Shown here piece after piece: positions 1 to 32,133 of a stretch of DNA of 32,133 bases. The notes beneath the pieces were generated by a model that saw only the letters and a list, made by a program, of their open reading frames with translations, ran no database searches and was not told the DNA's origin. The position numbers were made by a program, and so were the translations under genes. The stretch covers positions 1 to 32,133 of the IMG/VR virus record IMGVR_UViG_3300046777_000648; one strand, 5' to 3'. This DNA comes from a virus. Within the stretch, counting starts at the first letter, position 1. Each line of letters starts with the position of its first letter.

Positions 1-779
1 ACCATACGCAGAGACAGTTCGCGCATCCGGTCCTGATTCTTTTCAATAAACGAGATAATCGCAGTTTCGCCGGTACGACCCAGTTCGCGGATCATACCCT
101 GCTCAACAACCTGCTTGATACGCACAAGGTAATCCTTCTTGGACTTCATTGCCATATCCAGATACATCGAACGCGAAGTCAGCGCCTGAAAGTGCGGAGC
201 CAGCTTCGAGCCGCGAGCAACCATATCGTCGAAGTCATAGTTAGTGATGAAGATAATCGTACCTTCGAATTCGAAGGAACGGGGCAGGCGGTCGCCCTCT
301 TCGTCTTCCATCTTAGATTCGGTCAGCCAAGAGAGCATACGCTTCTTGGTGGTATCACACGCAGCCTTCAGCAGATTCAGCGAAATATCATCCGAGAAAA
401 TCGAGTCAGCGTCGTCGAAAACGACAACCGAACCGGGATGCCGGAATTCGTAAAGCGTCTTGTACAGACCGGTGGGACGCACGTAACCACGAACGATCGT
501 GTGGTGCGGCTCAAGGTCCTCAAGAATCTTCGAAACGCCGAACGACTTGCCCAGTCCCGGAGGACCGGAGACGACCAGCGCACGGATGTCACCGTTGACT
601 GCCGAAACCGTCATATCGTCAAGAGCCTCGAAACGCTCCTGAAGCTTTTCGCGGATCTGGTCTTCGGTTTCTTCGAAGACCGGAAGTGCCGGCGACTGAA
701 CACCGGTCATGAACGAGGCTTCGCGAGCGAGACGATTCTTAGTCTTACGGAAGCCAGCTTTAGGAACACCACGAGGCAT
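1..779 (-). CDS. AAA+ family ATPase (3' end outside window)
   Basis: The reading frame is open to the left edge, so about 259 N-terminal residues are visible and the C-terminus is missing. It has a classic AAA+ core: Walker A GPPGLGKS at residues 72-79, Walker B VVVFDDAD at 118-125, a sensor-1 Asn in FITNYDF near 180, and an Arg-finger-like TSRS at 201-204. The first 25 residues are basic. The ATG at 779 follows a GGAG box by 7 nt, and a conserved early-type promoter lies just upstream (807-867). It is not the T4 clamp loader gp44 by motif layout. It resembles stand-alone AAA ATPases of phages that probably remodel a partner protein, but the substrate is unknown. The ATPase call is certain; the role is not. 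Confidence 0.9.
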   Translation of the reverse strand, partial: MPRGVPKAGFRKTKNRLAREASFMTGVQSPALPVFEETEDQIREKLQERFEALDDMTVSAVNGDIRALVVSGPPGLGKSFGVSKILEDLEPHHTIVRGYVRPTGLYKTLYEFRHPGSVVVFDDADSIFSDDISLNLLKAACDTTKKRMLSWLTESKMEDEEGDRLPRSFEFEGTIIFITNYDFDDMVARGSKLAPHFQALTSRSMYLDMAMKSKKDYLVRIKQVVEQGMIRELGRTGETAIISFIEKNQDRMRELSLRM

Positions 780-806
780 AAAATTCTCCATTCACCTTAT
801 ACTTAC

Positions 807-867
807 ATTATACCGTTTCTGGCAAAATAGTAAACCGGTGAAACTCCTGTAAAATCAATAACTTACG
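807..867 (-). promoter_or_regulatory. Early-type promoter P1 with conserved 39-bp upstream block
   Basis: On the minus strand the -10 box is TATAAT (807-812), the spacer is 16 bp, and the -35-like box is TTTACT (829-834). The TTTACT box begins a 39-bp block (829-867) that recurs without gaps at 1671-1709 and 3730-3768. It reads into the AAA ATPase gene, with TATAAT about 28 nt before the ATG. The distal end merges with a perfect 16-bp palindrome, TAACTTACGTAAGTTA (859-874), that covers the stop codon of the upstream gene. Confidence 0.85.
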
Positions 868-874
868 TAAGTTA
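859..874. repeat. 16-bp perfect palindrome at distal end of P1
   Basis: TAACTTACGTAAGTTA is its own reverse complement. Its right half supplies the TAA stop of the gene at 872-1237, and its left half is the end of the conserved promoter block. The other two copies of the block keep only the left half-site, so the full palindrome is special to P1. It could be a dimeric regulator site; that is inference. Confidence 0.6.
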
Positions 875-1237
875 CTGATTTCCTTCAATTTTCTCAATCC
901 ACTCGATCGCGTCTTCGGCTTCCGTATCCACGTAGCAGCCGGCATACTCGCCCAGCCGGTCGCGCAGTTCCTTCAGGAAGTGCTCGGCGGGCAGGAGAGC
1001 CTCGAGGTACGTGCGTCCGAAGTCAGCGACATACTTGTCGTAATCCGGGTGATCGGACAGGTGTCCGAGATCAGCCTGAAACGCATCGCAGACCGTGCAG
1101 GAGCCGAAGGAGTCGCTCACCCAGCCGACTTCGCCCTCGTAGGAAACCTGCGCATACCAGCGCCCGCTGTAAGAGCCAAAGTAGCGGAAATTCAGGACTT
1201 CGCCACCAGCCAAAGTCAAGGCATCAGAATAAGACAT
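872..1237 (-). CDS. Hypothetical protein, 121 aa
   Basis: I do not recognise this protein. It is acidic, soluble and rich in aromatic residues (repeated Tyr/Trp in the first 40 residues), with one close Cys pair (CTVC), no membrane segment and a Glu-rich C-terminus. The start at ATG 1237 is preferred over an in-frame TTG at 1249 because GAGGA sits 6 nt before the ATG. The start overlaps the end of the preceding small gene by 14 nt, so the two are probably translationally coupled. It is third in a short operon read from the promoter at 1649-1709. The base composition is visibly richer in G+C than the genes beyond 1.7 kb. Confidence 0.75.
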   Translation of the reverse strand: MSYSDALTLAGGEVLNFRYFGSYSGRWYAQVSYEGEVGWVSDSFGSCTVCDAFQADLGHLSDHPDYDKYVADFGRTYLEALLPAEHFLKELRDRLGEYAGCYVDTEAEDAIEWIEKIEGNQ

Positions 1238-1412
1238 TGTCGTCCTCAATCATCGACACACGCACACGGAACTGCCGAACAAACTTCGTGCAGGCGTCAC
1301 GGAAGAACCGCGCGAACGCAGTTTCCATCTTATCCTCAAAGTCTCTAGTGTACTCGATACTCGCGGGACCGATGTCCCCCTCGAACCAGACCTCAATCTT
1401 AGCCGTTTTCAT
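1224..1412 (-). CDS. Small hypothetical protein, 62 aa
   Basis: No family is recognised. The protein starts with a short beta-like stretch (MKTAKIEVWFEGD) and continues with a charged, probably helical segment rich in Phe and Arg. The ATG shares its first base with the last base of the upstream stop codon (position 1412), and the gene's 3' end overlaps the next gene by 14 nt. That packing, together with the operon position downstream of an early-type promoter, supports a real gene. The function is unknown. Confidence 0.65.
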   Translation of the reverse strand: MKTAKIEVWFEGDIGPASIEYTRDFEDKMETAFARFFRDACTKFVRQFRVRVSMIEDDNVLF

Positions 1413-1621
1413 TACAGCCCCAGAGCCGCGATACGGGCAAGGCGGTCCTCGGTGGACTCGAGGCTCTCGAGCCGCAGCTTGCGCTGCGCATACTCGGGCG
1501 AGTCGCAGATCGCGCTGAACTTCGCCAGCGCGTCCTTCTCGTCGAGTGCCATAAACTCGAAGAAGAACACCTTGTCAAACGCAGTCACCGAAGACCAAGC
1601 AACGACTTCGTAGTTCTTCAT
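1412..1621 (-). CDS. Small hypothetical protein, 69 aa
   Basis: No family is recognised. The N-terminus looks beta-like (KNYEVVAWSS), followed by an acidic and then an Arg/Leu-rich helical C-terminus; the composition of the segment around FMALDEKDALAKF recalls small phage proteins that process no obvious substrate. ATG 1621 is chosen because AAGGAAG precedes it at good spacing. However, two tandem in-frame ATGs at 1642 and 1639 lie exactly 6 bp after the TATAAT box of the promoter, so a leaderless longer form with 7 extra residues is possible. It is first in the operon 1621-872. Confidence 0.7.
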   Translation of the reverse strand: MKNYEVVAWSSVTAFDKVFFFEFMALDEKDALAKFSAICDSPEYAQRKLRLESLESTEDRLARIAALGL

Positions 1622-1648
1622 ATTCACTTCCTTATTCATCATAGGTTC

Positions 1649-1709
1649 ATTATACCTCAAGACGCTAAGAAGTAAACCGCTGAAACCCGAATAAAATCAA
1701 TAACTTACG
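1649..1709 (-). promoter_or_regulatory. Early-type promoter P2
   Basis: The -10 box TATAAT is at 1649-1654, followed by a 16-bp spacer and TTTACT at 1671-1676. The box starts the same 39-bp block seen at P1 and P3 (1671-1709). It faces the operon 1621-872. The far half of the block is repeated in tandem immediately upstream. Confidence 0.85.
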
Positions 1710-1737
1710 AAAACCCGAATAAAATCAATAACTTACG
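1682..1737 (-). repeat. Tandem 28-bp duplication of the promoter upstream element
   Basis: Two copies of a 28-bp unit lie head to tail. Each contains ACCCGAATAAAATCAATA followed by ACTTACG, and the shared segment begins at 1685 and at 1713. The second copy runs into the stop codon of the gene at 1733-2053. Only P2 carries the duplication, so it may alter promoter strength or be a slip-strand event. The repeat itself is certain; its effect is inferred. Confidence 0.85.
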
Positions 1738-2053
1738 CCAAGAGGTCGTTTTTCCTTAGAACGCGGATAACAGCAAGCGCAATACCGAATTCGTTGCGAC
1801 CGGTTTCCTGACCCCACCTCACGGCTTCCTTGACTTCATCGATGACTTCTTCGGTCATCGAATAACTGAGCTCTGTATAAGTAGCACCTTCAACGCAAGA
1901 ACGTTTTAAGTATTCCATGCCACCGTCAACTGCGACCGCGCCGCACTTGCAGCTTTTGCAATCATGACGATGCGCAGAGTACGGTTCATCGCCGCACTGG
2001 TTGCATCTAATTTGGTTCTGTATGATTCGCAACTGGACTTCTTTAGCTTTCAT
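1733..2053 (-). CDS. Zinc-ribbon phage protein (DUF7695-like)
   Basis: The N-terminal third has a zinc-ribbon pattern: C17 and C20 (CNQC), then HRHD and C32, C35, C37, followed by GAVAVDGGMEYLKR. This order (IRCNQCGD, HRHD, CGAVAVDGG) matches a small domain common in phage and prophage proteins, which I recall as DUF7695. The remainder is helical. ATG 2053 is chosen over ATG 2071 because GGAG sits 7 nt before it; it overlaps the upstream stop by 11 nt. It is the last gene of the cluster 2581-1733. The function is unknown; a zinc-dependent nucleic-acid or protein contact is plausible. Confidence 0.8.
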   Translation of the reverse strand: MKAKEVQLRIIQNQIRCNQCGDEPYSAHRHDCKSCKCGAVAVDGGMEYLKRSCVEGATYTELSYSMTEEVIDEVKEAVRWGQETGRNEFGIALAVIRVLRKNDLLA

Positions 2054-2369
2054 CTTTAGCTCCAGTATCATATTTCGCTAGTGCTTCCAATACATTTCGC
2101 CAACGCTGGGTGATATACAGTAATCTGGCTTCTTCAGAAGGAGGAGGAACCTTCTCCTCTTCCTCAATCAACTCATAATGACGTTCTAAGTATCCAACGC
2201 AAGAAAACAGTATCAATGGTGGATTGACTTTGGAGTTATAAAGAGCGTGGTACCAATCGTCCTTGGCATGTAAGATTCCAAGGTATGTGTAGACCTCATT
2301 GTTTGCAGGATTTCTAAACTTCCTATCCATTAGGGGACAGTAATCTTTGACGAGTTTATCCCAACTCAT
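2043..2369 (-). CDS. Hypothetical protein, 108 aa
   Basis: No family is recognised. The protein begins MSWDKLVKDYCPLMDRKFR, has a central hydrophobic strand-like stretch (PPLILFSCVGYL), an EEEE run and a Trp/Arg-rich C-terminal helix. The ATG at 2369 uses the last A of the upstream TAA (TAATG), a coupled start, so it is preferred over an in-frame TTG further upstream. The mid-protein sequence VYTYLGILHAKDDWYHALY suggests a small beta domain. It sits in the same transcription unit as the tRNA and the zinc-ribbon gene. Confidence 0.7.
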   Translation of the reverse strand: MSWDKLVKDYCPLMDRKFRNPANNEVYTYLGILHAKDDWYHALYNSKVNPPLILFSCVGYLERHYELIEEEEKVPPPSEEARLLYITQRWRNVLEALAKYDTGAKDES

Positions 2370-2581
2370 TATGAAATCTTGCCTAGAGTTAACCAAAGTA
2401 GATCGTCTAGTTCCTGCTGATAATCTTGCCGAAGTCTACGCTTCTGCCAAATCTTCTCTAGAAGCTTCTGAACATCCTCTGGACCAGACCAGACATCTAA
2501 CTGTCTAGCCTTGGCTTCTTTCAGAATATCATCATCCGAAAAATCATTCGAATCAATTTCAATTTCTCTATAGAAGCTCAT
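2369..2581 (-). CDS. Small acidic hypothetical protein, 70 aa
   Basis: A strongly charged, probably all-helical protein with an acidic first half (IEIDSNDFSDDDILKEA) and a basic, Gln-rich second half. No family is recognised. ATG 2581 is chosen because CAGGAG precedes it by 6 nt, and because any earlier start would run into the tRNA just upstream. The gene follows the tRNA by 18 nt, so the tRNA must be cut out of a shared transcript or transcribed through. The stop codon is shared with the next ATG (TAATG). Confidence 0.75.
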   Translation of the reverse strand: MSFYREIEIDSNDFSDDDILKEAKARQLDVWSGPEDVQKLLEKIWQKRRLRQDYQQELDDLLWLTLGKIS

Positions 2582-2599
2582 AATATACTCCTGATTGTG

Positions 2600-2676
2600 T
2601 GGTACCCGCAGTCGGATTCGAACCGACACTTGACGGATTTTAAGTCCGTTGCCTCTGCCTGTTGGGCTATGCGGGC
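2600..2676 (-). tRNA. tRNA-Leu(UAA), short variable loop
   Basis: A complete cloverleaf of 77 nt with encoded CCA. The acceptor stem GCCCGCA pairs with TGCGGGT (G-U first pair). The D arm is GCCC/AGGC-like, the anticodon stem ACGGA/TCCGT closes the loop CTTAAAA (anticodon UAA), and the T arm is GTCGG-TTCGAAT-CCGAC. The discriminator base is A, as expected for leucine. Unusually, the variable loop is only about 5 nt (CAAGT), whereas bacterial tRNA-Leu has a long extra arm. It would read UUA codons. It is the only tRNA I see in the window. Confidence 0.93.
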
Positions 2677-2680
2677 TGTG

Positions 2681-3079
2681 TTATTTTATCTTAGCTGCCA
2701 CTGCCTTAGCGTGGCGGCAATTACGGTGGTACTGAAAGCCCACGCACGTGCAGGAAAGCTTCGTGCCGTTGAGCGTTACCAAATAAGTGTGCTTCGTTGA
2801 CTTAACACGGAAGGCGCGAATACCGGAGGCTGCTGCCTTAGCGGAACCCTTAAGGACTTCCAGCTTGACAACGTTGCGCACTGAGATATTCCGGATCGGC
2901 ATGATCCGGTCGCCGGTAACACAGAATGAATCGGAGGAGTCCCAGCGCTCATTAGGAACAACGGTGCCTTCATACACCTGCTCGTTCCAAGGCTGCTGGT
3001 CCGCAGTCTTATAATAGTAATTCCGGAACCGTGTTGTGACGCGGACGGAAGAACCGACAGCGGGAATCATATTACTCAT
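2681..3079 (-). CDS. SWIM-type zinc-finger protein
   Basis: The C-terminus carries the SWIM pattern CxC...CxH, with C110 and C112 (SCTC) and C121/H123 (NCRH), preceded by a strand that reads YLVTLNGTKL as in other SWIM domains. SWIM domains bind DNA or partner proteins in ATPases, transposases and MEKK-like proteins. The first 80 residues form a basic beta-rich region with no recognised family. The ATG at 3079 has no clear ribosome site. It follows the previous stop by 15 nt, through a degenerate copy of the early-promoter upstream element. It lies 4 nt before the tRNA. Confidence 0.85.
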   Translation of the reverse strand: MSNMIPAVGSSVRVTTRFRNYYYKTADQQPWNEQVYEGTVVPNERWDSSDSFCVTGDRIMPIRNISVRNVVKLEVLKGSAKAAASGIRAFRVKSTKHTYLVTLNGTKLSCTCVGFQYHRNCRHAKAVAAKIK

Positions 3080-3082
3080 AGC

Positions 3083-3100
3083 AAACCAATAAAATCAATA
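3083..3100 (-). repeat. Degenerate copy of the early-promoter upstream element
   Basis: The plus-strand sequence AAACCAATAAAATCAATA matches the outer and inner parts of the 39-bp promoter block with about 11 bp deleted between them. No TATAAT follows at the right distance. It overlaps the stop codon of the gene at 3095-3370. It is probably a decayed copy of the element. Confidence 0.45.
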
Positions 3101-3370
3101 TGCAGGATAACAGTACTGAACCATGACCGGACGATTGAATGCGTCGTATCCCGGCACCCACTGGCAAACCATCGGAGGCTGCGAGTAAACCGGCGGCGGC
3201 GTGACGTATACCGGCGGCGCAGGACGGCGGATTCCGTCAACAATGATTCCACCAATAACGCCACCGACGATCGCGCCAACTAGCGCGTCTCTGCCACCGT
3301 TACCGTGCGCGTTTGCAGTGCCTGCAAAAAGCAGGCTGCCCAGCGCGAGAGTCGTGACTAGCTTTTTCAT
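3095..3370 (-). CDS. Exported glycine-zipper, proline-rich protein
   Basis: The first 22 residues form a clear signal peptide (MKKLVTTLALGSLLFAG, cleavage after ANA). The mature part holds a glycine-zipper segment (GAIVGGVIGGIIVDG, about 32-46) of the type that inserts into or spans membranes, then a proline/tyrosine-rich tail with two Cys near the end. It would act in the periplasm or outer membrane, perhaps altering the host envelope early in infection; that role is inferred. GAGG lies upstream of the ATG at good spacing. It is 7 nt downstream of the GIY-YIG gene, so the two probably share promoter P3. Confidence 0.85.
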   Translation of the reverse strand: MKKLVTTLALGSLLFAGTANAHGNGGRDALVGAIVGGVIGGIIVDGIRRPAPPVYVTPPPVYSQPPMVCQWVPGYDAFNRPVMVQYCYPAY

Positions 3371-3377
3371 ATAAACC

Positions 3378-3701
3378 TCAAAACGTATTCAGGCTCGGGT
3401 TGTAATACCCAATAAGTCGACGTTCAAGCTGGTGTGCATTTTTGCGCCCACGAACTGTCGCGAGGACTTCCTTGCGCCAAAACTTGGCGTCGTTCCACTT
3501 CCGCATGCACACGTGCATCGCCCAATCCTTCGATTCGTTGACTGCTCGTGAGAGGTGCTTTTTCCACCTATACTCTACGGTTTTCTTTTCGGAACGCGAG
3601 CTCATGGCTGTGACGCCGATATATCGCTCGCCTGTTACGAGGTTTGAAAACCTGTAAATTATATGCTTGCGGTCGCTACGCTTCCTGCGCTTTTTCACCA
3701 T
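3378..3701 (-). CDS. GIY-YIG family nuclease
   Basis: A 107-residue protein with the GIY-YIG core: IIYRF (Y16) and RYIGV (Y27), R45 in EYRWKKHL, and E93 in LERRLIGYYNPSLN, the usual Tyr/Tyr/Arg/Glu catalytic set. It begins with a very basic segment (MVKKRRKRSDRK) likely to contact DNA. Such stand-alone proteins in T4-like phages are often homing or recombination endonucleases. Start choice: ATG 3701 lies exactly 6 bp after the -10 box of promoter P3 and has no ribosome site, implying a leaderless mRNA. The frame stays open upstream to 3749, but that start would lie upstream of the transcription start. Confidence 0.85.
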   Translation of the reverse strand: MVKKRRKRSDRKHIIYRFSNLVTGERYIGVTAMSSRSEKKTVEYRWKKHLSRAVNESKDWAMHVCMRKWNDAKFWRKEVLATVRGRKNAHQLERRLIGYYNPSLNTF

Positions 3702-3707
3702 ACCATC

Positions 3708-3768
3708 ATTATATATGAAATGGTGAAAAAGTAAACCGTAGAAACCCAAGTAAAATCAATAACTTACG
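3708..3768 (-). promoter_or_regulatory. Early-type promoter P3
   Basis: TATAAT (3708-3713), a 16-bp spacer and TTTACT (3730-3735), with the 39-bp block at 3730-3768 shared with P1 and P2. It drives the GIY-YIG gene, whose ATG is 6 bp after the -10 box. The block ends one base before the stop codon of the gene at 3769-3963. Confidence 0.85.
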
Positions 3769-3963
3769 TCATCGCTTTTTATTGTGCTGGGCAGCTTCGT
3801 ATCCGCGCTCGAAACCGACCCATTCGGCAATTTCAGAAAGAAACTCCACTAGCTCTTCTTCGGTGCCTTCCTCGAACGAGTTAGTCGGGAAGTCGAACCC
3901 GTAGAATTCAGCAATGGGCTTGAGGATATAGATCTGGCGTATGATCAGTGCCTTGGTGTCCAT
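3769..3963 (-). CDS. Small acidic hypothetical protein, 64 aa
   Basis: No family is recognised. The first 17 residues are hydrophobic and helical (MDTKALIIRQIYILKPIAEF), followed by an acidic stretch rich in Glu and a basic tip (NKKR). The only reasonable start is ATG 3963. It lies 6 bp after a TATAGT -10 box and has no Shine-Dalgarno sequence, the same leaderless arrangement as the GIY-YIG gene. It is a single-gene unit between two promoters. Confidence 0.7.
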   Translation of the reverse strand: MDTKALIIRQIYILKPIAEFYGFDFPTNSFEEGTEEELVEFLSEIAEWVGFERGYEAAQHNKKR

Positions 3964-3969
3964 AGGTGC

Positions 3970-3998
3970 ACTATACCTCGCTTGCGCGATGAAGGCAA
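3970..3998 (-). promoter_or_regulatory. Sigma70-like promoter P4
   Basis: TATAGT (3970-3975), a 17-bp spacer and TTGCCT (3993-3998) on the minus strand. It lacks the 39-bp upstream block of P1-P3 and is closer to an ordinary host sigma70 promoter. It faces the 64-residue gene at 3963, whose ATG starts 6 bp after the -10 box. Confidence 0.6.
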
Positions 3999-4007
3999 GC
4001 GATTTTT
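3979..4007 (+). terminator. Hairpin with T run on the plus strand
   Basis: CGCTTGC (3979-3985) pairs with GCAAGCG (3995-4001) around a 9-nt loop, followed on the plus strand by ATTTTT. It has the form of a rho-independent terminator for plus-strand transcription, although no plus-strand gene is seen here. The same arms occupy most of the spacer and -35 region of P4, so it may instead be a protein or cruciform site. Confidence 0.4.
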
Positions 4008-4018
4008 CACAAGGCAGG

Positions 4019-4258
4019 TCAGGTACTTGCGAGAGCGACCCGTTCGAGATTCGCCTTACGCATTAGGAACGTTCGGCGCTGACTTGGATATGAGGGGCGC
4101 AGGAACACGTACACAAACTCTTCACCGTCTATGAACTTAGACCCGTGAATGTTTGTGGTGTAATAGATCTCACCGTTGATCTTATTTCGATACGTCTCTA
4201 GCCGTTCGCCTTTAGCCAGAGCGATATCTTTCCCAACTTTCAGTCTCAGATCTGTCAT
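4019..4258 (-). CDS. Hypothetical protein, 79 aa
   Basis: No family is recognised. The protein is basic and beta-rich, with the segment RLETYRNKINGEIYYTTNIHG suggesting a small barrel and a basic C-terminus. ATG 4258 is chosen because GAGGAG lies 7 nt upstream. The gene overlaps the preceding small gene by 47 nt in another frame, a long overlap even for this compact genome. It ends just before promoter P4. Confidence 0.7.
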   Translation of the reverse strand: MTDLRLKVGKDIALAKGERLETYRNKINGEIYYTTNIHGSKFIDGEEFVYVFLRPSYPSQRRTFLMRKANLERVALAST

Positions 4259-4397
4259 CGCCCGACTCCTCGACATAATTTTCGTTCGGGTTGAAACGCC
4301 AGTTTTCCTTATGATCGTCGCGCATTGCACGCTTCTTTGCCCGTCGCTCGATCATTTCATCTCTATCAAGATAGCCATTATATTTCTTCTTAGACAT
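4212..4397 (-). CDS. Small charged hypothetical protein, 61 aa
   Basis: Extremely charged: a Lys/Arg-rich N-terminus (MSKKKYNGYLDRDEM, then ERRAKKRAMR) and an acidic Asn/Glu-rich C-terminus, with no hydrophobic core, so it is probably disordered or helical. No family is recognised. ATG 4397 follows the stop of the peptidase gene by 2 nt, consistent with coupled translation. The last 47 nt are also coding for the next gene. Confidence 0.65.
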   Translation of the reverse strand: MSKKKYNGYLDRDEMIERRAKKRAMRDDHKENWRFNPNENYVEESGDDRSETESWERYRSG

Positions 4398-4399
4398 GA

Positions 4400-4924
4400 T
4401 TACAGCTTGCCACCTTCCCAAAGCTTGTTACAAAACATTTTGTATAACCCCAACTCTCTACCATATGCTTCAATTTCCCAAGGAGAGTCATAGTACAGTT
4501 CTTCGTTTTCGTGATAAGAAGAATCGAAATATGAACCCTTGTAACGAATCTCACCAGAGACATAATCAAAAATTTCATTGTTAAGATACTGCTTAATATG
4601 CACCAACTCATGACCTAGGTCTATCAGAAGATTGCTGAGGCGTGTAAGTTGGTTCTTCGAACGCTTTATCTGCTTGATGTTTAGGATGACGGTAAACGAA
4701 CGTTTTTCGTTGATGATGCCGTCATAGTAGCACCAAGCACGATACTTGCGCAGGTCTTCCTTGTCGATAGAATCGTCCAAGTCATGCTCATCAACGATTC
4801 GAATCTTGATGTTGGCTCTAGCTTGAACGGACTTTTTAACGAATTTGTCCAATACAAAACGCGCATACTTCTTAATCATCGCAACGTCAGATTTAGCTAC
4901 ATAATTGCTTGATATCTGAAGCAT
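4400..4924 (-). CDS. SprT-like zinc metallopeptidase domain protein
   Basis: A 174-residue protein with the zincin motif HELVHIKQY (H105, E106, H109) and a downstream acidic third-ligand candidate in SPWEIEAYGRE (E150/E152), the order seen in SprT-like/Spartan-type peptidases. Phage members of this group are common but their substrates are not known. A GAGGG box sits 5-6 nt before the ATG. A TAAATAG box (4960-4966) overlapping the previous stop codon lies about 35 nt upstream and may drive it late. Confidence 0.85.
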   Translation of the reverse strand: MLQISSNYVAKSDVAMIKKYARFVLDKFVKKSVQARANIKIRIVDEHDLDDSIDKEDLRKYRAWCYYDGIINEKRSFTVILNIKQIKRSKNQLTRLSNLLIDLGHELVHIKQYLNNEIFDYVSGEIRYKGSYFDSSYHENEELYYDSPWEIEAYGRELGLYKMFCNKLWEGGKL

Positions 4925-4960
4925 TGTACCCTCGTTTTGGACTTAGGTCTTCTAACCTTC

Positions 4961-4966
4961 TATTTA
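4961..4966 (-). promoter_or_regulatory. Putative late promoter box (TAAATA)
   Basis: The minus strand reads CCTAAATAGAAGG, with TAA also serving as the stop of the 353-residue gene. It lies about 35 nt before the peptidase ATG. It belongs to a set of seven such boxes at gene junctions and resembles T4 late TATAAATA. Confidence 0.5.
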
Positions 4967-6025
4967 GGAAATCCGAAGAAGAATCGTGTCCTTGTTAAGT
5001 CTGCCGTTCAGGTTGGATGCCTTGGCATTGACTTCTTCAAGAACCTTTCGTAGAGCGATCTTACCGCCGTCCAGCACTGTCTTCAGTACCTTCTCAGGCT
5101 TTCGCAGAGTCTTACAAATAGAAGTATCGACGCTGTAGTTCAGAATAGAACTGCCCTTCACCATCAAGCCTGCAGCATCCAGTGCATTATAGACGCCCAG
5201 CTTGCGAGTCTTGACGTTGAAAACCCAAAGCTGGGAAGCACCGGGAATCTTGACGGGATCGATAGACTGCAGCTTGAACTCGTCGTTCTTCTGCAGGAAC
5301 TTGATTCCGCGCACCATCTTCTCAACGCTGACAGGCTTCTTCTTGCGAGGCTTACGGGCAGCCGATGCATTACTCGCAATCTTCTTGGCGTCAGCAATGA
5401 TGTTAGCGTAGCACTTAAAGATATTAAGTAGACGCGACTTGTTATACCCGCTGTAATACTCGCGCAGCTGAGGATCCTTTAGTGCATGCTCTAGTGCACC
5501 AAGACGAGCCTCGAAAAACTCCGCGATCTTACTTGCATGGATCGACTTGACTTCCTGCTTGGTGAACCACTGATATGCGTTCATCTTAGCAGCATCGCCA
5601 CGAATACCATATTCGTCGACCATGGCTTCCAGTTCAGCAATAAAGAAGTCAGTCTTAGCCTGCACCCTTTCCTGAATGGAAATGACGTTGTCTTCAACAA
5701 CGACAGCTGCAGCAACAGGAACCGGATCAGCCTTGGGCTTGATTAGCTCATTAAACTGATCAAGTAGCCGCTGGAAAGTTTCCTGACTGGGAACAGAAAA
5801 CTGGCAGCCTCTAGACTTCATGCGCATCGCCCAAGCAAGCGACGTAAACTTGCTGGCGACATAATTGTCCTTGATACCAAGATACTTTGCAGCATCCTTT
5901 TCGTTCTTATTTGTATTGTACCAAGAGAAGGCTTCGTGAATATCAGTCTGAGTGTATTCCCGATCCCATGTGGGCTCGGCATTAGTCTCAGAGATGCGCA
6001 CAACCTTAGAGGACTTCTTTGCCAT
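4964..6025 (-). CDS. Conserved phage hypothetical protein, 353 aa
   Basis: A mainly helical, basic protein. The first 75 residues look like a helix-turn-helix (DAAKYLGIKDNYVASKF). A flexible Ala/Val/Pro stretch follows (about 98-112), and a basic linker (ARKPRKKKP, about 225-233) leads into a C-terminal domain with LWVFNVKTRKLGVYNA and SVDTSICKTLRKPE. I recall similar C-terminal segments in unannotated proteins of T4-like cyanophages, but no function is assigned. The ATG follows the upstream stop by 4 nt. A DNA-associated role is suggested by composition only. Confidence 0.8.
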   Translation of the reverse strand: MAKKSSKVVRISETNAEPTWDREYTQTDIHEAFSWYNTNKNEKDAAKYLGIKDNYVASKFTSLAWAMRMKSRGCQFSVPSQETFQRLLDQFNELIKPKADPVPVAAAVVVEDNVISIQERVQAKTDFFIAELEAMVDEYGIRGDAAKMNAYQWFTKQEVKSIHASKIAEFFEARLGALEHALKDPQLREYYSGYNKSRLLNIFKCYANIIADAKKIASNASAARKPRKKKPVSVEKMVRGIKFLQKNDEFKLQSIDPVKIPGASQLWVFNVKTRKLGVYNALDAAGLMVKGSSILNYSVDTSICKTLRKPEKVLKTVLDGGKIALRKVLEEVNAKASNLNGRLNKDTILLRIS

Positions 6026-6029
6026 TTTT

Positions 6030-6278
6030 TTAGCCGATCGCCTTTACAGAAGAAACACGGAACGAACGCCAACCGCCAGCGTTAACATCCCAAACAGAAA
6101 TGCTATTACCAACGTCCTCGGTCAGCATCGGAGCACTCATGCTCTTATAATTCTCTGGGAGATACTGCGGCAGCAGAGTGCATTCCATCACTCTCTCAGT
6201 GCCATCAACCTTCGTAAAAGTCACTGTAATGACACCCGAGCGAAGCTTTGCCACAATATCATTGTACGAGAAACTCAT
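6030..6278 (-). CDS. Small phage protein, SH3-like barrel (DUF2693-like)
   Basis: An 82-residue protein with the sequence order VITVTFTKVDGTERVMECTL followed by ISVWDVNAGGWRSFRV. This is the signature of a small protein family widespread in T4-like phages, which I recall as DUF2693 with an SH3-like fold. The biochemical role is unknown. The ATG overlaps the stop of the sugar-nucleotide enzyme gene (ATGA), so the two are translated as a coupled pair. Confidence 0.85.
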   Translation of the reverse strand: MSFSYNDIVAKLRSGVITVTFTKVDGTERVMECTLLPQYLPENYKSMSAPMLTEDVGNSISVWDVNAGGWRSFRVSSVKAIG

Positions 6279-7213
6279 TTCATCACTCCAAACAATTTAC
6301 GCTGGAAGTATTCTACCGTAGAACTTACTCCCTTGTCAAGTGTAATCTTTGGCTGCCAACCCAGTTCTGTAATAACACTAATATCTGGGCGTCTCTGCTT
6401 CGGATCATCTTTAGGCAGAGGATGAAATGTAATCTTTGATCGTGATCCTGTAATTTTAATGATCTTGTTGGCTGCTTCAATCATTGTAAACTCAGCAGGA
6501 TTGCCAACGTTCACCGGAGTCTTGATGTGAGAGTTCCAGACTGTAAGAATTCCATCAATCATATCATCGACATAACAAAAGCTTCTTGTTTGTGACCCGT
6601 CACCATAGACAGTAATAGGTGCGCCGTCGAGTGCCTGAACAATAAAATTGCTGATCACTCTACCGTCATTAGCCTGCATCTGAGGACCATAGGTGTTGAA
6701 AATACGAACGATTCGGATATCAACATTCTTCTTATGGTGGAAGTCGTAGAACAACGCTTCAGCTGCGCGCTTACCTTCATCGTAACACGCTCGGGGACCG
6801 AAGCAATTTACGTTGCCCTTGTAAGACTCTCTTTGCGGCGAGACTGTCGGGTCACCGTAGACTTCAGAGGTAGAAGTCTGTAGAATCTTGCAGAAGTTTT
6901 TATCTGCTAGCTGAAGCATGTTATACGCTCCAGTCACGCATGTCATCATTGTCTGTATCGGGTCTTTCTGATAGAAAGGTGGAGACGCAGGACATGCAAG
7001 ATTAAAGATACCATCAATCTCATCCAGCTGGATAGGATTAATGATATCGTGCTTGATGAACTTGAACTTGGGTCTACCAATCATCCATTGGATGTTTTCT
7101 ATGTTGCCGCTGGAAAGATCGTCCAGCGCAGTGACTCGATGACCTAGATTGTGAAGCCTAGCACAGAGGTGCGAGCCTAGAAACCCAGCACCTCCCGTTA
7201 CCAAATAATGCAT
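6275..7213 (-). CDS. NAD-dependent sugar epimerase, UDP-glucuronate decarboxylase-like
   Basis: A full-length 312-residue extended short-chain dehydrogenase. It has the Rossmann motif GGAGFLGS (7-14), catalytic STSEVYG (114-120), YDEGK (Y144/K148) and RSFCYVDD (210-217). The segment ASPPFYQKDPIQT (76-88) is characteristic of UDP-glucuronate decarboxylase (UXS), which makes UDP-xylose from UDP-glucuronate with tightly bound NAD+. Substrate choice within the family is not certain. The likely consumers are the two glycosyltransferase fusions upstream in the same direction, so a phage-made sugar for modifying DNA, virion or host glycans is plausible. Confidence 0.92.
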   Translation of the reverse strand: MHYLVTGGAGFLGSHLCARLHNLGHRVTALDDLSSGNIENIQWMIGRPKFKFIKHDIINPIQLDEIDGIFNLACPASPPFYQKDPIQTMMTCVTGAYNMLQLADKNFCKILQTSTSEVYGDPTVSPQRESYKGNVNCFGPRACYDEGKRAAEALFYDFHHKKNVDIRIVRIFNTYGPQMQANDGRVISNFIVQALDGAPITVYGDGSQTRSFCYVDDMIDGILTVWNSHIKTPVNVGNPAEFTMIEAANKIIKITGSRSKITFHPLPKDDPKQRRPDISVITELGWQPKITLDKGVSSTVEYFQRKLFGVMK

Positions 7214-7216
7214 AAA

Positions 7217-7615
7217 TTACACCAGTTGTTTGAGTATCGAATGTATCTCTGTTTCTTGGAAACCCCAGTTAAGCAAAGAATTCTTGAACACGTTCTTGAT
7301 TTCTTTCTTGTTAACTGACTTCTGTTTGATCATGATTCCGTTATATCCACACTTACCCATCCTCTCAACATATCCAAGCTGGTCTCCGATGATCGCGGAG
7401 AACACTTCAATTGAAGAGGTGTCGCCAACTCTAAACTGTAGAATGTTATACTTATAACCCAACTCAGTTGGTTTTACTTTAGTCTGAGCTCTATAAAAAT
7501 TCATTAAGGTTCGGGCTTCTTCCTCTTCTTGTTCCACTAGTGCCCAAACTACTGCATCACAGTTTTCTATCAACTCTTTTTCTTTTTTTTGCTGTGCGCA
7601 CTGTTCCGTTGGCAT
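7217..7615 (-). CDS. Hypothetical protein, 132 aa
   Basis: No family is recognised. The protein has a charged, Glu-rich N-terminal helix (about 10-45), a central beta-like region (YKYNILQFRVGDTSSIEVF) and a basic helical C-terminus. ATG 7615 has GGAG 7 nt upstream. The first 59 nt are also coding, in another frame, for the basic C-terminal tail of the RuvC-like nuclease, an unusually long overlap. It ends 3 nt before the sugar-nucleotide enzyme gene. Confidence 0.75.
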   Translation of the reverse strand: MPTEQCAQQKKEKELIENCDAVVWALVEQEEEEARTLMNFYRAQTKVKPTELGYKYNILQFRVGDTSSIEVFSAIIGDQLGYVERMGKCGYNGIMIKQKSVNKKEIKNVFKNSLLNWGFQETEIHSILKQLV

Positions 7616-8180
7616 TTATTTTCTCCATGGTTCCTTCTAGTATACTGTCTTGCATATATTGTGTCAAATAAAATGCATCTACTATATCTGTAACAGGGGA
7701 CGCCAACTTGCCCTTGGGTGAGAACACTGAGATTAAGTCAATCTGAGTCCTTTCATAAAACGAATCATACATTTTCTGCTTATCGGCATTTCCCTTTCCG
7801 GTCGCATACTTCTTAATCACTGATGGAGGCACTGTGAAGAACCTATACCCATCCTTGTATAGGAAATACTTCAACAGCCCGCAATTTTCAGCTAGGTTGA
7901 AAACTCTACCCTTGGAACCGAATGAATAGTCTTCGATTAGAATAGAGTGCTCTTGGTCACGATACGGGGCGATGATAGAAATAACCCAAGCTGCAATATT
8001 TTCATAACGTTGCTGGTCGCAAAGGTATTCGTCATGCTCATCGCCAAAAATGTTTCCAACCTTACCTAGAATATTTTTTTGGTCGTTTAGGAAGTGGAAG
8101 TAACTATTGTAGAAGACCTTGTCCCTGCTCACACAAACGCAAGGACAGGTCAACGAATAGTCAATTCCAACATAGATCAT
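7557..8180 (-). CDS. RuvC-like Holliday junction resolvase / RNase H-fold nuclease
   Basis: A 207-residue RNase H-fold nuclease. The first strand carries GIDYS (D7), the second acidic site is LIEDYSFGSKG (E83), and the C-terminal acidic pair is TDIVDAFYL (D165/D168). The basic segment PPSVIKKYATGKGNADK is typical of RuvC-family resolvases. It would cut branched DNA during recombination or before packaging, the job of T4 gp49 although of a different fold. The tail (KKRKRVDRKL) is highly basic. The ATG overlaps the upstream stop (ATGA), and its 3' end overlaps the next gene by 59 nt. Confidence 0.85.
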   Translation of the reverse strand: MIYVGIDYSLTCPCVCVSRDKVFYNSYFHFLNDQKNILGKVGNIFGDEHDEYLCDQQRYENIAAWVISIIAPYRDQEHSILIEDYSFGSKGRVFNLAENCGLLKYFLYKDGYRFFTVPPSVIKKYATGKGNADKQKMYDSFYERTQIDLISVFSPKGKLASPVTDIVDAFYLTQYMQDSILEGTMEKINANGTVRTAKKRKRVDRKL

Positions 8181-8383
8181 TTCTCGTCTTCGTCGAGGTC
8201 AAGATCCGGATCTGTGTCCCAAATAGAATCTTCACTGACGAAGCCAAATTCTTCATTCTGCTCTACCACATCGCCGCAAAAGGGGCAATTGTCTGGCTCG
8301 TAGCTGACTTCATCTGTGTCATATGTTAGCTGATACTTTGACCCGCAGTTGTTGCAGGTGTATTCGTCTGAGGACTCTGCCAT
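8177..8383 (-). CDS. Zinc-ribbon protein with acidic tail
   Basis: A 68-residue protein with two CxxC pairs (C10/C13 in CNNC, C33/C36 in CPFC) forming a zinc ribbon, and a long acidic C-terminal half ending DLDLDEDEK. Such small ribbons often bind RNA polymerase or nucleic acid; here that is inference. ATG 8383 is chosen because GGAG lies 6 nt before it and it follows the previous stop by 2 nt. It runs into the nuclease gene with an ATGA overlap. Confidence 0.8.
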   Translation of the reverse strand: MAESSDEYTCNNCGSKYQLTYDTDEVSYEPDNCPFCGDVVEQNEEFGFVSEDSIWDTDPDLDLDEDEK

Positions 8384-8385
8384 CT

Positions 8386-8688
8386 TCAACTCCTTGTTAT
8401 AGCTGTGATCTTCTCGATTTGCTTCTGAATAATCTCAACCCTGTTCTCCCACTTAATGTAGACTTTCTCAGGGTTCTTCATAAGATTATATAGCAGGGGC
8501 AGAATCAGACCCTCAACCTCGCGGAGTTTGGCTTTGTACTTATCTTCAACCGCACCCACAACTCTTTCTTCTAGTGAGCCGATGCGTTCTTCAATCGCCA
8601 ACAGGGCTTCTTCGCTCTTGGGCTGGGTTGTCGAAGAAACAGCATCCTCATCAGAGAAGCTAAATCCAAAATCATATTCGTTAGCCAT
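8386..8688 (-). CDS. Conserved small phage protein, 100 aa
   Basis: The protein opens with MANEYDFGFSFSDEDA, then a coiled-coil-like helix (about 25-60), and ends with LLYNLMKNPEKVYIKWENRVE and a short helix. This ending is, as I recall it, a conserved signature in T4-like cyano- and pelagiphages without known function. ATG 8688 has a GAGGTG box at good spacing, better than an in-frame start at 8700. Helical content suggests an oligomer or an adaptor. Confidence 0.85.
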   Translation of the reverse strand: MANEYDFGFSFSDEDAVSSTTQPKSEEALLAIEERIGSLEERVVGAVEDKYKAKLREVEGLILPLLYNLMKNPEKVYIKWENRVEIIQKQIEKITAITRS

Positions 8689-8696
8689 TATACACC

Positions 8697-10967
8697 TCAA
8701 TCAAAAAAGAAGATCTGGAAAAGACGCGAGTTGTTTATATCTGTTCCAAAGTACTGTGTTGCTGCATGGAAAGAACGAGCATTAAAGATAACTAGTCGAT
8801 TAAAAACATTGCCAACATAATCAACCAGTTCAAACTTACTGCTGTCATAAAAGCCACCATCAAAACACCGGTCAGCGTTAGGGTGATCTTCCATGTGGCG
8901 AATACGGCTTTCTTTATGTGCATATAGTGCAGTTCCAGAACTAAACGGAGCATCAGGTGTGAGATAAATGAGCGCTGCCCATTGCTGTGTGTCATAGTGA
9001 TACACTAGAGGGTTTTCCGGAACACAGTATTGGAACTTCCCGTTCATGCCGTGTTCATCCCAACGTATGATCTTCTGACCCATGATCTGCTCGAACTGGT
9101 GCCTTACGCTAGGCATGTGCCAACGTTCGTAGGTTCTTCTGCCTTTGTACCAGTCAGAGTGATCTTCAAACTGCTGCTGTAGAGCAAATTGACGAACTAG
9201 GTTTGGATCGTCATAGAAGTCATCAACGACCCAAAGCATCTTACGAGGCTTCCGCTTGGCGACAAACACAGACTCCAGCTGGATAGCTTGAGTGCCGCCT
9301 ATAGCGATATCATGAAGCACCTTGCAATACGTGCCAGTATCATTGTACATGTTCGTATTGATCAGGAAGTAATAGTTCGGGAATGGATTCACTCGTGCAG
9401 CATCCATCATCTGGGTAGTATACTGAAGCATTCGCTTGAAGTCACGAAGTTCCCAGTGTATCTCTGCCAAGTAGATGAGGTGATCATTTCTTCCCGGAGC
9501 GAACGGGATAGCAGCCTCGTAAAGTTCAATCGCCTTGTCATATTCTTTCAAGAAGCGATATGCATTACCAGCACCACACAACGCATAGTATGCCATCTCG
9601 TCAATACCAGTGGGAACCAATCCACCGTGCTTAACAGTTACAACCTGAGTGAAGTAGAATATGACTCTTCTGGCATACTCTGACTGGTGTACGTCCTTAA
9701 GAGGGAAGAAGTCTCCGCGATAGCAATCTTCATATGACTTACCAATATACCAAAAGTGGTATAGGTCAGTAAGCATAGTGTTCTCTCGGATAAGCTTTTC
9801 TTCAAGCTTGAGAGCATCAGTCACATACTTTGTGGGTACAGTGTAGCTTTCGCCATAGGACTGACCCGCAACCATCTTGAACGTGGTTGGTAGGTTAGTT
9901 CTCTCGAAATTCTCACCAGTGACTCCATCATTCAGATAGATGGTTTCATGTGCCGGATCATGGTTAAACTTCCAAGGCAGGTTAGCGTCCCAGATCCATG
10001 CTCTGTAATAGATCAGCCCCGGCAGGATTGACGGAACATGGAAGCTCTTAGGCTTATGTTCCTTGATATCCCAGAACGGTTTCCAGTCAAAGCTTGGGTC
10101 AACCTCTAGGGTTTCATCACAATCCATCTTCATAATCCAATCGCATCCATGCTGCTCGTTTAGAGCAACCTGTAGCAAATGGTCACGGTTCCAACCAAAG
10201 TTCACCCAACCCTCTTCAACCTTATACAGCTTTCCCGGAATGCGAGTTTCTTTTGCCCACTGCTCAACAACCTCTGGAGTTCCATCAGTAGAACCATTGT
10301 CCTGAAGCACCCAATAATCGATATATGGTGTAACGGAGTCAAGCATTCTACGAATGTTCTTGGCTTCGTTCTTAAACATCGAGATCATGCAGATGTGAGA
10401 CCAAAGAGCATTGCCACTCTTATTAGGTCTCAGGTAGTTATAGTAGCACAGCGCATCATTAAGCTTAGTTGATCCGCCAGCAGCATGGTAGCAATCTTCA
10501 GCATAGAATCCATCAGCTTCATAGACCAGTCTATAGCGAATGTTCTTTGCTGCACTCCAACGAACCATATACTGCGCAGTGTCAACCTTGCCGCATACAG
10601 GTACGTCTGCGGCTTGAGCGCGAATCGAGTTGTTGGGGAAAGCCTGCGACCAATGAAGCATTGAGCACTTGCCTAGATGATCCTTGACGCCATCATACCA
10701 CTTCTCGTGGATGATGTTATCGTCGTCTAGGATATACAGCCAATCTTCATCATTAAGGTGATCCTTAAGAGTTTCTAGGGCAAAGTTCCTGTTCGGGTTG
10801 CCGAAGTATCCAGTATCTGGCGAATGAAGATTAACTGCACCTTCAATATCTGGCGGGTTAGTGACCTTGCTGTCATAAACAATAACCCAAGTGCACTCTG
10901 CTGGAATAGTCTTCCGCATAGCTTCTAGGTTGAAAGGTCTGGTGCAGGGTGTGATAATGTAAATCAT
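8697..10967 (-). CDS. Multi-domain glycosyltransferase with TPR and 2OG-oxygenase domains, 756 aa
   Basis: A very large fusion. Residues 1-185 form a first GT-A-like domain with YILDDDN (78-84, DxD). Residues 190-345 are a GT2 domain (CMISMFKNEAKN, QDNGSTDGT at 222-230, MKMDCDE at 279-285). About 455-560 contain TPR-like helical repeats. About 575-756 match a 2OG-Fe(II)-oxygenase-like fold, with HYD (H657/D659), FHAA (H734) and SRLFQIFFF (R748); I recall similar tails as DUF6445. It would transfer one or two sugars and perhaps hydroxylate the same target. GAGG precedes the ATG by 5 nt. Acceptor and sugar are unknown. Confidence 0.9.
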   Translation of the reverse strand: MIYIITPCTRPFNLEAMRKTIPAECTWVIVYDSKVTNPPDIEGAVNLHSPDTGYFGNPNRNFALETLKDHLNDEDWLYILDDDNIIHEKWYDGVKDHLGKCSMLHWSQAFPNNSIRAQAADVPVCGKVDTAQYMVRWSAAKNIRYRLVYEADGFYAEDCYHAAGGSTKLNDALCYYNYLRPNKSGNALWSHICMISMFKNEAKNIRRMLDSVTPYIDYWVLQDNGSTDGTPEVVEQWAKETRIPGKLYKVEEGWVNFGWNRDHLLQVALNEQHGCDWIMKMDCDETLEVDPSFDWKPFWDIKEHKPKSFHVPSILPGLIYYRAWIWDANLPWKFNHDPAHETIYLNDGVTGENFERTNLPTTFKMVAGQSYGESYTVPTKYVTDALKLEEKLIRENTMLTDLYHFWYIGKSYEDCYRGDFFPLKDVHQSEYARRVIFYFTQVVTVKHGGLVPTGIDEMAYYALCGAGNAYRFLKEYDKAIELYEAAIPFAPGRNDHLIYLAEIHWELRDFKRMLQYTTQMMDAARVNPFPNYYFLINTNMYNDTGTYCKVLHDIAIGGTQAIQLESVFVAKRKPRKMLWVVDDFYDDPNLVRQFALQQQFEDHSDWYKGRRTYERWHMPSVRHQFEQIMGQKIIRWDEHGMNGKFQYCVPENPLVYHYDTQQWAALIYLTPDAPFSSGTALYAHKESRIRHMEDHPNADRCFDGGFYDSSKFELVDYVGNVFNRLVIFNARSFHAATQYFGTDINNSRLFQIFFFD

Positions 10968-10979
10968 AGTAACCTCTGA

Positions 10980-12218
10980 TCAAATGCTCAGCAGATGTGG
11001 GCGTCTGTTGTTATTCTTTACTGCAACCAGCCATGCATCAGTGACAGCAATATGGTCTTCCCACCAGAAGGTCTCCAGCCTGAATGGCTGGAACCTGATA
11101 GTATTGTTTCGGATGAAGGCTGCTTTGTCTGCTCTGGTATAGTACCAGAAGCTGTTCTGATTCCAGTAGCTTACATGAGTAGGGTCTTGAAATGCTCCAC
11201 GACCATCTGTACTTGGAACTTGAATGAATGCCCAACCTCCATCAGCCAATACTCTGTGTATCTCGCACATGATTTTATGCTTGTCATAGAGATGCTCGAG
11301 AATGTGTGAGGCATAAATGACACCCACTGAATTGTCTGGCAAAGGAATTCCATCATTGAGATCGTGCTTAAGATTGCCATCTTCCATATCGATGTTAATG
11401 TTGCATCCGGCTTTGGGATTAATCCCTCCACCCAGTTCAACAATATGCAAGCCTTTATCCTTAGCATCCTTGCAAGCTAGTTCCCATGCATACTTGTTGA
11501 ACAACTCTACTGTTGTCTTCTGTATGGCTTGGTTACGTTCTAGCCAAGTATTGTCTCCTGTAACTCTGTAGATATACAGAACCTTCGGGATGTGTACCAT
11601 CTTTGTGTTAAGGTATGTGCGGATCATCAGATCATGATCGTCACAGATGCTTAGAGTCGGATCGTGTCCACCAATAGCTCTGTATGTTTCTGCACGCCAT
11701 GCACGCACATGGTCTGGAGCAAACCAGATGAACGAGATTGAGTGGCTTGTTGCAGGGAAAGAGTCCATAGAAGTCAGCAGCTGACCTTTCCAGCTAAACT
11801 TCTTGTGTGTCCATCCATAGGCTTCGCTGTAAGGAACGAACTGATCCTTCATATGATATATGGCATCATCACTATAGACAAACCCAGCGTGTGGGTTTTC
11901 AGTAAATGCTTTATGAAGTTCAGCTAGGCAATCTGCCGTTAGGATATCGTCGTGATCGACTTCAACAAGAACATTACCTGCACCAGCGTGGAAGGCTTTG
12001 TTCTTGTTGAACCCGACACACGGATTGTTTTCGGTATCAAGAAGCACTCTCACCCGATTATCCATTGTAATCTTAGGTGAGAGTGCTTCCGGTTGGGCAC
12101 CACCATTCAGGTAGATGACCCATTCCCAGTTATCATAAGTCTGGGCAACTAAGCTATCATATAGTTCATCCAAGAACGCATTCTTAAGATGCGTCGGTGT
12201 AATAATGCTAAACTTCAC
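10980..12218 (-). CDS. Glycosyltransferase family 2 / SAM methyltransferase fusion, 412 aa
   Basis: Residues 1-245 are a GT2 domain: FSIITPTH, the metal-binding VEVDHDD (86-91) and the late CDDHDL (192-197). Residues 255-400 are a class I methyltransferase: motif I HIVELGGGINP (258-268), the acidic NIDM (275-278), and DLNDGIPLPDNSVGVIYASH ahead of ILEHL (286-310), like other SAM methyltransferases of sugar clusters. It may add a sugar and then O-methylate it. The start is GTG 12218, with GAGG 5 nt upstream. It is immediately upstream of the 756-residue fusion gene with a 12-nt gap, so the two are co-transcribed. Confidence 0.92.
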   Translation of the reverse strand: MKFSIITPTHLKNAFLDELYDSLVAQTYDNWEWVIYLNGGAQPEALSPKITMDNRVRVLLDTENNPCVGFNKNKAFHAGAGNVLVEVDHDDILTADCLAELHKAFTENPHAGFVYSDDAIYHMKDQFVPYSEAYGWTHKKFSWKGQLLTSMDSFPATSHSISFIWFAPDHVRAWRAETYRAIGGHDPTLSICDDHDLMIRTYLNTKMVHIPKVLYIYRVTGDNTWLERNQAIQKTTVELFNKYAWELACKDAKDKGLHIVELGGGINPKAGCNINIDMEDGNLKHDLNDGIPLPDNSVGVIYASHILEHLYDKHKIMCEIHRVLADGGWAFIQVPSTDGRGAFQDPTHVSYWNQNSFWYYTRADKAAFIRNNTIRFQPFRLETFWWEDHIAVTDAWLVAVKNNNRRPHLLSI

Positions 12219-12225
12219 AGATACC

Positions 12226-13203
12226 TCACTTTGCCCAAACGTCTTCCCATGATCCAGTCAATGCACCCTTAGCATAATCCGTTGCACGATTCTCGAAGAA
12301 GTTGGTGTGCGTAGGAGCATTGATCATCTCCTCAACCCACGGCAACGGATTCTTCTTTACCTTAAAGATTCCCTTTAGCCCAAGGGAAATCAGTCTACGG
12401 TCTGCAATGTAACGGATATACTGCTTGACCTGATCAGGAGTCAGATCGCGCATAGGTCCCAAGCTGAAAGCTAGTTCGATGAACTTATCTTCTAGCTCCA
12501 CCATCTTCTCAGCAATAGTATATATCTGGCTCTTCAGCCCATCTTCCCAGATATCGTTGTTCTCTTCAACAAACGTTCTGAACAACTTGATCATCGACTC
12601 ACAGTGCATAGTCTCGTCAACAATCGACCAAGTGATGATCTGACCCATTCCCTTCATCAAGCCATGACGAGGGAAGTTCAGCAACATGATGAAAGAACTG
12701 AACAGCTGTAGACCTTCGGTGAATGCGCTGAAGGCAGCAATCTGCTGCGCAATGTTCTTGCTGTCTAGGTTAGAGAACTGCTCGAAGTATTCATGCTTGT
12801 CCTTCATAGCCTGATACTGAAGGAACTCATTGTATGTCGAGTCAGGCATTCCCAGCGTTTCAATAAGGTGGCTGTATGCAGCAATGTGCAGTGCCTCACG
12901 GGCAGCAAAGCCAGCCAGCATCATACGAATCTCAGGCTGTGGGAAGTTGGGCAGATAGTTCTTGACGTATCCACCAGCAACGTCAATGTCGCCCTGTGTG
13001 AAGAAACGGAAGATGTTAGTCAGGAACGACTTTTCTTCTTCCGTCAGTTTCTTCTTCCAGTCCTTAACGTCTTCAAGCATTGGAACTTCAGTGTGAAGCC
13101 AATGCGCTTGTTCGTGCTTGAGCCAAGCCTGATATGCCCAAGGGTATGTGAATGGCTTGAAATAGGATCTTTCGTCCGTTAGCTTTAGTTCGTTCTTAGT
13201 CAT
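12226..13203 (-). CDS. nrdB: Ribonucleotide reductase class I beta subunit
   Basis: A 325-residue R2 protein. By spacing against E. coli R2, the diiron ligands are D72, E103, H106, E163, E197 and H200, and the radical tyrosine is Y110 (AAREALHIAAY; DETMH at 196-200). It makes the tyrosyl radical that NrdA uses to reduce ribonucleoside diphosphates. The C-terminus ends SWEDVWAK, where the tail should dock to NrdA. It overlaps the thioredoxin gene by 8 nt and forms one operon with nrdA and thyX. Confidence 0.97.
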   Translation of the reverse strand: MTKNELKLTDERSYFKPFTYPWAYQAWLKHEQAHWLHTEVPMLEDVKDWKKKLTEEEKSFLTNIFRFFTQGDIDVAGGYVKNYLPNFPQPEIRMMLAGFAAREALHIAAYSHLIETLGMPDSTYNEFLQYQAMKDKHEYFEQFSNLDSKNIAQQIAAFSAFTEGLQLFSSFIMLLNFPRHGLMKGMGQIITWSIVDETMHCESMIKLFRTFVEENNDIWEDGLKSQIYTIAEKMVELEDKFIELAFSLGPMRDLTPDQVKQYIRYIADRRLISLGLKGIFKVKKNPLPWVEEMINAPTHTNFFENRATDYAKGALTGSWEDVWAK

Positions 13204-13441
13204 TTAGCCATGCTTCCAGTTCTTTAGTTGACATTGATCCAGTCTTTCTTTTAACTTCGGTGTCGCCATCCATCATAATTAGAGTCGGCACACCACGCAC
13301 TCCACGTGCCTTAGTATAGTCCATATTCTCGTCGATGTCAATAACTTCTACAGGAATATCAGTCTTGATTTCTTCGAACGCCTTTGAAAGCATCTGGCAT
13401 GGATGACACCATGATGCTTCAAACTTAAATACTTTCTTCAT
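13196..13441 (-). CDS. Thioredoxin/glutaredoxin-like protein
   Basis: An 81-residue thioredoxin fold with the redox motif WCHPC (11-15) and the cis-Pro segment GVPTL near 51-55. Its place between nrdA and nrdB, like T4 nrdC near its reductase genes, indicates that it re-reduces ribonucleotide reductase after each turnover. It is shorter than E. coli thioredoxin (about 108 residues), with the first helix and strand missing. GGAG lies 5 nt before the ATG. The CHPC active-site pair differs from the CGPC of host thioredoxins and should shift its redox potential. Confidence 0.93.
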   Translation of the reverse strand: MKKVFKFEASWCHPCQMLSKAFEEIKTDIPVEVIDIDENMDYTKARGVRGVPTLIMMDGDTEVKRKTGSMSTKELEAWLND

Positions 13442-13450
13442 CTTTGCTCC

Positions 13451-15241
13451 TTATCCTTCGCAGGCAATACAGATGTCGTCGTCTTTGGCAAGTGCCTTGA
13501 GATCGATCTCCTTAATAATCTCGCGTTCAATCTTCTTGAAAACCTTATCAGCCTTACCAATCTTTTCAGACCGGCAGTAATACATGGTCTTAAGTCCTTG
13601 CTTAAACGCTTGGAAATGCACTGCATGAATGTATTTGACTGGAGCATCTGGACGAAAAAATACATTAAGTGATTGAGCCTGATCAATATACTCCTGTCGG
13701 TCAGCTGCGTGCTGCACAACCCAACGCTGGTCGATTTCCATGGCAGTCTTGAATACTGCCTTTTCATCATCAGAAAGCATATCTAGGTGCTGTACACTGC
13801 CGTCGTGTGCAATGATACTGCGCCAGACTTCCTCATACTGTTCCTCATTCAGCTTCTCTTTAAGAATCTGATCAAGGAACCGGTTCTTGTTTAGGTATGC
13901 ACCAGACAACGTGTCCTGACGATACGCATTGGCACGATATGGCTCAATGCTTGGGCTAGTGTTATTCATCAGAATCGAGCTAGAAGCATTCGGCGCAATA
14001 GCCTGCATATGGCTAAAGCGACGACCAGTGCCCTTGGCATCCGGTGCTTCACCACGCTGCTTGCCTAGTGCAAGATTAGCCTCATCAAGCTTCTTCTTGA
14101 TGTGCTTGAACATACGGTGGTTTGCTGAAACTGCTAGAGCGGATTCCCACGGTAGCATGTGCTTCTGGAGGTAAGCATGAAAACCGAGAGCACCCACACC
14201 AATACTGCGCTCCTGTGAAGCAGAGTATACGGCACGACTAATTGCGTCAGGAGCATTATCAATGAAATACTGTAGTACGTTGTCCAACATTTCTGCAACG
14301 TCATGTAGGAACTGAGGGTTCTTTGACCAAGCATCATAGTGCTCCAGATTCACAGAGGACAAACAGCAAACGGCAGTACGTTCCTTGTCAGTAGGAAGAA
14401 TAATCTCTGAGCAAAGATTCGACTGCTTGATCGACAAGCCAAGCTTCTTCTGGAACTCTGGCATTGCACGATTGCTGGCGTCGATGAAGTGAATGTATGG
14501 CTCACCAGTCATCATACGCAGTTCAAGAATCTTCTGCCAGACTTCCTTAGCAGAAACAACGTCACGAACTTCTCTGTTATGCGGATCCTTCAGTTCCCAC
14601 TTATCATCGTAGGTCGGATCCAACATGCACTTCTCGATGATATGCATGAAGTCATCAGTGATATTGATGCCGTGGTGCAGGTTCAAGCAACGCATATTCT
14701 GATCACCCGTAGGCTTACGCATCTCCAAGAACTGGATAATGTCTGGGTGATCGATGTTAAGATATGCAGCATACGAGCCGCGACGAGTGCGTCCCTGACG
14801 ATACGCTAGCGAAGAAGCATCGTAGGTGCGCAGGTGCGGCATAATTCCTACAGACTTGTCATCAGCGGAACGAATGCCAAGTCCAATGCCAACGCCGCCC
14901 CCGAGCATTGAAAGCCAGTTGACTTCCGAGAGACAGTCAACCAGTCCTTCAGCAGAGTCATGCAAGTAAGGGAGGAAGCAGCTGATTGGGAGTCCGCGCT
15001 TAGATCGTCCGAACGATAGGATGGGGGTTGAATACGATAGCCACATCTTGCTGGCGTAGTCATATAGTCGCTGAGCGTGTTCTGGATCACTACCGAATGC
15101 TTTAGATACATAGGCAAATCTCTCCTGTGGCGAAGTCTCGTGTTCCATCATGTAAGATTCTTTCATTCTTGTCAGACCCAGTGGATCGAACAAGGAGTCT
15201 CTCGATAGGTCTATCTGGATACCGCATACTACTTTCTTCAT
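13451..15241 (-). CDS. nrdA: Ribonucleotide reductase class I alpha subunit, short form
   Basis: A 596-residue R1 protein. Active-site residues visible: C88 (SCFL), N275/C277/E279 (SNLCSEI), C292 or C293, the radical-path pair Y554/Y555 (TMYYC), and the C-terminal shuttle CIAC (591-594). E. coli NrdA is about 760 residues. The missing part is mostly the N-terminal ATP cone, so the dATP off-switch should be absent while the specificity site remains. The ATG has AAGGA upstream. It is preceded by thyX and followed by the thioredoxin gene. Confidence 0.97.
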   Translation of the reverse strand: MKKVVCGIQIDLSRDSLFDPLGLTRMKESYMMEHETSPQERFAYVSKAFGSDPEHAQRLYDYASKMWLSYSTPILSFGRSKRGLPISCFLPYLHDSAEGLVDCLSEVNWLSMLGGGVGIGLGIRSADDKSVGIMPHLRTYDASSLAYRQGRTRRGSYAAYLNIDHPDIIQFLEMRKPTGDQNMRCLNLHHGINITDDFMHIIEKCMLDPTYDDKWELKDPHNREVRDVVSAKEVWQKILELRMMTGEPYIHFIDASNRAMPEFQKKLGLSIKQSNLCSEIILPTDKERTAVCCLSSVNLEHYDAWSKNPQFLHDVAEMLDNVLQYFIDNAPDAISRAVYSASQERSIGVGALGFHAYLQKHMLPWESALAVSANHRMFKHIKKKLDEANLALGKQRGEAPDAKGTGRRFSHMQAIAPNASSSILMNNTSPSIEPYRANAYRQDTLSGAYLNKNRFLDQILKEKLNEEQYEEVWRSIIAHDGSVQHLDMLSDDEKAVFKTAMEIDQRWVVQHAADRQEYIDQAQSLNVFFRPDAPVKYIHAVHFQAFKQGLKTMYYCRSEKIGKADKVFKKIEREIIKEIDLKALAKDDDICIACEG

Positions 15242-15253
15242 TATTCTTTATCC

Positions 15254-16057
15254 TTAACGAGCTTTTGTTGGACACTGAGGATGCTGGCAAACATAACCTA
15301 GAGGTTCACAATTTTTACCGATTCCGCAAATAACGCAACCGATATTTTCAACCTTAGCGAAATCTTTAGCAGGATAGAGCGTTGGAATACCATCGTCTAC
15401 CAGTTCTCTCATCATAGGGAAGATCTCTGCAATCACATCTGCACATGCAACAGCAACCTCTCTATGTTCCTTCTGAGTACCATTGGCACTCCGGAGTTGT
15501 ATATAGTGAACCCAAGAACGAAGCGTTCCACTCATATACATGCGCGACTGAGTCAGTCCCTCTGGTAGAACTGCTCGAGCCTGTTCTTTAGCAATCCCAT
15601 GCTTGATTGCCCACGCATAAGTTTCCTTGGCTTGAGCGATCAGTTCTTCCTGATGGATGTTCCAGATTTCCATCAGCTCAGAGTCATAAGTCTCAATACT
15701 GTTCTGTCGGTTCTTTAGGTCTTGGAGACGAGCCTCACGAACCTCAAAGTTCAGTTCCTTAGTGGGGTCAGCATAACGCTGCGAGAACTCCTGAAAGGAG
15801 AACGAACGGTGGCGTAGAATCTGGCGGGCGATATCGCGAGTGGTTTCAATCTCGAGCGTGATACTTACCATCTCAAGAGGCGACCAATGCTTGTTGTTGA
15901 TCAGATACTTGATCAGCTGTCGCGTGTTCTTGTTTTGCTGGTTGCCCGGATTGGAAACTCTAGCGCAATATGCGATTAGATCCTCAAGAGTCTGCATACC
16001 GGTTTCAACTGCAAACTCTACAGAAGGCTTACTATAACTGACAAGCTTAACACGCAT
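15254..16057 (-). CDS. thyX: Flavin-dependent thymidylate synthase with Cys-rich tail
   Basis: A 267-residue ThyX. The hallmark RHRSFS (82-87) and the surrounding FQEFSQRY are present, with conserved LPEGLTQSRMYMSGTLRS in the second half. It makes dTMP from dUMP using methylene-tetrahydrofolate, FAD and NADPH, and matches the reductase genes next to it. The last 30 residues add five Cys (C241, C244, C250, C257, C262) plus H259, an extension not normal for ThyX and suggestive of zinc binding. ATG 16057 is chosen because it overlaps the primase stop (TAATG) and has GGAG 9 nt upstream. Confidence 0.96.
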   Translation of the reverse strand: MRVKLVSYSKPSVEFAVETGMQTLEDLIAYCARVSNPGNQQNKNTRQLIKYLINNKHWSPLEMVSITLEIETTRDIARQILRHRSFSFQEFSQRYADPTKELNFEVREARLQDLKNRQNSIETYDSELMEIWNIHQEELIAQAKETYAWAIKHGIAKEQARAVLPEGLTQSRMYMSGTLRSWVHYIQLRSANGTQKEHREVAVACADVIAEIFPMMRELVDDGIPTLYPAKDFAKVENIGCVICGIGKNCEPLGYVCQHPQCPTKAR

Positions 16058-17088
16058 TAGCATTTTCTCCATGTCGTAAATTTCAATTTCGCAGCAAGAC
16101 CTTGGAAGGTATTACTATCTATGATCTGCTTTATAGCGTCAGCGTCCATTCCCGCCACAACCATATCGTTAACGTCTTTGTAAGGAATGTTGGCTGGGAA
16201 CATACAAACCTTTTGGTTGCTGTTGATGGACTTTTCGATCTGCCGGCAGATCTCTTTGTTTCTTGGTTCGTTATCGTAGACCAGAACTACTTCGGAGTCT
16301 GGAAGTACTGCTGATACACCGCCCAAATTACTATCGCCACTGGCAACACTATTAGGAATAAAGAGCGAATCAAACTGACCTTCGAAGACGTAAATCCGAC
16401 TCTGGCGCGACACTCTGTGCAGTCCGAATACTTTCTTTTCATCTGTTATCTTTACCGTGATATATCTGAGTTTGTTATTGCCCAGTGCGCGTCCTGCGAC
16501 GTTAGTAATTTCACCTTGCTCATTGGTATATAACAACACAATGCGGTCGTCATTAGGCAGATCATCTTTGCCATGATCAGGGAAGTCTCTGTCTAAGAAC
16601 CCAGCAAAGTCATCAGCATAGTACAGTTCACTCCAATACTTCTCTGGAATGCACCGGTCAATTATATATTGCTTGGCGTAGTGATCTTCCGGGAGATCAG
16701 CTATGCTTTCAATGCTGAGCTCTTTCTTTTCAGGCACCATAGAAAGCTTACTGAAAGCATTACCGCGCAGGTCTTCAAACTTCGGCTTCTTGTAATTAGA
16801 ATGAGCGTTGTCGCCCGCAGCATAGCGTTCAAGAGTGTACTGCTTGAACACGGTCGGGTCGATATTTTTCAAGAAGTTCCCGAACGTAGTGCTAGCCTGA
16901 CAGTTGTGGCAACGGAAATAATAATCGTTACCCTTCCTGTAAACGTAGCCTCGTGCCTTGACTTTATTCTTCTTAGAATCAAGGCAGTACGGGCACCTAA
17001 AATTGAAAAGATCAGTATTCTTCTGGGTGAAGCGATCCAGTCTATGGGAAACCGCACCCAGATATTTTCTGTCTATGTAAACACTCAT
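16057..17088 (-). CDS. DNA primase, T4 gp61-like
   Basis: A 343-residue primase. The N-terminal zinc-binding part has C32/C35 (CPYC) and C60/C63 (CHNC). The TOPRIM part has FEGQFDS (E236/D240) and VLVYDNEP (D272), the metal-binding acidic sites. It would make RNA primers for lagging-strand synthesis and work with the gp41-like helicase near the right edge. ATG 17088 gives the usual N-terminus; a TTG at 17103 is possible but weaker. A TAAATA box lies about 60 nt upstream. It is fused by TAATG overlap to thyX, so primase and nucleotide synthesis share a message. Confidence 0.93.
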   Translation of the reverse strand: MSVYIDRKYLGAVSHRLDRFTQKNTDLFNFRCPYCLDSKKNKVKARGYVYRKGNDYYFRCHNCQASTTFGNFLKNIDPTVFKQYTLERYAAGDNAHSNYKKPKFEDLRGNAFSKLSMVPEKKELSIESIADLPEDHYAKQYIIDRCIPEKYWSELYYADDFAGFLDRDFPDHGKDDLPNDDRIVLLYTNEQGEITNVAGRALGNNKLRYITVKITDEKKVFGLHRVSRQSRIYVFEGQFDSLFIPNSVASGDSNLGGVSAVLPDSEVVLVYDNEPRNKEICRQIEKSINSNQKVCMFPANIPYKDVNDMVVAGMDADAIKQIIDSNTFQGLAAKLKFTTWRKC

Positions 17089-17145
17089 ACAGCACCATGA
17101 CAAAGATACTCCCTTATCTTATATCATAGCGCCTATAAAAGCAAA

Positions 17146-17499
17146 CTATTTACTAAAGTGCGAAACCAGCCATCCAACTACAATTGAGCCGCCAACCACG
17201 ATCCACCGCCACTTGTTGAGTTCGTCAATCTTCTTGTTTTCGATCTCATGCTGGCGTTTCATGTCCTCTCTCATCTTTTCTATTTCAGACATGATCTTAT
17301 CTTCGATGTCCTCTATCTTTTTGTAGACATCTTTAAGATCGTCATTTGTATCATTCCTTCGATCTTCGATCATCTTTTCCAGTTTTTCCAGTGTGCTGTC
17401 AAACTTCTCATAGATGACAGTAAAGAAGCTGGTCTTTTCCTTAATCGCAGCGACTTCCGTTTCCAGACGCGATAGACGAAACTCGATGTTATTTTCCAT
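17146..17499 (-). CDS. Coiled-coil protein with C-terminal membrane anchor
   Basis: A 117-residue protein. Residues about 5-90 form a long charged coiled coil rich in Lys/Glu, and the last 20 hold a membrane span (RWIVVGGSIVVGWLVSHF). It follows the spanin genes and overlaps the i-spanin stop by 11 nt. Topology (tail-anchored, cytoplasmic coil) suggests an inner-membrane scaffold or lysis-timing factor such as an antiholin; this is inference from context. ATG 17499 is chosen over an in-frame TTG at 17511, because the TTG lacks a ribosome site. No family is recognised. Confidence 0.75.
   Translation of the reverse strand: MENNIEFRLSRLETEVAAIKEKTSFFTVIYEKFDSTLEKLEKMIEDRRNDTNDDLKDVYKKIEDIEDKIMSEIEKMREDMKRQHEIENKKIDELNKWRWIVVGGSIVVGWLVSHFSK
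17147..17152 (-). promoter_or_regulatory. Putative late promoter box (TAAATA)
   Basis: The minus strand reads AGTAAATAGTTTG, overlapping the TAG stop of the coiled-coil gene. The primase ATG is about 60 nt downstream. It is the weakest-placed member of the seven-box set, because primase is normally an early or middle gene. Confidence 0.35.
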
Positions 17500-18034
17500 T
17501 TTTGTGTTCAACCTTTATTGGATTCGCGTTAGCCTTGTCTATCGCTTCTTTTACTTTCTTGAAATAGTCTTGCAGAGCTACTAGTTGTTCTGCGTTTTGT
17601 TTACAGGTGCCGTAGTTGTCGACGACGACGGCGAGGGCTTGATTGTCTTTAACGTCCGAGGCTGTTGCATCAGAAGTTCTGGCGGGGTCGGGAGTTCCAC
17701 TCTGGGAACCAGCAGCGTGGTCGTGGAGGTACACCCAGCCATTAGACAGATTGTACTGAGAAGGAACATCTTCTTTAGCTTTGTCGACGTAGACATAGTG
17801 TTTTTCCTTAATGGTTTGAACTTTATCAACGTACTCAACTACAATCTTTTCTTTGATGTTATTCTTTTCATTCTCCAAGGCAATCTGTAGGTCCTTCATC
17901 TGGCTAGCATGAAGGATCTGCCTCTGCTCATACTGTTGGATCTTGGCTTGCGCCTTATTAGATCCCTTCATATAGCCAGCGCCAAAGGCAGCTAACAACA
18001 CTACAGCAACTGCAATGATTTTATATTGAAGCAT
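17489..18034 (-). CDS. i-spanin (Rz-like) inner-membrane lysis protein
   Basis: A 181-residue protein. An N-terminal signal-anchor (IIAVAVVLLAAFGAGY, about 6-21) is followed by a periplasmic coiled coil (about 28-90) and a segment YNLSNGWVYLHDHAAGS that recalls the conserved region of Rz-type i-spanins. It should pair with the nested o-spanin to fuse inner and outer membranes in the last step of lysis. A TAAATAG box lies 30 nt upstream. The ribosome site (AAGAAG) is weak. The o-spanin gene is wholly inside this gene in another frame. Confidence 0.85.
   Translation of the reverse strand: MLQYKIIAVAVVLLAAFGAGYMKGSNKAQAKIQQYEQRQILHASQMKDLQIALENEKNNIKEKIVVEYVDKVQTIKEKHYVYVDKAKEDVPSQYNLSNGWVYLHDHAAGSQSGTPDPARTSDATASDVKDNQALAVVVDNYGTCKQNAEQLVALQDYFKKVKEAIDKANANPIKVEHKNGK
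17581..17796 (-). CDS. o-spanin (Rz1-like) outer-membrane lipoprotein, nested
   Basis: A 71-residue lipoprotein encoded wholly within the i-spanin gene in another frame. The signal peptide MSTSTKLKKMFLLSTI ends in the lipobox LMAGC (C22), and the mature 50 residues are rich in Pro, Thr and Ser (LLVPRVELPTPPELL), as in Rz1 proteins. ATG 17796 has AAGGA 8 nt upstream; the longer in-frame start at 17838 has none. Nesting of Rz1 in Rz is known from lambda-type systems, which supports both calls. Confidence 0.88.
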   Translation of the reverse strand: MSTSTKLKKMFLLSTICLMAGCTSTTTLLVPRVELPTPPELLMQQPRTLKTIKPSPSSSTTTAPVNKTQNN

Positions 18035-18064
18035 GTTATTCTTCTTGGAGTTGAGTGTACTTAC

Positions 18065-18070
18065 TATTTA
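18065..18070 (-). promoter_or_regulatory. Putative late promoter box (TAAATA)
   Basis: The minus strand reads AACTAAATAGTAAG, overlapping the TAA stop of the membrane coiled-coil gene. It lies about 31 nt upstream of the i-spanin ATG, the right spacing for a late lysis gene. Confidence 0.55.
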
Positions 18071-18568
18071 GTTTGCAAGGGGGTTCTCCCATGCCTTCTG
18101 GATCTTGTCGTCTACCTTCTTTTCTAGTTCTTTAACCAACTTGGCGGTTTCTTTCTCTAATTCACGCAATCTGGCGTTCATCTCGCGGTCAAAGTTGTTA
18201 ACTTGACTTCTAACTTCGCGATCTAGTTCACGAGTTCTGTGATCAATTGAATCAATCGCCTTGGTATTCTCGATGATATCGCCGTTCAGATCTGTACGGA
18301 TATCCTTGATGTATCCGTTAGACTCAACCACGCTATTCTGAGCAGCAGCTAGCTTTTCGTCTAGCGTAGCCAGCTTCTTGTCGAACTCGCTCAGGTCTGG
18401 CGCGACGTAGGTTTGGATCTTTTCTTTCATGTCCATGTAGTCTTTGTAGAACTCAAATCCACCCCAGAGTCCGCCACCCAAGGCTGATAGTACAGGGATA
18501 ATGATCATTAGCTTACCGCCGCTGATCTTAATACCGCCAACTTCTACTTCTGTCTTTTCTTCGCTCAT
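18068..18568 (-). CDS. Membrane-anchored coiled-coil protein, 166 aa
   Basis: The N-terminus is acidic, then a membrane span with glycine pattern follows (LMIIIPVLSALGGGLWGGF, about 20-38), then a long coiled coil (about 60-160) ending at the stop. I recall similar proteins (GGKLMIIIPVLSALGGGLWG type) in T4-like marine phages, without a known role. Position just before the spanins suggests an envelope job. ATG 18568 is chosen over 18571 because AAGGA is then 6 nt away and the start overlaps the upstream TGA (TGATG). Confidence 0.8.
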   Translation of the reverse strand: MSEEKTEVEVGGIKISGGKLMIIIPVLSALGGGLWGGFEFYKDYMDMKEKIQTYVAPDLSEFDKKLATLDEKLAAAQNSVVESNGYIKDIRTDLNGDIIENTKAIDSIDHRTRELDREVRSQVNNFDREMNARLRELEKETAKLVKELEKKVDDKIQKAWENPLAN

Positions 18569-19245
18569 CATCTTTCCTTGATAAGTTTATCCAGTCTGTT
18601 TTTGGAATCAACGTTCATCCAGTAGAACATTCTTTTGTTATCATCGATACGAGCATTCTTATAGATCTCTACAGGCTTGTACCAGTTACGCGAATCTGGT
18701 AGTCTTGCGCTAGCGTATGAGCTCAAGTCTGTAGCGTTCATAGCATCTATTGTTTGAGTTTGTCCCTCAGCAGCTGGGTTAGATGCTGATCTGTTGACAG
18801 TTCTTACTGAGGGAACGTTGAGCACACCGGTATTAAATTGCACACTGCTATTGACTGTCTGATCAGGCAGTGCAGCTACCACTGGCGTTAGCTCTGGTGG
18901 TCTAGGTTGTTGAGTCGGCAGTTCCACCTGCATCGGTGCAGAACTTTGTTGAACGAGCTCTCTCGGTTGTTGTTTGAATATTTCAATAGGTGGTTCGGGT
19001 TCTACAGGAACAGGCTCTGGCTCAACCACTGGTGGAGGTTCAACAACCGGAGGTTCTTCCGAAGGAGGAACTGGTGGTTCTTCTATTGGTGGTGGAGCAG
19101 GTGGCTCTGGTTCTTGCTGAACTGGAGTTTGTGGTTGGCAGTTTGGATTCTTGTTGCCAGCATTGCCTTGCTCGCAGGGGTTAGCTCCCGCTGCGAGCGC
19201 AGGTAAAGAAATCAAATATAGCAACAGAACCCACAGAAGGTTCAT
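18568..19245 (-). CDS. Exported proline/glutamate-rich protein
   Basis: A signal peptide (LLWVLLLYLISLPALAAG) is followed by two Cys and then a long Pro-Glu repeat region (about 45-95; PPVPPSEEPP, PVVEPPPVVEPEP) like the periplasm-spanning rod of TonB. The C-terminal 80 residues are normal globular sequence ending in a basic, aromatic segment. The rod length would cross much of the periplasm. It is coupled to the gene above by an ATGA overlap. The role is unknown; a periplasmic tether acting with the neighbouring exported protein is plausible. The repeat DNA on the plus strand also makes spurious open frames. Confidence 0.85.
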   Translation of the reverse strand: MNLLWVLLLYLISLPALAAGANPCEQGNAGNKNPNCQPQTPVQQEPEPPAPPPIEEPPVPPSEEPPVVEPPPVVEPEPVPVEPEPPIEIFKQQPRELVQQSSAPMQVELPTQQPRPPELTPVVAALPDQTVNSSVQFNTGVLNVPSVRTVNRSASNPAAEGQTQTIDAMNATDLSSYASARLPDSRNWYKPVEIYKNARIDDNKRMFYWMNVDSKNRLDKLIKER

Positions 19246-19766
19246 TTCTTTTCTTTAGGCTTCTTGTCTGGGTTAGTTTCCCAAGACAGCTGTGCATCTT
19301 TACCAATAGTACCCATGTATGGGCATGGCGTACCAGCCATTTCCATTGCTCTGAATACTCTGTTGTCTTGGCAAAGCAAAGAAACAGCAGCAACCTTCAT
19401 ACCCATATCGTACATGGTCTTGGCGAGCTTCATGTTCTCGCAGTTCATGTCGCGAATAGGCTTGCCACCTGAGATGCCGAGGATCTGAGTTTGCACTGCG
19501 GCTGAGACTCCAGTCATGCAGATATCCTGACTGTAGCTCATGATTGTTGGAGCGATGGCGCTCGGAGGAGGGGATGTGATCGTTTGGTCAACGGACTGGC
19601 GACTATCGCTTACGCTGACGTTCTTGTTCTCTGTGGTGCTTACAGAGGTGCTGTTGGTAGTTACGGTATCGTTGTTAGTATTGACTGAGGTGCTTTCGAC
19701 AATCGTTTGAGAAAACGATGCCGTTGCGACTGCTGATAGCAGTACAGCTAGAATAATCCGTTTCAT
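19242..19766 (-). CDS. Exported Thr/Ser-rich phage protein
   Basis: The signal peptide MKRIILAVLLSAVATASFS precedes a Ser/Thr/Asn-rich repeat stretch (about 22-62), a Pro triplet and a C-terminal domain with four Cys (ICMTG, MNCEN, LLCQD, TPCPY). The C-terminal sequence SYSQDICMTGVSAAVQTQIL and KTMYDMGMKVAAVSLLCQD looks like a conserved phage family seen in other T4-like genomes, function unknown. A GAGG box precedes the ATG, and a TAAATAA box lies about 95 nt upstream across a gene-poor gap. It is exported, so it probably acts in the periplasm or on the cell surface. Confidence 0.85.
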   Translation of the reverse strand: MKRIILAVLLSAVATASFSQTIVESTSVNTNNDTVTTNSTSVSTTENKNVSVSDSRQSVDQTITSPPPSAIAPTIMSYSQDICMTGVSAAVQTQILGISGGKPIRDMNCENMKLAKTMYDMGMKVAAVSLLCQDNRVFRAMEMAGTPCPYMGTIGKDAQLSWETNPDKKPKEKK

Positions 19767-19858
19767 TGTCTTCCTCTGACTTAGAATGCCTGCATGAAGT
19801 AGACATCAGAAAATCAATCAACAATGAAGCGATAATATTACTTACATAGTAGCCTTTT

Positions 19859-19864
19859 TATTTA
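19859..19864 (-). promoter_or_regulatory. Putative late promoter box (TAAATA)
   Basis: The minus strand reads GAACTAAATAAAAAGG immediately after the nuclease stop codon (19867-19869). The next ATG is 93 nt downstream. The 100-bp gap 19767-19866 holds no other gene that I can see. Confidence 0.45.
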
Positions 19865-19866
19865 GT

Positions 19867-20283
19867 TCAGGGGCACCAGCTCTGCTTTGCCTCGCCGAAG
19901 TATTCACGCGCCAAACCTTGTTTAATTAGTTCGTTTCGGAGGCTTTTCCCGTCTACGACAATATCGCCCAAGATTCTACCGCCAAACTTATCCCAGTCCT
20001 TTACGACAACGCTGGTAAGCTTGCCTGTGCTTACGAACTTATTAGTAAACTGGGTAGCAGCAGTACCCTTCTTGGCTTCAGACTCGCACTTGGCACGTCC
20101 ACCTTTTTCTGGAGTGTCGACGCCATACACACGAATCTTGATCGTATTACCGAGTTCTTTAGGAAGCCAAGCAGCTTCTACTTCGACTGTGTCGCCGTCT
20201 ACTGCACGAACAACCTTCCAGTCGTATGCATTAGCCGACGCGGACACTAGTAGAAGTACACTTGCGATAATTCTTTTCATCAT
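19867..20283 (-). CDS. Exported thermonuclease (staphylococcal nuclease family)
   Basis: A 138-residue protein. A signal peptide (MMKRIIASVLLLVSASANA) precedes a staphylococcal nuclease domain: DGDTVEV (D29/D31), KIRVYGVDTPE (R51, D56, E59) and KFGGRILG (R103), matching the R35/E43/R87 catalytic set. It would cut DNA or RNA outside the cytoplasm. Its position directly after the endolysin suggests use at or after lysis, perhaps to thin released DNA or clear the envelope. The start shares bases with the endolysin stop (TGATG at 20283); the next ATG (20280) has better spacing from GAGG. Confidence 0.93.
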   Translation of the reverse strand: MMKRIIASVLLLVSASANAYDWKVVRAVDGDTVEVEAAWLPKELGNTIKIRVYGVDTPEKGGRAKCESEAKKGTAATQFTNKFVSTGKLTSVVVKDWDKFGGRILGDIVVDGKSLRNELIKQGLAREYFGEAKQSWCP

Positions 20284-21413
20284 CAGACCTCGATTCCTGG
20301 CAGATACACTGTCTTGCCGTTTATTTTTCGAGCAGTCAGTGGCTGCTTTCTATTCTTTGCATTCTTGTTGTAGCTGCAATGCACCCAACCGGAATCTGGT
20401 CCCTGCTTGGCGTTGTAGAATTCTAGGATGACTTGATCGAAGTCAATATTGTCGCGGATCCACTTGGCGAGCTCTGGATTAGGAACTCCCTCAATCTCAA
20501 AATCCACTGCCTGTCCGTTACAGTGCTGTGACTTCGAAGAACCACCAACTGCCTTATTCAAGGCTGGTCCTCTGTATCCAGAGTTGATTGTTGGTTTCTG
20601 ACCGTAGTGAGCCATGACCTTCTCGAGGACGTTTTCACAAACTGCCTTGAGGTTTTCCATATGCTCGACGGAAGGAGTATTCTTGATGCCGAGACGGATG
20701 GCAGTTTCTGACCAAAGTAAATCCTTAAGGCTGAAGTTGGGGGAAAGCATGATTCCCTTGTTCTCAACCTTTGTTTCGATAACTGGCGCAGGTGCTGCTG
20801 CCTCTTTCAACCAGCTGTAATACAGTTTGGTTTTCTGGGTGCGGTCTTGCAGACCATGAGTGCCGCCGTTGACCTTTTTGGTCACTGCGAGAATCACCGC
20901 ATCTGTGACTCCATGATCGCAGAGTGCCCAAAGCTTATTGCGGTTGAAGAAAAACATAGCCGACTCGAATGCATAGTTAGATGCAACTAGATCTGGGTTG
21001 TCCATAATCACTGCATTGTTTACGGCATCCGAGAAGGCTTGGTAGTTATCTTTGCCGGTCAGCTGAATAGCACCACGCCCACGATACTTCCAGCCATGAC
21101 CCGAAGCCTCATCACCATTACCCATTCTATTTGCATAGACTCGGTTGGCGATCTTTTCCGGGTTGCGCTGATATTTGATAGCTTGTTCTTTGTTGAAGTA
21201 TTTTCCAAAGGTGTTTAGCAGACCATCAGCACCGTAGTTTAGATTCTCAGCAAAAATCTTGAAGTTGCCAGTCTCGTGTGCGCACTGTCCGAAGAAATGC
21301 GCTGCACGTTCCGGTGTTAACTTGTAGAACTTGGCTGCGGCTTTGAGAGTATTCTTTCCCCAAACTCCGTCAGCTTCTATACCACACTTTTGCTGAAGAT
21401 TCTTGATGCTCAC
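20283..21413 (-). CDS. Bifunctional endolysin: GH19 glycosidase plus M15 peptidase
   Basis: A 376-residue lysin. Residues 1-30 look like a small peptidoglycan-binding segment. Residues 35-205 are a GH19 lysozyme-like domain with the acid pair E47 (AHETGN) and E56 (AENLNYG), and YRGRGAIQLTGKDNY near 110-124. A Pro/Ala linker (205-215) leads to a zinc D-Ala-D-Ala peptidase domain of M15 type with H297, D304 (SQHCNGQAVD) and H345 (WVHCSY). It would cut both glycan and peptide bonds. The start is GTG 21413, coupled to the holin stop by GTGA. No signal peptide, so export depends on the holin. Confidence 0.95.
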   Translation of the reverse strand: MSIKNLQQKCGIEADGVWGKNTLKAAAKFYKLTPERAAHFFGQCAHETGNFKIFAENLNYGADGLLNTFGKYFNKEQAIKYQRNPEKIANRVYANRMGNGDEASGHGWKYRGRGAIQLTGKDNYQAFSDAVNNAVIMDNPDLVASNYAFESAMFFFNRNKLWALCDHGVTDAVILAVTKKVNGGTHGLQDRTQKTKLYYSWLKEAAAPAPVIETKVENKGIMLSPNFSLKDLLWSETAIRLGIKNTPSVEHMENLKAVCENVLEKVMAHYGQKPTINSGYRGPALNKAVGGSSKSQHCNGQAVDFEIEGVPNPELAKWIRDNIDFDQVILEFYNAKQGPDSGWVHCSYNKNAKNRKQPLTARKINGKTVYLPGIEV

Positions 21414-21694
21414 GCTATCTCATCCTCGGGTGGCTTTGGCTCTTCTTCTTTCTTGGTATCTGATTTGCTGCTAAGCATAATACCAGAAAGAATACCAGTG
21501 AGGAAGGTAGCGATTGGGTTGATCAGCTTAAAGAACTCCGCGTCATTCGGAGCCTGAACACCGATCGGCTGCGTAACGAAGATCAACGAGTACAGGATTA
21601 CAAATACAATACCCGAAAGCGTAAGTGCTAGACAAACTCCGATGATAAATCGCAGTCTAGCCATCAATTCATCTGACGTATATCTCTGACTCAT
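21410..21694 (-). CDS. Holin candidate, two membrane helices
   Basis: A 94-residue protein with two clear membrane spans (about 15-40, LRFIIGVCLALTLSGIVFVILYSLIF, and 58-75, LINPIATFLTGILSGIMLS), a short polar loop between them, and an acidic Pro-rich tail. Small size, two spans and position directly before the endolysin (GTGA overlap) are typical of class II holins. I recall close relatives in T4-like marine phages, unannotated. ATG 21694 has AAAGGAG 8 nt upstream; an earlier TTG does not. The call as holin is inference from topology and place. Confidence 0.78.
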   Translation of the reverse strand: MSQRYTSDELMARLRFIIGVCLALTLSGIVFVILYSLIFVTQPIGVQAPNDAEFFKLINPIATFLTGILSGIMLSSKSDTKKEEEPKPPEDEIA

Positions 21695-21696
21695 AT

Positions 21697-21927
21697 TCAA
21701 ATCTCCTTTAGAATCGTATCTTGCTCGATCAATTGATCTTCGGTTACAGGCGGTTCTTTGGGCTCAGGTGCACCAATCAAATTCTGGCTACAATCATTTT
21801 CGAGGTAGCACAAAGGCGGATTACACTCAGGCTTTTTGAAATTTGCTGGATCTTGGCAGGGATATCTATAGTGTCCTTCGCAAGCAGTCATCAGAAGCAT
21901 AGCAACACTAATTGCTAGTGTTCTCAT
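21697..21927 (-). CDS. Small phage lipoprotein
   Basis: A 76-residue lipoprotein: signal peptide with lipobox LMTAC (C16), followed by a Cys-rich mature part (EGHYRYPCQDP, PECNPPLCY) with four further Cys. It resembles a small lipoprotein conserved in cyanophages and pelagiphages next to the holin gene. The role is unknown; it may occupy the outer or inner membrane before lysis. ATG 21927 is chosen because AAGGA is 6 nt upstream. It overlaps no gene and lies 2 nt before the holin start. Confidence 0.85.
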   Translation of the reverse strand: MRTLAISVAMLLMTACEGHYRYPCQDPANFKKPECNPPLCYLENDCSQNLIGAPEPKEPPVTEDQLIEQDTILKEI

Positions 21928-21938
21928 TTTCTTTCCTT

Positions 21939-22127
21939 TCATTTAGCCTTAGTTGTTTCCAAATACTCTTTGAATTTCATTCTCTTTTTGGTTGGGTTTC
22001 TGCGCACCATATTTACACTTTTGGCGACAGGAGGCAGATCAGGTGGAAGCCCAGCGATGCCTGACGCAGTGGTCATGACCGAGCCGGTTCCAACAGTCAT
22101 TTCGTTTTCGTGTAATTCTTTTGACAT
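21939..22127 (-). CDS. Small conserved phage protein, 62 aa
   Basis: A short protein with a Gly/Ser/Thr-rich core (VGTGSVMTTASGIAGLPPD), LPPVAKS and a basic C-terminus (RRNPTKKRMKF). The motif GIAGLPPDLPPVA resembles a small protein that occurs in other T4-like phages near structural and lysis genes; I recall no function. AAGGA lies 8 nt before the ATG. Likely unstructured alone. Confidence 0.75.
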   Translation of the reverse strand: MSKELHENEMTVGTGSVMTTASGIAGLPPDLPPVAKSVNMVRRNPTKKRMKFKEYLETTKAK

Positions 22128-22167
22128 GTATTGGTTCCTTGGGTATAATCACTGTGTGGTGTTTGAG

Positions 22168-22554
22168 TTATAGTCTTCTTAGAATATCTGCAATATACAT
22201 GTCAATAGGGTATTCACTAGAGTAGATATCCTTACCGTTGATTCCCTTCACTATATTCGGCATTGTATTTAAGAATACCAAAAACGTTTTGAGGCTGGGA
22301 TAGTCTTGTTCGTCTATCTTCAAGAACAAGAGTCTAGTTCCAGCCTCAACACCAAAAGCGTTGTACATGATGTTTATATGGTTGAGGATCAGATTTTCTC
22401 TGAGCTCACCAGTTGTTCTGTATCTTTGCAGGAGACGCTTGATATAACGGAAGGTCTTGAAGTCTTCTGAGAATTCGCTTTTGATATAGTTTATCTTATC
22501 ATAAGCTTTTATCGCATAGAAGATCTCGTTTTCATAACTTAGATTATCAAACAT
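22168..22554 (-). CDS. Conserved helical phage protein (DUF7207-like)
   Basis: A 128-residue, largely helical protein. The central part (LRENLILNHINIMYNAFG, then GTRLLFLKIDEQDYPSLKTF and LVFLNTMP) matches a small family seen in many T4-like phages, which I recall as DUF7207. No catalytic motif is visible. The ATG follows the stop of the previous gene by 3 nt. It is encoded at the end of the structural-like block, before the lysis genes, so it could be a virion or assembly factor. Confidence 0.82.
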   Translation of the reverse strand: MFDNLSYENEIFYAIKAYDKINYIKSEFSEDFKTFRYIKRLLQRYRTTGELRENLILNHINIMYNAFGVEAGTRLLFLKIDEQDYPSLKTFLVFLNTMPNIVKGINGKDIYSSEYPIDMYIADILRRL

Positions 22555-22557
22555 ATC

Positions 22558-23037
22558 TCACGTATATTCGTTATCGTTTCCGCTGTCGTCGTCGCGTCTT
22601 GCTGGTGGAATCCAAGGCTTCTGCTCTAGCTCGCCTTCTAGTTCATCCTCTTCAGAGGCAAACTTTTCCATGTCTACCAGATCATTTAGTTCATCTTCAT
22701 TTACAATTTGCGCATAGCCTTCGATCAGGCTGTCGCCGTTTTCATTGTGGCAGACGTACAGGTAGTATCCAGAATCGCCGATGGTATAGACGGTTTCTGC
22801 TTCTGCACTTAGGGTAGGAATCTCATAACCAGCTGGCAAAAGAATCCCGAATCTTTCTAGAGTACCGCGCACGGTATTCATAAAGATTGCGCTATTCAGG
22901 AAAGGAGTTGCGGTTACTTCGTCCAGAGAATCATTGAGAGCTTCTAGATTCTGAAGTGCTAGTTCTGGGTTGATATCCAGAACTAGCTCCTCTTGCTCGG
23001 AGAGATACTCAGCAAATTTAAGAAGGTTTCTGCTCAT
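22558..23037 (-). CDS. Hypothetical acidic phage protein, 159 aa
   Basis: An acidic protein with a helical N-terminal half (about 5-60), a beta-like middle (TVYTIGDSGYYLYVCHNENG) and a very acidic tail that ends in PPARRDDDSGNDNEY. No family is recognised. ATG 23037 is chosen because GGAG lies 6 nt upstream; it overlaps the upstream gene by 20 nt. Position within the run of structural-like genes suggests a virion or assembly role, but the sequence itself does not show one. Confidence 0.75.
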   Translation of the reverse strand: MSRNLLKFAEYLSEQEELVLDINPELALQNLEALNDSLDEVTATPFLNSAIFMNTVRGTLERFGILLPAGYEIPTLSAEAETVYTIGDSGYYLYVCHNENGDSLIEGYAQIVNEDELNDLVDMEKFASEEDELEGELEQKPWIPPARRDDDSGNDNEYT

Positions 23038-23446
23038 CGGATTCTCCATCAGCATGTACAGCGGGCGAAGGCGATCCCTTAGCTTCTAGGGAAGGCTTCG
23101 AGTTGAACTTATTCTTCATGCCCTTGTACTTAGCTAGCACTTTTTTGACTCTAGAATTTTGGGTGTCCGACTTCTCTTTTTCCTCAGAGAATCTGACTGA
23201 TTCTTCTAGCTCACTGTGCAGATAATTAGCAGCAGTGGAGATATAGTCTTCAGCCAGAGTAATCTTAGACTGAACCCACTCAGGTAGATCCGTTGTGGGT
23301 TCTAGCTTTTCTAGAATCTCTTCAGCATTACGAATAATGCTGCGCAGCTGAGACATTGCCATGTCTCCTTCGAAGCCATACTCGCCTTCGTCTTCTTTGG
23401 ACTTGGCGGCAATCTTTTCTTTAAGGATTCTTTTAAGCTGGGACAT
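23018..23446 (-). CDS. Conserved phage protein, 142 aa
   Basis: Starts with a basic helix (MSQLKRILKEKIAAKSK), followed by a conserved block EGDMAMSQLRSIIRNAEEI and LPEWVQSKITLAEDYISTAA that I recall from many T4-like phage genomes, usually at the edge of larger structural-like proteins. The C-terminus is disordered, Lys/Ser/Pro-rich. ATG 23446 comes one base after the stop of the upstream gene. No function is assigned. The conserved helix pair suggests a protein-contact module. Confidence 0.8.
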   Translation of the reverse strand: MSQLKRILKEKIAAKSKEDEGEYGFEGDMAMSQLRSIIRNAEEILEKLEPTTDLPEWVQSKITLAEDYISTAANYLHSELEESVRFSEEKEKSDTQNSRVKKVLAKYKGMKNKFNSKPSLEAKGSPSPAVHADGESDEQKPS

Positions 23447-23447
23447 T

Positions 23448-24926
23448 TTACTTCTTCTTAGCAGCTGACTTGATTCTTGCCTTGACGACGTCGCCATAGG
23501 TAATCTTGTTTGGATTGCCGTGGTGAGCAGCTAGTGCCTTTTCCTTGGCAGTCTTTGGAGTGCTACCTTCGTGGCTAGACTCCTCAACCTGCTCTACTTC
23601 TTCAACTGTATAACCAGACTTCCCTTTCTTCAAAGGCTTGACTTTCTTGTTCTTTCTGTCATACCAATCTGGTACGTTTCCTTCGTCATCACCATGGAAG
23701 GTATAAACGTGGATGGCGTGACCGAACTTCTTTATATGAGAATCAACTGCCTTTGCGAACTGCGGAGAAACACCATGCTTACTGTAAACAGGCTTCACTT
23801 CCTTCTTCCAGTGATCGTATGAACCATCGGGATTTCCCTTGTTAAGGATTGCCTTACCAAGCGAACCCTCTTCAACCTGCTCAACTCCTTCCTTCACAGA
23901 CGCGTCAGCAGAGATATGAATCTCATGATGACCGCCCTTGTAGTTCGAAACTGGCTTAATTTCCTTAGTGTGCAGAGTAAGCCCACCCTTTGAGCTCTTT
24001 GAGTTCTTGTAGTCTTCTGCTGAACGATTGTGCACATGTCCAGATTCTTTGTGGATATTGTCGACTACGTTGACTGACGAGAACTTATCGCTGCCCTTTG
24101 CCTGAATAGTTGCGCTTCCATCAGCGTTGTACTTAGCTTTAGAGTACTTCTTGAACATAGAAGCCATTTTCTTGGCATGCTCGTGGGCTTTGCTTGACTT
24201 ATCGTAAGACTCTTCGATCTGCTCGACTTCTTCTTTCCACACTTGCTTCTTATTAACTACTGTGTGAATCTCATCCTCTGCAGGATCCAAAGGCTTTTTA
24301 TGAAGATGCAGCATGTCACCTTCAATCTTATTAATCTTGAATCCGTGTGTTTCCATTCCTTGATGCTTGTGGCTGACAGTATCGCCGACCTTATAATCAT
24401 CGTGTTTCTTTTCTTCATTGGCAAGCTTACGAGCAGCCTGCTGAATGCCCAAGCTTCTCTTGCCCATCTTCATCAGCTTCGAGCGCAGGCTTCCTGTTCC
24501 CGGAGTCATGGCGCCAGCTTTCATGGCAGTGTTTACTGCATCATCATTTGCTTTCCCAATATAGGAAGCCAGGGTTGTTTTTCTTAGCTCTGAAAGGGTC
24601 TTCTTGGACATTTCCGATTCCTCTGACATTGTGGGCTTCACAAAATAATGGACGTTCTTTTGACCAGTAGTTGGGTGGGTGAAGAAGCTCTTCTTGGCAT
24701 GCGCAAAGGCATCAGCCTTAGAATCGAAATGATTCTTCGGTGGCTTGATCATAGGAGAAGCTTCTTCCTTGACCTCTGGCTTCTTAGGCAAATACTTACC
24801 GCCAGTTCTCTTGTGAAAGTCTGCTAGCCACTCGTCGTGCTTTTTGACGGTAGAGTCGAGATTGTCAATGACTTTCTTGACGCTTGGATTTTTAGCGAAT
24901 CTTTGCGATAGCTTATCGTTTGACAT
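23448..24926 (-). CDS. Large basic structural-like protein with EEVEQxEE repeats
   Basis: A 492-residue basic, low-complexity protein. It carries three copies of a VEQ(I/V)EE motif (EEVEQIEES at 232-240, EGVEQVEEG at 346-354, EEVEQVEES at 442-450) that separate Lys/His-rich segments, and a segment SKKTLSELRKTTLASYIGKA (107-126) similar to a module found in virion-associated proteins of other T4-like phages. The spacing is compatible with cleavage by a prohead protease of T4 gp21 type, which prefers (I/L)xE sites. It is read through a TAATG overlap from the 338-residue gene. The virion role is inferred. Confidence 0.78.
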   Translation of the reverse strand: MSNDKLSQRFAKNPSVKKVIDNLDSTVKKHDEWLADFHKRTGGKYLPKKPEVKEEASPMIKPPKNHFDSKADAFAHAKKSFFTHPTTGQKNVHYFVKPTMSEESEMSKKTLSELRKTTLASYIGKANDDAVNTAMKAGAMTPGTGSLRSKLMKMGKRSLGIQQAARKLANEEKKHDDYKVGDTVSHKHQGMETHGFKINKIEGDMLHLHKKPLDPAEDEIHTVVNKKQVWKEEVEQIEESYDKSSKAHEHAKKMASMFKKYSKAKYNADGSATIQAKGSDKFSSVNVVDNIHKESGHVHNRSAEDYKNSKSSKGGLTLHTKEIKPVSNYKGGHHEIHISADASVKEGVEQVEEGSLGKAILNKGNPDGSYDHWKKEVKPVYSKHGVSPQFAKAVDSHIKKFGHAIHVYTFHGDDEGNVPDWYDRKNKKVKPLKKGKSGYTVEEVEQVEESSHEGSTPKTAKEKALAAHHGNPNKITYGDVVKARIKSAAKKK

Positions 24927-25942
24927 TATTGTTTTCTCTTTTTGCTGTAGTAAGCACCGAGTGCCATGTCAATTCGTTCTTTCTTGGACTTGCCTGAGAA
25001 TCTTGGATCGTCTGATCTTACAAAGTCTTGGATCCACTTTGAAGGAGTATCGTACTTTGATAGTCGCTCTTCAATGTTCTCAACTTCTTCTTTACGCATG
25101 GCGCGAATTTCCTCGCCGGTCTTTCCGCCATACTTCTTCATCGAAGAGTTCATTTGCTTTTGCTTGTCAACTTTATCTTTTACCTTTTGGCGAAGCTTTG
25201 CGTCAGCCTTTAGCATCCAGCCAGCTTCTTCGCCTCTTAGTTTGACGCCCATCTGAGGCTTCTTCTTGCCTTCCTTATGCGCCATGTACTCAAAGTAGTC
25301 ACGACCCTTAGAAACTGGAGTCTGGTGTCTGCCCTTGTCTGCAGCTAGGCTGAGGTTGGCTGAGTATTCAGATCTTGGGCTGCGCTCCTCACTATACTGG
25401 TTGCGTCCGCCGCCAATGTGTAGGCTGTGGTGAACGTCTAGTAGATCGTCGTGATCGCTATCTTCTGGATCCGCAGTAGGAACGTCGTGCTTTTCTTTGG
25501 CTTTTCTTGCAGCACGAGAAATAGCAGCTAGACGTTGAGAGGTTGTCAGAGGACCAGTTCTCTTTGGCTTTGGAGCAGCAGGCTCTCTCTTGACAACTGG
25601 CTTGGAAGTATCTTTAGCAGCAACAGAAGTAGATGCTTTCTTGGCAGCTTGTACCTTTGAGTGCTGTTCTGGACTTAGTGGAACGATAGTGTCGCGTGGA
25701 CCAGCAGCCTTTTCACCACCAATTTCTCCAACCTTGGTACCAGTGGTAGCACCATAGGCTTTCAGAGACATCTTCTCTCTAGCCGCAGCCTTTACACGAG
25801 CCTGCGCAGTTTGCGCACTCTTGGACTTGGCGACAGAAGTCGTCAAGTGGGCAGGCATATCGTTAGGAGCATTTTTCTGATACCAAGCTTTCTGGTGAGA
25901 AATGCTCATCTTATGGAGAAGTTTTGGAGGTTGTACTGCCAT
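24926..25942 (-). CDS. Basic structural-like protein, 338 aa
   Basis: A basic, Lys/Ala/Ser-rich, mostly disordered protein. The C-terminal 45 residues are conserved in T4-like phages in my memory (WIQDFVRSDDPRF, GKSKKERIDMALGAYYSKK). Just before them is EEVENIEER (285-293), the same type of acidic motif as the repeats in the next gene. A basic low-complexity body with one ordered end suggests an internal head protein or scaffold component, packed with DNA. AGGA precedes the ATG by 7 nt. It follows the Dps gene by 9 nt. Confidence 0.75.
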   Translation of the reverse strand: MAVQPPKLLHKMSISHQKAWYQKNAPNDMPAHLTTSVAKSKSAQTAQARVKAAAREKMSLKAYGATTGTKVGEIGGEKAAGPRDTIVPLSPEQHSKVQAAKKASTSVAAKDTSKPVVKREPAAPKPKRTGPLTTSQRLAAISRAARKAKEKHDVPTADPEDSDHDDLLDVHHSLHIGGGRNQYSEERSPRSEYSANLSLAADKGRHQTPVSKGRDYFEYMAHKEGKKKPQMGVKLRGEEAGWMLKADAKLRQKVKDKVDKQKQMNSSMKKYGGKTGEEIRAMRKEEVENIEERLSKYDTPSKWIQDFVRSDDPRFSGKSKKERIDMALGAYYSKKRKQ

Positions 25943-25951
25943 TTTATGTTC

Positions 25952-26479
25952 CTACTTTAAGAAAGACTCCAGCATCCAGTTAAGTTTTCTGCTTTCTGCG
26001 ATCATTTCATCTAGGAAGTTCGCAAGGTCAGAATAACCGGAAGCTTCTGCTGCTCGGCGGGCTGCTTTCAGCCCAACTAGAATAATTTGATTGTCTGCCT
26101 TGAGCGTGTTAAACATTGCCTTAACATCGTCCGGCTTACTATTTAGTTCTTTGAGGTCTGCTGCGTTGATTAGTTGAGATAGTGAACTTGGAGCATAGTC
26201 ACCGAACTGACGGATGTACTCTGCCAGAGGATCAAGTCTCTCGAACGCAGTAGTGTAGACCTTCGAGAAAAACTCATGGTGCTCGGCGAAGTTAATACCT
26301 TCGACGTTCCAGTGGAAACTGTGAGCCTTGAAGTAGAACACCATAGTATCTGCAAGCACTGCAGTCAGCTGCTTGATCAGCGCGGCATCCTGCGGCTCTA
26401 CTGCCTCCACGATTTCCGTGGACTCGGAGAGCTTCTTTTCAATTAGTTTCTGTTTCACTTTGTTCCTATCAATAATCAT
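25952..26479 (-). CDS. Dps-like ferritin
   Basis: A 175-residue Dps/ferritin-fold protein. The ferroxidase pattern is present: H56 (FHWNVEGINF), H68 (HHEFF), and D83/E87 (ERLDPLAEYI), spaced as in Dps. The Asp expected four residues after the second His is Ser here (S72). The N-terminal 30 residues are basic-to-acidic and may bind DNA. Dps proteins oxidise Fe(II) with peroxide and coat DNA. Start ATG 26479 follows the upstream stop directly (TAATATG). Sitting among structural-like genes, it may be packaged or protect DNA late in infection; that is inferred. Confidence 0.88.
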   Translation of the reverse strand: MIIDRNKVKQKLIEKKLSESTEIVEAVEPQDAALIKQLTAVLADTMVFYFKAHSFHWNVEGINFAEHHEFFSKVYTTAFERLDPLAEYIRQFGDYAPSSLSQLINAADLKELNSKPDDVKAMFNTLKADNQIILVGLKAARRAAEASGYSDLANFLDEMIAESRKLNWMLESFLK

Positions 26480-26480
26480 A

Positions 26481-28037
26481 TTAGCAATCCCATGCACGAC
26501 GCGACCAGTAGTTTGCCTTGGTCTTGTCAGTGGTGTTACCTTGACCCGAAGAACGCGCACAGTACGACTTCTTGCGGCTAGCAATATGCTTCTTAATGCT
26601 CAGCTTTTTGTCGCCGAAGTTAACCTTCTTGACGTTACCGGTCTCTGGGTCTTTGACAAACACCTTAGACTTCTTAACGTCGCCCTTCATTGGCTTGTTC
26701 AACGGAACTTCTCTACCCTGATACTCAGCTTCATTGATGAACTCTGAGAACTTCTTAACTCCAGTTCCTTCTGTCTGCGTTAGACCGCCGAGGCTATAGC
26801 CACCGGCACCATCAATACGCATGTTCATATTGTTAGCAGGAACTGACTTGCCTTTCTTTCTGGGCTTTGTGTCCAGAACAGCTGGCTTAATGGTATCTTC
26901 TTCCTTTACAGGAACGCAGTTAGGAACCTTTCTGCCGTTCTTCATCTTCATACCAACTGCGGTATAACCCTTCCAGCAGGCATCCTTCAGCTTACCGGTT
27001 GGCTTCTTGACTTCTTCCATAGTCAGACCACGGTCTAGTAGGAACTGCAAGTAAGAAGCAATCTGAACCTGAAAGCCAGATAGTTCTTCTGAACTGGCTT
27101 CCTGTAGGTTGATCGAGTTATCGAACACAAAAGTGTCCTCGAAAATTCTGCTGGCTCTTTCAGCCTCGAGCCACTTCTTGATACGAGTCGACTCGTTCAT
27201 AGGCTTGGAGCGTTCTAGGTTTCTTTCTCTGCTTACCTTGTTGCTCACGGAAACAAGCGTGTACGAGAAATCATAGTCCTCGCCCAAGGTATTCTTTACA
27301 AGATTAATCTTGTCCAGATCGGCTGGAGCGTTGATCAGTAGGTTGCTTTCTGATTCAAGCAGTTCCTTTACCGAGCCTACCAGAATCTGGTCTAGCTGAA
27401 CTTCTACTAGATCGAACCGAGACAGGATATTGTTGATCACATAATCCTTACCACTTCCGGGTGCACCAATAATGACCATAGCTGACTTAGTAGATTCTGA
27501 CATAGTTTTCTTAATCCTGTCGTGTAGATGAGCGCCTAGCTTCTTATCTGAGTAGTGGGAAATGAATTCGTCGCGTTTGCCGGAGGTAACTAGATTCCTT
27601 AGCTTGGATGCAGACATACCCTCTGCACCCTCGGCGTCTGGGTCGCGATGACCAGCCGACTTAACCTCAATCTTCTTGAAGTTGTATTCTTTGCCGTTGT
27701 ACTTATGCAGTAGCTTGTGGAAATCGCCGACTCTATCGTCGCCGACCACCATGGTCACATGAGTGTGACCTTTCTTTTCGAGATGCTTCATAGCATCAAT
27801 CGCGGTATGGATACCTTTATGGGAGGCAATATTAGCACCCGAGAACATCTTCTTCATTGCGCCGACCTTTTCTTCGTGGTGCAATGGATTCTTTTTTCTA
27901 TCTTGGGTGTGGGAAGGGAAAACGTAGTGGCTACCGCCCGACTTCTCAGCGTGGTCTTTGACTGCTGAAACAAGCTTCCCGTGTCCGGCTTCGGATGGAG
28001 GATTAAAACGACCGAACGTGAACGTTGCCTTACTCAT
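26481..28037 (-). CDS. Multi-domain nucleotidylyltransferase / P-loop protein, 518 aa
   Basis: Residues 1-175 are a cytidylyltransferase/NMN-adenylyltransferase-like domain: FTFGRFNPPSEAGHG (6-20, the HIGH-type site) and VVGDDRVGDF with SASKLRN (142-148). Residues 185-310 are a P-loop kinase-like domain (VIIGAPGSGKDYV, 188-200). Two further segments, GKLKDACWKGYTAVGMKMKN (348-367) and a C-terminal Cys/Trp block (YCARSS...RRAWDC, 492-518), are modules that I recall from virion-type proteins of T4-like phages. It is unusual to find them fused. A TAAATA box lies about 30 nt upstream. Confidence 0.85.
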   Translation of the reverse strand: MSKATFTFGRFNPPSEAGHGKLVSAVKDHAEKSGGSHYVFPSHTQDRKKNPLHHEEKVGAMKKMFSGANIASHKGIHTAIDAMKHLEKKGHTHVTMVVGDDRVGDFHKLLHKYNGKEYNFKKIEVKSAGHRDPDAEGAEGMSASKLRNLVTSGKRDEFISHYSDKKLGAHLHDRIKKTMSESTKSAMVIIGAPGSGKDYVINNILSRFDLVEVQLDQILVGSVKELLESESNLLINAPADLDKINLVKNTLGEDYDFSYTLVSVSNKVSRERNLERSKPMNESTRIKKWLEAERASRIFEDTFVFDNSINLQEASSEELSGFQVQIASYLQFLLDRGLTMEEVKKPTGKLKDACWKGYTAVGMKMKNGRKVPNCVPVKEEDTIKPAVLDTKPRKKGKSVPANNMNMRIDGAGGYSLGGLTQTEGTGVKKFSEFINEAEYQGREVPLNKPMKGDVKKSKVFVKDPETGNVKKVNFGDKKLSIKKHIASRKKSYCARSSGQGNTTDKTKANYWSRRAWDC

Positions 28038-28065
28038 AATACCACTCTGTGGGTAATAGTTAATG

Positions 28066-29250
28066 TTATTTAGCTTTTTTCTGCTTTGCGATCCCGCCAG
28101 CGTTCAGATTAGCCGCAGCGAAACCGCCGGCACTTCTGTCTACTAGCTTGGTTGGTTTATTGTCGATAATAGCCACGTGCCCTTCAGGACCGGTCTTTTT
28201 ACCGTTAATCTTATGCTGGAATTCCCCACCGGAAGCCAGAGCGCCTACTAGGGCATGCTTGGCATTTTGAACATGGTGGTAGATCTTGAGAGTCTTGTCA
28301 AAGTGATCTTTGTGGGTGTCGATATGCGCGGCAGTCTCGGCTGCCTTCTGCTTAACCGCAGCCTTGCTCTTTTCAGTCTTTAGAGCGTCTGCCTTGGCTG
28401 AAATTTTAGCCACCGCATGAGCCTTGAGACCGGCGACGGTAGGCTTGGTTCCACGACGCACAGTATCATTGATATAGGTTTTAACGTGCTCGGTGTGACC
28501 GTTCAGATGAGAGTAGTCGTGACCGGTGTGGTGGTCCTGCGCCTTTTTCATCTCATCTTCAAACTTAGCCTGATGTTCCTTGCTATAGGAACTTGGGTTG
28601 TGCTTGTGTTCGACGTCAATTACATGAACGTCCGAGTGGTTCTTGAACCCGGAAAGGTCTGGACCAAACTTAGCCTTCATTCCCTGCAGCGTCTTTCCGT
28701 GATACTGGGTGTGCACGGCGACGCCGATCTTGGCAGCGGCTACCTTTTTGCCGGTATCGGAATCCTTATGGGCTGAGTATTCAATTGTATTTGGCTTGAA
28801 GTGGACGTGGCTCTTGGAGTGGCGAACGTCTCCCGGCGCATACATCATGTCGCCTTGGTACACGTGACCCTTGGGTGTTACTTTAGGAAGATGCTCTAGG
28901 GCATGGGAAAGCTTACTGACCAGACCCGGAGCGTGACCGTGGTTCTTTTCAATATCGGCATGTGTGTAGTTGATCTTCGGCGACTTATTGAAAGCCGACT
29001 TGGAAGCTACAAAGAACTTCTTTGTTTCGGGGTGTGTGCCGAAAACAATCGAAGGCGCACCGTCGTATTTGGTGGTGATCTTTACGTTAGACTTTTTGCC
29101 CTGCATTGCATTGTGAACACCATGAAGCGTACTGGCTGCATGGTCGAATCCTGCAGCGCCAGCATTGATGTGGTGATCTTCAGCATGTTCTAGGTGCTTA
29201 AGCTTTTCGGTATCAGTCGACTCGACGATGAACTTTGAAAATGGGAGCAT
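28066..29250 (-). CDS. DUF6267-like protein with ligase-type KxDG motif
   Basis: A 394-residue basic protein. Residues 58-72 read ITTKYDGAPSIVFG, the adenylation motif of nucleotidyltransferases (KxDG; K61), and a downstream VYQGDMMY block plus SAHKDSDTGKK would fit the later motifs. I recall close relatives in T4-like phages under the name DUF6267. It is probably a nucleotidyltransferase-fold protein (RNA/DNA ligase or capping-like). The C-terminal 150 residues are Lys/Ala-rich and may be disordered. AAGGA precedes the ATG. A TAAATAG box is 30 nt upstream. Confidence 0.83.
   Translation of the reverse strand: MLPFSKFIVESTDTEKLKHLEHAEDHHINAGAAGFDHAASTLHGVHNAMQGKKSNVKITTKYDGAPSIVFGTHPETKKFFVASKSAFNKSPKINYTHADIEKNHGHAPGLVSKLSHALEHLPKVTPKGHVYQGDMMYAPGDVRHSKSHVHFKPNTIEYSAHKDSDTGKKVAAAKIGVAVHTQYHGKTLQGMKAKFGPDLSGFKNHSDVHVIDVEHKHNPSSYSKEHQAKFEDEMKKAQDHHTGHDYSHLNGHTEHVKTYINDTVRRGTKPTVAGLKAHAVAKISAKADALKTEKSKAAVKQKAAETAAHIDTHKDHFDKTLKIYHHVQNAKHALVGALASGGEFQHKINGKKTGPEGHVAIIDNKPTKLVDRSAGGFAAANLNAGGIAKQKKAK
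28067..28072 (-). promoter_or_regulatory. Putative late promoter box (TAAATA)
   Basis: The minus strand reads AGCTAAATAACATT, overlapping the TAA stop of the KYDG protein gene. It is about 30 nt upstream of the 518-residue gene's ATG. Confidence 0.5.
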
Positions 29251-29275
29251 TTGGTCTTCCTTGTAACAGACCTAC

Positions 29276-29281
29276 TATTTA
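29276..29281 (-). promoter_or_regulatory. Putative late promoter box (AATAAATAG)
   Basis: The minus strand reads GAATAAATAGTAGG; its TAA is the stop of the oxygenase gene. It is the closest of the set to T4 TATAAATA, differing at one position of the eight. It lies 26 nt upstream of the KYDG protein's ATG. Confidence 0.55.
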
Positions 29282-30019
29282 TTCTCGCTTAACTTTGCTT
29301 CGTTCTTCGATGATCTTTTCGATTTCAGGATTACCCTTCTGTTCCTCGGTTGGTGCATACAGAACCTTGTACCGATCAATTGCACTTGCGTCGGGCTGCT
29401 GGATGTAATACACTGCCAGTGACTTACGATACACACCCTCCGGGCAGGTGATGGGCTGCGGGAACCCATGCCAAGAGTGCTGCGTCGTGTCGAATAGTAT
29501 AGCTCGGTTATACACCAAGTCATACTTTTTCACTAATTCTTTAGGTCGGTTAGTCTCTGGATCATGACTCCAGAACTCCAACCCACCGCCCCACGCTGGA
29601 TCCCAGTTCTTGGAAAGGTAGATAATGATGTTAAACTTGCGCTGGTACGGAATCTTTGGGTGGATCGAATAGTCCAGATGAACGTTCAGTTTGCCGCCGG
29701 TCTTATGAATGTGCCAGCCGCCACCGTTCAGACCGATGTCGGCTGAGACGGCAGTCTTGAACTTTTCATTGATGATCTTCTCGAACTTGAATGAGCAAAG
29801 ATGACTGAACGTCTGGTACGTGGCAGGCGGGAACCTGTCCCAGAAGTTGTTGGTCTTTTTCACTTCTAAGGGATTGTCATAACTATACCAAATGTCAGAG
29901 TTGAAGTCAGGGAACTCCTTCTCGAGCACATCCGCAAAAGAAGGCTCGAAGAAGTTATCGATCACAACATGATCGAACGGTTCCCTGACTATCTCATAGT
30001 TATTCAAATCAGTGATCAT
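29279..30019 (-). CDS. 2-oxoglutarate-Fe(II) oxygenase (prolyl-hydroxylase-like)
   Basis: A 246-residue oxygenase of the prolyl 4-hydroxylase type. It has the metal triad H114/D116 (NVHLDYS) and H181 or H184 (TTQHSWHGF) and the 2OG-binding Arg R198 (YRKSLAVYY), with YQRKFNIIIYLSKNW between. It would hydroxylate a protein or small molecule using O2 and 2-oxoglutarate. Such genes are frequent in T4-like phages, with few known substrates. GAGG precedes the ATG by about 6 nt. It is coupled to the PD-(D/E)xK-like gene upstream by a 14-nt gap. The start is well supported. Confidence 0.93.
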   Translation of the reverse strand: MITDLNNYEIVREPFDHVVIDNFFEPSFADVLEKEFPDFNSDIWYSYDNPLEVKKTNNFWDRFPPATYQTFSHLCSFKFEKIINEKFKTAVSADIGLNGGGWHIHKTGGKLNVHLDYSIHPKIPYQRKFNIIIYLSKNWDPAWGGGLEFWSHDPETNRPKELVKKYDLVYNRAILFDTTQHSWHGFPQPITCPEGVYRKSLAVYYIQQPDASAIDRYKVLYAPTEEQKGNPEIEKIIEERSKVKRE

Positions 30020-30033
30020 GACAATCCTCGTAA

Positions 30034-30732
30034 TTACTTTGCAGCCCTAGCTTTGATAGCCTTCAGAAAATCTGTATCTTCGAGAGTGTACTGAGATTTC
30101 TGTAGCTGTGTGGCTTGGAGTGCTGTTGTGAATCTATAGTTATAGATAGGTGTGCTTCCACCGCGCTTCAATCGTATTCTCAGTCTTAATGTTGGAGCGA
30201 ATTCAGGAACACTCAAATTGGCAGGGTCAGATCCCATATAGTACAGTCCATAACCGCCTATCTGTATGTAGTATGTTTCCTTGCTGGCATAGTAGTCAGC
30301 AACTGCCTTAGAAGGCACAGAAACGAACTCATCAGTGAAGTTGGCATAATCGTGCTTGACGTCTTTAGGTTGAAATTGTTTCAACGGCACTGAGAACTTT
30401 CTCGGTGCACCTGCAGGACCCCACTTCTTGTTGACAATTTTTGGGACTCCGATAGACTCCAAGAACTCTCTCATCTGTTCTGCAGATTCTGTGTTGGCAC
30501 CACCCAACTTCCACTTATTCTTGGCAAGATCATAATCTAACGATCCTTGCCCAAAATCTACCTTAAGGTCTAGTTTAACTTCTACTTTATAGTCCTTCTT
30601 TCCTAATGTCAGTAGAGCGTCTGGTGCATTTGAATCTGAACCTGCAGGAACAAATCCTGCTTTCTGCACTTTAGCTTCTGACAAAATTTTGTTGATCTTC
30701 TTTTCGTATAAGATACCTTGATTGTCCGACAT
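30034..30732 (-). CDS. Conserved phage protein, PD-(D/E)xK nuclease-like
   Basis: A 232-residue protein that I recall as common in cyano- and pelagiphages. The N-terminal part holds NQGILYEKKIN, PAGSDSNAPDALL (D38) and DYKVEVKLDLKVDFGQG (E51, K53), which fit the PD-(D/E)xK pattern of nucleases. The C-terminal half has YYIQIGGYGLYYMG and LRLRIRLKRGG. A DNA-cutting or DNA-end role is inferred; it is not a known restriction enzyme. The start at ATG 30732 is chosen over GTG 30741. A 150-bp upstream gap holds a TAAATA box and two hairpins. Confidence 0.82.
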   Translation of the reverse strand: MSDNQGILYEKKINKILSEAKVQKAGFVPAGSDSNAPDALLTLGKKDYKVEVKLDLKVDFGQGSLDYDLAKNKWKLGGANTESAEQMREFLESIGVPKIVNKKWGPAGAPRKFSVPLKQFQPKDVKHDYANFTDEFVSVPSKAVADYYASKETYYIQIGGYGLYYMGSDPANLSVPEFAPTLRLRIRLKRGGSTPIYNYRFTTALQATQLQKSQYTLEDTDFLKAIKARAAK

Positions 30733-30762
30733 AAGTTGCACCAGCTTTTTGAGTTGTTATTG

Positions 30763-30803
30763 CGTAGGCGTATTACTGTTCTTTTTGTAGGTATGCGCCT
30801 ACG
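30763..30803. other. Inverted repeat, 8-bp arms with 25-nt loop
   Basis: CGTAGGCG (30763-30770) pairs with CGCCTACG (30796-30803). The repeat lies in the leader of the nuclease-like gene between the TAAATA box and the ATG, so it would be in the mRNA. It has no T run. It may be a regulatory hairpin. Confidence 0.5.
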
Positions 30804-30811
30804 TGCACGGA

Positions 30812-30817
30812 TATTTA
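30812..30817 (-). promoter_or_regulatory. Putative late promoter box (TAAATA)
   Basis: The minus strand reads CTGCTAAATATCCG, in the gap between the helicase and the nuclease-like gene, about 80 nt before the ATG. It is the only box in the set that does not touch a stop codon. Confidence 0.45.
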
Positions 30818-30834
30818 GCAGGTGTAAGAAAGGC

Positions 30835-30856
30835 TGGGCTCTTTTGCAAGAGCCCA
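30835..30856 (-). terminator. Terminator-like hairpin after the helicase gene
   Basis: TGGGCTC and GAGCCCA form a perfect 7-bp stem around an 8-nt loop, 27 nt after the helicase stop. On the minus strand it is followed by GCCTTTCTT, a weak T-rich tract. It would end the early helicase message before the late-type box at 30812. Confidence 0.55.
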
Positions 30857-30882
30857 TAGCTTTGGGTTATTACCGAATCGGA

Positions 30883-32133
30883 TTAAACTTTGAAGCCGCT
30901 GAACTTGGACTTACTGCTTTCCTTCTTGGTGAAGGTTGGAGCAGGATGACCAGCATCAGCAATATCAGTCTGAGCAGACTGTTCTAGGTCATAGAGTTTC
31001 ATCTTGGCGCGATCAATGCCAACGGTGAATCGCTTATATGTGTTTGGATCATTGTAGCGATTCTTCAGCTGCTTCACCATCAGCTGGTTCAGGTTCTGCA
31101 ACTCATCAGTACTGATCAAAGCAAACATCAAGTCAGCAGTTGCAGGTAGACCGAAAGACTCAGAGGTATCTTCAAGACCGGGATCAGAGTTAGTGAAACC
31201 AGAACGTGTTGTCTGAGTTGCACTCACCAACGGAACATTACATTCAACGGCGAGACCTCGAAGCTCCTCCGCAATGGCTTTAATATAGGTGTAGGAGTTG
31301 ATGTTGGCTCCGGCTTTGATTCGAGCAGAAGCGCAAATATTGAGATAATCAACAAAAATAATGTCAGGCTTAAAGTTCTTCTTAAGTTTGAGCTCATTGA
31401 TTAGTGCCCTGAAGTGTGCAGGATTAGCCGAGGCAGTCGGATACTCCTTGATGATCAGCTTGCCCTTGACAGTTTCTTTGAGTCGCTTCATACGCTTTTC
31501 AAACATGTCCTTCGGCATCATCATGAGATCGTCGATGGTGACGTTCAACAGGTTAGCGTCAATACGCTCAGCAATCTTTTCTTCAGACATTTCCAACGTG
31601 ATGTAAAGCACGTTGTAGTTTTGCATCAGGCAAGCAGCAGCCACATGACACATGAAAAGAGACTTGCCAACACCAGTACCTGCAAGAGCAATGTTGAGAG
31701 TCTTCTGGGGTAGACCGCCTTTGGTGATCTTGTTGAAGTATTCAAGATCGAAGGGAATCCTCTTTTCGACTCTGTGGTAGAAATCAAAGCGATCGTTGAA
31801 GTCAGCAATGTAATCATGCCCAACGTGAGGATCAAAGCTAACACCAAGGGCATCAGAAAGCAGAGCCGGAATACTCCCACGATTGCGATTAGGATCCTTT
31901 CCGTCAAGGATTTGAATTGAGTCCATAATTGCATTGTAAACTGCCCGCTCCTGACAGAACTTCTCTGTCGCATCAATTACCCAAGCGATATCCTTGTCGG
32001 GTTGCTTTTCATTAAACTCGTCAAGGATATCGTTGCAGACTTTAAACTCAGACTCGGTCAGGTCGGTCTTTGCCTGAAGACCGAGTCTGAGTGCGCTATC
32101 ACTGGGAAGGTTGTTATACTTAAGAACGTGATT
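30883..32133 (-). CDS. Replicative DnaB-type helicase, T4 gp41-like (5' end outside window)
   Basis: The frame is open to the right edge, so the N-terminus is missing and about 416 residues are present; T4 gp41 is about 475. Seen: Walker A LAGTGVGKS, the following LEMSEEKIAERIDANLL, Walker B IIFVDYLN, and SATQTTRSG of the DnaB helicase core. It unwinds the fork and associates with the gp61-like primase (16057-17088). The tail is Ser/Lys-rich. The first in-window Met (31926) is internal; upstream codons keep coding-like sequence to the edge. Confidence 0.95.
   Translation of the reverse strand, partial: NHVLKYNNLPSDSALRLGLQAKTDLTESEFKVCNDILDEFNEKQPDKDIAWVIDATEKFCQERAVYNAIMDSIQILDGKDPNRNRGSIPALLSDALGVSFDPHVGHDYIADFNDRFDFYHRVEKRIPFDLEYFNKITKGGLPQKTLNIALAGTGVGKSLFMCHVAAACLMQNYNVLYITLEMSEEKIAERIDANLLNVTIDDLMMMPKDMFEKRMKRLKETVKGKLIIKEYPTASANPAHFRALINELKLKKNFKPDIIFVDYLNICASARIKAGANINSYTYIKAIAEELRGLAVECNVPLVSATQTTRSGFTNSDPGLEDTSESFGLPATADLMFALISTDELQNLNQLMVKQLKNRYNDPNTYKRFTVGIDRAKMKLYDLEQSAQTDIADAGHPAPTFTKKESSKSKFSGFKV

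What the first reader, a model, noticed from the sequence alone, without database searches (positions are those of the whole stretch)
807..3768. Promoter family with an ungapped 39-bp upstream block and fixed 16-bp spacer
Three promoters (807-867, 1649-1709, 3708-3768) carry TATAAT, exactly 16 bp, then TTTACT, then the rest of a 39-bp block in which 33 of 39 positions are the same in all three. The last 18 bp, CGTAAGTTATTGATTTTA on the minus strand, are identical in all three copies. Host sigma70 does not need this much upstream identity, so the block looks like a specific site for a phage regulator, an altered alpha subunit, or a phage sigma-like factor. It is confined to the early-type region.
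Basis: partly seen in the sequence, partly recalled or inferred. Interest (0 to 1): 0.8.

Follow-up and report, generated by a model that had tools for sequence, protein, structure and literature searches.

The report
IHF-site promoters in T4-like phages
The repeated block is almost certainly a binding site for the host's DNA-bending protein IHF, placed at a fixed distance upstream of ordinary phage early promoters, so an uncultured T4-like phage family seems to boost its early genes with a host protein rather than a phage-made regulator.

Summary
In detail: three minus-strand promoters (TATAAT, 16 bp, TTTACT) share a 39-bp block identical at 33 positions.

The reverse strand reads AATCAATAACTTA, an exact match to the IHF consensus WATCAANNNNTTR. 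The same 13-bp core finds the three IHF sites of lambda attP with no mismatch. In relatives collected without using the motif, the core lies 18 bp upstream of the -35 in most cases, with a T-run 9 bp beyond it (the A-tract side, as in lambda H'). Across IMG/VR the core-to-TATAAT distance peaks at 40-42, while bacterial chromosomes and a permuted core show no such promoter peak. No HU/IHF gene was found in 47 phage contigs, so the binder is most likely the host's.

Best explanation: a dispersed family of sigma70 early promoters with an IHF bend centred at about -59, replacing the A-rich UP element. Precedents are lambda pL and Mu Pe. The rigid, genome-wide geometry appears new and was absent from 19 cultured phages tested. 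Binding and activation are inferred, not shown.

The parts
807..834 (-). Copy 1 sigma70 promoter: -35 TTTACT 829-834, 16-bp spacer, -10 TATAAT 807-812; predicted +1 at 800; drives the T4 nrdC.10-like AAA ATPase gene (start codon at 779)
   Evidence: +1 inferred from the conserved A 7 nt after the -10
853..865 (-). Copy 1 IHF core TAAGTTATTGATT (reverse strand AATCAATAACTTA = WATCAANNNNTTR), centre -59; short T-run (IHF A-tract side) at 841-843
866..883 (+). Inverted degenerate second core (TAAGTTACTGATT at 868-880, one mismatch) head to head with copy 1
   Evidence: inverted pairs recur in L138
1649..1676 (-). Copy 2 sigma70 promoter: -35 1671-1676, -10 1649-1654; predicted +1 at 1642; drives the small ORF ending at 1412
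1695..1707 (-). Copy 2 IHF core, centre -59
1723..1735 (-). Tandem second IHF core, 28 bp upstream of the copy 2 core, within the 27-bp repeat 1711-1737; its TAA (1733-1735) is the stop codon of the upstream ORF
   Evidence: tandem pairs recur in L126 (37 bp) and G036 (28 bp)
3708..3735 (-). Copy 3 sigma70 promoter: -35 3730-3735, -10 3708-3713; predicted +1 at 3701 = A of the ATG of ORF 3378-3701 (leaderless; GIY-YIG-type endonuclease)
3754..3766 (-). Copy 3 IHF core, centre -59

Best explanation
Each block is a binding site for integration host factor (IHF, the host's sequence-specific DNA-bending protein) centred at about -59, just upstream of an otherwise ordinary sigma70 early promoter. 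IHF would bend the upstream DNA sharply back towards RNA polymerase, letting the alpha C-terminal domains contact IHF or upstream DNA, and so raise promoter strength at the start of infection without any phage protein. The core is the 13-mer YAANNNNTTGATW on the promoter strand. The T-run next to the -35 is the A-tract half of the IHF footprint, not an UP element. Extra tandem or inverted cores at two of the three promoters would add a second bend. SHOWN by sequence: exact consensus, fixed geometry, conservation in relatives, enrichment at promoters in viral contigs, no phage HU/IHF gene found. INFERRED: that IHF binds, that it activates, early timing, and a host that has IHF.
For: Consensus: the reverse strand of every copy contains AATCAATAACTTA, an exact WATCAANNNNTTR. 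As a positive control, the same core finds three exact sites in lambda attP, at the places known as H1 (TAAGTAGTTGATT), H2 and H'. In H' a T6 run lies 8 bp after the core on the TTGATW side; here a T-run lies 9 bp after it. Relatives chosen by the nrdC.10-like ATPase, not by the motif: the core occurs 92 times in 382 kb against 14-15 for permuted cores, and nine relatives (L126, L128-L134, L138) have it, with a -10 40-42 bp on, just upstream of the ATPase. Promoters picked by -35/-10 alone: 23 of 43 in the close group carry an exact upstream core, 21 at exactly 18 bp before the -35 and 2 at 19. Variation: the N4 positions vary (GTTA, GTCA, GTTG, GCCA, GTGA), as for an IHF site. Collection-wide: 40 of 118 core-TATAAT pairs lie at 40-42, 27 of them with a -35; a permuted core gives 18 of 114, none with a -35. 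Bacterial chromosomes show no such promoter peak (2 of 21 with a -35). No PF00216 (HU/IHF) gene in 47 contigs, controls positive.
Against: No binding or expression data exist. The host is unknown, so the presence of IHF is not shown. The window's own A-tract is short (AAA only). GT at the first two N4 positions is more conserved than the textbook consensus demands, which leaves room for another protein or an HU-family variant. T4-like phages whose hosts should have IHF (T4, KVP40, Cr30, phiM12, PhiW-14) lack the architecture, so IHF in the host is not sufficient. Exact cores were required by the scan; only searches are motif-blind, and the close group was defined by having the motif at the ATPase.
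Confidence: 0.76

Rival explanations
1. The block binds a phage-encoded regulator (early activator or repressor) that happens to recognise an IHF-like sequence.
For: Only some viral lineages have the architecture. Positions GT inside the core are more conserved than IHF needs. Scans of bacterial chromosomes show no comparable promoter family.
Against: The consensus is the known IHF one, including the A-tract side, and finds the lambda attP sites. The core also occurs beside tRNA genes in some viral contigs, as expected of att sites. It recurs in contigs that share no tested gene with the window. Early promoters should work before any phage protein is made, unless the factor is injected.
Confidence: 0.13
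2. It is an AT-rich UP element recognised by the alpha C-terminal domain alone (as in T4 early promoters), with chance resemblance to IHF.
For: The position (-40 to -65) overlaps the UP region, and the far relatives carry an A-rich stretch at the proximal UP position.
Against: The conserved core contains conserved G positions and variable bases in the middle, unlike A/T-tract UP elements. The T-run is on the opposite strand to the UP consensus A-run. Close relatives show TAAGT..TTGATT where far relatives show no such sequence.
Confidence: 0.07
3. It marks the 3' end of the upstream gene (stop codon plus terminator or processing signal), and the promoter link is secondary.
For: The TAA of the core is the stop codon of the upstream ORF in 34 of 118 cases. 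The inverted pair at copy 1 can fold into a 14-pair hairpin, z -2.7. Inverted pairs recur in L138.
Against: Copies 2 and 3 fold no better than shuffles. Only 8 inverted upstream partners were found among 118 promoters. A terminator would not explain the fixed distance to the -35.
Confidence: 0.04

Closest known systems
Bacteriophage lambda pL (IHF plus distant UP element; Giladi et al. 1998, cited in PMC1784095)
   Same: Strong sigma70 phage early promoter helped by IHF bound upstream, with a UP element involved
   Different: No exact consensus core was found in the lambda pL stretch; one promoter in a temperate phage, not a dispersed family with fixed core-to-(-35) spacing
Bacteriophage Mu early promoter Pe (IHF-stimulated; PMC3820752 and its refs 35-38)
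   Same: Exact IHF core upstream of an early promoter
   Different: Core in the opposite orientation and about 33 bp (not 18) from the -35 (read); single site; transposing temperate phage
T4 early promoters (UP/-35/TGn/-10 class; PMC2988021)
   Same: T4-like phage, early-type region, strong host-type promoter, upstream conservation beyond the -35
   Different: T4 uses A/T-rich UP elements and Alt-modified alpha; T4 itself has none of the core-promoter pairs
lambda attP IHF sites H1, H2, H'
   Same: Same 13-bp consensus; H1 differs from the window core at 2 of 13 positions; H' has its T-run 8 bp from the core against 9 here
   Different: Recombination sites, not promoters

Membership tests
IHF binding site | Match to WATCAANNNNTTR | tested here: met
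   4 exact copies in the block and its tandem copy; permuted core 14-15 against 92 in relatives
IHF binding site | A-tract about 8-9 bp 5' of WATCAA | tested here: met
   Strong T-run 9 bp after the core in relatives; only 3 bases long in the window itself
IHF binding site | Central four bases free to vary | tested here: met
   Many N4 variants at promoter sites, though GT is preferred at the first two
IHF binding site | Bound and bent by IHF in vitro; host has ihfA/ihfB | not testable with these tools
   Host unknown. One window gene (4964-6025) has phage homologues almost only in phages of Proteobacteria, which is only a hint
IHF-stimulated phage sigma70 promoter (lambda pL, Mu Pe) | IHF site upstream of a -35/-10 promoter at a constrained position | tested here: met
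   Core 18 bp before the -35 in 30 of 39 and 21 of 23 motif-blind cases
IHF-stimulated phage sigma70 promoter (lambda pL, Mu Pe) | IHF raises transcription, alpha CTD involved | not testable with these tools
   Needs in vitro transcription and an ihf deletion
T4 early promoter with UP element | A/T-tract UP element at -40 to -60 | tested here: not met
   Conserved G-containing core and T-run instead of A-run
T4 middle promoter | MotA box near -30 replacing the -35 | tested here: not met
   Intact -35 TTTACT, and the block lies upstream of it
Promoter with a phage-made HU/IHF homologue | PF00216 gene in the phage | tested here: not met
   0 of 47 contigs; control genomes positive. Most contigs are fragments

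The most novel reading that the evidence does not exclude
IHF acts here as a true promoter-specific activator at a class I-like position (-59), in fixed register with the -35, across a genome-wide family of early promoters in lytic T4-like phages. It replaces the UP element and is often coupled to leaderless early mRNAs. The phage's early programme would then depend on host IHF level and growth phase, making IHF a host factor for infection.
Probability: 0.4. Interest if true: 0.68.

Novelty: new variant of a known kind. Interest (0 to 1): 0.5.

Why it matters
Known IHF-helped phage promoters (lambda pL, Mu Pe) are single sites in temperate phages. Here the same trick appears as the design of a whole dispersed promoter class in uncultured T4-like phages, with a geometry rigid enough to test how IHF and RNA polymerase alpha work together. 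It suggests that such phages read host physiology (IHF abundance) at the first step of infection. It also gives a simple sequence rule (core, 18 bp, -35, 16-17 bp, -10) for finding their early genes, a third of which may be leaderless.

Tried and rejected
Terminator or RNA element: copies 2 and 3 fold no better than shuffles, and Rfam finds only the tRNA. UP element alone: the pattern of conservation is wrong. Phage HU/IHF: none in 47 contigs. Cultured examples: whole-record pattern searches of 19 named phages found no real architecture hit, only unrelated chance matches; short BLAST queries gave isolated IHF-like sites in other contexts. Plasmids: no match. Bacterial chromosomes: no peak of promoters at 40-42; the spike at 36 is a repeated, apparently coding sequence shared by several loci, some of them Methylococcaceae. 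Literature: the core strings occur in no relevant paper of the library, and a combined search on IHF, phage, early promoters and conserved motif found none. A phylogeny of the ATPase shows the trait clustered but needing 5 changes on the tree (quick tree only), so the promoter type turns over. Host identification was not resolved.

Full report
WHAT WAS CHECKED. The 18-mer has four exact copies and one degenerate inverted copy in 32 kb, against 0.03 expected. The fourth copy (1720-1737) is part of a 27-bp unit repeated in tandem at copy 2. The window is a fragment of an IMG/VR virus. It encodes gp41-type helicase, gp61-type primase, ribonucleotide reductase, thymidylate synthase, endolysin, a tRNA-Leu and a T4 nrdC.10-like ATPase. 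Its helicase is nearest to those of cyanophages and Methylophilales phages (72%), so it is a T4-like phage outside the cultured groups.

WHAT THE BLOCK IS. Read on the other strand, the block contains AATCAATAACTTA, an exact match to the IHF consensus WATCAANNNNTTR. As a positive control the same consensus was run on lambda attP and returned three exact sites, at the places known as H1, H2 and H' (the site names are from general knowledge). H1 is TAAGTAGTTGATT against TAAGTTATTGATT here. H' carries a T6 run 8 bp beyond the core on the TTGATW side.

MOTIF-BLIND RELATIVES. Thirty-five loci were fetched with the ATPase protein alone. In these plus the window (382 kb) the core occurs 92 times, against 14-15 for permuted or reversed cores, and exact TATAAT boxes cluster 40-42 bp after it. 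Directly upstream of the ATPase gene, L126, L128-L134 and L138 have a perfect core with a -10 at 40-42; more distant relatives do not. When promoters are picked only by -35 and -10, 23 of 43 in the close group carry an exact upstream core, 21 at exactly 18 bp before the -35 and 2 at 19. In the far group only 3 of 87 have one, and an A-rich stretch sits at the proximal UP position instead. Caveat: the close group was chosen because it carries the motif at one gene, so the fraction is not a prevalence; the constancy of position is the point. In 39 aligned sites the core-to-(-35) gap is 18 in 30 while the spacer is 16 or 17, so the core is registered to the -35, not the -10. The T-run lies 9 bp after the core. 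The N4 bases vary (GTTA, GTCA, GTTG, GCCA, GTGA), with GT favoured.

COLLECTION-WIDE TEST. A permuted core gave 18 of 114 at 40-42, none with a -35. In bacterial chromosomes 21 of 117 fell at 40-42, 2 with a -35. So the arrangement is a phage feature. In all, 114 distinct architecture promoters in 76 loci were collected. Many lie on contigs sharing T4-like genes with the window, one with a 91% identical NrdB (L082); others share no tested gene on the stretch held. A 197-kb relative (G036) has ten such promoters, all at 41 bp, in four clusters, mostly before small genes of unknown function; bare core matches elsewhere are near the chance level.

WHO BINDS. No HU/IHF gene (PF00216) was found in 47 contigs including the window, while the control genomes ring. 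The simplest binder is host IHF. The host is unknown. One window gene has phage homologues almost only in phages of Proteobacteria, which is weak evidence for an IHF-bearing host.

HOW IT WOULD WORK (inferred). With +1 at the conserved A 7 nt after the -10, the core is centred at -59 in all three window promoters (arithmetic). IHF there would bend the upstream DNA back on RNA polymerase, with the alpha CTDs contacting IHF or the returning DNA. [quoted passage not shown] Double cores recur (11 direct and 8 inverted upstream partners in 118 promoters, permuted control 0), so a second bend may help.

LIMITS. No experiment supports binding or activation. T4, KVP40, Cr30, phiM12, PhiW-14, Melnitz, HTVC008M, S-SM2, Aeromonas 25 and ten other named phages show no real architecture hit, so no cultured model is at hand. 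Novelty is judged from an open-access library only.

VERDICT. A real, well-conserved regulatory design; observation right, interpretation redirected from a phage factor to host IHF. New variant of a known kind.

Noticed in passing
window 3701-3713 and 114 related promoters: In 36 of 114 architecture promoters an ATG lies exactly 6 nt after the -10 hexamer, so about a third of these early mRNAs may be leaderless; window copy 3 is one of them.
   Followed up: partly
window 1733-1735 and relatives: The TAA of the IHF core doubles as the stop codon of the upstream ORF in 34 of 118 cases.
   Followed up: partly
L255, minus-strand positions near 710, 3542 and 3996 (counted from the minus-strand start): Three promoters with the same core but only 33 bp before TATAAT: a second, shorter geometry in another phage lineage.
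   Followed up: no
L138, core pairs near 5877/5893, 7609/7625, 8204/8220 and 9995/10011: Nearly every promoter core in this contig is part of an inverted head-to-head pair, like copy 1 in the window.
   Followed up: no
far relatives such as L135-L151: Promoters of more distant relatives carry an A-rich stretch at the proximal UP position instead of the IHF site, which suggests the two are interchangeable in evolution.
   Followed up: partly
window 8697-10967: Large fusion protein with a glycosyltransferase-like part and a C-terminal domain shared with cyanophage 2OG-oxygenase or minor-coat annotated proteins.
   Followed up: no
window 25952-26584: Ferritin/Dps-like domain protein in a T4-like phage.
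   Followed up: no
L015, L021, L050, L106, L110: The same core sits beside apparent tRNA sequences in other viral contigs, as expected of integrase att sites with an H'-type IHF site.
   Followed up: no
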